Below are positions 1-64,000 of a stretch of DNA of 64,000 nucleotides, piece by piece. The notes beneath the pieces are model-generated. The model had not been told where the DNA came from and did no database searches. It worked only from the letters and a program-made list of their open reading frames with translations. The DNA comes from Sinisalibacter aestuarii (GTDB taxonomy: Bacteria; Pseudomonadota; Alphaproteobacteria; Rhodobacterales; Rhodobacteraceae), in contig NZ_BROH01000001.1 in NCBI RefSeq assembly GCF_027923545.1, positions 819,001 through 883,000 on the forward strand. Reading direction: 5' to 3'. A program made the position numbers and the translations under genes. How positions within the stretch are numbered: the stretch's first letter is position 1; the number at the start of each line of letters is the position of its first letter.

Positions 1-261
1 CAGCTCGACCGCGCCGTTGGCAAAGACGCCGCAGCGCAGTTTCGGCCCCTGCAGGTCGGCCAGCACCGCGATCGGGCGGCCCAGATCGCGCTCCACCCGG
101 CGGATCATCTCGTGGCGGGCGCGGTGTTCTTCATGGGTGCCGTGCGACATGTTGATGCGGAACACGTCGGCACCGGCCTCGAACAGTTTGCGGATCATGT
201 CGTAATCGTTCGACGCGGGACCGAGGGTGGCCACGATCTTCACGTTCCGGTGGCGTTGCAT
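1..261 (-). CDS. pyk: Pyruvate kinase, N-terminal part (runs off window)
   Basis: Pyruvate kinase converts phosphoenolpyruvate and ADP to pyruvate and ATP at the end of glycolysis in the cytoplasm. Only the first 87 codons are inside the window; the rest lies beyond the left edge. The visible part opens with the typical beta strand KIVATLGPAS (residues 8-17), followed by FRINMSHG (34-41), which supplies substrate and potassium site residues, and DLQGPKLR (69-76). The ATG at 259-261 (reverse strand) fits the usual family N-terminus. It is divergent from the amidohydrolase gene at 402 with about 140 bp between them. Identification is secure from the motifs although the protein is incomplete. 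Confidence 0.95.
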   Translation of the reverse strand, partial: MQRHRNVKIVATLGPASNDYDMIRKLFEAGADVFRINMSHGTHEEHRARHEMIRRVERDLGRPIAVLADLQGPKLRCGVFANGAVEL

Positions 262-401
262 AGTGCCAATTCCTTCGAATACGGGCCGTGTTAGCGGTCA
301 CGGCATGTCAGGCGCTCTATGCCCCAATTCATTGCCAGTCGCAACTGGCGCTTTCCGGCGCGCTCGCCTAAAACCCTGTGGACGACCAAGACGACATACG
401 C

Positions 402-1142
402 ATGACATACCTGCCTTTTCACATCGTCGGCGAGGACCGCGAGAGCCGCTGGCTCATCACCTGCGACCACGCTTCCAACGCCGTGCCGCCTGAGGTGAAC
501 GGTGGCTCGCTCGGGATTTCGGATGACGACATGGCCCGCCATATCGCCTTCGATCCGGGGGCGGCGGGCGTGTCTCTGGCGCTGGGCGAGCTTATGAGCG
601 CGCCGGTGGTGATGGGCAATTTCTCGCGGCTGGTGATCGACCCGAACCGGGGCGAGGACGACCCGACGCTGGTGATGAAGCTGTATGACGGCACCATCGT
701 GCCCGCCAACCGGCATGTGGATGAGGCCGAACTTGAGCGCCGGCTGAACGCCTATTACCGGCCCTACCACGGCGCCGTGGCCCGGCTGGCGGCGCGGCGG
801 GACGATACCGTTTATGTCGCCATCCATTCCTTCACCCGCCAGTTGCGGGGCCGCGATCCGCGCCCCTGGCATATCGGCGTTCTCTACGGCAAGGATGACC
901 GCTTCGCCCTGCCGCTGCTGCGGCGGCTGCATGACGAGCCGGACCTCTGCGTGGGCGAGAACGAGCCCTATGGCGGCCATCTCGACGGCGACAGCGTCGA
1001 CCGGCACGCGATCCAGCCGCACCGGGTGAACGTGCTGATCGAGCTGCGCAACGATCTCATCCGTACCGATCAGCAGCAATACGACTGGGCCCAGCGCCTT
1101 GCACCGATCCTTGAAGAGGTGCTGGACGCTTCCCAATTGTGA
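402..1142 (+). CDS. N-formylglutamate amidohydrolase family protein
   Basis: A 246-residue member of the N-formylglutamate amidohydrolase (FGase/HutG-like) family, which hydrolyses N-formyl-L-glutamate or related N-acyl amino acids. Visible family features are the early CDHASNAVP stretch, the acidic GDSVDRHA segment and a His-containing AIHSFT strand, consistent with a metal-dependent amidase fold. I chose the ATG at 402; an in-frame GTG at 378 would add eight residues without alignment support, and neither has a strong Shine-Dalgarno sequence. No hut genes are nearby, so a role in histidine breakdown is not supported by context. The next gene, DUF1244, follows after 18 bp and is probably co-transcribed. 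The exact substrate is unknown. Confidence 0.88.
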   Translation: MTYLPFHIVGEDRESRWLITCDHASNAVPPEVNGGSLGISDDDMARHIAFDPGAAGVSLALGELMSAPVVMGNFSRLVIDPNRGEDDPTLVMKLYDGTIVPANRHVDEAELERRLNAYYRPYHGAVARLAARRDDTVYVAIHSFTRQLRGRDPRPWHIGVLYGKDDRFALPLLRRLHDEPDLCVGENEPYGGHLDGDSVDRHAIQPHRVNVLIELRNDLIRTDQQQYDWAQRLAPILEEVLDASQL

Positions 1143-1160
1143 ACAAACGGAGACGCGCCC

Positions 1161-1490
1161 ATGCCCCATGACATTGACCCGCAAACCCGGATTGAACTCG
1201 AAGCCGCCGCCTTCCGCCGGCTGCAGAAGCACCTGATGGAAGACCGGCCCGATGTGCAGAATATCGACCTGATGAACCTTGCGGGCTTCTGCCGCAACTG
1301 CCTCTCGCGCTGGTATCAGGAAGCCGCCAACGAGCGGGGTATCCCGATGACCAAGGAGGAGGGGCGCGAGGTGTTCTACGGGATGCCTTATGACGCATGG
1401 CGCGCGCAGAACCAGACCGAGGCGAGCGCCGAGAAACAGGCCGCGTTCGAGGTGGCGTTCAAAGAGAATGTGTTGAAAGACAAGGGCTGA
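1161..1490 (+). CDS. DUF1244 domain protein
   Basis: A 109-residue protein of the DUF1244 family, which is small, mostly alphaproteobacterial and of unknown function. It is predicted to be helical and soluble, with a conserved CRNCLSRWY segment near the centre holding two cysteines three residues apart, and a GMPYDAWR motif towards the C-terminus. It follows the amidohydrolase gene closely, preceded by a GGAG element, and is likely its operon partner. The charged tail and lack of a signal or membrane segment place it in the cytoplasm. No specific activity can be assigned from the sequence. Confidence 0.88.
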   Translation: MPHDIDPQTRIELEAAAFRRLQKHLMEDRPDVQNIDLMNLAGFCRNCLSRWYQEAANERGIPMTKEEGREVFYGMPYDAWRAQNQTEASAEKQAAFEVAFKENVLKDKG

Positions 1491-1604
1491 GAGGCGTTCC
1501 AGCCTGTTGATGTGCGCCGCCGCACCTAACCTGTGTGAATTCGGGGAGTTCTGTGCGCTGCCTCGCGGCACTATGTCTGAACCAACGCAGATATGGAGGC
1601 CCAC

Positions 1605-2399
1605 ATGACCCGGCAACCGACTTATTTCATTTCCCATGGCGGCGGCCCCTGGCCGTGGATCGACGATATGCGCGGCGCATTCGGCCCGCTGGAAAAATCG
1701 CTCGCCGCGATCCCGTCTGAATTGCCCGAACCGCCCAAGGCGGTGCTGATGATCTCGGGCCATTGGGAGGCGCGCGAGGTGCGGGTGATGCACAATGCGC
1801 AGCCGCCGATGGTCTATGATTATTACGGCTTTCCGAAGCATACCTATGACATCACCTATCCCGCCCCCGGCGCACCCGCTCTGGCGGAACGGGCCGCCGA
1901 GTTGATCGGCGCGGCGGGCCTGCCGGTGGCGCTGGACGAGGCGCAGGGCTTCGACCATGGCACGTTCGTGCCCGCCTATGTGATGTATCCGCAGGCGGAT
2001 GTGCCGGTGTTTCAGGTTTCGATGCTCGAAAGCTACGACCCGGAAGACCATTTCCGCCTTGGCCGCGCGCTCGCACCGCTGCGCGACGAGGGCGTGGTGA
2101 TCCTCGGATCGGGCCTCAGCTACCACAATCTGCGCGATTTCGGGCCGCAGGCCCGGGTGCCGTCGGAAGCCTTCGACACCTGGCTCAATGACGTGCTCGA
2201 CCGCGCGCCCGAGGCCCGCACCGCGGCGCTCCTTGACTGGGAAAGCGCGCCTCATGCCCGTGCCTGCCATGCTCAGGAGGATCACCTTGTGCCGCTCTTC
2301 GCCGCGCTCGGCGCGGCGGAAACCGGCAAGGCCACGCGCACCTATCATCAGGAGATGATCTTTGGCGGCGTGACCGCTTCGTCCTGGCGGTTCGACTGA
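1605..2399 (+). CDS. Class III extradiol ring-cleavage dioxygenase (DODA/YgiD-like)
   Basis: A 264-residue enzyme of the LigB-type extradiol dioxygenase superfamily, closest in style to 4,5-DOPA dioxygenase (YgiD). The family cleaves catechol-like rings using a single metal ion bound by histidines. Candidate ligands are in ISHGGGP near the start, SGHWE, FDHGTFVP and LSYHN. The start at 1605 is chosen because GGAGG (1595-1599) sits five bases upstream; an in-frame ATG at 1593 lacks such a signal. The gene stands alone and ends at a bidirectional terminator. The physiological aromatic substrate is not evident. Confidence 0.87.
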   Translation: MTRQPTYFISHGGGPWPWIDDMRGAFGPLEKSLAAIPSELPEPPKAVLMISGHWEAREVRVMHNAQPPMVYDYYGFPKHTYDITYPAPGAPALAERAAELIGAAGLPVALDEAQGFDHGTFVPAYVMYPQADVPVFQVSMLESYDPEDHFRLGRALAPLRDEGVVILGSGLSYHNLRDFGPQARVPSEAFDTWLNDVLDRAPEARTAALLDWESAPHARACHAQEDHLVPLFAALGAAETGKATRTYHQEMIFGGVTASSWRFD

Positions 2400-2404
2400 C
2401 AAAA

Positions 2405-2432
2405 AAAGATCCCGGACACGGCCGGGGTCTTT
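2405..2432. terminator. Bidirectional rho-independent terminator
   Basis: The arms AGATCCCGG (2407-2415) and CCGGGGTCT (2422-2430) form a nine-pair stem with one G-T wobble and a six-base loop. Seven A on the left and TTT on the right make it usable in both directions. Read leftward it has a strong U-run and closes the ompA-like/HHH operon; read rightward it closes the dioxygenase gene. Confidence 0.85.
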
Positions 2433-2461
2433 CGCACTCGTTACCCAAACCTGCGTTCAGG

Positions 2462-3079
2462 TCACTCGTAAACCTCTCCATCCCGCACCCGCCGGGCAAA
2501 GGCGGTGCTGTCGCCTGCCGCCAGAACCCTGGCCTGCCCGACCCAGCCATCGCGGCTCACCCGGCCTTTGAACCCCTCAAGATTCGCATCCACCCAGGCG
2601 ATCTCGTCGGCGCTCCAGCCGGCGATCTGGTCGAAGTGATAAAAGCCGAGACGGTGGCACAGCGCTTCCAGCTTCGGCCCGATGCCCTTGATCTGCTTGA
2701 GATCGTCGGCCTTGCCATCGCGCGGGGCAGCGAGCGTGGCGGGCTTGCGGCCTTCGCCCGCGCCGCCGCCGTGAACCGGGTGCGCCCCGTGGTCGGCCTC
2801 GACGGCTTCTGCCACGGCGACAACCTCCGCCGCCGCCTCCATCGCCGCCTTTTCGGCCGCCTGCGCCTCGGCCCGGGCCGCCTCCAGCGTGCTTTCCAGC
2901 TTGCCGATCCGGGCGTCACGGTCGCGCAGACCGGCGCGGCAGGCGTCCAGCTCCGCCCTGGCGCTGCCGGCATCGCCCGAGCGGCCCCAGATGATCCAGC
3001 CCGCGATCAGCCCGAGGAGCGCGGCGAGAATGATGAGCATCACCATTTCGGTGATCAGGAAGCCCCATTCGTGAAACAT
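2462..3079 (-). CDS. Membrane-anchored coiled-coil protein with helix-hairpin-helix domain
   Basis: A 205-residue protein of unknown function. It begins with one hydrophobic membrane segment (about residues 10-32), followed by an Ala/Glu/Arg-rich coiled-coil region (about 38-90), a Gly/Pro-rich linker, and a C-terminal helix-hairpin-helix domain with the sequence LKQIKGIGPKLEALCHRLG. Domains of this kind also occur as C-terminal additions to NADH-quinone oxidoreductase subunits and in ribosomal-protein-like HHH proteins. AGGAG lies eight bases before the ATG. It is 27 bp downstream of the OmpA-family gene and probably in one operon with it, which suggests an envelope-associated role. DNA binding is possible but not shown. 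Confidence 0.75.
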   Translation of the reverse strand: MFHEWGFLITEMVMLIILAALLGLIAGWIIWGRSGDAGSARAELDACRAGLRDRDARIGKLESTLEAARAEAQAAEKAAMEAAAEVVAVAEAVEADHGAHPVHGGGAGEGRKPATLAAPRDGKADDLKQIKGIGPKLEALCHRLGFYHFDQIAGWSADEIAWVDANLEGFKGRVSRDGWVGQARVLAAGDSTAFARRVRDGEVYE

Positions 3080-3106
3080 GCGATCTACTCCTGGTCTCGG
3101 TCCGGC

Positions 3107-4546
3107 TCAGCCGGGCCAGTCGAAGGTGGTGCGCCGGTTCCTGGCCCGGCCTTCTTCGGTGTCGTTGTCGGCGATCGGTTCGGTCTCGCCATAGCCCATG
3201 GCGGTCATCCGCTCCGGCGCGACGCCGCGCGCGATCAGCGCGTCGCGCACCGCCCGCGCCCGCGCGACCGAGAGCGAGTAATTCGCCGTATCGTCGCCTT
3301 CAGCATCGGTATGGCCGCCGATCACCACCCGCATCCCCGGATCGCGGGTGCACAGCATGACGATCCCCGCCACATCGTTGACGGTGGCGAGCGAATAGGG
3401 ATCGAGCGCCGCCGAGCCGGTCATGAACCGGATCGGTTGCGCCGCGACCCGCGCCATCGCCGCCTCGGTGCAGCGCGCCCTGGTCGGTTCGAAACCGGGG
3501 ATCGTGATCCAGGTGCCGCCATGGGCCACCTGCCGCAACCCGGTTGCCGCATTCATCCGTTCAGCCCCCTCCGGCGGCATCGCGCCCGCACTGATCGTCA
3601 GCCCCTCGATGGTGCCGAACGCCTCGGCGATCTGGCCGAAGACAATATCCGCGTCGAGCCCCGGCAGCGCCGCGCCGGCGATCGCGACGCCATCGTTCGT
3701 GGCGGTGAGCGTATAGCTCTCCAGCAGCGCGGCGAAGCGGCCCATTCCGTCGAGCCGCCCGGCCAGGCCGGGCAGATCGGCGAAGGTGGTTGCCACCTCG
3801 CCCGCGATGGCATCGCGCCCGAGCGCGCTGGCTATCCCCTCCATGCCGAACGCTTGCGGTACGATCCCGGCAAGCTTGTAGCCGGTTTCGGCCTCGTAAC
3901 TCAGGGTGAAGCCGATCTGGCCCGGATCGGTCACGTCGATGGCGATCACCGCGTCGAACCCGGCGAGATCGCCAAGCGCGCCGCGCGCGGCGGCGTCTTC
4001 CGCCGGGGTTGCGGCGGTGCCGCTGAGGGTGAGCGTGCCGCCCGTGAGCGCGAAGCTGCCCGCGTCGAGCGGGCCGAGCGCCGCGCCGCCGGCCGCCAGT
4101 GCCGCGCCCCAACCCTCCGGCGCGCCATGGCCGAGGGGCAGGGCCTCCGCCCCCGGCACCGCCGCCGCGAGGCCGGCCCGCGCCACCGCGCTCGGCGCAT
4201 AGCCGGTGGCGGCGAGCGATCCGTCGGCCCCCTTGGCAAGCGCCGTCTCATAGGGTGCGATGTCGGGCAGCACCTCGACATCGCCCGCGTTCACCACCCG
4301 GCGGCCGCGAATCGCATCGAGCCCGGCGATGACGCGGTCAAGCTCGGTCCGGGTGTCGGCGAGGCCGGTCAGGGTGATGTCTCGCCCAGAGACCCGCACC
4401 GCCATCGGATGCACGGTGCCGGTCACGGCCTGCTGCGCCGCGGTGGCGATCCGGGCCTGCATCGAGACGGCGTGAGACTGCGCGCCCCAATAGCCAAGCC
4501 CGGCTATGCCCGCGACCAGAACCAGCGCGCCCAGAGCCTTGCTCAT
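3107..4546 (-). CDS. OmpA-family protein with BON-like repeats
   Basis: A 479-residue envelope protein. The N-terminus is a signal-anchor-like hydrophobic stretch (about residues 5-22). The middle holds repeated BON-like units, such as VRVSGRDITLTGLAD and a second LTLSGTAATPAED segment. The last 130 residues are a classical OmpA-like peptidoglycan-binding domain with GGHTDAEG, the N..LS..RA pattern, GYGETEPIADN and the closing GRARNRR. The family tethers the outer membrane or periplasmic complexes to peptidoglycan. A GGGGGAGG ribosome binding site directly precedes the ATG. It forms an operon with the HHH membrane protein downstream. The specific partner is unknown. Confidence 0.85.
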   Translation of the reverse strand: MSKALGALVLVAGIAGLGYWGAQSHAVSMQARIATAAQQAVTGTVHPMAVRVSGRDITLTGLADTRTELDRVIAGLDAIRGRRVVNAGDVEVLPDIAPYETALAKGADGSLAATGYAPSAVARAGLAAAVPGAEALPLGHGAPEGWGAALAAGGAALGPLDAGSFALTGGTLTLSGTAATPAEDAAARGALGDLAGFDAVIAIDVTDPGQIGFTLSYEAETGYKLAGIVPQAFGMEGIASALGRDAIAGEVATTFADLPGLAGRLDGMGRFAALLESYTLTATNDGVAIAGAALPGLDADIVFGQIAEAFGTIEGLTISAGAMPPEGAERMNAATGLRQVAHGGTWITIPGFEPTRARCTEAAMARVAAQPIRFMTGSAALDPYSLATVNDVAGIVMLCTRDPGMRVVIGGHTDAEGDDTANYSLSVARARAVRDALIARGVAPERMTAMGYGETEPIADNDTEEGRARNRRTTFDWPG

Positions 4547-4650
4547 CCTCCCCCCTTTCAGGTCTCCCTGTCTGCAGGACAGCAGGCATCAGCCCCGGGT
4601 ACAACGCAAGGGGGAAACGGCGCGTGTTTTTGTCACGGGGGGCGTGTGTT

Positions 4651-5514
4651 TCAGATCGCCGCTTTCAGGCTTTCCTCAAGGTAGATTTCGCGCAGACGCG
4701 CGGCCACCCGGCCGGGCGTGCCCGCGCCGATCTTTGCACCGTCGATCTCGACCACCGGCATCACGAAGGCGGTGGCCGAGGTCACGAAGGCTTCATCGGC
4801 CTCCTTCGCCTCGTCGATGGTGAAGCTGCGCTCCTCCACCTCCATCTGCGCCTCGGCGGCGAAGCGCAGCACGGCGGCGCGGGTGATCCCGTGCAGGATG
4901 TCCTGGCTGAGCTCGCGGGTGATGATCCGGCCGTTCTTGACGATATAGGCGTTGTTCGAGGTGCCCTCGGTCACCTTGCCGTCTTCGACGAACCAGGCGT
5001 CATCCGCGCCCTCGGCCTTGGCGGCCATCTTGCCCATCGAGGGGTAGAGCAATTGCACCGTCTTGATGTCGCGGCGGCGCCAGCGCAGATCGGGGATCGA
5101 GATCACCTTCATGCCCACCTTGGCCGCAGGGCTGTCGGCGAGGCCGGGCTTGTTCTGGGTGAACATCACCACCGTGCCCGTGGTGGTCTCGGGATCGGGG
5201 AAGGCGAAATCGCGGTCGCCGGGATTGCCGCGGGTGATCTGGAGATAGACCAGCCCCTCTTCGATCCCGTTGCGCGCCACCAGCTCACGATGGGCGGCCA
5301 GAAGCGCCTCGTGGCTGATCGGCTGCACCATGTCGAGCTCGGCGAGCGAACGGGCGAGGCGTGCGGCATGGCCATCGAAATCGACGAGTTTGCCGCCGAG
5401 CACGCTCGTCACCTCATAGACACCATCGGCCATCAGAAAGCCCCGGTCGAAGACCGAGACGGTGGCCTCTTCCTCGGGCAGATAGGCCCCGTTCACGTAA
5501 ACGATGCGGCTCAT
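4651..5514 (-). CDS. Fold-type IV PLP aminotransferase, D-amino acid aminotransferase-like
   Basis: A 287-residue pyridoxal-phosphate enzyme of the branched-chain/D-alanine aminotransferase class. Family marks are FDRGFLMADGVYE near the N-terminus, the catalytic lysine in RDIKTVQLL, EGTSNNAYI, and DILHGITR. The overall pattern matches D-amino acid transaminases better than IlvE. The start at 5514 is chosen over an upstream in-frame ATG because an AGAGGA element precedes it. It is the third gene of a leftward cassette after dgcN and dgcA, only 35 bp from dgcA, so an activity on D-glutamate or D-alanine (forming 2-oxoglutarate or pyruvate) fits the context. The substrate is inferred. Confidence 0.85.
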   Translation of the reverse strand: MSRIVYVNGAYLPEEEATVSVFDRGFLMADGVYEVTSVLGGKLVDFDGHAARLARSLAELDMVQPISHEALLAAHRELVARNGIEEGLVYLQITRGNPGDRDFAFPDPETTTGTVVMFTQNKPGLADSPAAKVGMKVISIPDLRWRRRDIKTVQLLYPSMGKMAAKAEGADDAWFVEDGKVTEGTSNNAYIVKNGRIITRELSQDILHGITRAAVLRFAAEAQMEVEERSFTIDEAKEADEAFVTSATAFVMPVVEIDGAKIGAGTPGRVAARLREIYLEESLKAAI

Positions 5515-5549
5515 TGCGCGTCCTCTCTGTTGTCTCTGTCGGGCCTTCG

Positions 5550-6515
5550 TCATCCCCAGAGGTCCGGCGTGGATGGATGCACGCCCGCCTCGTCATAGTG
5601 CAAAGGGTCCGCCCGGTCTTGGGCGAGAAGAAGCGGCCCGTCAAGGTCCGTCACCATCGCGCCCTGCGCCACCAGCACGGCGGGCGCCATCGCCAGCGAC
5701 GAGCCGACCATGCAGCCGACCATCACCTTGTAGCCCTCCGCCCGCGCCGCATCGCGCAGGGCGAGCGCCTCGGTCAGCCCGCCGGTCTTGTCGAGCTTGA
5801 TGTTGATCACGTCATACTTGCCCTTGAGGCCGGGCAGGGAGGCGCGGTCATGGCAGCTTTCGTCGGCGCAGACCGGCACCGGGCGGGCCATGCCGATCAG
5901 CGCCTCGTCCTCGCCCGCCGGCAGCGGCTGCTCGACCAGTTCCACCCCGAGCCGGACCAGATGCGGCGCGAGATCGGCATAGACCTGCGCCGTCCAGCCC
6001 TCGTTGGCGTCGACGATGATGCGCGATGCCGGCGCACCCTCGCGCACGGCTTCGAGGCGGGGCATGTCGTCGGGGGTGCCGAGCTTGATTTTCAGAAGCG
6101 GGCGGTGGGCATTCGCCGCCGCCTTGGCGCGCATCTGCTCTGCCGTGCCCAGGCTGAGCGTATAGGCGGTGATCTCGGGCCCCGGCGCGGCGAGCCCGGC
6201 CAGCTGCCAGGCCCGCTTGCCGGCCCGCTTCGCTTCAAGATCCCACAAAGCACAATCCACCGCGTTGCGCGCGGCCCCCGCGGGCAGCAGCCCCTGCAAT
6301 TCGTCGCGCGTGAATTGCTCCGGCAGTCCGGCGATTTCAGCCGCCACGCTCGCCAGTGTTTCACCGTAGCGCGCATAGGGCACGCATTCGCCCCGGCCTT
6401 GCACACCGCCATCCCCGGCGCGCACCGTCAGCACGGCGGCCTCGGTCTTCGACCCCCGCGAGATGGTGAACACCTCCGCCAGAGGGAATCGCTCTTCGGT
6501 CACCGTCAGGCGCAT
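5550..6515 (-). CDS. dgcA: N-acetyl-D-glutamate racemase DgcA (enolase superfamily)
   Basis: A 321-residue enolase-superfamily enzyme, often auto-annotated as dipeptide epimerase. Catalytic lysines are visible in LLKIKLG and NIKLDKTGG, and metal ligands in IVDANEGW, VEQPLP and CADESC, as in the muconate-lactonizing/epimerase subgroup. Because its upstream neighbour is a DUF1611/DgcN protein, it is most likely DgcA, which in the reported D-glutamate pathway racemises N-acetyl-D-glutamate to the L form. The gene lies 60 bp after dgcN, separated by a GC-rich hairpin, and 35 bp before the aminotransferase. Superfamily assignment is firm; the substrate rests on gene pairing and could instead be an Ala-Glu dipeptide. 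Confidence 0.85.
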   Translation of the reverse strand: MRLTVTEERFPLAEVFTISRGSKTEAAVLTVRAGDGGVQGRGECVPYARYGETLASVAAEIAGLPEQFTRDELQGLLPAGAARNAVDCALWDLEAKRAGKRAWQLAGLAAPGPEITAYTLSLGTAEQMRAKAAANAHRPLLKIKLGTPDDMPRLEAVREGAPASRIIVDANEGWTAQVYADLAPHLVRLGVELVEQPLPAGEDEALIGMARPVPVCADESCHDRASLPGLKGKYDVINIKLDKTGGLTEALALRDAARAEGYKVMVGCMVGSSLAMAPAVLVAQGAMVTDLDGPLLLAQDRADPLHYDEAGVHPSTPDLWG

Positions 6516-6523
6516 CTTTCACC

Positions 6524-6573
6524 CTTTCATCTTGCCGCAAATATCCCGGGGGGTTTGGGGGGCAGCGCCCCCC
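6524..6573 (-). repeat. REP-like intercistronic hairpin element
   Basis: Read on the minus strand, a GGGGGGC/GCCCCCC stem (6567-6573 with 6557-6563, loop AGC-size) is followed by CCCCGGGATATTTG and an AAGATGAAAG tail that holds the dgcA ribosome binding site. The order 'GC-rich hairpin, CCCGGGATATTT, AAGATGAA' resembles an interspersed intergenic element that I recall as common in Rhodobacteraceae. It separates dgcN from dgcA and may stabilise or attenuate the upstream message. A related tail is at 55467-55499. Confidence 0.45.
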
Positions 6574-6575
6574 AT

Positions 6576-7580
6576 CTACCCGATCGCCGCCAGCGCATCC
6601 ACCAGCTTGCCGGCGCCGAAGCGGAACGGGTCGGTCGCCGGCAGGCCCATGCGCGCCTCGACATCGGCGAGATAGGCGGCGGCTTCGTCCTCCGACATAT
6701 GCTGGGTGTTGACCGAGATCGCCACCACCTCGCAGGCCGGGTTGGCCACCCGCGCCAGCGTGAGCGCCATGTCGCGCAGGTCTTCAAGGCCGGGCAGGGT
6801 GTAGCCGGGCAGGCCTCGCATATGGTCGCGGGTGGGTTCGTGGGCGAGGATCAGCGCATCGGGCTGGCCGCCATGGATCAGCGCCATCGTCACGCCGGAA
6901 TAGGAAACGTGGAACAGGCTGCCCTGGCCCTCGATCAGATCCCAGTGATCGGGGTCGTTGTCGGGAGAGAGCCACTCGACGGCGCCGGCCATGAAATCGG
7001 CCACCACCGCATCGAGCGGCACGCCGTCGCCGGTGATCAGGATGCCGGTCTGACCGGTGGCGCGGAAGGTCGATTTCATCCCCCGCGCCTGCATCTCGCG
7101 GTCCATCGCCAGCGCGGTGTACATCTTGCCGACCGAGCAATCGGTGCCCACGGCCAGGCAGCGCTTGCCCGAGCGCTTCACGCCGTTGGCGATGGGGTAG
7201 TCCACCTCCGGCACCCGCACATCGTGCAGCGCCTGTCCGGTGGCCGCGGCCACGGCGACGAGATCGGGTTCGTCGGCAAGCAGGTTGTGCAGGCCGGAGG
7301 CGAGGTCGAACCCCTCTTCCAGGGCCTGCACCAGCACCTTTTTCCAGGCCGGGCTGATCACGCCGCCCCGGTTGGCGACGCCGATCACCAGCGTTTTCGC
7401 GCCGGCGGCCCTGGCTTCGGCAAGGGTCATGTCGGGCAGTTTCATATCGGCCTTGCAGCCCTCCATGCGGAACTGCCCGATGGCGTTTTCGGGGCGCCAG
7501 TCGCGAATACCCTGCGCCACCTTGGCGGCGAGTTGGTCCGGCGCATCGCCGAGGAAGAGAAGATAGGGGGTCTGAATCAT
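6576..7580 (-). CDS. dgcN: D-glutamate N-acetyltransferase DgcN (DUF1611)
   Basis: A 334-residue DUF1611-family protein. The family has an N-terminal Rossmann-like domain and a C-terminal P-loop NTPase-like domain, here marked by GTDCSVGKMYT, with FRATGQTGILI and LIEGQGSLFH following. DgcN members acetylate D-glutamate using acetyl-CoA, and DgcA then racemises the product; together they let marine bacteria use D-glutamate. The start at 7580 is supported by TGTGGAGG upstream; the longer frame lacks such support. It heads the leftward operon dgcN-dgcA-aminotransferase and is divergent from mcl1 with a 260-bp shared control region. DUF1611 assignment is firm; the acetyltransferase role is by family and pairing. 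Confidence 0.88.
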   Translation of the reverse strand: MIQTPYLLFLGDAPDQLAAKVAQGIRDWRPENAIGQFRMEGCKADMKLPDMTLAEARAAGAKTLVIGVANRGGVISPAWKKVLVQALEEGFDLASGLHNLLADEPDLVAVAAATGQALHDVRVPEVDYPIANGVKRSGKRCLAVGTDCSVGKMYTALAMDREMQARGMKSTFRATGQTGILITGDGVPLDAVVADFMAGAVEWLSPDNDPDHWDLIEGQGSLFHVSYSGVTMALIHGGQPDALILAHEPTRDHMRGLPGYTLPGLEDLRDMALTLARVANPACEVVAISVNTQHMSEDEAAAYLADVEARMGLPATDPFRFGAGKLVDALAAIG

Positions 7581-7840
7581 ATGTGCCTCCACAGTTGGAT
7601 GGGAGAATCGCCCAGCATCTGAGCAAGAAGATCGCGTAGTTATGCGCATGAATTAATCATCTTCGAAGAATCTTGCGTATTTTGGCAAATATGCGGGATG
7701 CTGCCCCCGAATTCGCCGCGGTGCGGCGCGTTTTTGCTGCGGATGCGAGAATCGCCTTGCTGTGTGTTGGGCAATAATCTACCTCTCACCGAGCAACTGA
7801 CGAAACAAACTTTCAAAGCCATTCGATACGGAGGTTTCCC
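7581..7840. promoter_or_regulatory. Divergent control region between dgcN and mcl1
   Basis: This 260-bp gap is AT-richer than its surroundings, mostly at 7630-7700. It contains two perfect short palindromes, ATGCGCAT (7642-7649) and TCTTCGAAGA (7660-7669), inside an AT-rich patch on the dgcN side, which could be operator half-sites for an Lrp/AsnC- or GntR-type regulator. No regulator gene is adjacent. The mcl1 side ends in CGGAGG before the ATG. No promoter hexamers stand out. Confidence 0.4.
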
Positions 7841-8797
7841 ATGTCGTTCCGCCGCCAGCCCCCGGCCCCCGCCCGCCCCAATCGCTGCCAGCTTTTCGGC
7901 CCCGGCTCGCGCCCTGAGCTGTTCGAGAAGATGGCCGCATCGGCGGCGGATGTGGTCAACCTCGATCTTGAAGACAGCGTCGCCCCCGACGACAAGGACA
8001 AGGCGCGCGCCAATATCATCGCCGCCACCCACGAGATCGACTGGGGCAACAAGTATCTCTCGGTGCGGATCAACGGGCTCGACACGCCGCATTGGTACAA
8101 GGACGTGGTGGAGCTGCTCGAAAACGCCTCCGACCGGCTCGACCAGATCATGATCCCGATGGTGGGCTGCGCCGAAGATATCTACGCCGTCGATGCGCTG
8201 GTGACCGCCATCGAACGGGCCAAGGGCCGCACCAGGCCGATCAGCTTCGAGGTGATCATCGAGACGGCGGCGGGCCTGGCTCATGTGGAAGCCATCGCCG
8301 CCGCCTCGCCGCGCCTGCAGGCGATGAGCCTCGGCTATGCCGATTTTGCCGCCTCGATGGGCATGGCCACCACCGGCATCGGCGGCACGCAGGAAAACTA
8401 CTACATGATCCACGAGGGCCAGACCAACTACCCCGATCCGTGGCATTATGCGGTGTCGGCCATCGTTGCCGCCTGCCGCACCCATGGCGTGCTGCCGGTG
8501 GACGGGCCGTTTGGCGATTTCTCCGACGATGCCGCCTATATCGCCCATTCCCGCCGGGTGGCGACGCTGGGTATGGTCGGCAAATGGGCGATCCACCCCA
8601 AACAGGTGAAGCTCGCCAACGAGGTCTTCACCCCCTCCGCCGAAGCGGTGGCCGAAGCGCGCGAGATCCTCGCCGCGATGGAAGAGGCGAAGAAGAACGG
8701 CCTCGGCGCCACCACCTACAAGGGCAAGCTGATCGACATCGCCTCGATGAAACAGGCTGAGGTGATCGTGCGGATGGCCGAGTTGGTCGGCGGCTGA
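7841..8797 (+). CDS. mcl1: L-malyl-CoA/beta-methylmalyl-CoA lyase
   Basis: A 318-residue HpcH/HpaI-citrate lyase beta superfamily enzyme. It reversibly cleaves beta-methylmalyl-CoA to glyoxylate and propionyl-CoA and condenses or cleaves malyl-CoA, the closing steps of the ethylmalonyl-CoA pathway for acetyl-CoA assimilation. Typical features are RCQLFGPGSRPE, the acidic metal site NLDLEDSVAPDDK, EVIIETAAGLAH and the late KWAIHPKQV. Length and N-terminus match Mcl1 of purple non-sulfur relatives. A strong CGGAGG precedes the ATG. It is monocistronic, with a perfect terminator behind it. The glyoxylate and C4 products link loosely with amino-acid carbon entering through the divergent dgc operon. 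Confidence 0.93.
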   Translation: MSFRRQPPAPARPNRCQLFGPGSRPELFEKMAASAADVVNLDLEDSVAPDDKDKARANIIAATHEIDWGNKYLSVRINGLDTPHWYKDVVELLENASDRLDQIMIPMVGCAEDIYAVDALVTAIERAKGRTRPISFEVIIETAAGLAHVEAIAAASPRLQAMSLGYADFAASMGMATTGIGGTQENYYMIHEGQTNYPDPWHYAVSAIVAACRTHGVLPVDGPFGDFSDDAAYIAHSRRVATLGMVGKWAIHPKQVKLANEVFTPSAEAVAEAREILAAMEEAKKNGLGATTYKGKLIDIASMKQAEVIVRMAELVGG

Positions 8798-8821
8798 CCT
8801 CCCGTCACCGTTCTGCATCGG

Positions 8822-8853
8822 AAACGCCCGGGATGGATTCCCGGGCGTTTTCG
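8822..8853. terminator. Rho-independent terminator after mcl1
   Basis: A perfect 11-pair stem, AAACGCCCGGG (8822-8832) with CCCGGGCGTTT (8840-8850), a seven-base loop and a following T. It lies between the convergent mcl1 and GyrI-like genes, and because the arms end in A and T runs it can work in both directions. Confidence 0.88.
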
Positions 8854-9447
8854 TCAGAGCGGCCTGATCGGCTGGCGCAGGATGGTCTTGAGGTTTTCCG
8901 GCGCGGTCCGGCGCGGGTCTGACAGGTAAATCTCGTGATGCGGACCGGCAAAGGTCAGCCCGGCGTCCGGCATCACCCGGTTGTGCAGATCGGCCAGAAC
9001 CGGGGCTTCATCGGCATAGCTGCCGAGGTGCAGGGTTTGAAGGCAGTCGCCCTCGGTAAGCCGGATCAGCGATACCGGAGCGACCACGCCCTTCTTCTCC
9101 TTCGCCGCCGTCACCGTACCCTCGGTCACACTCTCCGGCATCCGGATCAGCGCCCGCCAGCGCCAGTCGTCACGCGCGCCGGCGGTGAAGGCGGCAGGAT
9201 CGTCGGCCCACCAGAGCCCTTCCAGCGGCGGCACGCCAAAGTCGCGCCCCGCACCCTTTTCGCTGAACTTCACCGCATAGGCGACGCCGTAGAGCGCGCT
9301 CACCGCATCGGCCCAGGCGGGGCCGGACGGATCGCCCTTGCCGTCGATGGCGAGGAAGGGGAGCGCGGGCAGGGTCAGCCTGTCCCACCGGCCTTGTTTG
9401 CCGGTGTAATAGGCGCGGTCGGCCTTCTTCAGATCGAGCTTGGTCAT
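8854..9447 (-). CDS. GyrI-like small-molecule-binding domain protein
   Basis: A 197-residue protein of the GyrI-like (SOUL/GyrI superfamily, YdeI-type) group. It starts with [19 protein letters not shown], the usual opening of stand-alone members, and continues with [22 protein letters not shown] and [22 protein letters not shown], the last being highly characteristic. Such proteins bind small hydrophobic ligands and are often linked to drug-responsive regulators, but here no DNA-binding domain is attached. The start at 9447 is chosen for the GGAGGG just upstream. It is divergent from accA with about 140 bp between. The ligand is unknown. Confidence 0.88.
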
Positions 9448-9584
9448 TTGCCACCCTCCGGCGCCACGCGGGGCGCCCCTGCGCGGTGATCCTAAACCCT
9501 TCGCATTGGCGCGACAAATCTTGCCGAGTTGCAATTGGCCCCGTGCGCCCCTTATATCGGCCCCAGACAGTAATGGGGTTGCCG

Positions 9585-10547
9585 ATGACCAATTACCTCG
9601 AATTCGAAAAGCCGCTTGCCGAGATCGAAGGCAAGGCCGAAGAACTGCGCGCGATGGCGCGGGCGAACGAGGAAATGGATGTCGAGAAGGAGGCTGCCGG
9701 GCTCGACCGCAAGGCCGAGCAGATTCTGGCCGACCTGTACAAGAACCTCACGCCCTGGCGCAAGACGCAGGTGGCCCGCCACCCCGACCGGCCCCATTGC
9801 AAGGATTACATCGAGGCGCTGTTCACCGAATATACCCCGCTTGCGGGGGACCGGAACTTTGCCGACGATCACGCGGTGATGGGCGGGCTTGCCCGGCTGG
9901 GCGATATGCCGGTGGTGGTGATCGGCCATGAGAAGGGGCACGACACCAAGAGCCGGATCGAGCGCAATTTCGGCATGGCCCGGCCCGAGGGTTACCGCAA
10001 GGCGATCCGGCTGATGGATCTGGCCGACCGGTTCGGCCTGCCGGTGGTGACGCTGATCGACACCGCCGGGGCCTATCCCGGCAAGGGCGCCGAGGAGCGG
10101 GGCCAGTCGGAAGCCATTGCGCGCTCGACCGAGAAATGCCTCAGCCTGAAGGTGCCGCTGGTGAGCGTGATCATCGGCGAGGGCGGGTCCGGCGGGGCGG
10201 TGGCCTTTGCCGCCGGCAACACGGTGATGATGCTGGAGCACTCGATCTACTCGGTGATCAGCCCCGAGGGCTGCGCCTCGATCCTGTGGAAAGACGCCGA
10301 AAAGATGCGCGAGGCGGCGGAAGCGCTGCGCCTGACCGCGCAGGACCTCAAGGCGCTGGGCGTGATCGACCGGATCATCTCGGAACCGCTCGGCGGCGCG
10401 CATCGCGGCGCGGGCCAGACGGTCTCGTCGGTGGGCCATGCCATCGAGACCGAGCTGAAGGCGCTGATGAAGAAGAAGCCCGACACGCTGCGCAAGGAGC
10501 GCCGCGACAAATTTCTGAATATGGGCACCAAGGGCCTCGCCGCCTGA
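9585..10547 (+). CDS. accA: Acetyl-CoA carboxylase carboxyltransferase subunit alpha
   Basis: A 320-residue AccA, which with AccD transfers carboxyl from carboxybiotin to acetyl-CoA to make malonyl-CoA, the first step of fatty acid synthesis. The sequence opens with [15 protein letters not shown] and shows the crotonase-type core: [26 protein letters not shown] is present as the family stretch around residues 115-140, followed by [19 protein letters not shown] and [11 protein letters not shown] for the oxyanion and CoA site. An in-frame ATG at 9573 would add four residues and is less likely. Monocistronic and convergent with the ABC transporter genes. Confidence 0.96.
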
Positions 10548-10569
10548 TCGTGCGGCGCGTGCCCGCCCG

Positions 10570-11774
10570 TCACTGATACCTGAGCGCCTCGATCGGATCG
10601 AGCCGGGCCGCGCGGCGGGCCGGGAAATAGCCGAAGATCACACCCACCAGCCCTGAAAAGACGAAGGCGCCCACCACGACCACGGTGCTGGGCACGAAGG
10701 GTGTGCCCAGTTGCATCGAGGCGAAGAAGGCGATGGCGAGGCCGAGCGCGATGCCGATCACGCCGCCCATGATCGACAGCACAACCGCTTCGACGAGGAA
10801 TTGCAGCATCACCTGCCCGGCGGTCGCGCCCACGGCGAGGCGGATACCGATCTCGCGCGTGCGTTCGGTGACGGAGACGAGCATAATGTTCATGATCCCG
10901 ATGCCGCCCACCAGCAGGCTGACGGCGGCGACGGCGGAGAGCAGGCCGGTCAGGGTCGAGGTGACCGCGGTCAGCATCGAGGCCATCTGCGCCATGTCCA
11001 TTACGTTGAAATTGTCGGTTTCGGTGGCCGAGATGCTCCGCCGTTCGCGCATCAGCGCTTCGATCTCGGCGGTGGCGGTGTCGGTCGAATAGCCATCGGC
11101 CACGGCCACGGTGATCGAGTTTACGCCGGTGCTGCCGATCAGCCGGGTCTGCAGCGTGCGCATCGGGATCAGCACGACCGAGTCCTGGTCCATCCCGAAG
11201 CTGCCCGCGCCCTTTTCGGCCAGCACGCCGATCACCTTGCAGGAGAGCGCGCCGAGGCGGATGCGTTGGTCCAGCGGATCGGCGTCGCCAAAGAGATCTT
11301 CGAGCACCGTGTTACCCAGCAGGCAGACCGATTGCGCGCCGCTTTCCTCGGCCGAGGTGAAGGCCCGTCCGGCGACGATCTCCCAGTCCGTCGCGTCGAG
11401 ATAGCGGCTGTCGGTGCCCACGGCCTGAGTGGTGATGGTTTCGCTGCCATAGAGCGCCGTCACGTTCTGGGTGCCATAGGGGGCGGCGGTGGCGACCGAG
11501 GGCAGTTCGTCGGCCAGCGCGTCGACATCGGCGAGCGTGAAGGCGGGAGCGGAGCCGCTGCGCCCCGGGCCCATGCCCGGCGCGCCCGGGCGCAGGGTGA
11601 GGATCGAGGTGCCCAGGCTTTCGACATCGGAGGTGACCTGCGCGGTCGAGCCTTGCCCGAGCGTGACCAGCGCGATCACGGCGGCCACGCCGATCACCAC
11701 GCCCAGCACCGTCAGCACCGAACGCAGGGTGTTGCGGAAGATCGCCTGAAGCGCGAGCAGGAAGGTTTCCCAGA

Positions 11775-11778
<4 letters not shown>
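10570..11778 (-). CDS. MacB-type ABC transporter permease
   Basis: A 402-residue integral membrane protein of the MacB/FtsX-like permease family. An N-terminal transmembrane helix (about 20-43) is followed by a large periplasmic MacB_PCD domain (about 50-240), then three helices in the C-terminal third, with the motif TERTREIGIRLAVGA typical of the coupling region. Unlike E. coli MacB, the ATPase is a separate protein encoded directly upstream with a four-base overlap. With the adaptor and ATPase genes it makes an exporter for peptides, lipids or macrolide-like compounds by mechanotransmission. No outer-membrane TolC gene is present, so it would use one from elsewhere. Confidence 0.92.
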
Positions 11779-12518
<740 letters not shown>

Positions 12519-12527
12519 GATCCGTTC

Positions 12528-13802
12528 CTAATCCGACAGAAGCCGGGCAGTGATTACCAGATCGCCCTCGGCCAGCATATCCGAGACCACAACCGTGCGG
12601 CTGCCATCGGTTGCGCCGGTTTCCACGGCGAGCTGCACCGGCACCCCGTCGCGCATCACCCACAGGCTCTTGCCGTCGGCCCGCGCGCCGGTGCTGTTGC
12701 TGCCGGGGCGGCGTGGCATCAGCATACCGATCAGTCCACCGCCGCCGTCATTCTCGCTTTGGGCGTTGGCTTCCGGTGCCGCCGGTTGTGGGTGGACGTA
12801 GCGCAGCGCGGCATTGGGCACGGTCAGCGCGTCAGTCGCTTCCGCGACGACGATATCGGCCACCGCCGTCATCCCCGGCCGCAGCCGCAGATCGGGGTTC
12901 TCGACCGACAGGATGGCCTTGTAGATCACCAGCCCGTCGCTTTCCTCTGATGCGAAGCGCACCTGCGTCACCTGCGCGGTGAAAACCGCGGTGTCATAGG
13001 CTTCGACGGTGAAGGTGGCATTGTCGCCCGCCGAGACCTGGCCGATATCCGCCTCGGCGATATCGGCCTGCAGTTCCATCTGGCTGAGGTCTTCGGCAAT
13101 GGTGAACAGCGTCGGCGCCGACAGCGAGGCGGCCACGATCTGCCCCGGCTCGGCCGCCACGTCGAGCACCACGCCGGTGATCGGGCTGGTGATCTCGGTC
13201 TTGTCGCGGCGGGCGATCTCGGCCTCGAAATTCGCCTCCGCCAGTGCGACATTGGCTTCGGCCACGTGATAGGCGGCTTCGGCGCGGGCAAGGGTCGCGC
13301 GGTTGCTGTCGAGGGTGGATTGAGTGACCACGCCCCGGTCGAACAGGCTCTGGCTGGTGGCATGGCTCTCGCGCGCCTCGTCGAGCGTGGCCTGTGCCGA
13401 GGCAAGCTGCGCTTCGGCGGCGGCATGGCTGGCGTTCAGCACGGCGAGCTGGGCGTCGATCTCGGTGGTATCCAGCCGGGCCAGAACCTCGCCCTCGTTC
13501 ACCGTATCGTTGAAATCCACGAGCACCTCGATGAGCGTGCCGGAAAGTTCGGAGGAAATCTCGACCAGGTTGAGCGGTTCGATCGTGCCGGTGGCGGTGA
13601 TCGTCACCTCAAGGTCTTCGCGGGTGACCGTATCGGTGCGGTAGCTCACGCTAGCGGAGGCATCCTGCCCGCCGCCCTGCAGATACCACCAGCCGCCGGC
13701 GGCCAGCGCGAGGACGAGCACAACCACACCCCACCGCCCCCAATGGCGCCTGTGCCCCGCTTTCGTGAGGGTTGCTTCGATTTCGGAACGGCGGTCGGTC
13801 AT
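12528..13802 (-). CDS. MacA-like periplasmic adaptor subunit
   Basis: A 424-residue membrane-fusion protein. One N-terminal membrane anchor (about residues 24-41) precedes the lipoyl/barrel-sandwich domain (TGTIEPLNLVEISSELSG), a long alpha-hairpin (about 125-205) and a beta-barrel domain. It would bridge the inner-membrane MacB-like permease to an outer-membrane channel. A Gly/Asn/Pro-rich insertion (around residues 340-375) interrupts the membrane-proximal region, unlike compact MacA proteins. First gene of the three-gene exporter operon; an AT-rich stretch directly upstream with TTATAT near 13820 may hold its promoter. The exported compound cannot be predicted. Confidence 0.9.
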   Translation of the reverse strand: MTDRRSEIEATLTKAGHRRHWGRWGVVVLVLALAAGGWWYLQGGGQDASASVSYRTDTVTREDLEVTITATGTIEPLNLVEISSELSGTLIEVLVDFNDTVNEGEVLARLDTTEIDAQLAVLNASHAAAEAQLASAQATLDEARESHATSQSLFDRGVVTQSTLDSNRATLARAEAAYHVAEANVALAEANFEAEIARRDKTEITSPITGVVLDVAAEPGQIVAASLSAPTLFTIAEDLSQMELQADIAEADIGQVSAGDNATFTVEAYDTAVFTAQVTQVRFASEESDGLVIYKAILSVENPDLRLRPGMTAVADIVVAEATDALTVPNAALRYVHPQPAAPEANAQSENDGGGGLIGMLMPRRPGSNSTGARADGKSLWVMRDGVPVQLAVETGATDGSRTVVVSDMLAEGDLVITARLLSD

Positions 13803-13946
13803 AATTCCACTCTCATGCGCATATAAGCATTCTTGACATGCGTAAAACGCGGGCGGGCCGGGAATCCGTCGCCAGAGCAGCGCCTTCCGCAGCGTCAGAT
13901 CGACGCAATCTTGCGGCGGGCGTCACCGCCCCGGCCCTGCCTGCGC

Positions 13947-13975
13947 TTGACTCCCCTCCGCCGTCCGACCATATC
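13947..13975 (+). promoter_or_regulatory. Putative sigma-70 promoter for lepB operon
   Basis: TTGACT (13947-13952) is followed after 17 bp by CATATC (13970-13975), 36 bp before the lepB ATG. Spacing is ideal and both hexamers keep four or five consensus bases. It is the best promoter candidate in the 209-bp gap between the divergent adaptor gene and lepB. Confidence 0.45.
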
Positions 13976-14011
13976 GCGGAGACCTGACACAAGGACGAGG
14001 CAGCGGGCATC

Positions 14012-14794
14012 ATGGCCGAGAAGAACGACGGTATCATGGAAACGGTCAAGACGATCTTCTGGGCGCTGCTGATCGCGGGTGTGTTCCGCTCGGTTTTCTT
14101 CCAGCCCTTCTTCATCCCTACCGGCTCGATGAAAGACACGCTGCTGATCGGTGATTTCGTCTTCGTCAACAAGATGGCCTATGGCTATTCCAAGTATTCC
14201 TGCCCGTTCTCGATGTGCCCGATTCCGGGCCGCATCCTCGGCAGCGAGCCTGAGCGCGGCGATATCGTCGTGTTCCGCCATCCGACGCTCAACACCGACT
14301 ACGTCAAGCGCGTGATCGGCCTGCCGGGCGACCGCGTCCAGATGAAAGAGGGCATCCTCTATCTCAACGGCGAGGCCGCGGCGCAGGTGCCCGCGGGCAC
14401 GTTTGAGGAAGTGTTCGAGCGTCAGGGCAGTTTCGGGACCGTGCCGAAATGCGCCAACGCGCCGGTGGGCGAGGGCGGCATCTGCGTGAAGGACCGCTTT
14501 ACCGAGACCTTGCCGGACGGCGTGTCGCATGACGTGCTGAACGTCGAGACCTATCCCGGCATGCCCGACAACACCGATGTTTACACCGTGCCGGCGGGCC
14601 ATTTCTTCTTCATGGGCGACAACCGCGACAATTCCACCGACTCGCGCTTCGACCAGCGCGCCGGCGGCGTCGGCATGGTGCCGTTCGACTATCTGCTCGG
14701 CCGGGTCGACCGGGTGATGTTCTCGGCGGCGGGCAAGCGGATGGTCTATTTCTGGACCTGGCGTTCGGACCGCTTCTTCAAAAAGGTCGAATGA
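14012..14794 (+). CDS. lepB: Signal peptidase I
   Basis: A 260-residue type I signal peptidase that removes signal peptides from exported proteins at the periplasmic face of the inner membrane. A single N-terminal transmembrane helix (about 12-35) leads into the catalytic serine box [13 protein letters not shown]; the general-base lysine is in [14 protein letters not shown]; box E is [12 protein letters not shown]. The stop overlaps the rnc start by four bases. In this clade lepB commonly heads the lepB-rnc-era cluster, as here. Confidence 0.96.
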
Positions 14795-15471
14795 AGCTCT
14801 CGGCCGATCTCAAAGCCTTCTCGGGCCGGATCGGGCACGATTTCGCGCGCCCCGACCTCCTGATCCGCGCCCTCACGCACGGCTCCTTCGGCTCGGATAC
14901 GCGGCCCGATAACCAGCGGCTCGAATTTCTGGGCGACCGGGTGCTGGGGCTGGTGATGGCCGAGGCGCTGCTGGCCTCCGACAAATCCGCCTCCGAGGGC
15001 CAGCTTGCGCCGCGCTACAACGCGCTGGTGCGCAAGGAAACCTGCGCCGACGTGGCCCGTGAGGTCGATCTGGGCGGGGTGCTGAAGCTGGGGCGGTCGG
15101 AGATGCTTTCGGGCGGGCGGCGCAAGCAGGCACTGCTCGGCGACGCGATGGAAGCGGTGATCGCCGCCGTCTACCTCGATGCCGGTTTCGATGCGGCGCG
15201 CGACATGGTGCTGCGGCTCTGGGGCAAGCGGGTCGAGACCGTCGAGGCCGATGCCCGCGATGCCAAGACCAGTCTGCAGGAATGGGCGCAGGCGCGCGGG
15301 ATGCAGCCGCCGCGCTATATCGAGAAGGGCCGCGAGGGGCCGGACCATGCGCCCGTTTTCACCATCGAGGCGCGTCTGGACAATGGCGAGGCCGAGACGG
15401 CCCGGGCGCCTTCGAAGCGCGTTGCCGAACAGGCGGCCGCGAAAGCGCTTCTGGATCGGCTGGGCGGATAG
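14791..15471 (+). CDS. rnc: Ribonuclease III
   Basis: A 226-residue RNase III, which cuts double-stranded RNA during rRNA maturation and mRNA turnover. The catalytic signature [14 protein letters not shown] is present, with the second acidic cluster in [18 protein letters not shown]. The C-terminal double-stranded RNA binding domain (about 155-225) ends in [16 protein letters not shown]. The start overlaps lepB by four bases, so translation is coupled, and the gene is followed after three bases by an uncharacterised reading frame. Confidence 0.96.
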
Positions 15472-15474
15472 GCG

Positions 15475-15933
15475 ATGGAACCGGGCGAACGGGCGGCACT
15501 GAAGCTTTTGAGCGGCCTGTTGGCCGAGGCGCATCAGCCGTGGTGGCTGATCGGCCCGGCGGCGGTGGCGCTGCTTGGTGGCGAGGCGGGGAGCTACACG
15601 CGGTTCGAGGTCATCGTTTCGCCCGGCGATGCCCGGCGGCTGGCCGAGGCGCGGGGCCTTGACCTGGCGCGCGGCCCGGCGACGGCGCTCCAGCGCGCCC
15701 GCAAGTCGCTGTCGCTTCCGCTTGGCGGGATCGAGGCGCGGCTGATGGTCTGGGCCGAGCAGCATCTGGGCGGGCGCTGGGTGCCGATGCAGCCGAAAAC
15801 CCGGGTGGCGATCGACCTCGGCGATGGCCGCCAGGTCTTCACACCGGACCGTGCCGAGCTTATCTCGCTTCTCAAGCGCACTGGCCGGGCGCGTGATCTT
15901 GCCCGCGCCGCCAGCCTGGAAGGGGCCCCATGA
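15475..15933 (+). CDS. Uncharacterised protein, nucleotidyltransferase-like outline
   Basis: A 152-residue protein that I do not recognise as a named family. The N-terminal half (WWLIGPAAVALLGG, then RFEVIVSPGDARRLAEARGL) resembles the alpha/beta outline of minimal nucleotidyltransferase-fold proteins of the AbiEii/HEPN-partner type, and VFTPDRAELISLLK resembles their C-terminal helix, but the usual GS..D catalytic signature is missing. It starts three bases after rnc and overlaps the haemoglobin gene by four, so it is part of the lepB-rnc-era transcript. No signal or membrane segment is seen. The fold suggestion is weak. Confidence 0.7.
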   Translation: MEPGERAALKLLSGLLAEAHQPWWLIGPAAVALLGGEAGSYTRFEVIVSPGDARRLAEARGLDLARGPATALQRARKSLSLPLGGIEARLMVWAEQHLGGRWVPMQPKTRVAIDLGDGRQVFTPDRAELISLLKRTGRARDLARAASLEGAP

Positions 15934-16358
15934 GCACCGCGACGCCGCTGCCGAAATTCGACATCACCGCTGAGGAGATCGACCAGCTCGTTGCGCTGTT
16001 CTACAAGCGCATCCGCTGGCACCCGATGCTGGGGCCGATCTTCGCCCGCGCGATCGCCGAGGAAGACGGGCCGGAATGGCGCGCGCATGAGGCCAAGATC
16101 GCCGCGTTCTGGCGCAATGCCGTGGGGCTGGACCGTGCCTATGACGGCAACCCGATGCGCGTGCATGTCGAAAACCCGGACGTGCGGCCCGGCATGTTTT
16201 CAACCTGGCTCGATCTGTTCCACATCACGGCAGCAGAAGTGCTGAGCCCGGAGAAGGCCGCGAATATGTCGGCGCTGGCCGAGAGGATCGGGCAGGGGCT
16301 GCGTTATGGCGTGACCCAGCGCGGCCAGGTTCGCGGCGCGCCGCCGGTGTTGCGCTGA
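15930..16358 (+). CDS. Group III truncated haemoglobin
   Basis: A 142-residue haem protein of the TrHb3 group. The pattern FYKRIRWHPMLGPIF near the N-terminus, WRAHEAKIAAFW in the E-helix region and YDGNPMRVH with the likely proximal histidine at residue 79 are typical, as is the WLDLFHITAAEV G-helix. TrHb3 proteins are soluble and implicated in oxygen, nitric oxide or peroxide chemistry, but roles are not settled. It is embedded in the lepB-rnc-era transcript, overlapping the preceding gene by four bases, an odd setting for a respiratory or stress protein. Confidence 0.88.
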   Translation: MSTATPLPKFDITAEEIDQLVALFYKRIRWHPMLGPIFARAIAEEDGPEWRAHEAKIAAFWRNAVGLDRAYDGNPMRVHVENPDVRPGMFSTWLDLFHITAAEVLSPEKAANMSALAERIGQGLRYGVTQRGQVRGAPPVLR

Positions 16359-16455
16359 CCGCCCCGTCGGTTGCGCGCGCCTTGCGGCGGAACGCACCTT
16401 GCGCTCTTTCGCACATGCAGCATAATCGGCGCAGGGTAGGACGGGAGAGCTCGAC

Positions 16456-17040
16456 GTGGCGGGCCCGAAACTCCACATCACCGGCGCCGCCTGCACGGGG
16501 GCGACAACGCTTGGCCGCCATCTGGCCGAGGCGCTGGGCGTGCCGCTGCTCGATACCGACGATTTCTACTGGCGGCCCACCGATCCGCCCTTCACCGACA
16601 AACGCCCGGCAGCGGCACGGATCGCGCTGATGCAGGAGGCGATGGGCGAGGACGGCTGGATCATTTCGGGCTCGATCGACGGCTGGGGCGATCCGCTGCT
16701 GGTCGGGGCCGATCTGATCGTCTTCCTCACCGCGCCGACCGCGATGCGCCTGGCCCGGCTGAAGGCCCGGGAGCGGCGGCGCTTCGGCGAACGGATCGCG
16801 CCGGGGGGCGACATGGAGGGGGTGCACGCGAACTTTCTCGTCTGGGCCTCGCAATATGACGATACCGGCTTTCCCGGCCGCTCGCGGCTGCGGCATGAGA
16901 CCTGGCTGGCCGAGCAAACCGTGCCGGTGCTCCGGCTCGATGCCCGCCAGCCGCCTGACCGGCTTGCAGCGGAGGTGCTGGCCCGGCTGGCGGAAATGGG
17001 ATATGGCGCGGGCGGAGAACCCAAGGAAAACGCCACATGA
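16456..17040 (+). CDS. P-loop kinase-like protein (adenylate/shikimate kinase fold)
   Basis: A 194-residue nucleotide-binding protein. The Walker A region is HITGAACTGATTLG, a variant in which the usual GxxGxGK(S/T) lysine is replaced by threonine, so ATP binding may be altered. An acidic DTDDFYWRPTDPPF segment, ISGSIDGWGDPLL and ARLKARERRRFGERI follow, resembling the lid and LID-arginine parts of small kinases. Related proteins are annotated adenylate kinase or AAA-like in alphaproteobacteria. The start is GTG with a GGGAGAG upstream. It overlaps era by four bases. Substrate unknown. Confidence 0.75.
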   Translation: MAGPKLHITGAACTGATTLGRHLAEALGVPLLDTDDFYWRPTDPPFTDKRPAAARIALMQEAMGEDGWIISGSIDGWGDPLLVGADLIVFLTAPTAMRLARLKARERRRFGERIAPGGDMEGVHANFLVWASQYDDTGFPGRSRLRHETWLAEQTVPVLRLDARQPPDRLAAEVLARLAEMGYGAGGEPKENAT

Positions 17041-17945
17041 CCACGCGCGCGGGCTTCGTCGCCCTGATCGGAGAGCCCAATGCGGGCAAATCCACCCTTA
17101 CCAACACGCTGGTGGGGGCCAAGGTTTCCATCGTCACGCACAAGGTGCAGACCACACGGGCGCGCATTCGTGGCGTTGCTCTCGAAGGCGAGAGCCAGAT
17201 CGTGCTGGTGGATACGCCCGGTCTGTTCCGCCCGCGCCGTCGGCTCGACCGGGCGATGGTGGCCGCCGCCTGGGCGGGGGTGACGGATGCGGATGTGGTG
17301 GTGCTGATGATCGAGGCGCATCGCGGCATGACCGAGGGCGTCGAGCGCATCCTCGAAGGCTTGGGGGAACTTGCCAGAGGGCAGGTTGTGGCGTTGGCGA
17401 TCAACAAGATCGACAAGGTGAAAGCCGAGGAGTTGCTTGCACTCGCCAAGGCGATGAATGACCGCTACCCCTTTGCCGAGACCTTCATGATCTCGGCCGA
17501 GAAGGGGCATGGCGTGGGCGCGCTCAGGACCTGGCTGGCAGAGCGGATGCCGGAAGGGCCGTGGCTCTACCCCGAAGACCAGATCGCCGACGTGCCGCTT
17601 TACATGATTGCCGCCGAGATCACCCGCGAGAAGCTCACGCTGCGGCTGCATCAGGAACTCCCGTATCAGCTCACGGTCGAGACCGAGAACTGGGAGGAGC
17701 GCAAGGATGGTTCGGTGCGGATCGACCAGCTGATCTACGTCGCCCGCGACGGCCACAAGGGGATCGTGCTGGGCAAGAAGGGCGAGACGGTGAAAGCGGT
17801 GAGCCAGGCGGCGCGGGCCGAACTGGAAGAGTTTCTTGGCCGCAAGGTGCATCTGTTTTTGCAGGTGAAGGTGCGGCCCGGCTGGCTTGAAGAGGCCGAG
17901 CGCTATTCCGAGATGGGGCTGGATTTCAAGGACGGCAATTCGTGA
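17037..17945 (+). CDS. era: GTPase Era
   Basis: A 302-residue GTPase that binds the 3' end of 16S rRNA and assists 30S subunit maturation. G1 is GEPNAGKST, G2 lies around QTTRARIRG, G3 is DTPGL and G4 is NKID; the C-terminal KH domain holds IVLGKKGETVKAV and ends in KVRPGWLEE. The start overlaps the kinase-like gene and the stop overlaps the DUF1491 start (GTGA), so the cluster is translationally coupled from rnc to DUF1491. Confidence 0.97.
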   Translation: MTTRAGFVALIGEPNAGKSTLTNTLVGAKVSIVTHKVQTTRARIRGVALEGESQIVLVDTPGLFRPRRRLDRAMVAAAWAGVTDADVVVLMIEAHRGMTEGVERILEGLGELARGQVVALAINKIDKVKAEELLALAKAMNDRYPFAETFMISAEKGHGVGALRTWLAERMPEGPWLYPEDQIADVPLYMIAAEITREKLTLRLHQELPYQLTVETENWEERKDGSVRIDQLIYVARDGHKGIVLGKKGETVKAVSQAARAELEEFLGRKVHLFLQVKVRPGWLEEAERYSEMGLDFKDGNS

Positions 17946-18274
17946 GCCGGCTCGCCGCCGGTATCTGGGTCGGGGCCTACCTCGCCCGGCTGCAGGCGGA
18001 GGGGATCCCGGTCTACGTCGTCGCGCGGGGCGACGAAACGGCAGGCGCCGTTCTGGTCAAGCTGGCCACGATGGACGGGCAGGCGGTGGCTTATCAGCGC
18101 GTCGTCGATCTGTTGGCGGGCACGCGGAAATGGGATGTGCTGGCCGAAGGCGCGGAGTGCGAGGTCGACGCCGCTATCGCCCGACAGCGCGGGTTCGATC
18201 CCGACCTGTGGGTGATCGAGGTGGAGGATGCCCGCGGGCGGCATATGCTGGACGAACCCGGCCTCAGCGAGTGA
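17942..18274 (+). CDS. DUF1491 family protein
   Basis: A 110-residue protein of the DUF1491 family, found widely in alphaproteobacteria directly after era or near recO. It has the family outline of RLAAGIWVGAYLARLQAEGIPVYVVARGDETAGAVLVK, here up to about residue 40, then a Trp-rich centre and the C-terminal RQRGFDPDLWVIEVED. The start is GTG overlapping the era stop. It is soluble, of unknown function, and ends 11 bp into the convergent membrane-protein gene on the other strand. Confidence 0.9.
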   Translation: MSRLAAGIWVGAYLARLQAEGIPVYVVARGDETAGAVLVKLATMDGQAVAYQRVVDLLAGTRKWDVLAEGAECEVDAAIARQRGFDPDLWVIEVEDARGRHMLDEPGLSE

Positions 18275-18875
18275 GCGCGCGGGCGAGGCCCAGCACTGCC
18301 AGCCCGGCGAGGAAGAAGGCCAGGGCCAACCCCGCCCCGTTCAACGCCACCCCGCCATAGCCGAGCGTGGTGACATCGAGGAACGGATAGGGGTATTGCC
18401 CGGTGATGGCACCGCGGATCAGCGCGTAAGCCGTGTAGCCAAGCGGCCAGATCAGCCACAGCAGAGCGTCGCGCAGGCCCAGCCCGGCCTTTGGCGCGAA
18501 AGCGAGCCACCAGAGGAGGGTGAGCAGCGGCATGGCGCTGTGCAACCCCTGATCGGCCCACCAGGCCAGCCCCTCGGGCGCCCAGAGCCGCGCCAGCAAC
18601 AGGTGGTAGACCACGCCGACGATGGCGATCCAGAGGGCGAGGCCCGCGAGCCAGGATGGGCCGAGACTCGCGCCGCGCCAGGCGATCACGAAAAAGCTGA
18701 GCGTGGCCAGCACATTGGTCAGTACGGTGAAATACCCCGCGAGCAGCCAGAGCGTTGCGCCGATGCCGCCGGTGAGGGCGTGACTCACGGCGCATTGCGC
18801 CGCAAGCGCGGCCAGCCCGGTGAGGGCGACGAGGCCCGCGGCAAGGCGGGCGGGGGTGGCGAGGGCGCGAGTCAT
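18264..18875 (-). CDS. Pr6Pr family membrane protein
   Basis: A 203-residue inner-membrane protein with about six hydrophobic helices. The family is recognised by [14 protein letters not shown] in helix two, the central [11 protein letters not shown] with a histidine and the later [17 protein letters not shown], all seen in Pr6Pr (FAR-17a/AIG1-like) proteins, whose eukaryotic relatives hydrolyse fatty acid esters of hydroxy fatty acids. The start at 18875 avoids a longer N-terminal frame that runs into the recO promoter region. It is convergent with DUF1491 and divergent from recO. Function in bacteria is unknown. Confidence 0.8.
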
Positions 18876-18949
18876 CGCCGCGAGTATCGTGGCGCTGCGG
18901 CCCCCGTACAATCCCTTGCGCGCCGGCCGGGGGCATGGAAGATGCGGGC

Positions 18950-19675
18950 ATGGACTGGCGCGACGAAGGCACGCTTCTGAGCGTGCGACGGCATGGCGAG
19001 ACCTCGGCGATCATCGAGGTGTTTACCGCCGCTCACGGGCGGCATGCGGGCGTGGTGCGCGGCGGCACCTCGCGCAAGATCGCTCCCGTGCTCCAGCCCG
19101 GCGCGCAGCTTGACGTGAGCTGGCGCGCGCGGCTCGAGGAACATATCGGTGCCTTCACCGTGGAGCCGTTGAAAAGCCGTGCGGCGGCGGTGATGGGCGA
19201 CCGCGCGGCGCTGGCCGGGCTCAATGCGATGACGGCGCTGCTCGCCTTCGCGCTGCCCGAGCGCGAGCCGCATCCCCGGCTCTATGCCCAAAGCGTGCAG
19301 ATGTTCGATCTGCTGGGGCAAACCGGGGCCTGGCCGGTGGCGTATCTGCAATGGGAACTCGCCTTGCTGGAAGAGCTGGGCTTTGGCCTCGATCTTTCCG
19401 CCTGCGCGGTCACGGGCATGGCGGACGACCTTGCCTATGTCAGCCCGAAATCGGGCCGCGCGGTGAGCGCCGAAGGGGCGGGGGAATGGGCCGACCGGCT
19501 GCTGCCGCTGCCGCCGGAGCTGTTGGGGGTGGTGACGGACGACCTCGCGGGGCTTGCCGACGGGCTGCGCACCACGGGCTTCTTCCTTGAAACCGGGCTG
19601 GCCCATTCGCTGGGCGACCGGCCCTTGCCCGATGCCCGCGCCCGGCTGGTGGACCGGCTGAGCCGAAAGCGCTGA
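18950..19675 (+). CDS. recO: DNA repair protein RecO
   Basis: A 241-residue RecO, which with RecF and RecR loads RecA onto single-stranded DNA at gaps. The N-terminal OB fold starts [17 protein letters not shown] and contains [14 protein letters not shown]; the middle [11 protein letters not shown] and [17 protein letters not shown] helices follow. This alphaproteobacterial form lacks the cysteine zinc cluster seen in some RecO proteins; only one Cys-containing segment, LSACAVTG, is present. The start at 18950 is preferred to 18935 because GGAAG lies between them. Convergent with the TetR-family gene. Confidence 0.94.
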
Positions 19676-19687
19676 GCAGGGCGGCGC

Positions 19688-20224
19688 TCAGGCGTCCTGC
19701 AAGGCCAGCAGCGCGGCGGTGAGGGTGGACAATGCGCTGTCATTCGCCGCGGCATCGCCCGGCAGCACCTGCATGCCGAGAAAGGCGCTGTAAAGCAGCC
19801 GGGGAAAATCGGGGTTGGTGAGGCCGAGCGCATGCAGCACCGATCCGATATAGGCGAGGCGGGCAAGGTCCACTTCGGCAACGGCATTCGTCACCGTATG
19901 GTCAAACTGCGCCCAGGCACGCATTGCGGCTTCCTGCGCTCTGTCGCCACTGATCGCGGCGAGGCCGTGAAGCCGCTCGGCGGGTGTGGCTCTTGCTTCA
20001 GCGGCCTGCGACAGCGCGGCGATTGCGGTTTTTTCCCAATGCGTGGCAAGGCGGGCGCGGTACTCCGGTACATCTTTGAAATGCCAATAGAAACTGCCCT
20101 TCGTTGCGCCGAGGGCGCGGGCCAGCGGCTCGGCTTTCAGCGCCTCGGGGCCGGTTTTGGCCAGGGCCGAAAGTCCGGCGCGCAGCCAGTCATCGGCGCT
20201 GAGGCGGCGTTTGGGGTCAGGCAT
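19688..20224 (-). CDS. TetR-family transcriptional regulator
   Basis: A 178-residue regulator. The N-terminal helix-turn-helix reads LARALGATKGSFYWHFKDVPEYRARL (about residues 35-60), a canonical TetR recognition region. The C-terminal ligand domain resembles TetR members that respond to small lipophilic molecules. It lies downstream of rsgA on the same strand with 57 bp between, and that gap is almost filled by an 11-bp inverted repeat whose arm contains the GGAG ribosome binding site. It is probably autoregulated; no obvious efflux or dehydrogenase target is adjacent, so target genes are elsewhere. Confidence 0.9.
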   Translation of the reverse strand: MPDPKRRLSADDWLRAGLSALAKTGPEALKAEPLARALGATKGSFYWHFKDVPEYRARLATHWEKTAIAALSQAAEARATPAERLHGLAAISGDRAQEAAMRAWAQFDHTVTNAVAEVDLARLAYIGSVLHALGLTNPDFPRLLYSAFLGMQVLPGDAAANDSALSTLTAALLALQDA

Positions 20225-20227
20225 GAC

Positions 20228-20269
20228 GGCTCCATACGTATGCGTAGAGATACGATAGCGTATGGAGCC
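20228..20269 (-). promoter_or_regulatory. Inverted repeat over the TetR gene's promoter/RBS
   Basis: Arms GGCTCCATACG (20228-20238) and CGTATGGAGCC (20259-20269) are perfect 11-bp complements with a 20-bp spacer. The spacer edges add a second dyad, CATACGTATG (20233-20242). On the TetR transcript, the second arm contains GGAG seven bases before the ATG, so an RNA hairpin would hide the ribosome binding site. The DNA dyad could equally be the operator bound by the TetR protein. Confidence 0.65.
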
Positions 20270-20281
20270 GTTTTGTACAAG

Positions 20282-21313
20282 CTAGCGCCGCTTGTCCTTC
20301 ATCACCTGTTTTATCATGCGCCCGAAGGCGCGGTCATGGGCATGGGCTTCGGCGATGGAGCGGGCGTTGCGCGCATCTTCGCGCCGCAGCTTTTGCCAGC
20401 GCCCAAGCCGGTCGGGATCGAGTGCACCCGTGGTGATCGCCGCCTGCACCGCGCAGCCCGGTTCGCTTTCGTGCTGGCAATCGGAAAAGCGGCATTGCCC
20501 GGCCAGTTCCGCGATATCGTCGAACACCGCGTCGATCCCGGCCTCGACGCCCGCGAGCCGCAAGGCGCGCATCCCCGGCGTGTCGATCAGCCAGCCGCCC
20601 TGCGCGAGCGGGTGAAATTCCCGCGAGGTGGTGGTGTGGCGGCCCTTCGCATCGTCTTCGCGGATACCCTGCGTGGCGATCTCCGCGCCGGTGAGCGTGG
20701 TGGCCAGGGTGGACTTGCCCACGCCAGACGAGCCAAGCAGCGCCACCGTCTGCCCCGGCCCGCACCAATCGGCCAGCGCCAGCACCGTCGTTCCGTCGCG
20801 CGCATCGAGGGTGACGACCGGCACGGCGGCTGCGATCTGCCGGAGCGCCGCATGGAACGGCGCGGGATCGTCGCAGAGATCGGCCTTGGTCAGCACGAAT
20901 ACCGGCGCGACCCCGCCGTCATAGGCCAGCGCCAGATAGCGCTCCAGCCGGGCCGGGTTGAAATCGGCATTCATCGAGGTGGCGATGAACAGCGTGTCGA
21001 CATTGGCGGCAATGAGCTGGTCGCGCGCGTCCACCCCGGCGGCGCGGCGGTGAAGCAGGCTTTTGCGGTCGAGCACGCGCGCGACGCGGGCCCGGTCGGG
21101 ATCGACGAGCACCCAATCGCCCACCGCGACCTCGCCGGTGGTGAGGCCGGGCGGCAGATGCAGGCTCATGGACCCGGTTTCGGTGAGCACGTCGAGCCGG
21201 TCTCGGTGAACGGCGCTGACGCGGGCGGGCGGCAGGACGCCGATTTCGTCAATCGCGAGCTGGCGCAGGAAATCGGCGGACCAGCCCAAAGAAGAGAGGG
21301 AATGTTGTGTCAA
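20282..21313 (-). CDS. rsgA: Ribosome small subunit-dependent GTPase A
   Basis: A 343-residue circularly permuted GTPase that assists late 30S subunit assembly. An OB fold leads, then G4 LTKADL, G1 GSSGVGKST, and G3 DTPGM, in permuted order; the C-terminal zinc knuckle is CRFSDCQHESEPGC. It belongs to the alphaproteobacterial branch that begins with a short '..LGW..' segment (here SSLGWSADFL). No ATG fits this N-terminus; I chose TTG at 21313, preceded by a GAGG at a workable distance. A longer open frame extends to 21532 but does not look like protein. The start codon is the uncertain part. Confidence 0.9.
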   Translation of the reverse strand: MTQHSLSSLGWSADFLRQLAIDEIGVLPPARVSAVHRDRLDVLTETGSMSLHLPPGLTTGEVAVGDWVLVDPDRARVARVLDRKSLLHRRAAGVDARDQLIAANVDTLFIATSMNADFNPARLERYLALAYDGGVAPVFVLTKADLCDDPAPFHAALRQIAAAVPVVTLDARDGTTVLALADWCGPGQTVALLGSSGVGKSTLATTLTGAEIATQGIREDDAKGRHTTTSREFHPLAQGGWLIDTPGMRALRLAGVEAGIDAVFDDIAELAGQCRFSDCQHESEPGCAVQAAITTGALDPDRLGRWQKLRREDARNARSIAEAHAHDRAFGRMIKQVMKDKRR

Positions 21314-21574
21314 TACTTCAGCCTCGTGAGAACCACGTTGAAAGCGCCCATAGGCGCCGTTCGGTGGGGCGATGGCCGGTATGGCCGCGCCCCTATGGTT
21401 CAGGCGACAAGCATCAAAGCTCCGTTTTGACCGGGTCAGCCTAGCACATTTCATCGCGGTGCGAAATCGCGCATCGGGCCGGAATGGTCCGGCGGGGGAC
21501 GGGGGTGGTGACATGGATATGGCGCCGGGCATTCCACCAGGCGGCAGCCGGTGGAGTTCCCGTCACCAGAAACG

Positions 21575-21605
21575 AAAACGGGCCAGCCCGGAGGCCGGCC
21601 CGTTC
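21575..21605 (-). terminator. Terminator after clpA
   Basis: On the minus strand, AACGGGCC pairs with GGCCCGTT across a 13-base loop that has further GGCC/GGCT pairing, and the sequence continues TTTCG. It lies 20 bp past the clpA stop at 21624. Confidence 0.65.
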
Positions 21606-21623
21606 CTGTTTGCCGCGCCGCAC

Positions 21624-23957
<2,334 letters not shown>

Positions 23958-24120
23958 CTTGTTCCCTCCTGGTTCGCGTTGGGAAGTCGCCCAAGGATTG
24001 GGCGAATTCGACCCTGTTCCGATACTACCAGACTTCGGGTTTCTCGGCGCGTCTTCAAGCCTTTTGTGTGAAAAAGGCCGTCACGTGAATGCGAGTGGCC
24101 GCAAATTTAGGCTGCGCCGC

Positions 24121-24888
24121 TCAGAATTTGTCCTTTGCCGCGCGGATATGGGCGAAGACGTCCACATCCGCCGCGTCCGCCATACCCAGCCCGGCCTTCA
24201 CCTCGGGCAGCGCGGCGCGCAGGAACGGGTTGGTGGCCTTTTCCAGCGCCAGGGCCGAGGGCACGGTGGGCACGTTCATCGCGCGGGCGCGCGCGGTCTC
24301 GTCGTTGCGGCGGGCGAGGGCGGCGTTGTCCGGCTCGATGGTTGCGGCAAAGCGGCCATTGGCGGTGGTGTATTCATGGCCGGAGCAGACCAGCGTATCG
24401 TCGGGCAGGGCGGCGAGGCCGGAGAGCGTTTGCCACATCTGTGCGGGCGTGCCCTCGAACAGCCGCCCACAGCCCAGCGCCATCAGGCTGTCGCCGGTAA
24501 ACACCGCGCCGGCGCGCGGCAGGTAATAGGCGACATGGCCGACAGTATGGCCGGAGGCCTCCATTACATGCACCTCGCGGCCCCACATGTCGTAGATCTG
24601 GCCGGGCTCCACCGCAGTGTCGAGCGGCGGCAGGCGGTGAGCGTCGCGCGCGGCGCCGATCACTTCCGGGTGGAAGGCGGCCACAAGCTCGCCCACACCG
24701 TCGATATGGTCGCCGTGATGGTGGGTGATGAAGATGTGCGTGAGCTGCCAGTTCTGCTTTTCCAGCTCGCGCTGGATCGGCCAGGCTTCGGGCGCATCGA
24801 ACAGAGCGGTGGCGCCGGTCTTCCGGTCGTGAACGAGAAAAGCGTAATTGTCTGCGAGGCAGGGGACGGTTTCGACTTCAAGGGTCAT
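24121..24888 (-). CDS. gloB: Hydroxyacylglutathione hydrolase (glyoxalase II)
   Basis: A 255-residue metallo-beta-lactamase-fold enzyme that hydrolyses S-lactoylglutathione to lactate and glutathione in methylglyoxal detoxification. The metal-binding motif is THHHGDHIDG; other ligands are in SGHTVGHVAYY, TGDSL and GHEYT, the last matching the family's CGHEYT. The C-terminal helical substrate domain ends in NPFLRAALPEVK. The long open frame upstream is not used: AAGGAG precedes the ATG at 24888. Divergent from the DUF938 methyltransferase gene by 62 bp. Confidence 0.95.
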   Translation of the reverse strand: MTLEVETVPCLADNYAFLVHDRKTGATALFDAPEAWPIQRELEKQNWQLTHIFITHHHGDHIDGVGELVAAFHPEVIGAARDAHRLPPLDTAVEPGQIYDMWGREVHVMEASGHTVGHVAYYLPRAGAVFTGDSLMALGCGRLFEGTPAQMWQTLSGLAALPDDTLVCSGHEYTTANGRFAATIEPDNAALARRNDETARARAMNVPTVPSALALEKATNPFLRAALPEVKAGLGMADAADVDVFAHIRAAKDKF

Positions 24889-24950
24889 GCGGGGCTCCTT
24901 GCGATTGATCGGATGTTGCCGAAACCGGGCGGCAGGTGCAACATGATGAC

Positions 24951-25601
24951 ATGGTAAACAAAACGGGCATGACGCCAGTGCATAGCAATGCCGATGTGCT
25001 GGAAGACGGGCGGCTCTCCGCCCCCGCCGCCGTGCGCAATGCGCCTGCCATCGTCGCCGCGCTTGCGCCGCTGGTGCCCGAACGGGGCCGGGTGCTGGAG
25101 ATCGCGGCGGGCACCGGCGAGCATGCGGTGGCGCTCGCGCGGGCCTTCCCCGGCCTCGACTGGCAGCCCAGCGACATCGCGCCCGAGCGGCTTGCGAGCG
25201 TCGATGCCTGGCGCGCTGCCGAGGGGATTGCCAATATGCGCGTGGCGCAATGGCTCGACGCGACGACGCCCGACTGGGCGGTCTTGCCGGTCGATATTGT
25301 CTATCTCGCCAACCTGTTCCACCTGCTGCCCGCTGCGGCGGCGGCGAATGTGATCCGGGGGGCGGCGCGGGTGCTGGTGCCGGGCGGCATGTTCTTCGCC
25401 TATGGCCCGTTTCGCACCGGCGGCGGGTTTCGCTCGGAAAGCGATGCGGCGTTCCACGCCCGCCTCGCGGCGGCGGATTCCGGGATGGGGTACAAAGACC
25501 TCGAATGGATCGAGGAGATTGCCGCCGCCGCCGGGCTGCGCCGCCGGGCCGTGATCGAGATGCCGGCGAACAACCTGATCGTGGCGCTGGTGCGGGGCTG
25601 A
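24951..25601 (+). CDS. DUF938 SAM-dependent methyltransferase-like protein
   Basis: A 216-residue protein of the DUF938 family. It has a Rossmann-like methyltransferase fold with motif [17 protein letters not shown], the acidic motif region [10 protein letters not shown] and the later [11 protein letters not shown] typical of this family, and ends with [10 protein letters not shown]. No methylated substrate is known for the family. The start at 24951 is preferred; MTPVHSNAD at 24969 is a second possible start. It is divergent from gloB and lies upstream of another methyltransferase on the same strand after 67 bp. Confidence 0.85.
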
Positions 25602-25668
25602 CCCGCCCGGCAGGCCACGGGCCGATCTGGTCTCTGGCGAATCCCCCGCGATGGGTTACTGTCGCGCC

Positions 25669-26418
25669 ATGCATCTCGATGTGCGCGACCTGAAAGCCTT
25701 TTACTACCGCTCCGCACTGGGCCGCGCGGCGCAGCGTGCCGTGCGCGAGCAGTTGCGCGCCTGGTGGCCCGATGCGAAGGGGCAGACGGTGGTGGGCTTC
25801 GGCTTTGCCGTGCCGCTCCTGCGCCCCTTTCTGGGCGAAGCGCGCCGGGTGATCGGGCTGATGCCCGCGCCGCAGGGGGTGATGCCCTGGCCGGCGGGGA
25901 TGCCCAATGTGTCGGTGCTGTCGGAAGAGGCGCTCTGGCCGGTCGACACCGGCGCCGTCGACAAGCTGGTGATGATGCATGGGCTGGAGGGCTCGACCGG
26001 CCCCGATGCCCTGCTGGCCGAAACCTACCGGGCGCTGGGGCCGGGCGGGCGGGGCGTGTTTATCGTGCCGAACCGGGCCGGTCTCTGGTCGCGCTCCGAC
26101 ACCACGCCGTTCGGCTTCGGCCGCCCGTTCAGCATCGGCCAGCTCGAAGCGCAATTGCGGCTGCATGGCTTTTCGGTCGAACGCCACACGGCCGCGTTGT
26201 TCCAGCCGCCATCGGACAAGCGATTCTGGCTCAAGACCGGGCCGGTCTGGGAACGCACCGGGCGCCGGCTGTCGATGGCGCTTGCGGGTGGCGTTCTGAT
26301 GGTCGAGGCGACCAAGCAGGTGCCCGCTCCCAGGCGCCCGGGTCTGGGCGAGCGGGTGAAACGGCCGCTGAGCGTGCTGGAGGGCCTCGGCCTGCCGGAA
26401 CCGTCGCGCAAGACCTGA
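25669..26418 (+). CDS. Class I SAM-dependent methyltransferase
   Basis: A 249-residue methyltransferase-like protein usually found beside gloB in this clade. The SAM-binding part is degenerate: [14 protein letters not shown] replaces the usual glycine-rich loop, followed by [19 protein letters not shown] and [26 protein letters not shown], which carries the standard motif after strand five. The C-terminus is basic and Pro-rich. Start at 25669 (MHLDVRDL); an upstream in-frame ATG at 25651 is less likely. It precedes the atp operon by 270 bp, in which a GCAAC/GTTGC hairpin near 26550 is visible. Substrate unknown. Confidence 0.82.
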
Positions 26419-26688
26419 GCCCGGACGGGCAGGGAATCGCCAGCGAATCCGCCCAAAATCCGGGCAGGGGCGAGCGGCAAAAACGCGCAGTTTGGCGCTG
26501 TGCCCGCAACCCCTTGGGATCAGAAAGCGTATGTTGGCGTTAAACCTGCGCAACAGTGTTGCGGGACGGGGAAGCCTCTGCTAGACCCACGCCGATTTCA
26601 GATGGCTCGCAACCGCGCGGCATCGAAGAGGCCGCCCCGTTCTGCAAAGGCAGAGCACGATGGGGCTAAAGACATCGGAAGGGTGGAC

Positions 26689-27246
26689 GTGTCCGAAGCT
26701 TCGATCTCGACTGGCATCGCCCAGCGTTACGCAACGGCTGTTTTCGAACTGGCCAAGGAAGGCAAGTCGCTTGCCGCCGTGGAAAAAGACCTCGACGCGC
26801 TTGAAGCGGCTCTGGCCGACAGTGCCGAGCTTTCGGCGATGATCGGCTCGCCGGTCTATTCCCGTCAAGACATGGCCAAGGCGGTTGCCGCCCTGTCGGC
26901 CAAGATGAAACTCTCGCCCGCGCTCTCGGGCGCGCTGGGTGTGATGGCCGAGAAGCGCCGCCTTTTCGTGCTGCCGCAACTGCTCGCCGCGCTGCGCGCC
27001 CAGATTGCCGAAGACAAGGGCGAAGTCACCGCCGATGTCACCGCCGCCAAGGCGATGACCAAGGCGCAGCAAGACAAGCTCGCCAAGGCGCTCAAGGCGT
27101 CGGTGGGCAAAGACGTGAAAATCAATCTGGCCGTCGATGAAAGCCTCATCGGCGGTCTTGTCGTGAAAGTGGGCTCGAAGATGATCGACAGCTCGATCCG
27201 CTCGCGCCTGAATGCACTGCAGAATTCCATGAAAGAGGTCGGATAA
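26689..27246 (+). CDS. atpH: F1F0 ATP synthase subunit delta
   Basis: A 185-residue delta subunit, part of the peripheral stalk that holds alpha3beta3 to the membrane. It starts at GTG (26689) with GGAAGGG upstream, giving [22 protein letters not shown], the usual opening, and ends with [17 protein letters not shown], the family's C-terminal signature. A much longer open frame to 26500 is not supported. It heads atpHAGDC; genes for F0 subunits a, b, b' and c are not here, as in other Rhodobacteraceae where the two operons are apart. Confidence 0.95.
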
Positions 27247-27250
27247 GACA

Positions 27251-28789
27251 ATGGGTATCCAAGCAGCCGAAATCTCTGCGATCCTGAAGGAGCAGATCAA
27301 GAACTTTGGCCAGGAGGCCCAGGTGGCCGAAGTGGGCCGCGTGCTGTCCGTCGGTGACGGTATTGCGCGCGTGCATGGCCTCGACAGCTGCCAGGCTGGC
27401 GAGATGGTCGAATTCCCCGGTGGCATCCGTGGCATGGCGCTGAACCTCGAAGCCGACAATGTCGGCGTCGTGATCTTCGGCTCCGACCGCGACATCAAGG
27501 AAGGCGACACCGTCAAGCGCACCAACTCGATCGTGGACGTGCCGGTGGGCAACGAACTGCTTGGCCGCGTCGTCGACGCGCTCGGCAACCCGATCGACGG
27601 CAAAGGCCCGATCAAGTCGAAAGAGCGCTCGGTTGCCGACGTGAAGGCGCCCGGCATCATCCCGCGTAAATCGGTGCACGAGCCGATGGCGACCGGCCTC
27701 AAGTCGGTTGACGCCATGATCCCGATCGGCCGTGGCCAGCGGGAACTCATCATCGGCGACCGCCAGACCGGCAAGACCGCCGTGGCGCTCGACACGATCC
27801 TCAACCAGAAGAGCTACAACGAAGCCGCCGGCGACGACGAATCGAAAAAGCTCTACTGCGTCTACGTCGCTGTCGGCCAGAAGCGCTCGACCGTGGCCCA
27901 GCTGGTGAAGAAGCTCGAGGAAGCGGGTGCGATGGAATATTCCATCGTCGTGGCCGCCACCGCCTCGGACCCGGCGCCGATGCAATATCTCGCCCCCTAC
28001 ACCGCCACCGCGATGGGCGAATTCTTCCGCGACAATGGCCGCCACGCGCTGATGATCTACGATGACCTGTCCAAACAGGCCGTCGCCTATCGTCAGATGT
28101 CGCTGCTGCTGCGCCGTCCGCCGGGGCGTGAAGCCTATCCGGGCGACGTGTTCTACCTGCATTCCCGCCTGCTCGAACGTTCGGCCAAGCTGAACGAAGA
28201 TCACGGCGCGGGCTCGCTGACGGCGCTGCCGATCATCGAAACCCAGGGCGGCGACGTGTCGGCCTTTATCCCGACCAACGTGATCTCGATCACCGACGGC
28301 CAGATCTTCCTCGAAACCGAGCTGTTCTACCAGGGCATCCGCCCGGCCGTGAACACCGGCCTGTCGGTGTCGCGCGTGGGCTCCTCGGCCCAGACGAAAG
28401 CGATGTCCTCGGTCGCCGGTCCGGTGAAACTGTCGCTCGCCCAGTACCGCGAGATGGCGGCCTTCGCTCAGTTCGGTTCCGACCTCGACGCCGCGACCCA
28501 GAAGCTGCTGAACCGCGGTGCGCGCCTGACCGAGCTGATGAAGCAGCCGCAATACTCGCCGCTGACCAACGCCGAGATCGTCTGCGTCATCTATGCCGGC
28601 GTGAACGGCTACCTCGACAAGATCGACGTGAAGGATGTGGGCCGCTTCGAGCAGGGTCTGCTGACGCATCTGCGCACCAACGAGAAGGCGCTTCTCGACG
28701 ACATCACCAACAACGACCGCAAGGTGAAAGACGAGCTGGCCGACAAGATCAAAGCCGCGCTCGACGCTTACGCCAACGGCTTCGCGTAA
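27251..28789 (+). CDS. atpA: F1F0 ATP synthase subunit alpha
   Basis: The 512-residue alpha subunit carries non-catalytic nucleotide sites in the F1 hexamer. Walker A is GDRQTGKTA; the signature [14 protein letters not shown] is complete. N-terminal residues fit the OSCP/delta contact. It is four bases after atpH and 30 bp before atpG in one operon. Confidence 0.98.
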
Positions 28790-28819
28790 GTTTGGTGGTG
28801 ACCGGAGAGGAGGCTGGCA

Positions 28820-29701
28820 ATGCCAAGTCTTAAGGACCTGAAAAACCGGATCGAGAGCGTCAAGTCGACGCGCAAGATCACCAAGGCCATGCAGATGGTC
28901 GCGGCGGCCAAGCTCCGCCGCGCCCAGGATGCAGCCGAGGCCTCGCGCCCCTACACCGAACGGTTCAACGCCGTTCTGGCGGGGCTGGCCAAGGCTGCCG
29001 CAGGGTCCGAAGCCGCGCCGAAGCTGCTGCGGGGCACGGGTGACGACAAGGTGCACCTCCTGGTGGTCATGACCGCCGAGCGGGGCCTGTGCGGCGGCTT
29101 CAACTCGTCGATCGTGAAACTCGCGCGCTCGCATGCCGACCGGCTGATCGCCCAGGGCAAGACGGTGAAGATCCTCACCGTCGGCAAAAAGGGCCGTGAG
29201 CAGCTCAAGCGTGACCATGCCGACCGCTTCATCGCCCATGTCGATCTCAGCGACGTGCGCAATATCGGCTATGACAACGCCCAGAAGATCGCGGCCGATC
29301 TGATCGCCCGGTTCGATGCCGGCGAATTCGATGTGGCGACGATCTTCTTCAACGAGTTCCAGAGCGTGATCAGCCAGATCCCGACGGCGCAGCAGGTGAT
29401 TCCGGCCAAGTTCGACGAGGTCGAGACCGAAGCCGAGCACACCGGCCTGGTCTACGATTACGAGCCCTCGGAAGAGCAGATCCTCGCGACCCTGCTGCCC
29501 TCGGGCGTGGCCACCGCGATCTTTGCGGCACTGCTGGAAAATGCTGCCTCGGAACAAGGCGCGCGGATGTCCGCGATGGACAACGCGACGCGCAACGCTG
29601 GCGATATGATCGACCGGCTGACCATCGAATTCAACCGTTCGCGTCAGGCCGTCATCACCAACGAGCTGATTGAAATCATTTCGGGCGCCGAGGCGCTCTA
29701 A
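28820..29701 (+). CDS. atpG: F1F0 ATP synthase subunit gamma
   Basis: The 293-residue gamma subunit is the rotating central shaft. N-terminal helix [22 protein letters not shown] and C-terminal [20 protein letters not shown] form the characteristic coiled coil. Its length is normal. GGAGAGGAGG precedes the ATG, and the gene sits between atpA and atpD with short spacers. Confidence 0.98.
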
Positions 29702-31147
<1,446 letters not shown>

Positions 31148-31159
31148 GGAGGGCCATTC

Positions 31160-31573
31160 ATGGCTGACATGATGCAATTCGACCTGGTCTCGCCCGCGCG
31201 GCGGCTCGCTTCGGGTGAAGCCAGCGCGGTGCAGATTCCCGGCGCTGACGGCGATTTCACGGCGATGGCCAACCATGCGCCGACCATCGCCACGCTGCGG
31301 CCGGGCATCGTCACCGTGCAGGGGGCGTCGGGCGAAGAGAAATACGTGGTCACCGGCGGCTTTGCCGAGATTTCGCCCTCGGGCACCTCGGTTCTGGCCG
31401 AACGGGCGATGCCGGTTTCGGAAGTGACGCAGGAGGTGATGGACGAGTTCGTCACCGCCGCCGTTGCCGCCCGCGATAACGCTCAGCCGGAGATGCTCGA
31501 TCAGCTTGCCAAGCAGGTCGGCGATATCGCCCAGGTGGCGGCTGAGCTCGGGCTGCAGGCCAAGGCGAGCTGA
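31160..31573 (+). CDS. atpC: F1F0 ATP synthase subunit epsilon
   Basis: A 137-residue epsilon subunit, which links gamma to the c-ring and can inhibit ATP hydrolysis. The N-terminal beta sandwich is typical (FDLVSPARRLASGEASAVQIPGADGD up to about residue 30, then PTIATLRPGIV); the C-terminal helical part is short. It ends the operon, just before a clear terminator at 31600. Confidence 0.96.
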   Translation: MADMMQFDLVSPARRLASGEASAVQIPGADGDFTAMANHAPTIATLRPGIVTVQGASGEEKYVVTGGFAEISPSGTSVLAERAMPVSEVTQEVMDEFVTAAVAARDNAQPEMLDQLAKQVGDIAQVAAELGLQAKAS

Positions 31574-31599
31574 TACCAGCGACCGCGAGATGAATCAGG

Positions 31600-31633
31600 A
31601 AAAGCCCCGTGCTGACATAGCGCGGGGCTTTTT
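31600..31633 (+). terminator. Terminator of the atpHAGDC operon
   Basis: AAAAGCCCCG (31600-31609) pairs with CGGGGCTTTT (31623-31632), a perfect ten-pair stem closed by 13 loop bases, followed by further T. It lies 27 bp after the atpC stop. Confidence 0.9.
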
Positions 31634-31890
31634 CGTGTTTGGTGGGGAGTTTTGCCCTCGCTGGTTCTGTGGGATGGGCTGCGACTTTGCCAAAAAACTA
31701 TTGACCAATAGGGTGTCAGGCAAACATTCACCGGAAAACCGGAAAACCGGAAAACCGGAAAACCGGAAAACCGGAAAACCGGAAAACCGGAAAACCGGAA
31801 AACCGGAAAACCGGAAAACCGGATTTCTGGAGATATTGCTACCCTGTAAAACGGCGTGGCCGCGCGATTGAACCAGGCCGCCCTTCACTC
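31634..31890. other. Intergenic region with repeat, no convincing gene
   Basis: Between the atp terminator and the EF-G-like terminator no supported gene is seen. Besides the octamer array, the segment 31680-31730 is AT-rich, with TTGACCAATAGGG. Directly after the array is CCGGATTTCTGGAG (31819-31832), which recurs exactly at 45330-45343 as half of a palindrome. Confidence 0.7.
31731..31823. repeat. Octanucleotide tandem repeat, 11 copies
   Basis: The unit CCGGAAAA occurs 11 times without interruption from 31731 to 31818, followed by a partial CCGGA. Because eight is not a multiple of three, every frame reads the same repeated eight-residue pattern (ENRKTGKP on plus, FRFSGFPV on minus), which creates open frames that are not convincing genes. 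It is intergenic, between the atp terminator and the EF-G-like gene's terminator, and is a likely site of copy-number variation by slipped-strand replication. Confidence 0.95.
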
Positions 31891-31946
31891 AAAGAAAACG
31901 GGCCGGTATGCCGGTCGGGTGGTGGTCCCGACGCGGCCACCGGCCC
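31891..31946 (-). terminator. Terminator of the EF-G-like gene
   Basis: On the minus strand GGGCCGGT (31939-31946) pairs with ACCGGCCC (31900-31907) around a long structured loop, then GTTTTCTTT follows. It lies 25 bp past the stop of the EF-G-like gene. Confidence 0.7.
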
Positions 31947-31970
31947 GCCTTTGGAGCGCGTTCTGACCGG

Positions 31971-33878
31971 CTAGAGATACGCGGCCAGCTCCTCCTTACG
32001 CGCTTCCTGATAGTGATCGAAGGATGACGAGAACCAGGCCGTACCGCGCGTCGCCCCGGCGAGAGCGTTGAACAATTCGTCCTCCGCCGCCATCGGCAGC
32101 AGCGCCTGGAACACATCCCAGCCCGCCGCGCTGTCATGAGCCTCAAAGCCGAGCACCTGGCCCTTCAGCCCCGAGACGATCGGCACCAGCCCGCCCGAGA
32201 ACAGGCTCGGCACATGGATGTCGACCTTCATGATCGGCTGCAGCAACACCGTGCCGACCTCCGCCAGCGCCTCCTTGATCGCGTTCTTGCCGGCGGTGCG
32301 GAAGGCGTAGTCCGACGAGTCGACCGAATGCGCCTTGCCGTCCTTCAGCTCGACCGACACATCGACCACCGGAAAGCCGTTCGGCCCCTCGGTCAGCGCA
32401 TCCACCGCGCCCGCCTCGACGGAGGGGATGTAGTTGCGCGGCACCGCGCCGCCTTTCACGGTTTCGGTGAAGGCGAAGCCCGAGCCGCGCTGTTCCGGTT
32501 TCAGCGCCACCACTACATCGGCGAATTGCCCCGCGCCGCCGGATTGCTTGCGGTGGCGGTGATGGATTTCGGTTCCGCGTTGGATCGTCTCGCGCAGGGC
32601 GGGCGGCACCGGCGCTTCCTCGACCTCGACGCCGAAATCGTCGGCGAGTTTCTGGATGACACGGCGCAGATGCAGCGGCCCCTGGGTGGCAAGCACCGGG
32701 CTGCCGGTCTTTTCGTCCTGGCTGACGGACAGGCCCGCGTCGATCTCATCGAGCCGTTCCAGCGCGGTGGAGAGGCGGCTGTCATCCTTGTCATGGACCG
32801 GGCTTATCAGGCGGCGGAAGGCCGAGGCATGGGGGCGTGCCCAGTCCGGCAGGCTGTCCGCCGCCGTCGCGGTGAAGGCGCGGCCGGCCGCCAGGTGATC
32901 GGATTTCACCGTCAGCCCGAGACCACCCGCCGCGAGCGTGGCGAGGCCGGATTTCGCGTCCAGATCGGTGAGCGATCCGACATTGGCCCCGCCAAGCGGC
33001 TGGCCGCCGGCAATCTCACCGCCCAGTGCGCGCACCAGCACGGTCTTGCCCAGGTGTTTCACCACATCCGCCATCGCGCCCACACCGAGCGCGCCGCCCG
33101 CCAGCCGTGCCGCCGCGACCTCGACGCCGGGGGCCTCGTGGCGCAGCGATTTCATCAGCCGGGTGATCCCGTTGCGGTGCTCGGCGCTGCCGAGGAAGGC
33201 GGGCACGAGGTCATGGTGTTGAAGGGTACGGGTGGCGACTTCATAGACCTCTTCGGCCATCACCGCCTTGTCTTCGATGATCTCTTCCAGCAGCGCATCG
33301 TCGAAATCTGCGTAGCTTTCGAGCAGTTCCGCGCGCGCCTCCTCTTCGCGCGGGCGCACGGCTTCGGGGATCTCCATCAGCGTCGAGGGCGATCCGTCAT
33401 GAAACTTCCAGGCCCGTTCCGATACCAGATCGACCATGCCGACGATCTCTTCGCCCTGCCGGATCGGCACTTCGCGCAGCACGATATGATGGCGCGAATA
33501 GGTCTGCAGCGCCGAAACGGTTTGCGACATCCGGCTCACCGGCATATCGGTCTTGTTGATGAAGATGAGGGCGGGCACGCCCGCCTCCTCGATCATCCGC
33601 AGATAGGGCGCGGCCAGCACCGCGCCTTCGGCATCGGCGGGTACGCAGAGCACGGCGGCGTCAGAGGCCGCCAGAGCGCCGCCCACCGGCGCAAGGTTTT
33701 CCGATCCGCCGGCGATATCTATCGCTGCCCAGTCCTCGCCCATGAACCCGAAGGAGCGAACCTGTGCGACGCCGGGGATGTCGAATGCCTTGCCGGGAGA
33801 CCCGTCGAGACCGACCAGGGCCTCGACGAGTGTTGATTTGCCGGAGTGGGACGGTCCCAAAACGGTGAAGACTCTCAT
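31971..33878 (-). CDS. EF-G-like protein with degenerate GTPase domain
   Basis: A 635-residue relative of elongation factor G. Domains II-V look complete, including YIPSVEAG, HSVDSSDYAFRTAG and the closing GLKGQVLGFE. The G domain is abnormal: G1 is GPSHSGKST (residues 8-16), but only about 40 residues separate it from the G3 position, where IDIAGG (53-58) replaces the DTPGH of true EF-G, so most of switch I and the catalytic histidine are missing. G4 is intact as NKTD (108-111). It may bind but hardly hydrolyse GTP. AAGGAGG supports the start at 33878. Similar paralogues occur in related bacteria with unknown function; it is not a replacement for the main fusA product. Confidence 0.85.
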   Translation of the reverse strand: MRVFTVLGPSHSGKSTLVEALVGLDGSPGKAFDIPGVAQVRSFGFMGEDWAAIDIAGGSENLAPVGGALAASDAAVLCVPADAEGAVLAAPYLRMIEEAGVPALIFINKTDMPVSRMSQTVSALQTYSRHHIVLREVPIRQGEEIVGMVDLVSERAWKFHDGSPSTLMEIPEAVRPREEEARAELLESYADFDDALLEEIIEDKAVMAEEVYEVATRTLQHHDLVPAFLGSAEHRNGITRLMKSLRHEAPGVEVAAARLAGGALGVGAMADVVKHLGKTVLVRALGGEIAGGQPLGGANVGSLTDLDAKSGLATLAAGGLGLTVKSDHLAAGRAFTATAADSLPDWARPHASAFRRLISPVHDKDDSRLSTALERLDEIDAGLSVSQDEKTGSPVLATQGPLHLRRVIQKLADDFGVEVEEAPVPPALRETIQRGTEIHHRHRKQSGGAGQFADVVVALKPEQRGSGFAFTETVKGGAVPRNYIPSVEAGAVDALTEGPNGFPVVDVSVELKDGKAHSVDSSDYAFRTAGKNAIKEALAEVGTVLLQPIMKVDIHVPSLFSGGLVPIVSGLKGQVLGFEAHDSAAGWDVFQALLPMAAEDELFNALAGATRGTAWFSSSFDHYQEARKEELAAYL

Positions 33879-33992
33879 GAGCGGATCCTCCTTCGGTGAA
33901 CGCTCCAACATTACCGCGATGATGGACCCCGGCCTTGCGTCAGATCAAACCTTTACCTTGCCGCCTGCACTTTACGCACGCTAAGTCGCGGC

Positions 33993-35213
33993 ATGGAAAC
34001 GCCGCGCCATGCTCTCTTGTTCATCCTGGCCACGATCCTGCTCGATGCGATCGGGGTCGGCCTGATCTTTCCGCTGATGCCCGACCTGATGCAACGGGTG
34101 GGTGCAGCCGATGCGGCGTCGGGTGCGCTGCTCGGCGGGATATTGATGGCCGCCTATGCGGCGATGCAGTTTCTGTTTGCACCGCTGATTGGCGGGCTGT
34201 CCGATGCGCTGGGGCGCAAGCCGGTGCTGCTGATCGCGCTGGCCACGCTGGCGGTGGATTACGTGATCATGGCGCTGGCTCAGGGCTTCTGGCTGTTGCT
34301 GGTCGGCCGGGTGCTCGCGGGCATTGCCGGGGCGACCTATATTACCGCCACCGCCTATCTCGCCGATATTTCGCCGCCGGAGAAACGCGCGGCGAATTTC
34401 GGCCTGATCGGCGCGACCTATGGGATCGGCTTCGTCATGGGGCCGGCGCTGGGCGGGCTGTTGGCGGCGTGGCACCTCACCGCGCCGTTCTGGGTTGCGG
34501 CCTGTTTCGCGGCGGCCAATGTGGCGCTTGGGCTGCTGGTGCTGCCCGAGAGCCTGCCGCCGCAGCGCCGCCGCCGCTTCACCCGGGCCGATCTCAACCC
34601 GTTCGGCGCGATCGGCGCCGCGTTTCGGCTGCCGGGGCTCGCACTGCCGTTGATGGTGTTGTTTACCTTCGAGTTCGCCAACATGGTCTACCCCACGCTC
34701 TGGGCCTTCTGGTCGCGCGAAACCTTTGGCTGGAGCGCGGCGGTGATCGGCACGTCCTTCGCCGTCTATGGCATCGGCGTGGCCGTCACGCAGGGCGCGG
34801 TGCTGCCCGTCCTGATCCCCCGCATCGGTGAGTTCCGCACTCTCATCTTCGGTGCCATCGCGGCCATTGCCGCGCTGATCGGGCTTGGCGTTGCGCCCTT
34901 CGCCTGGGTCGTCTTCGCGCTGATCCCGCTCGCCTGTCTGTCGGATATGGTGCCGCCGACGGCAACGGCGATGATGTCGAACCAGGTGCCGGAAGACCGG
35001 CAGGGGCTCTTGCAGGGGGTGATCGCCTCGCTCGGTTCGATCGCCGCCGTGGTGGCGCCGCTGCTGGTGACGCCGCTGTTTCATGCCTTCGCGGCGGAGG
35101 ATGCCCGGCTCTACATGCCGGGGGCGCCCTTCATAGCCTCGGGCCTGCTGCTGATCCTTGTCTTTCCCGCCTTCCTCGCGCTGAACCCGCAGCGAAAGCG
35201 GGCCGCCCCCTGA
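33993..35213 (+). CDS. MFS efflux transporter, TetA-like
   Basis: A 406-residue major facilitator with 12 predicted helices. The loop 2-3 motif reads GGLSDALGRKPVLL, and the helix 5 antiporter motif is ATYGIGFVMGPALGGLLA, which places it in the drug:H+ antiporter 12-TM group near the TetA/TCR proteins. It would export small molecules from the cytoplasm using the proton gradient. It is divergent from the EF-G-like gene with about 115 bp between. EF-G-like and tetracycline-type transporter side by side is probably coincidence, because the EF-G relative lacks the TetM signature. Substrate unknown. Confidence 0.88.
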   Translation: METPRHALLFILATILLDAIGVGLIFPLMPDLMQRVGAADAASGALLGGILMAAYAAMQFLFAPLIGGLSDALGRKPVLLIALATLAVDYVIMALAQGFWLLLVGRVLAGIAGATYITATAYLADISPPEKRAANFGLIGATYGIGFVMGPALGGLLAAWHLTAPFWVAACFAAANVALGLLVLPESLPPQRRRRFTRADLNPFGAIGAAFRLPGLALPLMVLFTFEFANMVYPTLWAFWSRETFGWSAAVIGTSFAVYGIGVAVTQGAVLPVLIPRIGEFRTLIFGAIAAIAALIGLGVAPFAWVVFALIPLACLSDMVPPTATAMMSNQVPEDRQGLLQGVIASLGSIAAVVAPLLVTPLFHAFAAEDARLYMPGAPFIASGLLLILVFPAFLALNPQRKRAAP

Positions 35214-35277
35214 GGCTTGCAGCCCCTGCGAGTCTTGGGCATTGTCGCCCCGATTATTCAAACGAGCAGATGAGCGG

Positions 35278-35631
35278 ATGTGGAAGATCAGAACCCATCG
35301 GATGGGGATCGACCAGGGCAGCCAGGTCCTGTTTTCCGACTATAAGCACAATGGCAGGATGTGGTCGGGCGAGGGCGAGCGCGAGTTCCGGATGGCGGTG
35401 GATTTTTCCGAACCCTTCCTGACCGCACCGGCGGTAAAGGTGAGCCTGTCGATGTGGGATGTCGATCACAGCACCAACCAGCGGATGGATATCAGTGCCG
35501 AGAATGTCGGCGCCGACGGGTTCGACCTGGTGTTCCGCACCTGGGGCGATTCCCGCATCGCCCGCGTGCGCGCCGACTGGATCGCGCTGGGCGAGGTGCC
35601 CCATGAGGACGATTGGGAATTGTCGTCCTGA
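35278..35631 (+). CDS. H-type lectin domain protein
   Basis: A 117-residue protein made up of one H-type lectin domain, the fold of snail agglutinin and discoidin C-terminal domains. Marks are the opening strand FSDYKHNGRMWSGEGERE, FSEPFLTAPAVKVSLSMWDVD and the closing RIARVRADWIALGE. There is no signal peptide, so how it meets glycans, if it does, is open. The start at 35278 gives MWKIRTHRM; the ribosome binding site is weak. It is flanked by the MFS gene and prs. Small proteins of this type recur in Rhodobacteraceae. Confidence 0.82.
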   Translation: MWKIRTHRMGIDQGSQVLFSDYKHNGRMWSGEGEREFRMAVDFSEPFLTAPAVKVSLSMWDVDHSTNQRMDISAENVGADGFDLVFRTWGDSRIARVRADWIALGEVPHEDDWELSS

Positions 35632-35646
35632 GCGGCCCGACCGGCT

Positions 35647-36660
35647 TCAGGAGTAATGCGTTTCGTACAGCGGTTCGAGCGTGGCGTCTTCGAACAGCGA
35701 CGAAACACTGGTGCCGCCCCAGATATTGAGGATCGCCTGGGCAAAGATCGGCGCGGTGGGCACCACGCGGATGTTCGCCGCAGAGCGCACCGCGGCGGTC
35801 GGCTCGATCGTGTCGGTGATCACCAGGCTCTTCATCACCGAGCCGGTTACCCGTTCCACCGCCGGGCCCGACATGACGCCATGGGTGATATAGGCATGCA
35901 CTTCCTTGGCGCCGTATTCCATCAGAAGCTCGGCGGCCTTCACCAGTGTGCCGGCGGTGTCGGCAATGTCGTCGATGATGATGCAGCGCTTGTCCTTGAC
36001 CTCGCCGATCACGGTCATCTCGGCGATTTCACCGGGCTTTTCGCGGCGTTTGTCGACGATGGAGAGCGGCGCGTTGATCCGCTTGGCAAGCTCTCGCGCC
36101 CGGGCCACGCCGCCAACGTCGGGGCTGACCACCATCACTTCGTCGAGGCAGTCCCTGAAGTGATGCTTGATGTCGAGGGCGAAGATCGGGCTGGCATAGA
36201 GGTTATCCACCGGGATATCGAAGAAGCCCTGGATCTGGGCGGCGTGAAGATCCATCGTCAGCACCCGCTCGATGCCGGCATGGGCGATCATGTTGGCCAC
36301 CAGCTTGGCGCTGATCGGCGTGCGGGCCTTGGTGCGGCGGTCCTGCCGGGCATAGCCGAAATACGGGATCACGGCGGTGATGCGCGCGGCCGAGGAGCGG
36401 CGCAGCGTATCGGCGATGATCAGGAGTTCCATCAGGTTGTCATTCGCCGGGTTCGAGGTCGGCTGGATGATGAACATGTCTTCGCCGCGCACGTTCTCGT
36501 GGATCTCGACGAAGATCTCCTGATCGTTGAACCGTTCGACCCGGGCATTCACGAGGTCGACCTTCGCACCGCGATGGATCGACATCCGCCGGGCAACGGC
36601 GGTCGAGAGGGTCAGGTTCGCATTGCCCGAGATGAGCTTGGGTTCGTTGATGGCTGGCAT
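35647..36660 (-). CDS. prs: Ribose-phosphate pyrophosphokinase
   Basis: A 337-residue PRPP synthase; it transfers pyrophosphate from ATP to ribose 5-phosphate, making PRPP for purine, pyrimidine, histidine and tryptophan synthesis. The flexible loop and ATP site are [14 protein letters not shown], the metal-binding signature is [14 protein letters not shown], and the PRPP loop is [29 protein letters not shown] is the expected N-terminus; a far longer upstream frame crosses the neighbouring divergent gene and is discarded. Possible AGGGA element upstream. Confidence 0.96.
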
Positions 36661-36774
36661 TCTGGCATCCCTGGCGGGTCGTTTCATGTAACAGAATCGC
36701 GACGGCGCGTCGTTGACACCGCTTAGCACCGGGCTAGGGTCATGACCACCACAAGGCGCGCGGGGAGACACAAA

Positions 36775-37371
36775 ATGCCACGGATCGACGTCTATTTCAG
36801 CACGATTTCCCCTTACACCTACCTGTCGCTGCCGCGCTTTCGGGCAGTGGTGGCGGAATACGGGCTCGATGTGGTGTGGAAGCCCTTCGATATCGTCGCG
36901 CTCTACGGGCGCACGGGCGGCACGCTGCCGGCTGAGCGCCACCCCTCCCGGCAGGCCTACCGGCTGGCCGACCTCGCCCGGCAGGCGAAGCGCGCGGGGA
37001 TGCCGATCAATGTGGAGCCTGCGTTCTTCCCCACCAACCCGGCCCCGGCCTCTTACGCAATCATCGCCGCGCAGCAGGCGGGCGGCGGCGATATGTTCGC
37101 GCTTGTCGAGGCGGTGCTGGCCGCCTGCTGGGCGGGGGAGAAGAACATCGCCGAAGACGAGGTGGTGAAGGCGGCGCTGGCCGGTGCGGGCTTCGATCCG
37201 GCGCTGGCCGATACCGGGCTGTTCACCGGCGCCGAGATCTATGGCCGCAACCTGGAAGATGCGGTGCAGGCCGGTGTGTTTGGCGCGCCGAGCTTCGTTA
37301 CCGGCGACGGGGCGCTGTTCTGGGGGCAGGACCGGCTCGACGATCTCGCCGACCATCTTGCGCAGGGCTGA
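36775..37371 (+). CDS. 2-hydroxychromene-2-carboxylate isomerase-like (DsbA/kappa-GST fold)
   Basis: A 198-residue protein of the HCCA isomerase family, thioredoxin-fold enzymes that use glutathione. The catalytic serine is in [17 protein letters not shown], and GVFGAPSFV and [14 protein letters not shown] are the conserved C-terminal pieces. NahD in naphthalene catabolism is the model; here no aromatic pathway genes are adjacent, so the substrate is uncertain. GGGGAG before the ATG at 36775 fixes the start. The stop overlaps the start of the hydrolase gene by one base. Confidence 0.87.
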
Positions 37372-38177
37372 TGCCGGTTCCGCTGGTTGCAGGCTTTCCC
37401 ACCCATGTCACGCGCTCCGGTTCCGGGGCGCGGCGGGCGGTGTTCCTGCATTGCTCGCTCGCCCATAGCGGGGCCTGGGCGCCGGCGCAGGCGGTGCTGG
37501 CCGAGAGGCTCGACATGGTCTGCTTCGACCGGCCCAGTCACGGGCGCAGCGGCGCTTGGGATGGAGAGGGTGGCGCGGCGGGGCTGCTCGATCTGACCGC
37601 GCGGATCGCGGGGGCGCTTGCGGGCGAGGGGGCGGATATCGTGGGCCACAGCTTCGGCGGCATCGCGGCGCTGCGGCTGGCGCTCACACGGCCCGACCTC
37701 GTGCGCAGCCTGACCCTGATCGAGCCGCCGCTCTTCGCCGCGATCCGGGGCGGCCCGCGCTTTGCCGCCCATGCAGGGGCGATGGAGCGGTTTGAAGCCG
37801 CCCTAGCGGCAGGCGACCGGATGAAGGCCGCTGAAATCTTCAACGCCGCGCTCAGCCCGGAAAGCCCGTGGAGCGAGATGACGCAAGCCGCCCGCGCCGG
37901 GCTGGCGCGGCGCATTCACCTTATCGCCGATGAAAACCCGGTGACGCTGGACGATATTGCCGGCCTGCTCGCGCCGGGCGGACTTGACGCGGTTGACCGG
38001 CCCGTCCTTCTGATCGGGGGAGATCTTTCGCCGCCGATCATGGACGAGGTCATGTCGGCGCTCGCCGCCCGGTTGCCGGCTGCGCGGCGTGCGGTGATCG
38101 CGGGGGCAGGGCATATGTCACCCGTCACCCACCCGCAGGCGGTGGCCGGCGAGATCGCGCGGTTTCTCGGCCTTTAG
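37371..38177 (+). CDS. Alpha/beta-fold hydrolase
   Basis: A 268-residue alpha/beta hydrolase. The oxyanion region is [13 protein letters not shown], the nucleophile elbow GHSFGG has the catalytic serine, and the late [11 protein letters not shown] supplies the histidine; the acid is likely in [12 protein letters not shown] helical cap lies between about residues 125 and 200. It is translationally coupled to the isomerase-like gene. It overlaps the convergent threonine aldolase by four bases at its end. Substrate unknown; esterase or haloperoxidase-type activity is possible. Confidence 0.87.
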
Positions 38178-39220
38178 CCGCGCACGAGCGCGACGAAACG
38201 GTCGATATCCTCGTCGTTGGCCGACCAGTCGCAGACCATCCGGGCGGTCAGCATCTCGTCCGGGTCGTTGCCCTCCAGATGCCCTGCCCAGAGGTAATAT
38301 TGCGCCCCGGCCTCGTGCAGCCGCCGGTGGCCTGCCCGCGACCAGCCGGCGAAGCTCATATTCGCCTGCGGTTCATGGGCAAAGCTCACACCGGGCAGTT
38401 GCCTCAACCCGCGCACCAACCGGGCATTGGCGGCATTGGCGGCGCGGGCCATTTCCAGCCAGAGCCCGTCTTCGAGATAGGCGAGCATCTGTGCCGAGAG
38501 GAAGCGGTGCTTGGAGAAGAGATGCGCGCCACGCTTGCGGCGCAGTTCGAATTCCCAGGCTTTCGCCGGGTCGAACAGGATCACCGCTTCCACGCCCATC
38601 AGCCCGTTCTTGGTGCCGCCAAAGCTCAGCGCATCCACGCCGGCTTTCCAGGTCATCTCCGCCGGGCTTGCGCCGGTTGCTACCAAGGCGTTGGCGAAAC
38701 GCGCGCCGTCGAGATGCACGGGCAGGCCATATTCCTTCGCCACTGCCGCCAGCGCGCCGATCTCGGCTGCCGTGTAGACCGTGCCACGCTCGGTGACGTT
38801 GGTGATCGACACCGGCCCGCGCTGCGGCCCGTGCACGCCACGGCTTTCTTCCGCCTCGATCGCGGCGCGCAGCGCGCCGGGCAGCATCTTCTCGCTGTCG
38901 CCCACCAGCGTGAGCTTGGCCCCGCCGGTGTAGAATTCCGGTGCATTGCACTCGTCTTCATGGATATGGGCGACGGGCGAGCAGAACACCGTTTCAAAGG
39001 GCTGGCTCAACGTGGCCAGCGCCAGAGAATTGGCGGCGGTGCCGGTGGCGACGAGGTAGATCGCCGCTTCGGGCGCCTCGAACAGCTCACGCATCTGCCT
39101 GCGCAGCGCATTCATCAGATCGTCGGCCCCGTAGGGCATGGCATAGCCGTCATTGGCGGCGGTGAGGGCGGCCATCACCTTCGGATGGACCGGGCCGGAA
39201 TTGTCGGAAGCGAAATGCAT
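38174..39220 (-). CDS. ltaE: Low-specificity L-threonine aldolase
   Basis: A 348-residue fold-type I PLP enzyme splitting L-threonine and L-allo-threonine to glycine and acetaldehyde. It opens FASDNSGPVHPKVMAALTAA; the PLP lysine is in LSFGGTKNGLMG, and VHLDGARFANAL is the cofactor-contact strand. GAGGA lies just before the ATG. It is the last gene of ribF-ycgN-ltaE: the YcgN stop is two bases upstream. Confidence 0.92.
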   Translation of the reverse strand: MHFASDNSGPVHPKVMAALTAANDGYAMPYGADDLMNALRRQMRELFEAPEAAIYLVATGTAANSLALATLSQPFETVFCSPVAHIHEDECNAPEFYTGGAKLTLVGDSEKMLPGALRAAIEAEESRGVHGPQRGPVSITNVTERGTVYTAAEIGALAAVAKEYGLPVHLDGARFANALVATGASPAEMTWKAGVDALSFGGTKNGLMGVEAVILFDPAKAWEFELRRKRGAHLFSKHRFLSAQMLAYLEDGLWLEMARAANAANARLVRGLRQLPGVSFAHEPQANMSFAGWSRAGHRRLHEAGAQYYLWAGHLEGNDPDEMLTARMVCDWSANDEDIDRFVALVRG

Positions 39221-39222
39221 GA

Positions 39223-39666
39223 TTATTGGTCCTCGATCACGTAATCTTCCCAATCTTCCTCATCCACCTCGAATTCGGGCACGGTCCAGCCGCGCACCGA
39301 ATGGCCCTCGTGCACGCTGTCGGGGTCGCCGGTCAGCAACGGGTGCCAGTCGGGCAGCGGCTCGCCTTCGTGGCGCAGCCGGTAGGCGCAGGTAGAGGGC
39401 ATGAAATAGGCGACCTTGTCCATCGTCTCGGGCGTGAGCACGATGCATTCGGGCACGAATTGCAGGCGGATATCGTATTGGGCGCAGCGGCAGGTCGCGC
39501 CGTCGAGCAGGCGGCAGGCGACGCGGGTAAAAGCGATTTCGCCGGTTTCTTCGTCTTCGAGCTTGTTGAGGCAGCATTTGCCGCAGCCGTCGCAGAGCGC
39601 CTCCCATTCCTCGGGCGTGAGCTGGCGCAGGGGAAGCTCCCAGAAGCGGTGGCGCAGCCGGGCCAT
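39223..39666 (-). CDS. YcgN-family cysteine cluster protein
   Basis: A 147-residue member of the UPF0260/YcgN family. The conserved cysteines form CDGCGKCC near residues 25-32, then CRLLDGATCRCAQY, and a later CIVLTPE and CAYRLRHEG, consistent with a metal cluster. The family function is unknown. The acidic C-terminus (EVDEEDWEDYVIEDQ) is typical. The ATG overlaps the ribF stop by one base, so it is translated together with ribF. Confidence 0.9.
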   Translation of the reverse strand: MARLRHRFWELPLRQLTPEEWEALCDGCGKCCLNKLEDEETGEIAFTRVACRLLDGATCRCAQYDIRLQFVPECIVLTPETMDKVAYFMPSTCAYRLRHEGEPLPDWHPLLTGDPDSVHEGHSVRGWTVPEFEVDEEDWEDYVIEDQ

Positions 39667-40604
39667 CAGAGGGCGGCCAGCACGCCGCGCGCCTGTTCGC
39701 AATCGGCGTTCATCTGGGTAATCAGCGCGTCGAGGCTCTCGAATTTCGCTTCGGGGCGCAGATAGTCGATCAGCGCCACCGAGAGGTGTTCACCGTAGAG
39801 ATCGCCCTTGAAGTCGAACAGGAAGCTTTCGAGGTTCGGCAGGTTTTCCCCGAACATCGGCCGCACGCCCATGCTCGCCGCCCCGCCATATGCGCCGGCA
39901 TGGGGGCCGGTGAGCACATCGACCTTCACCACATAGACGCCGAATTTTGGCGGGTGCAGCCCGCTGATCGACATATTGGCTGTGGGAAAGCCAAGATCGC
40001 GGCCGCGCTGGTCGCCGCGGATCACCTTGCCGTCGATCCGGTGCCAGTGGCCGAGCATCCGCGCGGCATCGCGCGGGCGGCCCTCGGTCAGCGCCTGGCG
40101 GATGGCGGTGGAGCTGATTTCTTCGCCGGTGTCATGCATGAGCGGCGCGACGGTCACGCCGAAGCCAAGCTCCTCACCGAGCGCCTGCAACGTTTCGGGA
40201 TTGCCCGCACGGCCCTTGCCGAAATGGAAATCCTCGCCGACGACCACGTGGCGCAGCCCGAGCCCGTCGACGATCACCCGCCCGGCAAACTCGTCGGGCG
40301 AGAGCGTTGAAAGCGTGTCGTTGAACGACAGCTCATAGAGCTTGTCGACGCCGAGCCAGTCCAGCCGGTGGGCCCGGGCCTCGGCGTTCATCAGCCGGAA
40401 GGGCGGGGCCTTGGGCGCGAAATACTGGCGCGGATGCGGCTCGAAGGTCATCACCCCGAGCGGGGCGCCAAGGCGCTCCGCCTCGGTCCGGGCGATGTCG
40501 ATCACATATTGATGGCCGCGATGCACACCGTCGAAATTGCCGATGGCCGCCGACGCGCCCCGGTCCTGATCTTCGACGAATTGCCAGTCTCGAATAATCC
40601 GCAT
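39666..40604 (-). CDS. ribF: Bifunctional riboflavin kinase/FAD synthetase
   Basis: A 312-residue enzyme that phosphorylates riboflavin to FMN and adenylates FMN to FAD. The N-terminal nucleotidyltransferase domain has AIGNFDGVHRGHQYVI and the ISSTAIRQAL region; the C-terminal kinase domain has GDQRGRDLGFPTANM and FGVYVVKV. Start at 40604 gives MRIIRDWQFVEDQD. First gene of the ribF-ycgN-ltaE operon. Confidence 0.95.
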   Translation of the reverse strand: MRIIRDWQFVEDQDRGASAAIGNFDGVHRGHQYVIDIARTEAERLGAPLGVMTFEPHPRQYFAPKAPPFRLMNAEARAHRLDWLGVDKLYELSFNDTLSTLSPDEFAGRVIVDGLGLRHVVVGEDFHFGKGRAGNPETLQALGEELGFGVTVAPLMHDTGEEISSTAIRQALTEGRPRDAARMLGHWHRIDGKVIRGDQRGRDLGFPTANMSISGLHPPKFGVYVVKVDVLTGPHAGAYGGAASMGVRPMFGENLPNLESFLFDFKGDLYGEHLSVALIDYLRPEAKFESLDALITQMNADCEQARGVLAAL

Positions 40605-40680
40605 GACAAGCGAGTTAGCCCGGCCCCCGCCCGCGTGCAAGCCACAGTCGCGCCCGCCGGTGCGCTTTGCGTGCCGATGG

Positions 40681-40989
40681 CTAGTGCAGGCAAAGATACA
40701 GGCGTTCTATCACGTAGGAATACTGGCCGGTGGGAACGTTGCGAAAACTCGCAAACTCCGCTTTCTTTTTTGGGCCTTTGGCGCAAATGCGTGCCGCTTC
40801 TGCATCTGCCTTGTTCAGCGCCACCTGCTTGTCTTCCGCTGCCAAGAACTCGAACACGTTGCCGTTCAACTGAATGCTGACACTGTCGCCGTTGAACTGA
40901 GAAACGACCGGTTGAAGGTTGTCGACGGAGACACCGCACGACGCAAGAAGAACTGGCACGGCCAAAGCAGCCAAACGGGTACGCAACAT
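40681..40989 (-). CDS. Small predicted lipoprotein
   Basis: A 102-residue protein with a lipoprotein signal: basic start MLRTR, hydrophobic stretch and lipobox LLASC, giving a mature N-terminal cysteine at about residue 18. The mature part has no family I recognise; it contains VSIQLNGNVFEFLAAED and a KGPKKKAE basic patch and ends in two Cys-containing residues near LYLCLH. Its base composition is clearly lower in GC than neighbours, and the upstream 41000-41060 is AT-rich with a possible promoter, suggesting recent acquisition. GTGGAG precedes the ATG. Confidence 0.75.
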   Translation of the reverse strand: MLRTRLAALAVPVLLASCGVSVDNLQPVVSQFNGDSVSIQLNGNVFEFLAAEDKQVALNKADAEAARICAKGPKKKAEFASFRNVPTGQYSYVIERLYLCLH

Positions 40990-41188
40990 GTTTTACTCCA
41001 CACAAGGTTGTGCAATGAAAAGATCACTACAACATTAATAAATCAAGAATTTTCTGGGAATTCAGGCGCAACTCAATCGGCGCCTTCCGAACGAAGATTC
41101 GCCTTTAAGGAGAGCGATGCTGCTTTGCCGTGCCGGTGTGCGTTTCCAGCCAGTGCAGGAGCGGCTCAGCCTTGCCGCCGCTCGCCAG

Positions 41189-41632
41189 TCAGTCGAACTT
41201 GCCCGAGGGCGCCAGCACCGTGGCCTCGCCTTTCAGCACCAGCTTGTGGCCGACGAAGGCTTCGGTTTTCAGCTGCACCCGGCGTTTGGAATAGTCGATT
41301 TCCATCACCGTCACCTCGGCGCGCACCACGTCGCCGGGGCGCACGGGAGCGATGAATTTGAGGTTCTGGCCGAGATAGACGGTGCCGTGCCCGGGAAGCT
41401 GCTCGCCGATCACAGCCGAGATCAGCCCGGCGGTCAGCATACCGTGGGCGATACGGCCCTCGAAGATCGTGTCCTGCGCATAGGAATCATCGAGATGCAC
41501 CGGGTTGCGGTCGGTCGAGACCTCGGCGAAGAGCTCGATGTCGCGGTCGGTGACTTCCTTGGTGAGATGGCGCGTCATACCGATTTCGAGATCTTCGATC
41601 ACGATCGTGCCGCGAGGCAAATTGTCCAACAT
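41189..41632 (-). CDS. MaoC-family (R)-specific enoyl-CoA hydratase
   Basis: A 147-residue hot-dog-fold hydratase. The hydratase 2 motif is present: FAEVSTDRNPVHLDDSYA supplies the catalytic aspartate and histidine, followed by RIAHGMLTAGLISAVIG. It resembles PhaJ-type enzymes that hydrate enoyl-CoA to (R)-3-hydroxyacyl-CoA, or similar MaoC proteins in acyl-CoA pathways. It stands alone. After its TGA the same frame continues for 27 codons without stop, which I take as chance. Confidence 0.88.
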   Translation of the reverse strand: MLDNLPRGTIVIEDLEIGMTRHLTKEVTDRDIELFAEVSTDRNPVHLDDSYAQDTIFEGRIAHGMLTAGLISAVIGEQLPGHGTVYLGQNLKFIAPVRPGDVVRAEVTVMEIDYSKRRVQLKTEAFVGHKLVLKGEATVLAPSGKFD

Positions 41633-41723
41633 CCGCTCCTCCAGGTAATATTCTCACCAAGCCTGTGCCGGGTTGGCAAGAATATTACTTTGCAGGTGCA
41701 GAAAATCAAGCCCGCTCTTTGCG

Positions 41724-42596
41724 CTACCTCAGGAAGCCGCTGGCATAGGTCGGGGTGACCATTTCCCTTTGAATGAAGGCGTCGAGCGCGGCGGGGTCGG
41801 GCTGCTGCGACGTTTTGGTTTCATCCGCCGCAAGGCCGCCAGTGACGAAGAGGGAATCGATATCTTCGCCGAGCGCGCCCTGGATATCGGTGTGAATCCC
41901 GTCGCCCACGGCGAGGATGCGGCTGTTATCGGGGGCGATCCCCAGCGCCGCGAGCCGGGCGCGGGCGAGGTCGTAGATCGCCGGATGGGGCTTGCCGAAA
42001 TAGAGGCTCTCGCCGCCCATTTCGGTGTAGATCCGGGCAATCTCGCCGGCGCACCATTCGCGCACCTCGCCCCGGTCGACCACGAGATCGGGGTTGGCGC
42101 AGAGCAGCTTCAGCCCCTTCTGCTTGGCGTAGAGCAGGTGCGGGCGCAGATCGGCGGGGTTGGCCAGCGGGTCGAACGGGCCGGTGCAGATGATGCCTTC
42201 GGCCTCGTCGAGCGGCACCCGGGTGATCTCAACCGGGTTTTCGATCAGTTGCATCGGCTCGAAGAACACCTCGTCATGAGGCTCGCCCATGAACCAGACT
42301 TTTTCACCCGCCGCACCGCGATACATTGCCGCCCGCGCCGCATCGCCGGACGAGGCGATATCGTCATAGCTGTCGCGCGGCAGGTCCATCCGGTCGAGCT
42401 GGGCCTGCACGGCACTGCGCTGGCGCGGCGCATTGGTGACGAGGATGACGGTGCCACCGCCGGCCCGGAACTTCTGCAGCGCCGCAACGGCGGCGGGAAA
42501 GGGGCGGATACCGTCATGCACGCAGCCCCAGAGATCGCACAGCAGCACGTCATAGGGCTGGGAAATCTCGGCAAGCGTTTCGACGATCCGGGTCAT
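41724..42596 (-). CDS. HAD-superfamily class IIA hydrolase (TIGR01459)
   Basis: A 290-residue phosphatase of the NagD-like class IIA group. The nucleophile motif is LLCDLWGCVHDG; motif II is VTNAPR, and the C-terminal motif III GKPHPAIYDLA with VGDGIHTDIQGA gives the metal-binding acids. TIGR01459-type members are common in alphaproteobacteria; the substrate is a small phosphomonoester that is not identified. AAAGGAG supports the start at 42596. Divergent from the rhodanese pair. Confidence 0.9.
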   Translation of the reverse strand: MTRIVETLAEISQPYDVLLCDLWGCVHDGIRPFPAAVAALQKFRAGGGTVILVTNAPRQRSAVQAQLDRMDLPRDSYDDIASSGDAARAAMYRGAAGEKVWFMGEPHDEVFFEPMQLIENPVEITRVPLDEAEGIICTGPFDPLANPADLRPHLLYAKQKGLKLLCANPDLVVDRGEVREWCAGEIARIYTEMGGESLYFGKPHPAIYDLARARLAALGIAPDNSRILAVGDGIHTDIQGALGEDIDSLFVTGGLAADETKTSQQPDPAALDAFIQREMVTPTYASGFLR

Positions 42597-42724
42597 GGTG
42601 GCTCCTTTCGCCCCCTTGTGCCCGCGCGCCTGCAAAAAGGGAAGGGCGCGCGCGATTGCGACTTGGAATTCCGCTGCCGGAAACTCATATAGCAAAAAAC
42701 GAATATAAAGATGGAGAGCTCCAG

Positions 42725-43150
42725 ATGAGCAATTTCACCAAGCGGCAGGTTCTCGGCCTCAGCGCCCTTGCCCTCGTGGGCGTGGCCGGGATCGGCTATG
42801 CGATGACCGGCACCGGCGAGGCCGGGTTCGACCATCGGTTCATGACGGTGGACGAAATGCGTGCCACCGGCGGGCTGATCGTCGATATCCGCACCGCGCC
42901 GGAATGGTCGCAGACCGGGGTGATCGAGGGGGCGGAGCTCGTCACCTTCACCGATCCGGCGAGTTTTCTGGCGAAGGTCGGCCCGCAGCTCGCCGATGGG
43001 CGCGATCTGATCCTTGTCTGCCGTTCGGGCAACCGCACCTCGGCCGCCGCGCGGGCGCTGCAGGGCATGATCCCGAACCGCATCGTTTCGGTCGATGGCG
43101 GCATGAGCAAGGTGATCGCTTCGGGCTACCGGACCGTTTCGCCGAGCTGA
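42725..43150 (+). CDS. Rhodanese-like protein 1, membrane-anchored
   Basis: A 141-residue single-domain sulfurtransferase-like protein. A hydrophobic N-terminus (about residues 9-27, VLGLSALALVGVAGIGYAM) forms a signal or anchor, so the domain probably faces the periplasm. The rhodanese domain starts VDIRTAPEW and has the active-site loop CRSGNRTS with the catalytic cysteine. Start at 42725 is supported by GGAGAG. It is followed after 133 bp by a very similar cytoplasmic copy; the two appear to be a tandem duplication. Confidence 0.88.
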   Translation: MSNFTKRQVLGLSALALVGVAGIGYAMTGTGEAGFDHRFMTVDEMRATGGLIVDIRTAPEWSQTGVIEGAELVTFTDPASFLAKVGPQLADGRDLILVCRSGNRTSAAARALQGMIPNRIVSVDGGMSKVIASGYRTVSPS

Positions 43151-43283
43151 TCGGCGCTTTCGGGGTTGACCTGCGGCCCTGTGACGCGCTGGAATCCTTT
43201 GGAACAAGGACTGAGGTTACATATTTAGATTATTGAATGCGTAGACCATTCCCCGGACCCGGGGACGCAAAGGAGAAACGGCG

Positions 43284-43649
43284 ATGTTCGGTTTTGGCGC
43301 GGCCCCGCAGATCGAGGGCTTTGAGCACAAGGTGATGAGTGTTGACGAGATGAACGCCTCCGGCGCGCTGATCGTCGATATCCGCACGCCGCCGGAATGG
43401 TATCAGACCGGCGTGATCGAGGGGGCAAAGCTCGTCACCTTCCAGGATCCGCAGACTTTTCTGGCCGAGATCAAGGACGAGATTGCAGACGGGCGCGACG
43501 TGGTGCTGGTCTGCCGCTCGGGCAGCCGCACGCAGGCGGCGGGCATGTATCTGGCGCAGATGATCGAGAACAAGGTGATCTCGGCCGCTGGCGGGATGAT
43601 CGAGATCGTCGCCCGGCAGGGCTACCAGCCGGTCGCCCCGGCGGCGTAA
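43284..43649 (+). CDS. Rhodanese-like protein 2, soluble
   Basis: A 121-residue rhodanese domain nearly colinear with the upstream protein: VDIRTPPEWYQTGVIEGA versus VDIRTAPEWSQTGVIEGA, and the active-site loop CRSGSRTQ. It lacks the hydrophobic N-terminus, having MFGFGAAPQIEGFE instead, so it is likely cytoplasmic. AAAGGAG precedes the ATG. Rhodaneses move sulfane sulfur from donors such as thiosulfate or persulfides; the true donor is unknown. Confidence 0.88.
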   Translation: MFGFGAAPQIEGFEHKVMSVDEMNASGALIVDIRTPPEWYQTGVIEGAKLVTFQDPQTFLAEIKDEIADGRDVVLVCRSGSRTQAAGMYLAQMIENKVISAAGGMIEIVARQGYQPVAPAA

Positions 43650-43871
43650 TCGCCCCCACAGAGCAACAGCGCGCCCCGCCCGAACCGGCGGGGCGTTTCA
43701 TTTCCGGCGCGCGGAGTCCTGCGCGGCATCGTCACCTTATGGCCGGAAACCGCCCAAATGCCCCCTGCGACATTCCTGCGCGTGCAGTATCGGTAATTGC
43801 TGAATAACTGCCGGCCCGTTACCGAAAGCCCCGCGACCGACCGCGGGGCTGAAACAACGAGAGGCAGATCA

Positions 43872-44183
43872 ATGACGCTCGCAAAATCCTTCGCCCTCCT
43901 TCTGGCCGGCACAGTCGCCACCCCGCTCCTCGCAGCCCATAACAACCCGTGGATGAGTACCGAAGATACCGTTCTGATGCAGTATCACGATGAGAACCTC
44001 GCTCAGAGCGAGGGCACGCCCGGCGAGGATGAAATGCTCGGGGTGATGGTCCGCGACGCCTACGGCAAGCTGGTGCTCGATGCCGGTCGGGATGACGGGC
44101 TTGGGTTGGCGCAAGGTTACTCCGGCGGCGGTGCGCAGGGTGGTGGCAGCGGCGGCCAGGACGGCGCCCGGGCCCGCCGCTGA
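43872..44183 (+). CDS. Small secreted protein of unknown function
   Basis: A 103-residue protein with a Sec signal peptide (about residues 1-21, ending ATPLLAA). The mature part, HNNPWMSTEDTVLMQYHDENLAQ, is acidic, and the last 25 residues are Gly/Ser-rich and end basic. I do not recognise a family. Start at 43872 gives a classical signal; an upstream in-frame ATG at 43797 would spoil it. A strong terminator follows. Confidence 0.75.
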   Translation: MTLAKSFALLLAGTVATPLLAAHNNPWMSTEDTVLMQYHDENLAQSEGTPGEDEMLGVMVRDAYGKLVLDAGRDDGLGLAQGYSGGGAQGGGSGGQDGARARR

Positions 44184-44198
44184 TCGCCGGGCAATAGA

Positions 44199-44228
44199 AA
44201 ACCCCCGCAGACGATCCTGCGGGGGTTT
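44199..44228. terminator. Bidirectional terminator between secreted protein and ppaC
   Basis: AAACCCCCGCAG (44199-44210) pairs perfectly with CTGCGGGGGTTT (44217-44228), loop ACGATC. It lies between convergent genes and the A/T-run ends let it serve both. Confidence 0.9.
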
Positions 44229-44250
44229 GTTCAGCCAGAGTTGCGGCAGA

Positions 44251-45171
44251 TCAGAGTTTGAGGTTCGGGATGATCTGCTTTTTGCGGCTCACAACGCCGG
44301 GCAGCACCACCGTATCGCCCTCGACGGTGGCGGCGAAGCTCTTTTCGGCCACCGTTTTCACCAGCGCGTTCGGCACCAGCAAGGTGGCTTCCTCGTTGAG
44401 GATATCGACGACGAAAAGCAGCACCTGATCGACGCCATCTTCCTCGGCCACGGTCTTCATCGTTTCCATCAGGCTCGCCTTGCGGTCGAGCGGGATATCC
44501 GGCGCGGTGGTTTCCAGCACCGAAACGCGGAACTTCGTGCCCTCGATGGCGTATTCCTTCGAATCCATCCGCAACAACTCGGCATCGGAGAAGGCCGAGA
44601 CATCGGATTTCGCGGCGAACATCTCGGCGGCATAGTCCGGGATCGAAATGCCCAGTTCATGGGCGAGGTCTTCGGCCACTTCGCGATCGCGCGGTGTGGT
44701 GGTGGGCGAGCGGAATTCCAGCGTGTCTGAAAGGATGCAGGACAGCGCCAGCGCGCGGATTTCGTCGGTCATCCTGGCGGTATCGTCGCCCATCAGGTCA
44801 TACATGATGGTCGCCGTGCAGGCGACAGGGCGGATGGTGATGTCGATCGGCCCCTTGGTTTCAAGCCCGCCGGCAAGCTTGTGGTGGTCGATGATCTGGC
44901 GCAGATCGGCGGCGTTGATGCCGGCCGGCAGCTCGGCGGGGTTGTTGGTGTCGACCACGACGCAGGGCTGATCGGCGTCCACATCCGCGATGATGCGCGG
45001 CTTGGCCACGTCCCAGCGCTGGAGCACGAAGGCGGCCTCGGTGTTGGGTTCGCCCAGCAGCACCGCCTCGGCGGGGGTGCCTTTCACCTCGGAAAGATAC
45101 CAGGCCCAGATCAGCGGCGAGCCGGTCGAGTCGGTGTCGGGCGATTTGTGGCCGAAAACGAGGGTGGTCAT
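44251..45171 (-). CDS. ppaC: Manganese-dependent inorganic pyrophosphatase
   Basis: A 306-residue family II pyrophosphatase of the DHH superfamily, hydrolysing pyrophosphate to drive biosynthetic reactions. Metal ligands are in FGHKSPDTDS, VVDTNNP and IIDHHKLAG; the C-terminal DHHA2 domain ends with the conserved SRKKQIIP, whose Arg-Lys-Lys binds substrate. Start at 45171. Family II enzymes replace the Mg-dependent Ppa in several Rhodobacteraceae. Upstream gap of about 305 bp. Confidence 0.95.
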   Translation of the reverse strand: MTTLVFGHKSPDTDSTGSPLIWAWYLSEVKGTPAEAVLLGEPNTEAAFVLQRWDVAKPRIIADVDADQPCVVVDTNNPAELPAGINAADLRQIIDHHKLAGGLETKGPIDITIRPVACTATIMYDLMGDDTARMTDEIRALALSCILSDTLEFRSPTTTPRDREVAEDLAHELGISIPDYAAEMFAAKSDVSAFSDAELLRMDSKEYAIEGTKFRVSVLETTAPDIPLDRKASLMETMKTVAEEDGVDQVLLFVVDILNEEATLLVPNALVKTVAEKSFAATVEGDTVVLPGVVSRKKQIIPNLKL

Positions 45172-45476
45172 GGTCGCGGTTCCATTCGTGATTGGGAGTT
45201 CGCGGGCCTTATAAGATAGGGGCGGGGGCTTGTCACGCGGCTCTTCGCAGCTGCGGCATTTGCGGCGGGGCGGGGTGATGGCGAGGCTGTCTGCGGCGCG
45301 GGGATCTGTTGCCGAACGTCTCCAGAAATCCGGATTTCTGGAGTCTTTGTGGCCAGTGAAATCGCATAATATCAATGTGTTGCCTGTTTCTCTGCGTTAA
45401 CCCCGCGTTCATCTTTCTTGCCGGGCCAGCTCTCCGCCGCGCTTCCCCTGCCGCGCCCAACCGCCTACAAGGCGCC
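45172..45476. other. Intergenic region with a perfect 24-bp palindrome
   Basis: No gene is supported in this 305-bp gap between divergent ppaC and DUF2161 genes. It holds a perfect palindrome at 45320-45343, each half containing the 14-mer CCGGATTTCTGGAG, which also stands next to the octamer array at 31819. The 45355-45420 part is AT-richer and may hold the DUF2161 promoter. Confidence 0.7.
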
Positions 45477-46127
45477 ATGACCCGGCCCCGCGAAACCGAT
45501 CTCTACGCACCCGTGAAGGCGCATCTCGAAGCCGCCGGCTACGAGGTGAAGGCCGAGGTGGGTCCGGCGGACGTGGTCGGCGTGGCCGGGGACGCGCTGG
45601 TGGTGGTGGAGCTGAAGGCCGGCTTTTCGCTCACCCTGTTGCAGCAGGCCGTTGCGCGCCAGAAGCTGACCGACAGTGTCTATGTCGCCGTGCCGCGCTG
45701 GCTGGGGCGGGCCGGGTGGAAGGCGTTCAAGGGCAATGTCGATTTGTGCAGGCGGCTGGGGCTGGGCGTGCTCTCGGTGCGGCTGGACGACGGGTTTGTC
45801 CAGGTCCATGCCGATCCGGCGCCGTTCCGCCCGCGCAAGTCGCCCGCCCGTAAGGCGCGGTTGCTTGGCGAGTTCGCCCGGCGCACGGGCGACCCCAATA
45901 CCGGCGGCACCAATGGCAAGATCGTCACCGCTTACCGGCAGGATGCCGAACGCATCGCCGCCTTCCTCGCCGCCAACGGCCCGAGCAAGGGGGCGGTGGT
46001 GGCGAAGGAGACCGGTGTGCGGCTTGCCACACGGATGATGGCCGACAACCATTACGGCTGGTTCGAGCGGGTGGCGAAAGGTGTCTACCAGCTAGCCGAG
46101 CCGGGGCGTGCGAAGGCCGGGGATTGA
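45477..46127 (+). CDS. DUF2161 protein, PD-(D/E)XK nuclease-like fold
   Basis: A 216-residue protein of the DUF2161 family. The N-terminus (YAPVKAHLEAAGYEVKAEVGPADVVG up to residue 30, then VVVELKAG) shows the core of PD-(D/E)XK phosphodiesterases: an aspartate followed by an ExK motif. The C-terminal part, with RQDAERIAAFLAANGPSKGAVVAKETG and YGWFERVAKGVYQL, resembles a winged-helix module. It may be a nuclease or DNA-binding protein in defence or repair, but no partner is nearby. Start at 45477 gives MTRPRETDLY; an upstream in-frame start at 45375 is unlikely. Confidence 0.82.
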   Translation: MTRPRETDLYAPVKAHLEAAGYEVKAEVGPADVVGVAGDALVVVELKAGFSLTLLQQAVARQKLTDSVYVAVPRWLGRAGWKAFKGNVDLCRRLGLGVLSVRLDDGFVQVHADPAPFRPRKSPARKARLLGEFARRTGDPNTGGTNGKIVTAYRQDAERIAAFLAANGPSKGAVVAKETGVRLATRMMADNHYGWFERVAKGVYQLAEPGRAKAGD

Positions 46128-46178
46128 CGGCAGATCGCGTGTGACGTTACTGTCAGGGACCAGACAGGAGTGCAGACG

Positions 46179-46217
46179 ATGATCAAGCTGGGCATGCCTT
46201 CCCGCCGTATCCGCTGA
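46179..46217 (+). CDS. Tiny upstream ORF (12 codons), possible leader peptide
   Basis: ATG at 46179 is preceded by ACAGGAG, eight bases upstream, and reads MIKLGMPSRRIR then TGA. A second six-codon unit (MMDQHG, 46261-46281) with CCGGAG before it follows, and then the Lys-rich gene at 46332. Such an array may regulate translation of the third frame or be chance. There is no conservation evidence available here. Confidence 0.3.
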   Translation: MIKLGMPSRRIR

Positions 46218-46331
46218 CGCCACGCGCGTCGGCCCTGCAATTCTTTCCCGGAGTATCCTGATGATGGACCAGCACGGCTGACCGGCCCACCGGCGCATTG
46301 CGCCCGTTTCCATTGATCACGGAGGTCATCC

Positions 46332-46499
46332 ATGACCCGCAAAACCAAGAAGCCCGCCCCGGCGGGCAAAGGCGGCGTGCCGAAATCCACGCCGAAACCC
46401 TCGCGCACGCCCGCGCATCTGCCGGGCCAGCCTGGCAAGGGGGGCTTTGACAAATCCGTCAAACACATCCCGCTGCCCGGCAAATCCCGGGGGCGCTGA
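46332..46499 (+). CDS. Small Lys/Pro/Gly-rich basic protein
   Basis: A 55-residue reading frame with a strong GGAGG (46321-46325) seven bases before the ATG. It is extremely basic: it starts MTRKTKKPAPAGKGG and continues with PSTPKPSRTPAHLPGQ-like Pro-rich stretches and ends GKSRGR. No hydrophobic core or cysteine is seen, so it is probably disordered and could bind nucleic acid. I do not recognise a family. It lies after DUF2161 in the same direction; a GGGGCGCG/CGCGCCCC hairpin (46506-46529) follows without a T-run. Confidence 0.6.
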   Translation: MTRKTKKPAPAGKGGVPKSTPKPSRTPAHLPGQPGKGGFDKSVKHIPLPGKSRGR

Positions 46500-46558
46500 A
46501 AGAAGGGGGCGCGGCCGCGGTCGCGCCCCTGACAATCGTGTTGTAAAAACCGACAATT

Positions 46559-46572
46559 TTGATCAGGATCAA
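46559..46572 (+). promoter_or_regulatory. FNR/FnrL binding site
   Basis: TTGATCAGGATCAA is a perfect match to TTGAT-N4-ATCAA. It lies 50 bp before the start of the di-haem peroxidase gene. If it acts as a class II activator site centred at -41.5, transcription would begin near 46607, just ahead of the GGAG ribosome binding site. It predicts induction under low oxygen by FnrL. Confidence 0.85.
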
Positions 46573-46621
46573 GTCCGCCCCACCCTGAGCGCGCTAGGGG
46601 AGGGGAAAACGGAGACGTATC

Positions 46622-47749
46622 ATGAAGCCCTTCACATTGGCTGCCTGCCTGATCGGCCTCGCCGCCCCGGCGCCGGGCGAGGGGTTCGACACGATGGAAG
46701 CGCTGGGCGAGGCGCTGTTTAACGATGCGGCCCTCTCGGCCAACCGCACCCAGTCCTGCGCCACCTGCCACAACCCCGATTTCGCCTTCACCGACCCGCG
46801 CGAGACCGACGCGGGCCTTGCCGTGTCGCTCGGTGACGATGGCGCCAGCCTGGGCGACCGTAACGCCCCGACAGCCGCCTATGCGATGTTCTCGCCCCGC
46901 TTCGAACAGCTCGATCCGGGTATCTACCGCGGTGGTCAGTTCCTCGACGGACGCGAACCCGATCTCGAAGGCCAGGCAGGCGGCCCGCCGCTGAACCCGA
47001 TCGAGATGGGGATGCCGGACAAGGCCAGCGTGGTGGCGCGGCTGCGCGAGAACCCCGATTATATCGACGCCTTCGCCACGCTGTTCGGCCGCGATGTGTG
47101 GAACGAGACCGACGCGGCATACCGGGCGATGACCGAAGCGATTGCCGCCTTCGAGCGCACCGAGGTTTTCGCGCCTTTCGACAGCAAGTATGACCGGTTT
47201 CTGCGTGGTGAGGTGGCGCTGACGCAGGAGGAAGAGCTTGGGCGGCTCCTGTTCTTTTCGCAGCAATTCACCAATTGCAATCTTTGCCACCAGTTGCGGA
47301 CCTCGCCGGTGGCCGCGGACGAGACCTTTTCCAACTACGAATACCACAATATCGGCGTGCCGGAGAACCGCGCCGTCCGCTCGATGACCGGCGTGACCGG
47401 GATCGACCACGGGCTTCTCGCCAATCCGGAGGTGGACGATCCGGCCACCGACGGCAAATTCAAGGTGCCCACCCTGCGCAACGTGGCGGTGACCGGCCCC
47501 TATATGCATAACGGCGTGTTCGGCGATCTGCGCACGGTGGTGCTGTTCTATAATATGTACAACACCAAGACCCCCGAAATGCTGATCAACCCCGAAACCG
47601 GCGCGCCCTTCGCGCCGCCGGAAGTGCCCGACACCTTGTCGATGGAAGAACTCACCCACGGGCCGGCGCTGGACGACAAGCGGATCGACGCACTGGTCGC
47701 CTTCATGAAAACCCTTACCGACGCGCGGTATGAGTATCTTCTGGAGTAG
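46622..47749 (+). CDS. Di-haem cytochrome c peroxidase
   Basis: A 375-residue periplasmic protein of the CcpA/MauG family. A short signal sequence (about 1-18) is followed by two haem-binding motifs, CATCH (46-50) and CNLCH (219-223). The spacing of about 170 residues and the TGPYMHNGVF segment, with a potential methionine ligand to the high-potential haem, are typical of bacterial peroxidases that reduce hydrogen peroxide with electrons from cytochrome c. A perfect FNR box upstream suggests control by oxygen. Haem c maturation genes are not in the window. MauG-like oxidations are an alternative. Confidence 0.92.
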   Translation: MKPFTLAACLIGLAAPAPGEGFDTMEALGEALFNDAALSANRTQSCATCHNPDFAFTDPRETDAGLAVSLGDDGASLGDRNAPTAAYAMFSPRFEQLDPGIYRGGQFLDGREPDLEGQAGGPPLNPIEMGMPDKASVVARLRENPDYIDAFATLFGRDVWNETDAAYRAMTEAIAAFERTEVFAPFDSKYDRFLRGEVALTQEEELGRLLFFSQQFTNCNLCHQLRTSPVAADETFSNYEYHNIGVPENRAVRSMTGVTGIDHGLLANPEVDDPATDGKFKVPTLRNVAVTGPYMHNGVFGDLRTVVLFYNMYNTKTPEMLINPETGAPFAPPEVPDTLSMEELTHGPALDDKRIDALVAFMKTLTDARYEYLLE

Positions 47750-47995
47750 CGGGTTCCGGACAATCCTGCTCTCGCTGCCGGGGCTGGCATTGTCGGCGTC
47801 AGGAGCGGCGGCCCTGGCAATGGGCTCGAGGAGACGGTCCCGGCATCGTCGAACGCTATCGACGAGGGAGATCCCACCCCTCCGCGGCTCCGGTCATGCC
47901 TTTCTTTCTCCGCGCTGGCGGCAACATCCGGGTTCACTGCAACACCGGGTGTCAACGCACGGGTCAAATGGCGACAAAAATCCTCTCCCGTGCTG
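47750..47995. other. Intergenic region, no gene seen
   Basis: Between the peroxidase and the groE promoter there is no supported gene; several short frames here have no start signals or recognisable products. The sequence GGGTGTCAACGCACGGGTCAAATGG near 47947 has two GTCAA elements but no clear dyad. Confidence 0.6.
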
Positions 47996-48024
47996 TTGAC
48001 AGCCCCGCGCCCGCTCCCTAGCTA
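47996..48024 (+). promoter_or_regulatory. Housekeeping promoter of groESL
   Basis: TTGACA (47996-48001), a 17-bp spacer, and TAGCTA (48019-48024) make a near-consensus sigma-70 promoter 67 bp before groES. The CIRCE element starts eight bases downstream, over the expected transcription start, a classical arrangement for repression by HrcA. Confidence 0.85.
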
Positions 48025-48031
48025 TGCGCCG

Positions 48032-48058
48032 TTAGCACTCGCCCCCGGTGAGTGCCAA
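48032..48058 (+). promoter_or_regulatory. CIRCE element (HrcA operator)
   Basis: TTAGCACTC (48032-48040), nine bases, then GAGTGCCAA (48050-48058) match the consensus TTAGCACTC-N9-GAGTGCTAA except for one base in the second arm. HrcA would bind here at normal temperature and release on heat shock. Confidence 0.93.
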
Positions 48059-48090
48059 GACCTGAACAACAGAGTTGAGGAGCCTCTGAA

Positions 48091-48378
48091 ATGGCATTTA
48101 CTCCCCTGCATGACCGCGTGCTCGTGCGCCGCGTTGAAGGCGAAGAAAAGACCGCTGGCGGTCTGATCATCCCTGACAGCGCCAAGGAAAAACCCGCCGA
48201 GGGCATCATCGTGGCCGTGGGCGCGGGCGCCCGTGACGAAGATGGCGACCGCATCCCGCTGGATGTGAAAGAGGGCGACAAGGTTCTCTTCGGCAAGTGG
48301 TCGGGCACCGAGGTGACCGTCGACGGCACCGAAATGCTGATCATGAAGGAATCCGACATCATGGGCATCATCGCCTGA
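48091..48378 (+). CDS. groS: Co-chaperonin GroES
   Basis: A 95-residue co-chaperonin that caps the GroEL ring. Sequence is full length, with [20 protein letters not shown] at the start (the mobile loop at [13 protein letters not shown]) and a normal [12 protein letters not shown]-terminal part. First gene of groESL behind a sigma-70 promoter and CIRCE. Confidence 0.98.
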
Positions 48379-48407
48379 TCGTCGGACCGCAATCGAAACA
48401 GATTTGA

Positions 48408-50060
<1,653 letters not shown>

Positions 50061-50108
50061 GACCTTTTCCGGCTTTGTCCGGAAAGGCTCTTCGCCAATC
50101 GAACCACG

Positions 50109-50137
50109 GAAAGGGCCGCCTCGCGCGGCCCTTTTTC
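50109..50137 (+). terminator. Terminator of groESL
   Basis: AAAGGGCCGC (50110-50119) pairs with GCGGCCCTTT (50125-50134), loop CTCGC, then TT. A perfect ten-pair stem 50 bp past the groL stop. Confidence 0.92.
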
Positions 50138-50308
50138 ATTGCCGGTGCGGCAGCCATGCGCGGGCGAGGCAGCGGCCCGGGCGGCTGTGGCCGCGCGCAG
50201 GGCCGGTCTGGCACCGATGACGTGGCGGCATTTTGCCAAGCCGTCTTAAAAACCAGCGGAAAAGATCCTATGTAAAGCTACGTAACATTTGCTTCGGGGG
50301 ACATTCCT

Positions 50309-51433
50309 ATGCGACGCATACTTCTTCCAATTCTTCTGATCGTGCTGGCCGCGCCCGCACTGGCGCAGGATGCGGCCGACTGGCGCTTTGGCGGCGATGC
50401 CTATCTCGCCGGGCGCAACGTGACCCTTGCGGGCGACGCGGTGCAGGATTTGTTCATCGCGGGCGACAAGGTGACCGCCCGCGCCGATATCGAGGGCACG
50501 GCCCATATGGCCGGGCGCTATGTGACGCTCGAAAGCCGCGTTGGCCAGAACTTCTACGGTGTCGGCATGGCGGTCGAGGTTGATGGCACCGTGGCTGGCA
50601 ACGTTACTGCAGCGGGCGACAGCGTGATCGTGAGCGAGCCGGTGTCGGGCAACCTGCGCGCCACCGGCTCCAGCGTTGACATCACCGCGCCGGTTGCCGG
50701 CAATGCCATTCTCGGCGGTGAACATGTCACGCTTGATGCAACTGTCGGCGGCGATCTCGCGCTGGCAGCGGCCAATGTCGACTGGGGCGATGGCGCCCGT
50801 GTTGCGGGCGAGGTGCATATCTATGCCGACGATCCGTCGTCCATCGAGGTGCCCAGCAGCGTGGCGGGCAGCGACCGGGTGATCCTGCACGAGATGGGCG
50901 AATGGGACGATGTGGACGGCATGCCATCGGTGGATCGCCCGGGCTTCTTCCAGCGCCTGACGGGCTGGCTGGGCGGTGTGCTCGTCGTCGGCGTGCTGGG
51001 CACGATCTTTGCCGCCGTGGCGCCGGGCTACCTCGCGGGCCTGCGGGAACGGGCGCTGTCGCGGCCGCTGCGCACCGGCGCGGTCGGCTTTGTCGGCCTC
51101 TCGGCGCTGGTCGGCTCGGTGGTGTTCCTGGCGATGACCGGGATCGGCATCGTGCTGGTGCCGGTGTCGATCATCGCGGCGGTGCTGCTTGGCATACTCG
51201 GCTATGTGATCGGCGCCTATGCGATCGGCGTCTGGGCGTTCGGCATGGCGGGGCGCGGTATGCCGGACAGCACCGGCGACCGGGCCATCGCGGCCTTTGC
51301 CGGCGCTGCCATCGGCGCGCTGATCGGGCTGATCCCGTGGCTCGGCTGGCTGGCCGTCATGGCGATCTTCCTCGTCGGCGCCGGGGCGCTCGTCGCCCGG
51401 ATCATGAAACTGGGCGTGGCTGACATGGCCTGA
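50309..51433 (+). CDS. Bactofilin-like polymer-forming membrane protein
   Basis: A 374-residue protein with a signal peptide (about 1-19), then a long parallel-beta-helix-like half (about 25-190) of short repeated units such as [18 protein letters not shown] and [16 protein letters not shown], as in bactofilin/polymer-forming families, and a C-terminal half with about four membrane helices (about 220-365). The topology puts the beta part in the periplasm. Proteins like this are common in Rhodobacteraceae; a scaffold role in the envelope is plausible but unproven. It is followed by a secreted hydrolase gene after 79 bp. Confidence 0.8.
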
Positions 51434-51512
51434 CGCAACGGAGCAGCTGGGGGTGCCGGGCTCTGGCCCGGTGCCCCTCGCATCCCGTGTATTCCCACCG
51501 TATCTTATTCCC

Positions 51513-52310
51513 ATGACACGTTTCGCCGCGCTCCTGATGTGTACCCTCCTGACCCCTCTTGCCGTCTCGGCACAGGGCACGGGAGGCGACGACCCGGCTG
51601 CGCCGGGGCAGGATTGCGTGATCCTGCTCCATGGGCTTTCGCGGTCGCCCACCTCGATGCTGGTGCTGGAGGAGGCGCTCATCCAGCTCGGCTATCATGT
51701 GGTAAACGATGGCTACCCCTCCAACGAGGCGAGTGTTGAGGAACTGGTGCAGCTTGCGATTCCGCCGGCGGTGGAAAAATGCGGCGCGGAGCGCACCCAT
51801 TTCGTCACCCATTCGATGGGGGGCATTCTGGTCCGCGTCTGGCTGAAGGATTTCCGCCCGATCAATATGGGCCGGGTGGTGATGCTCGCGCCGCCCAACC
51901 ATGGCTCCGAACTGGTCGATGCCTTCCGCGATTACAAGCTTGGCGATTTCGAGCCGTTCGAATGGCTGAACGGCCCCGCCGGGCTGGAACTGGGCACGGA
52001 GCCGGGGTCGGTGCCGAACAATGCTGGCCTTCCCGCCTATGAGCTTGGCGTGATCGCCGGCAACCAGTCGATGAACCCGATCTTCTCGCGCCTCATCGAA
52101 GGCGAGGACGATGGCAAGGTCTCGGTCGAGAGCACCAAGATCGCGGGCATGGCCGACCACATCGTTCTGCCGGTGACGCATACCTTCACCATGGTGAGCC
52201 CGTTCGTGATTGCCGAAGTGGTCGAATTTCTCGAAACCGGCAGGTTCGATCATGAACTGACCTATGGCGACGTGCTCGACCGGGTGCGCGAGGAGGCGGG
52301 CTACGATTGA
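51513..52310 (+). CDS. Secreted alpha/beta hydrolase, lipase-like
   Basis: A 265-residue hydrolase with a signal peptide (about 1-20). [14 protein letters not shown] forms the oxyanion region, THSMGG contains the nucleophile serine, [10 protein letters not shown] is a lipase/PGAP1-like segment and LPVTHTFTM the catalytic histidine. It resembles the triacylglycerol lipase/PGAP1-like group. The start at 51513 gives the signal; the longer frame from 51453 is not used. Likely periplasmic or secreted; substrate unknown. Confidence 0.85.
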
Positions 52311-52601
52311 GATGCCCGTGCCGGCGCGGCTGGGGCCGTTGCGTATCGGAGGACATGCGCCGGAGCATTCACGGCCATCTGGAGATAGAATGGGCATGGG
52401 CAAGGGGGGCAGACTCCCCCGGTGGGCCTGGTCAACACCTCCAGAACTCTAGAGTCCTAGAATCCTGGCGCCAGGCTATGTAAAAATTCCTTTGCATTAA
52501 AATATCTTAAGTCTCTATCCGCGTTAAGATTTCCGCTATCTTCTAAAAGATCCTGACGGCGGGGGCCGGTGCGGCGGCCGACCGGCACCAAAGATGGCGG
52601 A
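52311..52601. other. Intergenic region with AT-rich patch and short palindromes
   Basis: No gene is seen in these 291 bp between convergent genes. There is a GGGGG..CCCCC hairpin near 52403-52420 similar to the REP-like element, then ACTCTAGAGT (52446-52455) and CCTGGCGCCAGG (52464-52475), perfect short palindromes, and an AT-rich stretch 52480-52555. A GCCGGT/ACCGGC stem (52565-52586) may end purK transcripts. Confidence 0.55.
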
Positions 52602-53684
52602 TCAGCCCTTTGCCGGGCCCGTGATCCGGTTGACATGCCCCATCTTGCGGCCCGGTTTCACATCGGCCTTGCCGTAGAGATGCAGCGCGTTGGCCGGATC
52701 GGCGGCCAGCGCGGGCAGGCGGGCCATATCTTCACCGATCAGGTTTTCCATCACCACGTCGCTGTGCCGGCTGCCATCCCCCAGCGGCCATCCCGCCACC
52801 GCGCGGATATGCTGCTCGAACTGGTCGATCACGCAGCCATTCTGCGTCCAGTGCCCCGAATTATGCACCCGGGGTGCGATCTCGTTGACGATCAGCCCGT
52901 CCTGTTTGACGAAGAATTCGATCCCCATCACGCCGACATAGTCGAGCGCCCCGAGGATCTTGCGCGCCGCCTCGATGGCCTGCCGGTGCTGCGGCGCCGA
53001 AAGTGCGGCGGGCACGGTGGTGGTGGCGAGAATGCCATCCTTGTGCACGTTCTGGCCCGGATCGAAGCAGACCACCTCACCATCCAGCCCGCGCGCGGCG
53101 ATCACGCTGACCTCGAAGGTGAAATCGACGAAGCCTTCAAGGATCGACGGCGCGCTGTTCATCGCATCGAGCGCGGCCCGTGCGTCGCCCGCCGCGCCGA
53201 TCCGGGCCTGCCCTTTGCCGTCATAGCCAAGGCGGCGGGTCTTCAGGATCGCGGGCGTGCCGGTGCTCTCCATCGCGGCGGCGAGATCGCTCGCGCCGTT
53301 GACCTCGGCAAAGGGCGCGACCTGCAGGCCAAGCCCTTCAAGAAAGGTCTTTTCCACCAGCCGGTCCTGGCTGAAATGCAGCGCTTCGCGGTTGGGCCGC
53401 ACCGGGCGCAGGCTTTCGAGCAGGTCGAGCGCGGCGGTGGGGATGTTCTCGAATTCGTAGGTGATGACATCGACGCTGGTGGCAAAGGCGCGCAGCGCGT
53501 CTTCATCGTCATAGTCCGCCGTGGTCACCCGGTCGGCCACCTGGCCCGCCGGGGGATGTGCGCCCGGCTCGAAAATATGGGTTTTCAGCCCCAGCCGCGA
53601 GGCCGCCACCGAGAGCATCCGGCCGAGCTGGCCGCCGCCGAGAATGCCGATGGTGGCGCCGGGCGCGAGGGGGGCGCTACTCAT
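52602..53684 (-). CDS. purK: 5-(carboxyamino)imidazole ribonucleotide synthase
   Basis: A 360-residue ATP-grasp enzyme that carboxylates AIR with bicarbonate in purine synthesis. It begins with the nucleotide-binding [26 protein letters not shown] is the ATP loop, and [14 protein letters not shown] the conserved metal/substrate segment. It overlaps purE by eight bases, downstream, forming purEK. Confidence 0.96.
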
Positions 53685-54165
53685 CTTGCGGCGCGTCCGG
53701 GATCGAGGCGGAGAGAGCGGCGCGCCAGGCGTCGAGCCGTTCGGCCAGATCCGGGTCCGACAGCGCGAGAATGCCCGCTGCCATCAGCCCGGCATTGGCG
53801 GCGCCCGCAGCCCCGATCGCCATCGTGGCGACGGGGTAGCCCTTGGGCATCTGGACGATGGAATAGAGGCTGTCGACGCCCGAGAGCGCCTTGGTCTGCA
53901 CCGGCACGCCGATCACCGGCACCCGGGTTTTCGAGGCCATCATGCCGGGCAGATGCGCGGCTCCGCCGGCACCCGCGATGATCACCTGCAGCCCGCGCCC
54001 GGCGGCAGCCTTGCCATAATCCCACAGCCGGTCCGGCGTGCGATGCGCCGAGACGATCTTCGCCTCATAGGCCACGCCAAGCTCGTCGAGAATATTCGCC
54101 GCTTCCTTCATGGTCGGCCAGTCCGACTGGCTGCCCATGATGATGCCCACTTTCACGTCTGCCAT
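53677..54165 (-). CDS. purE: 5-(carboxyamino)imidazole ribonucleotide mutase
   Basis: A 162-residue PurE (class I mutase), moving the carboxyl group from N5-CAIR to C4. The active-site loop is [10 protein letters not shown] with the family histidine in SAHRTPDRL and [12 protein letters not shown] start at 54165 gives [12 protein letters not shown]; the longer frame to 54219 has no support. Translation is coupled to purK. Confidence 0.96.
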
Positions 54166-54211
54166 AACCGCCTCATCTGCAGGAATGGGCCTTCTACGCG
54201 CAAACCGGCGC

Positions 54212-54430
54212 TCAGGCAATGATATCGGGGGTGAGCGTGTCTTCGATCCGCGCGATCTTGTCCTTGAGCTGAAGTTTCTGTTTTTTCAGCCGGGTGATCG
54301 TAAGCTGGTCGGACACGGCGCGCTCTTCCAGCGCCTGGATCGCGGCGTCGAGGTCGCGGTGTTCCTGGCGCAGCACTTCAAGCTCCACCCGAAGCACATC
54401 TTCCTGATCCATTTCACGCGCTTTGGCCAT
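54212..54430 (-). CDS. YdcH-family (DUF465) small protein
   Basis: A 72-residue helical protein with the YdcH/DUF465 pattern: [21 protein letters not shown], here in two helices, then [19 protein letters not shown]. The family is widespread in proteobacteria and of unknown function, predicted to form an alpha hairpin. It lies 46 bp upstream of purE on the same strand. Confidence 0.9.
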
Positions 54431-54506
54431 TTGATCCGAGTCGGTTTTTTCTGTCTGCGGAAGAACTTACGCCTTCTGCGCCGGATTCCAAAGGGAATTG
54501 CGGCCT

Positions 54507-54535
54507 CTTGCGGGGCGCGGTCGCGCTCCCCATAT
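54507..54535 (+). promoter_or_regulatory. Putative RpoH (heat-shock) promoter of hsp20
   Basis: CTTGCGG (54507-54513), 14 bp, CCCCATAT (54528-54535) match the sigma-32 consensus CTTGAAA-N11-16-CCCCATNT except in the last three bases of the -35 box. It lies 66 bp before the hsp20 start, a fitting distance. Confidence 0.6.
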
Positions 54536-54600
54536 TTCTGTCAGCCGGGTCGCCGAGACCGGGACCGGGCAGACAGGTCGCTTGTGCAAAGGACGTGTAG

Positions 54601-55014
54601 ATGAGCAAACTGACGCTGGGCACCCACCCGTTTCTTCTGGGCTTCGACCAGATCGAGCGGATGCTGGAACAGGCCGAGAAATCGGGCGCCGACGGGTACC
54701 CGCCCTTCAACATCGAACAGGTAAGCGAACGCGCCTACCGGATCACCCTCGCGGTGGCCGGGTTCTCTGACGACGATCTGTCGATCACCGTGGAAGACCG
54801 CAAACTGGTGGTGCGGGGCCGGTCCCCGAAGAAGGACGAAGCCAGGGTGTTCCTGCATCGTGGCATCGCCGCCCGCCAGTTCATGAAAAGCTTCGTGCTG
54901 GCCGATGGCGTGGATGTGTCCGGGGCCACCACCGAAAACGGGCTTCTGCATATTGATCTGGAGCGGGCCGAGCCGGAAAAGCTCGTGCAGACGATCCAGA
55001 TCCGCAAGGGGTGA
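54601..55014 (+). CDS. Hsp20/alpha-crystallin family protein
   Basis: A 137-residue small heat-shock protein. The alpha-crystallin domain is PPFNIEQVSERAYRITLAVAGFSDDDLSITVE up to about residue 65, then LVVRGR and FLHRGIAARQFMKSFVLADGVDV, a form shared by rhizobial HspH-type proteins that hold unfolding proteins. AGGA precedes the ATG. A sigma-32-like promoter lies upstream, and DUF1150 follows, a pairing seen widely in alphaproteobacteria. Confidence 0.94.
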   Translation: MSKLTLGTHPFLLGFDQIERMLEQAEKSGADGYPPFNIEQVSERAYRITLAVAGFSDDDLSITVEDRKLVVRGRSPKKDEARVFLHRGIAARQFMKSFVLADGVDVSGATTENGLLHIDLERAEPEKLVQTIQIRKG

Positions 55015-55056
55015 GCCAATCGCCCCGGCGCGTTCCAAGTGAGGAAGGAGAGCGTT

Positions 55057-55284
55057 ATGGATGTGAAGTTTAATGGTCTGCCCGACAGCGACGACCGGAT
55101 CGTCTATATCCGTGAGGTCGATGTGGCCGATCTGCCGGAAGAGGTGCGCCGTGAGGTTGGCGGGCTGAAGAAGCTCTATGCCGTGCATTCCGCCGAAGGC
55201 GAGCGGCTGGCGCTGGTGCGCGACCGGCACATGGCCTTCGTGCTCGCCCGGCAGAACGATCTCGCCCCGGTTGCGGTGCATTAG
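55057..55284 (+). CDS. DUF1150 family protein
   Basis: A 75-residue protein of the DUF1150 family, nearly always encoded beside hsp20 in this clade. It has the conserved VYIREVDVADLPEEVR segment and the LYAVHSAEGERLALVRDR centre. GGAGAG precedes the ATG. Function unknown; likely induced with the hsp20 gene on heat shock. Confidence 0.9.
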   Translation: MDVKFNGLPDSDDRIVYIREVDVADLPEEVRREVGGLKKLYAVHSAEGERLALVRDRHMAFVLARQNDLAPVAVH

Positions 55285-55310
55285 ATCTCCGGCCAGATCC
55301 CGAATTTCCG

Positions 55311-55450
55311 ATGAATAAGCGCGGCGGCGGCAGCAGCGTCACGCGGTCGGCCCCTTGTGCGAGCAGCGCCTCCACCACCTGAGGCACCTGCCCGAAACGT
55401 GGCGGGATCGTGGTAAGCGAGATGACGAGCAAGGTGGCCGCCGGCGGATC
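55311..55450 (-). pseudogene. Remnant of a glycosyltransferase-like gene
   Basis: The minus strand encodes TLLVISLTTIPPRFGQVP followed by VVEALLAQGADRVTLLPPPR. The string ISLTTIPPRF and the later LLAQ..V.L resemble the N-terminus of a family of small glycosyltransferase-like proteins. Beyond about 45 residues the similarity stops and no start codon or C-terminal continuation exists, so it is probably a decayed fragment. It lies next to the sulfate-activating gene, whose N-terminal domain resembles exopolysaccharide regulators. Confidence 0.4.
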
Positions 55451-55466
55451 GGAGCACGCGCCGGCC

Positions 55467-55499
55467 CCTTCATCCTTGCAAAAATACTCAAATCTCCCG
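55467..55499 (-). repeat. REP-like intergenic motif
   Basis: Read on the minus strand, GGGAGATTTGAGTATTTTTG followed by CAAGGATGAAG resembles a short element that I recall repeated between genes in many Rhodobacteraceae. A related tail is between dgcN and dgcA at 6524-6550. Confidence 0.4.
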
Positions 55500-55530
55500 C
55501 ATGCGCCAATCGGGCGCCGGGCCGGGCAGG

Positions 55531-55565
55531 GTGAAACGAAAAGGCCGGGGATCATCCCCGGCCTT
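55531..55565 (-). terminator. Terminator of the sulfate adenylyltransferase gene
   Basis: AAGGCCGGGG (55541-55550) and CCCCGGCCTT (55556-55565) form a perfect ten-pair stem with a five-base loop. On the minus strand TTCGTTTC follows. It lies 27 bp past the stop at 55592. Confidence 0.9.
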
Positions 55566-55591
55566 GTCGTTTTCGGCACTCGCAGAACATG

Positions 55592-57661
55592 TTACCCGGC
55601 GATCAGCCCCATGGATTCCAGTTTCAGGATCACCTGATGGGCGGCGTTGTCTACGTCCACCCCCTCGGTCTGAACCCGCAGCTCGGGGTTTTCCGGCGTC
55701 TCGTAGGGGTCGGAGATACCGGTGAATTCCTTGATCTTGCCTTCACGGGCCAGCTTGTAGAGGCCCTTGCGGTCGCGCCGCTCGCATTCCTCGATCGAGG
55801 TCGCCACGTGCACTTCGACGAAGGCGCCGTATTGCTCGATATCCTCGCGCACCGCGCGGCGCGTGGCCGTATAGGGCGCGATCGGGGCGCAGAGGGCGAT
55901 GCCGCCGTTCTTGGTGATCTCGCTGGCCACATAACCGATCCGGCGGATGTTCAGATCGCGGTGCTCTTTCGAGAAGCCCAGCTCGGACGACAGGTTCTTG
56001 CGCACGATATCGCCGTCGAGCAGCGTCACAGGGCGGCCGCCCATTTCCATCAGCTTGACCTGCAGCGCGTTGGCGATGGTCGATTTGCCCGAACCGGAGA
56101 AGCCGGTGAAGAACACGGTAAAGCCCTGTTTGGCGCGCGGCGGCCGCGTGCGGCGCAGCTCCTGCACCACTTCGGGGAAGGAGAACCATTCGGGGATTTC
56201 CAGCCCCTCCGCCAGACGGCGGCGCAGCTCGGTGCCCGAGATGTTGAGCACGGTCACGCCCTCTTCGATCTCGTCGGCGGGCTCGTATTGGGCACGCTCC
56301 TGCACATAGACCATGTGCTTGAAGTCGACCATTTCGACGCCGATTTCGCTCTCGTATTCGCGGAACAGATCCTGCGCCTCATAGGGGCCATAGAAGTCTT
56401 CGCCCGCCGAGTTCTTGCCGGGGCCGGCATGATCGCGCCCGACGATGAAATGCGTCACGCCGTGATTCTTGCGGATCAGCCCGTGCCAGACTGCTTCGCG
56501 CGGGCCGCCCATGCGCATCGCCAGCGGCAGCAGGCTCATCGTGGTGGTCGATTGCGGGTATTTGTCGAGCACCGCCTCATAGCAGCGCACGCGGGTGAAG
56601 TGATCCACGTCGCCCGGCTTGGTCATCCCGACCACCGGGTGGATCAGCAGGTTGGCCTGCGCCTCCTTGGCGGCGCGGAAGGTCAGCTCCTGGTGGGCGC
56701 GGTGCAGCGGGTTGCGGGTCTGAAAGGCGACAATCCGGCGCCAGCCGAGCTTGCGGAAATAGGCGCGCAGCTCGTTCGGCGTGTCGCGCCGGGCGCGGAA
56801 ATCGTAATGGGTGGGCGGCTGGATGCCCACGATCGGCCCGCCGAGATAGACCGGGCCGGCGGTGTTGTGCAGGTAGTTCACCGCCGGATGGGCGATGTCA
56901 TCGGCGCCAAACACCTTCTCGGCCTCGCGCGCCTTGTTCGGCACCCAGTTGTCGGTGACGGTCATGGTGGCGAGGATCACGCCTTCCTGGTCGCGCAGGG
57001 CGATATCCTGCCCCTCTTCGAGCTTGGCGGCGAAGTCTTCCGACACGTCGAGCGTGATCGGCATCGGCCAGAGGCTGCCATCGGCGAGGCGCATGTTTTC
57101 GACGACGCCGTCATAATCCTCTTCGGTCAGGAACCCTTTGAGCGGGTTGAACCCGCCGTTCATCAGCAGTTCGAGATCGTTGATCTGGCGCGGGGTCAGA
57201 TCCCAGCTCACGAGGTCGGCGGCTTCGACCTTCAGCTTCTGGGCGCTCTCGTAGGAGACGTAGAGTTCGGGAATGGGGGTGAGGTTACTCTGCACGATCT
57301 TGGTCCTATGCTTGAGGGGAACGAGTCCACTGGTGGTGCCGGTCAGTTCGGCGTGCAATGCGTCATATTCGGCGAATTTGCGGGCGAGGAACCGGTCGGT
57401 GAGGCGCACTTTTTCCGCCGCGCCGCGCGAGGTCAGCGCATAGGCGAAGCGGCTCCGCCGGTCGGGCCCGGCCCGGTCGCTGATCCTGACGAGTCCGGCA
57501 TCGGTCACCGCCCGAAGCTGGGCGTTGAGGCGACCGAGCGAAATGCCGAGCGCCTGCGCCGTCGCGCGCTGCGATGCGTCCGGCGCCTGTTCGAGCTGGC
57601 GCAGGAGGCGGAAGAGCAGGTCTTCCTCGGAGGGGTTTGGTGTGGTGGCGGTTGCGGGCAT
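55592..57661 (-). CDS. MarR-like winged-helix domain fused to sulfate adenylyltransferase/APS kinase
   Basis: A 689-codon open frame. Residues 12-108 form a winged helix typical of EPS-associated MarR-type regulators (TIGR04176-like): SQRATAQALGISLGRLNAQLR, RFAYALTSRGAAEKVRLT and FLARKFAEYDALHAEL. After about 14 linker residues, residues 127-490 are ATP sulfurylase (QTRNPLHRAHQ, GRDHAGPG) and 505-689 APS kinase (P-loop GFSGSGKST), together making PAPS from sulfate and ATP. The classical enzyme could start at the in-frame GTG at 57295 (codon 123), which has AGGA eight bases upstream and would give 567 residues, the usual family length. The ATG at 57661 has no clear Shine-Dalgarno sequence and lies 15 bp after a perfect dyad. 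A self-regulating fusion or two products are both possible. Confidence 0.9.
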   Translation of the reverse strand: MPATATTPNPSEEDLLFRLLRQLEQAPDASQRATAQALGISLGRLNAQLRAVTDAGLVRISDRAGPDRRSRFAYALTSRGAAEKVRLTDRFLARKFAEYDALHAELTGTTSGLVPLKHRTKIVQSNLTPIPELYVSYESAQKLKVEAADLVSWDLTPRQINDLELLMNGGFNPLKGFLTEEDYDGVVENMRLADGSLWPMPITLDVSEDFAAKLEEGQDIALRDQEGVILATMTVTDNWVPNKAREAEKVFGADDIAHPAVNYLHNTAGPVYLGGPIVGIQPPTHYDFRARRDTPNELRAYFRKLGWRRIVAFQTRNPLHRAHQELTFRAAKEAQANLLIHPVVGMTKPGDVDHFTRVRCYEAVLDKYPQSTTTMSLLPLAMRMGGPREAVWHGLIRKNHGVTHFIVGRDHAGPGKNSAGEDFYGPYEAQDLFREYESEIGVEMVDFKHMVYVQERAQYEPADEIEEGVTVLNISGTELRRRLAEGLEIPEWFSFPEVVQELRRTRPPRAKQGFTVFFTGFSGSGKSTIANALQVKLMEMGGRPVTLLDGDIVRKNLSSELGFSKEHRDLNIRRIGYVASEITKNGGIALCAPIAPYTATRRAVREDIEQYGAFVEVHVATSIEECERRDRKGLYKLAREGKIKEFTGISDPYETPENPELRVQTEGVDVDNAAHQVILKLESMGLIAG

Positions 57662-57676
57662 CGGTGGGTCAAAGTG

Positions 57677-57692
57677 TGTTCACGGGTGAACA
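57677..57692 (-). promoter_or_regulatory. Perfect 7-2-7 inverted repeat upstream of the MarR-SAT gene
   Basis: TGTTCAC-GG-GTGAACA lies 15 bp upstream of the ATG at 57661. If the message is leaderless or nearly so, the dyad covers the promoter, as expected for an operator of the winged-helix domain. The best candidate in the region for autoregulation. Confidence 0.75.
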
Positions 57693-58082
57693 TATCTCAG
57701 AAACGGAAGGACTTTGGAAGGAGGAAATCCGGAGAAATGCGTCCTGTTTCAAATTGTGACTCTCGTGCAACGCGGCAGGTGGAGCGGGCCGTCAAGCGGG
57801 ATACGGCGCATATGTGCTCCGAGCCCCGACCACACGGGAAAGCAACGTGCTCGGGCGCCGAATTGAAGTGGATTTGCGCAAGGTCAATGCCGGCGGCGCC
57901 CGATGTGGTAGATACTTTATTTCTGAGCGGTTCAAGCACCAGAGCGCGCCGCGCTTGCGGTGCCGGAAGCCGGTGCAGGCGATGGATCGACTCGACCGGC
58001 CTTGTTTGCCGTGCGCCGCAGCAAACTGGGTTCGTTTTTGTGCGTTCCGTCATAGAGAAGGCCAGTGGACGAATTTGTTCAT
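57693..58082. other. Intergenic region without a convincing gene
   Basis: Between the MarR-SAT dyad and the HEAT gene there is no recognised product. A frame at 57737-58102 has a purine-rich GGAAGGAGG upstream but encodes a Cys/Arg-rich sequence without any fold signs and overlaps the next gene. Composition is more mixed than in neighbouring genes, perhaps a decayed or acquired segment. Confidence 0.55.
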
Positions 58083-58736
58083 ATGAACAGCGGAAGAGAT
58101 AAACCCGACCTGATTGCCGCTCTGCGATCCAGCGAGGGATCTGTGCGCCTGAAGGCTGCGCTCATCGCTGGTGTCCATCCGGATTTGGATCTTCTTGACG
58201 AACTGCTGGATCGTTGCGCCGTTGAGCCTGACTTTCATGTCAGGGAGCAGCTCACTTGGAGTTTGCTCCGGTATCCGAAGGATATCGTTGTCCCGAGACT
58301 ATGTGCCGAAGTCTCATCCGCCAACGCGCAGGCCAGGTCGCAAGCCTTGCACACGCTGTCCAAAATCAAGGACAAGAACGCCTGGCCGGTGATCACCGCA
58401 CCTTTGCTGCGCGATCCCAACGATGAGGTCGCTAAAGCTGCGTGGCGTGCTGCGGTATCCATGGTCCCGCCGGGAAAAGAAAAGTCACTGGCGGAGGATT
58501 TGGGTTCACAGCTCGGCCGCGGCGGTCGAGATGTGCAGCTGAGCTTGAGCCGTGCCCTGATCGCGCTGGGCGAGGATGCGGCAGGCCCGATCCTTCGCAA
58601 GGCCGTGTCGAGCGATGACCACGACGTGCAACTACATGCGCGGGCCACTGAAAAGATACTCTACGATCGCAATGTCGATTTTCAGTATGCGATTGATCAG
58701 GTCAAAGTCGTGCTCGCGCCTCGCACCAGGGACTGA
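58083..58736 (+). CDS. HEAT-repeat protein
   Basis: A 217-residue helical-repeat protein. It has repeated units such as SVRLKAALIAGVHPDLDLL, LLDRCAVEPDFHVREQLTWSL, SSANAQARSQALHTLSKI and LLRDPNDEVAKAAWRAAV, typical of a HEAT family that I know mainly from actinobacteria, where relatives occur next to or fused with MerR-type regulators. GC and codon use look lower and more even than in neighbours, hinting at transfer. The start may also be GTG at 58065, which has AGAAG just upstream. A scaffold or binding role is likely; no partner is seen. Confidence 0.82.
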   Translation: MNSGRDKPDLIAALRSSEGSVRLKAALIAGVHPDLDLLDELLDRCAVEPDFHVREQLTWSLLRYPKDIVVPRLCAEVSSANAQARSQALHTLSKIKDKNAWPVITAPLLRDPNDEVAKAAWRAAVSMVPPGKEKSLAEDLGSQLGRGGRDVQLSLSRALIALGEDAAGPILRKAVSSDDHDVQLHARATEKILYDRNVDFQYAIDQVKVVLAPRTRD

Positions 58737-58838
58737 TCTGCGGTCACACCAAACGTTCGCGTTGGAATGGTCCTTGTCGCCTCAATCCGGGCTGCGAGCG
58801 CCCGGTTCGAACGCGGCCATGCTGGCCTTGCCAGGGAT

Positions 58839-58873
58839 AAACGCCGCCCGGGATTTCTTGCCGAGCGGCGTTT
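58839..58873. terminator. Probable terminator between HEAT gene and trxB
   Basis: AAACGCCGC (58839-58847) pairs with GCGGCGTTT (58865-58873) across 17 loop bases with some internal pairing. The genes converge here; the T-run is short on both sides. Confidence 0.55.
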
Positions 58874-58892
58874 GTCCTATCCCGCGTGTGGC

Positions 58893-60532
<1,640 letters not shown>

Positions 60533-60553
60533 GGCCGCTCTCACGAAGCACAA

Positions 60554-60575
60554 AGGCCGCCCTGGAGGGCGGCCT
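60554..60575 (-). terminator. Hairpin between Lrp gene and small basic protein
   Basis: AGGCCGCCC (60554-60562) pairs with GGGCGGCCT (60567-60575), a nine-pair stem with a four-base loop. It can end both the Lrp gene (58 bp past its stop) and the small minus-strand gene (60600), with only weak T-tails. Confidence 0.6.
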
Positions 60576-60599
60576 GTGTGTTTGGAGATTGAATGCCGG

Positions 60600-60728
60600 T
60601 CAGGCGGCCAGAGCGCGGGCGCGGGCGGCGGCCTTGCGCTTCGCCCGGCGGGCGCCACGGGTCCAGGGAAGCTCGGCCGTTTCCGTATTGGCCGCGTCGA
60701 TCACCGATTTCATCCAGCGCTTTTTCAT
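60600..60728 (-). CDS. Small Arg/Lys/Ala-rich protein (42 aa)
   Basis: A 42-residue reading frame starting MKKRWMKSVIDAANTETAELPW, followed by RGARRAKRKAAARARALAA. I recall similar short proteins, beginning MKKRW.KSV and with a LPW.RG..R centre, in many Rhodobacteraceae. GGGCAGAG lies upstream. It is followed by a hairpin. Function unknown; basic composition suggests nucleic acid contact. Confidence 0.65.
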   Translation of the reverse strand: MKKRWMKSVIDAANTETAELPWTRGARRAKRKAAARARALAA

Positions 60729-60892
60729 GTCTCTGCCCTTCGGTCTGTCGCCCCCACGGGCGTGTCGTTTCGTTAAGACATGTGTCGCCCCGGAATGGGG
60801 CAGGTTTTGGGCGCTGTCGGGGAAAGTCGGGGGCTTCTTCCGGTCACAATCCGGGCGATTTACCCCCGATTGTTGCCGGGCGGGAAACCGTT

Positions 60893-61651
60893 TCAGAGCC
60901 GGATTACCGATATCAGCCGCCCGTAATCGGCTTCCTTGCTGTGGACCGACCGGCGGTAGGAATAGAAGCGGGCAGGGTCGGAATAGGTGCAGTGGCGCGT
61001 CCATTCCGCATGGCCGATGCCGGCGTTGCGCAGACGGAACAGACCGTAGCCCGGCAGGTCGAACAGCGCCCGGTCGCCGTCGCCGCTTGCGAAGAAGCGG
61101 GCATTGTCGCGGTCTTCGTCGATGAAGCGCTCCACGAATTCCGGCCCCACCTCATAAGCGCGCTGGCTGATCGTCGGGCCGATCGCGGCGGCGATGTTGC
61201 GCCGCTCGGCCCCCAGCGCTTCCATTGCGTCGAGCGTGGCGTCCAGCACGCCGTCGAGCGCGCCTTTCCACCCCGCATGGGCCGCGCCGATCACACCGGC
61301 GGTGCGGTCGGCAAACAGCACCGGCTCGCAATCGGCGGTCAGGATGGCGAGCGCTATGCCCGGCGTGGCCGTTACCATCGCATCGGCTTGCGGCCGGGGC
61401 TCGGGCAGGGGAGCGGTGACAGGCACCACTTCGGCGGAATGGGTCTGGTAAACGGTGGTCAGCGCGTCGGGCGCCACCTCCATCGCCTGTGCCACCCGGC
61501 TGCGGTTCAGCGCCACGGCGTCGCGCTGGTCATCCGATCCGCCGCCGCAGTTGAGCCCGGCATAAACCCCGGACGAGGCCCCGCCCTTGCGGGTGAAGAA
61601 CCCATGCCTCACACCTTCAAGCGCGTCCGACGTGATGAATTCGAGGTTCAT
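60893..61651 (-). CDS. pgeF: Peptidoglycan editing factor PgeF
   Basis: A 252-residue protein of the YfiH/DUF152 'laccase-domain' family, zinc-dependent enzymes that remove misincorporated L-serine from UDP-MurNAc peptides, also called polyphenol oxidase-like. Metal ligands are in YQTHSAEVV, LTADCEPVLF and GAAHAGWKGAL. The C-terminal SYRRSVHSKEADYGRLISVIRL is complete. It overlaps the upstream methyltransferase gene by four bases. Confidence 0.94.
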   Translation of the reverse strand: MNLEFITSDALEGVRHGFFTRKGGASSGVYAGLNCGGGSDDQRDAVALNRSRVAQAMEVAPDALTTVYQTHSAEVVPVTAPLPEPRPQADAMVTATPGIALAILTADCEPVLFADRTAGVIGAAHAGWKGALDGVLDATLDAMEALGAERRNIAAAIGPTISQRAYEVGPEFVERFIDEDRDNARFFASGDGDRALFDLPGYGLFRLRNAGIGHAEWTRHCTYSDPARFYSYRRSVHSKEADYGRLISVIRL

Positions 61652-62706
61652 GGTTCCAGTCCCGGCAACATCGGTGCGCCCATGGGCATGAGGGCGAGCA
61701 CCTTGAACAAGGTTCCCATTTCATCGGGATGCGTCAAGCGGCGATGGGCGGCGATGTGGCTGTCCAACGCCGCGCCGCTCAGGCGGGTGGCGAGCATCCG
61801 GGCGCGCTGAGTGATCCCGAGGCGTTCGAGAAACACGCCCTGCGGCGTAAGCGGCGCGGCGGCAAGGCGCGGGGTGGCCAGCGTCAGCGCCTCGAAATCC
61901 ACATGCGCCGTGAGGTCGGCGGCGCCGGGATTGGCGAGCGGGCTTTCCGGCCGGTGCGCGCGGAGCGCCTGCAAGGTGTCGCCCAGCGAGCGCCAGTCGC
62001 CATAGTCGATCACCAGCGCCGCTCCCCCTTGCGTTGCGATCCGTGCTTCGATCTCGGCCATGATGGCCGGGGCGGATGGGCAGGTTTCCACCAGCTTGCC
62101 CTCCGGCACATCGTCGCGTGCGGCCAGGGCGCCGGGATGCGCCGGGCCGCCCAAGCCGAAGGCCAGCGCGCCAGCCTCGGCGCCGACAAGGCGCTCCCGC
62201 CAGCCAGCGCCGGCCCGCACGAACTGGCGGATCGGCAGCGCGTCGAAGAATTCATTGGCCACAAGGAAGAGCGGCGCGTCGGGCAGGGTGGTGGCGCTGT
62301 CGTGGTGGGTCACCTCCATCCCGGCCAGCGCCGTGCGCTGTTTTTCGCGCAGGGGCGGCGAGGCTTCGACGAGGTGCAGCCGCAGGGCAGTGTGAAATCC
62401 GGGCACGCCGCGCGTCGCCCGCAGGATATCGGCCATCAGCGTGCCACGCCCCGGCCCAAGCTCGGCCAGCGTGAACGGCGCGGGCGCGCCCTGATCCAGC
62501 CAGCCCTGCGCCAGCGCCAGCCCGACAAGCTCGCCGAACATCTGGCTGACCTCCGGCGCGGTGGTGAAATCGCCCGCCGCGCCCAGCGGGTCGCGGGTGG
62601 TGTAGTAGCCCAGCGTCGGGTGGGTCAGACACTCGGCCATGTAGTCGGATACGGGCATCGGCCCGGTTTCGGCGATCCGCGCGAGAAGGGCGTCGCGCAG
62701 GCTCAT
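61648..62706 (-). CDS. MidA/NDUFAF7-like SAM-dependent methyltransferase
   Basis: A 352-residue methyltransferase of the MidA family (DUF185); in mitochondria the homologue methylates an arginine of a complex I subunit. Opening VSDYMAECLTHPTLGYYTTRDPLGAAGDFTTAPEVSQMFGE spans about residues 18-58 and is strongly conserved; TLAELGPGRGTLMADIL is motif I. In bacteria it may act on NADH dehydrogenase. Coupled to lgt upstream and pgeF downstream by four-base overlaps. Confidence 0.93.
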   Translation of the reverse strand: MSLRDALLARIAETGPMPVSDYMAECLTHPTLGYYTTRDPLGAAGDFTTAPEVSQMFGELVGLALAQGWLDQGAPAPFTLAELGPGRGTLMADILRATRGVPGFHTALRLHLVEASPPLREKQRTALAGMEVTHHDSATTLPDAPLFLVANEFFDALPIRQFVRAGAGWRERLVGAEAGALAFGLGGPAHPGALAARDDVPEGKLVETCPSAPAIMAEIEARIATQGGAALVIDYGDWRSLGDTLQALRAHRPESPLANPGAADLTAHVDFEALTLATPRLAAAPLTPQGVFLERLGITQRARMLATRLSGAALDSHIAAHRRLTHPDEMGTLFKVLALMPMGAPMLPGLEP

Positions 62707-63578
62707 GCGCGGGCGCGCCGGTTGGCCCAGAGGATGGTGAGTATGCCCGCCAGCACCATCGGCAGCGACAGGAGCTGGCCCATCGTCATGCCGAGGAATA
62801 CCTGCCCGAAGGGATCGTCGGGGGTGATATATTGCGGGTCCGCCTGCCGGAAGAATTCGACGATGAAGCGCGACATGCCATAGCCCAGAAAGAACGTGCC
62901 CGCGATCCGGCCCGGCACTTTCAGCCAGCCCCGGCCCCAGGCGAGGACGATCAGCACGAGCATCAGCACCAGCCCCTCCAACCCGGCCTCGTAAAGTTGT
63001 GACGGGTGGCGGGCGCAGGGTGCGGCGGCGGTGGCGCAGGATTGCGCAAGCTCACCGGGGAAGATCACGCCCCAGGGCAGATCGGTCGGGCGGCCCCAAA
63101 GCTCGGCATTGATGAAATTCGCCACCCGCACCAGGCCCAGCGCCGGTGGCGTGGCCAGCGCCAGCAGGTCTGCGATGCTCGCGGTGGCCAGCTTGTGCTT
63201 GCGCGAGAACAGCCACACCCCCACCACGACGCCGAGAAAGCCGCCGTGAAACGCCATGCCGCCCATCCAGACCTTCGGAATGTCGAGCGGATGGCTGAGG
63301 TAATAGCCCGGCTGATAGAACAGCACGAAGCCGAGCCGGCCGCCGACGATGATCGAGATCACCATCCATGTCACCAGCTCCTCAAGCTGCGCTTTCGTCA
63401 TCGGCGCGGCGTCGCGCCAGAGGGCCGGGGCGGCGATGGCGCGGGCGATGATCCACCAGCCGATCAGGATGCCGACGATATAGCCGAGCGCATACCAGCG
63501 GATGGCGAGATGCAAGCCGCCGATATCCACGGCAAACAGCTCGGGCGAAATGTCGGGAAAGGGGATCGCGGCAAACAT
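62703..63578 (-). CDS. lgt: Prolipoprotein diacylglyceryl transferase
   Basis: A 291-residue inner-membrane enzyme that adds diacylglycerol to the lipobox cysteine of prolipoproteins. It has about seven helices; the Lgt signature is GRLGFVLFYQPGYYLSHP with HGGFLGVVVG, and GRPTDLPWGVIFP plus RHPSQLYEAGLEG mark the conserved core. Start at 63578 gives MFAAIPFPDISPELF. First gene of lgt-midA-pgeF. Divergent from ubiK by about 93 bp. Confidence 0.95.
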   Translation of the reverse strand: MFAAIPFPDISPELFAVDIGGLHLAIRWYALGYIVGILIGWWIIARAIAAPALWRDAAPMTKAQLEELVTWMVISIIVGGRLGFVLFYQPGYYLSHPLDIPKVWMGGMAFHGGFLGVVVGVWLFSRKHKLATASIADLLALATPPALGLVRVANFINAELWGRPTDLPWGVIFPGELAQSCATAAAPCARHPSQLYEAGLEGLVLMLVLIVLAWGRGWLKVPGRIAGTFFLGYGMSRFIVEFFRQADPQYITPDDPFGQVFLGMTMGQLLSLPMVLAGILTILWANRRARA

Positions 63579-63671
63579 GCGCCCTGATTGGCGCTGGCCG
63601 GACGGGGTGTCAACCTTGTGCATCGCCGCGCTCTCGCCCATATAGAGCGAAAGTGATTTGGAGGCTTGCCC

Positions 63672-63923
63672 ATGTCGACCCGCAACAAGGTCTTTGACGA
63701 TTTCTCGCAGCTCTTCACCAACGCGATGGGCGTGGCGCAGGGGGCCAAGACCGAGGCCGAGACGGCGATGAAAAGCTGGATGGACCGCTGGCTGGCCGAC
63801 CGACAGCTTGTCACCCGCGAAGAGTTCGACGCCGTGCGCGCGATGGCTCAGAAGGCGCGGGAAGAGAACGAGGCGCTGAAAGCGCGCATCGAGGCGCTGG
63901 AAGCCGCCGCCAACAAGGGCTGA
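63672..63923 (+). CDS. ubiK: Ubiquinone biosynthesis accessory factor UbiK
   Basis: An 83-residue protein of the UbiK (YqiC/BMFP) family, which supports aerobic ubiquinone synthesis together with UbiJ. NKVFDDFSQLFTNAMGVAQGAKTE and the C-terminal VRAMAQKAREENEALKARIEALEA (the start of a trimeric coiled coil) are typical. Start at 63672; an in-frame ATG two codons earlier is also possible. Confidence 0.92.
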   Translation: MSTRNKVFDDFSQLFTNAMGVAQGAKTEAETAMKSWMDRWLADRQLVTREEFDAVRAMAQKAREENEALKARIEALEAAANKG

Positions 63924-63925
63924 GC

Positions 63926-64000
63926 TTGCGCGCGCTGGCCGCATTCGTCCTCGCCCTGCTGCCCGGCATGGCGGTGGCGGATTGCACGGCGCCCGCCAAT
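63926..64000 (+). CDS. Probable secreted protein, N-terminus only
   Basis: Three bases after ubiK a TTG-started frame opens with a hydrophobic signal-like sequence LRALAAFVLALLPGMAVA and then DCTAPAN, running off the right edge. It is likely a Sec-exported protein cut by the window. No strong ribosome binding site is seen, and the start codon is uncertain. Confidence 0.5.
   Translation, partial: MRALAAFVLALLPGMAVADCTAPAN

Follow-up and report, generated by a model that had tools for sequence, protein, structure and literature searches.

A MarR-type winged helix fused to sulfate adenylyltransferase/APS kinase in Rhodobacteraceae is a likely regulator of its own gene

The fused gene and its domains

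The window analysed here is a stretch of 64,000 nucleotides from the genome of Sinisalibacter aestuarii. On its minus strand, one open reading frame of 689 codons runs from an ATG at 57661 to a stop that ends at 55592, and it is stop-free up to codon 690. The gene is flanked by trxB on one side and by DUF1150-hsp20-purE-purK on the other. Directly downstream of the APS kinase, the minus-strand frame 55070-55579 has the appearance of a broken glycosyltransferase-like gene. It has matches downstream of only two fused relatives, L001 (the window itself) and L005. The predicted long product has the following parts.

55592..57661 (minus strand): whole frame, predicted long product of 689 aa with winged helix, ATP sulfurylase and APS kinase
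57341..57634 (minus strand): winged-helix head, residues 10-107, placed by HTH_24, TIGR04176, structure model and MarR matches in the PDB
57275..57322 (minus strand): linker, residues 114-129, with pLDDT below 50 in the full-length model
56819..57274 (minus strand): PUA_2 domain of ATP sulfurylase, residues 130-281 (Pfam)
56150..56788 (minus strand): ATP-sulfurylase catalytic domain, residues 292-504 (Pfam)
55673..56128 (minus strand): APS kinase domain, residues 512-663 (Pfam)

The first-pass annotation described an in-frame fusion, without a stop from codon 1 through APS kinase, of a MarR-type winged helix (residues 12-108) to a normal bifunctional sulfate-activating enzyme (residues 127-689). 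It also proposed profile scans of both parts. The single open frame and the scans bear this description out. The Pfam family HTH_24 matches residues 15-59 above its cut-off. TIGR04176 (MarR_EPS) matches residues 12-107 with 89.8 bits in the whole protein and 94.2 bits in the head alone, where the equivalog cut-off is 88, and it was matched by all 33 of the heads scanned. The model of the head (mean pLDDT 80.2) contains helices at residues 10-25, 31-38 and 42-54, a two-stranded wing (58-62 and 72-76) and a long helix at 78-107. Its best fold matches in the PDB are MarR proteins, 12 of them at E <=0.001, with TM-scores of about 0.5. The full-length model is weaker (mean pLDDT 68.9), with low confidence at residues 114-129 and over some of the enzyme. 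Elsewhere the genome encodes another TIGR04176-like protein, which stands alone (L002, G000:C10:131711-132004). It is 47% identical to the head and by our own reading adjoins a broken-looking frame resembling a sugar-nucleotide pyrophosphorylase.

The enzyme part scores 1036.6 bits over residues 121-688 with the NCBIfam model NF004040 (bifunctional sulfate adenylyltransferase/adenylylsulfate kinase), far above the cut-off of 669. The ATP-sulfurylase motifs RNPLHRAH and GRDHAG and the Gly and Lys of the APS kinase P-loop are invariant across 40 aligned fusions (alignment A2, the window's protein plus 39 of 120 listed matches). Judged by family score and kept catalytic motifs, residues 121-688 are a complete bifunctional sulfate adenylyltransferase (SAT)/APS kinase, the same enzyme as the NF004040 proteins (relatives 2gks and 3cr8; fungal 1i2d and 1m8p). 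The closest solved relatives are fungal ATP sulfurylases and one bifunctional SAT/APS kinase. Unlike them, the window protein adds residues 1-125, to which none of the 36 matched PDB sequences aligns in its best stretch.

Conservation of the fusion, its internal start and its upstream palindrome

A search with residues 1-125 returned 743 matching proteins whose length is 0.55 times that of the query or more. Among the best 120 of these 743, the majority are full fusions of about 690 aa, and the names include Shimia, Roseovarius, Leisingera, Aliiroseovarius and Pelagimonas. The family was sampled with 198 genomes, each with its own genus code; 186 had a match, and 150 matches were listed. The fused form, with the match starting at or before query residue 11, makes up 36 of the 150 matches listed. 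The remaining 114 start later, nearly all at query residue 97-127. Most of these other listed matches lack the winged helix but are otherwise this same enzyme, in many cases encoded at the locus of the fused genes. One (L067) first seemed partly fused (query 63-687) but is counted as unfused, its upstream text not being winged-helix sequence. In a sample of the class (385 genomes), the matches listed include six single-chain SAT/APS kinases from outside the family, none with a head at its start. Within a single bacterial family, these genomes place the fusion in dozens of genera. One record titled Nocardioides marinus (L211) carries a Rhodobacteraceae-type fusion and is probably mislabelled or mixed.

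None of the 37 fused genes has a stop between its domains, and the head is in frame with the enzyme in every one. In a separate scan of named genomes the best 80 of 340 relatives were used, and the junction is open at all 80 loci kept (79 by script, L162 by eye). Conserved full fusions and open junctions in relatives rule out a chance frame or a sequencing error. It had been foreseen that homologues with an interdomain stop would point to such an error here, and that an unconserved upstream frame would tell against the long protein. The relatives are open across the junction, the fusion found by the N-terminal search is conserved across genera, and the head frame is conserved. The head has a median dN/dS of 0.21 over 331 pairs and the enzyme one of 0.12, so both parts appear to be under purifying selection, the head less so (its dN/dS being about twice that of the enzyme). 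The alignment of heads (A1) comprises 33 of the 37.

The junction between the domains carries a second feature, which overlaps the coding sequence.

57304..57307 (minus strand): AGGA, internal Shine-Dalgarno sequence, its AGG being the codon of Arg119, marked by AGG conservation
57293..57295 (minus strand): internal start GTG at residue 123, from which the short product would begin, marked by start-codon conservation
55592..57295 (minus strand): predicted short product of 567 aa, a plain ATP sulfurylase/APS kinase (NF004040 over 121-688; start context)

The internal GTG at 57295 had already been picked out from the letters of the window, and it proves to be part of a conserved junction start, 8 nt from the AGGA. 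The set of 37 fused genes and the named set overlap, and their 117 loci reduce to 107 distinct 5' sequences. All 107 have a start codon at the junction (87 ATG, 19 GTG, 1 TTG); the 37 fused genes have 34 ATG and 3 GTG, and the 80 named loci 62 ATG, 17 GTG and 1 TTG. Arg119 is invariant, and its codon is AGG in 106 of the 107 distinct sequences, whereas the 37 genes use AGG for 15 of their 1940 other Arg residues. A sequence like Shine-Dalgarno (SD) precedes 36 of the 37 junction starts. In the same genes it precedes only 133 of 2185 other ATG or GTG when all frames are counted, and 19 of the 575 further ATG that are in frame. Among other conserved Met columns, one has such a sequence in 7 of 36 genes and the rest have none. 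Where the junction residue is Val the codon is always GTG, and GTG makes up 41% of Val codons. The unfused genes start at the very point of the fused genes' junction, with a clear SD in 13 of 75.

The fused gene has, in short, a conserved internal start with a ribosome-binding site, as is expected of a gene with two products. The conserved start codon and Shine-Dalgarno sequence argue for a short product, and because no fused gene has an interdomain stop, the long product seems to be kept too. Since the internal start is conserved alongside the upstream frame, two products are likelier than one, and the gene likely makes both a long and a short protein, each of them predicted from sequence.

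A palindrome lies just upstream of the first codon.

57675..57694 (minus strand): 20-bp near-palindrome, predicted operator, marked by conservation with fused genes
57678-57691 (minus strand): palindrome core GTTCACCCGTGAAC, matching GTTCAN4TGAAC

The core GTTCAN4TGAAC occurs exactly upstream of 35 of the 37 fused genes. In the 36th (L018) it differs by one base, and the site of the 37th (L019) is cut by the end of its contig, which leaves one half to be seen. None of the 77 unfused loci has the core within 300 nt upstream, the best candidate having two mismatches; a looser GTTC-N6-GAAC is found in three of them, 145-272 nt upstream. The unfused loci come from 75 genomes; L104 and L111 duplicate L033 and L034 and were omitted from trees. 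The association of palindrome and head holds in all 8 of the independent contrasts that lie on well-supported branches (p 0.0078; L019 is left out of this test because of its contig end). The core is also present at all 80 named loci (79 by script, L162 by inspection). The first base of the proximal core lies 9-44 nt ahead of the position of the window's first codon. In the aligned consensus the near-palindrome covers 20 bp, and a CTTT some 28 nt upstream of the core is conserved as well. Two palindromes are present at each of eight fused genes (L010, L013, L018, L023, L063, L015, L029 and L062), spaced 32 bp apart in four of them and 34, 47, 49 and 49 bp in the other four. A spacing of 32 bp, roughly three turns of the helix, might allow two dimers to sit next to each other on the DNA. 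Within the window alone the core is unremarkable (2 occurrences with up to one mismatch, 0.92 expected), so the case for the palindrome rests on its conservation.

The site appears to be private to the fused gene. Of 32 fused genomes 29 contain the 20-bp pattern, with 30 sites in total, every one of them at the fused gene; in three fused genomes the site departs from the pattern. One of 20 unfused genomes has a match, at a different place. The 14-bp core has 70 sites in 20 fused genomes (19 of them at the fused gene) versus 65 in 20 unfused genomes, and thus is not commoner elsewhere in the fused genomes. Stretches of 8.5 kb around cysH in 13 fused genomes contain no site: the best weight-matrix score is 3.5, compared with at least 19.7 for 36 true sites and chance scores of up to 13.0 in unfused loci. 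On these two results a wider sulfur regulon was rejected. The cysH search covered 14 fused genomes, and G070 was dropped for want of a match to the PAPS reductase family PF01507. G070 is 99% complete, and PAPS there may therefore serve another use. For R. capsulatus, one paper states that CysB is not annotated and names a strong match (PMC9552610).

Elsewhere in the window's genome the core matches twice more, before frames that we read as purU-like and FAD-monooxygenase-like; neither match has the 20-bp form. The second match (L143, G000:C11:129116-129129) is an exact GTTCAN4TGAAC just before its gene and is perhaps the site of another MarR-type regulator. No such palindrome lies upstream of L002. 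We found no match to a sigma-70-type promoter in 57600-57900 and none to an Rfam family at E 1 in 57200-58300; on the latter result a riboswitch was rejected.

Distribution of the head within the family

Fused and unfused genes often share their surroundings. With the flank only 1.5 kb for most fused loci, the upstream side has trxB or lrp at 26 of the 37 fused loci and at 60 of the 77 unfused ones, and the downstream side has DUF1150, hsp20, purE or purK at 18 and 49 of them, respectively. Eight of the fused loci and 14 of the unfused ones show none of these six genes nearby. In a quick tree built on the enzyme part, from 112 family rows and 5 rows from outside, fused and unfused rows are intermixed, with 24 changes between the two states, at least 8 of which are forced by well-supported branches. 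One clean gain of the head is rejected on this intermixing. For Roseobacter litoralis, one report lists a 64.39-kDa enzyme of the same name (PMC4103551), a mass that fits the unfused form.

We read this patchy spread as repeated loss of the head. Recombination that swaps the 5' part between lineages may be the alternative, and such an exchange is possible because the distances of head and enzyme correlate weakly (Mantel r 0.18, a value reached in 154 of 2000 permutations). A possible case of loss fits the pairing of palindrome and head. At one locus (L077, in G157) the head has decayed to remnants in two reading frames with a stop, the palindrome is absent, and the junction Shine-Dalgarno and ATG are retained. 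It possibly represents a recent head loss in progress; an assembly fault is possible there too, because the genome is fragmented and 80% complete.

Predicted regulation and its alternatives

An enzyme and a predicted DNA-binding fold are joined here in one chain, the arrangement of a trigger enzyme. PutA, BirA and NadR are trigger enzymes with a DNA-binding domain of their own. The first-pass annotation had placed the protein in this class, with substrate or product possibly gating transcription. The idea of a transcriptional regulator is supported, since the palindrome that accompanies the head makes autoregulation likely; the gating is the least certain step of the mechanism set out below. 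We consider, at a probability of roughly two in three, that the long protein represses its own gene through the upstream palindrome and that the internal start probably gives rise to the plain enzyme too. Private autoregulation fits because the palindrome goes with the head and its 20-bp form sits only at the fused gene. Repression is favoured because the palindrome lies just before the start codon.

The proposed mechanism is as follows. Two long chains would bind the palindrome, one winged helix per half-site, and would block transcription of their own gene. The short chain would provide much of the enzyme; by mixing with long chains it would leave fewer paired heads, and repression would weaken. 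Least certain is that the ligand state (ATP, sulfate, APS or PAPS) would alter DNA binding and the enzyme would thereby signal how busy it is. In its full form, which is less likely than not, the proposal is of a gene that meters itself: the long form would sense the APS/PAPS load and shut the promoter, the short form would dilute the heads, and the internal start would permit joint loss of head and operator. The patchy spread would then be explained, because with the internal start a lineage could drop head and operator and still make the enzyme.

Autoregulation could well be real and do nothing but keep the amount of enzyme steady, with no metabolite sensed. This is quite possible, for the site is private to the gene, the cysH stretches have none, and none of the computed results indicates a ligand. 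However, head and enzyme form one chain in all 37 fused genes, and plain autorepression needs no such tie. It is unlikely that the long protein instead activates its promoter, for example when sulfate activation is slow. The association of palindrome and head would hold for either sign, and the conserved CTTT and the second upstream site in eight genes would suit an activator, but the proximal core stands very close to the position of the window's first codon. A site just ahead of the start codon is the usual position of a repressor.

We think it distinctly unlikely that the long protein is the sole product, with the junction start a relic of two formerly separate genes. The unfused genes, mostly without a clear Shine-Dalgarno sequence, indicate that one is not essential at this start, which lends that idea some support. 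A relic would nevertheless not be expected to keep its start codon in all 107 sequences, AGG in 106 and GTG for every Val at such divergence. Least probable by far is an exopolysaccharide (EPS) regulator that happens to carry an enzyme, tied to sulfated polysaccharide, a link the first-pass annotation had offered. The head does exceed the cut-off of TIGR04176, a family named for regulators beside EPS loci. Yet the neighbours are trxB, DUF1150, hsp20, purE and purK, the 20-bp site is at the fused gene only in 29 fused genomes, and the window's genome has a separate TIGR04176-like relative. Exopolysaccharide regulation is rejected on the gene neighbours and the private site, and the link is not supported.

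The predicted autorepressor shares with PutA, BirA and NadR the design of one chain that unites a metabolic enzyme with a DNA-binding domain, here predicted to control its own gene. It differs in that the enzyme makes PAPS, the head is of MarR type, an internal start is conserved and the predicted target is its own gene alone. TIGR04176 regulators are stand-alone proteins of about 105 residues, whereas this head is fused to an enzyme in all 37 fused genes, and unlike those regulators the fused gene is not beside EPS genes. According to PMC5101355, VirF of Shigella is likewise a regulator gene that gives a long and a shorter protein (the short form being predicted here). VirF differs in having no enzyme fusion and in its reported leaderless mRNA (PMC5101355). 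A fungal PAPS reductase described as a transcription factor (PMC4848566) is likewise a sulfur-assimilation enzyme with a transcriptional role, which here is predicted. That system differs as well: it is another enzyme in another kingdom and a moonlighting activator. The term 'sulfate adenylyl' is absent from the accessible text of PMC4239095, and 'sulfate assimilation' from that of PMC4344238. We found no description of the fusion in the literature searched, which was mainly open-access, and a conserved fusion of a MarR-type head to SAT/APS kinase is apparently undescribed.

Annotation as a plain SAT/APS kinase conceals the predicted regulator. Because predicted regulator, site and regulated enzyme lie in one gene, a single purified protein and a short piece of DNA are enough for a direct test of the proposal. 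Nature also supplies the comparisons, in relatives with and without the fusion that often share the locus. If the proposal is true, an enzyme of primary metabolism with a private autoregulating head and a conserved two-product design would join the known trigger enzymes.
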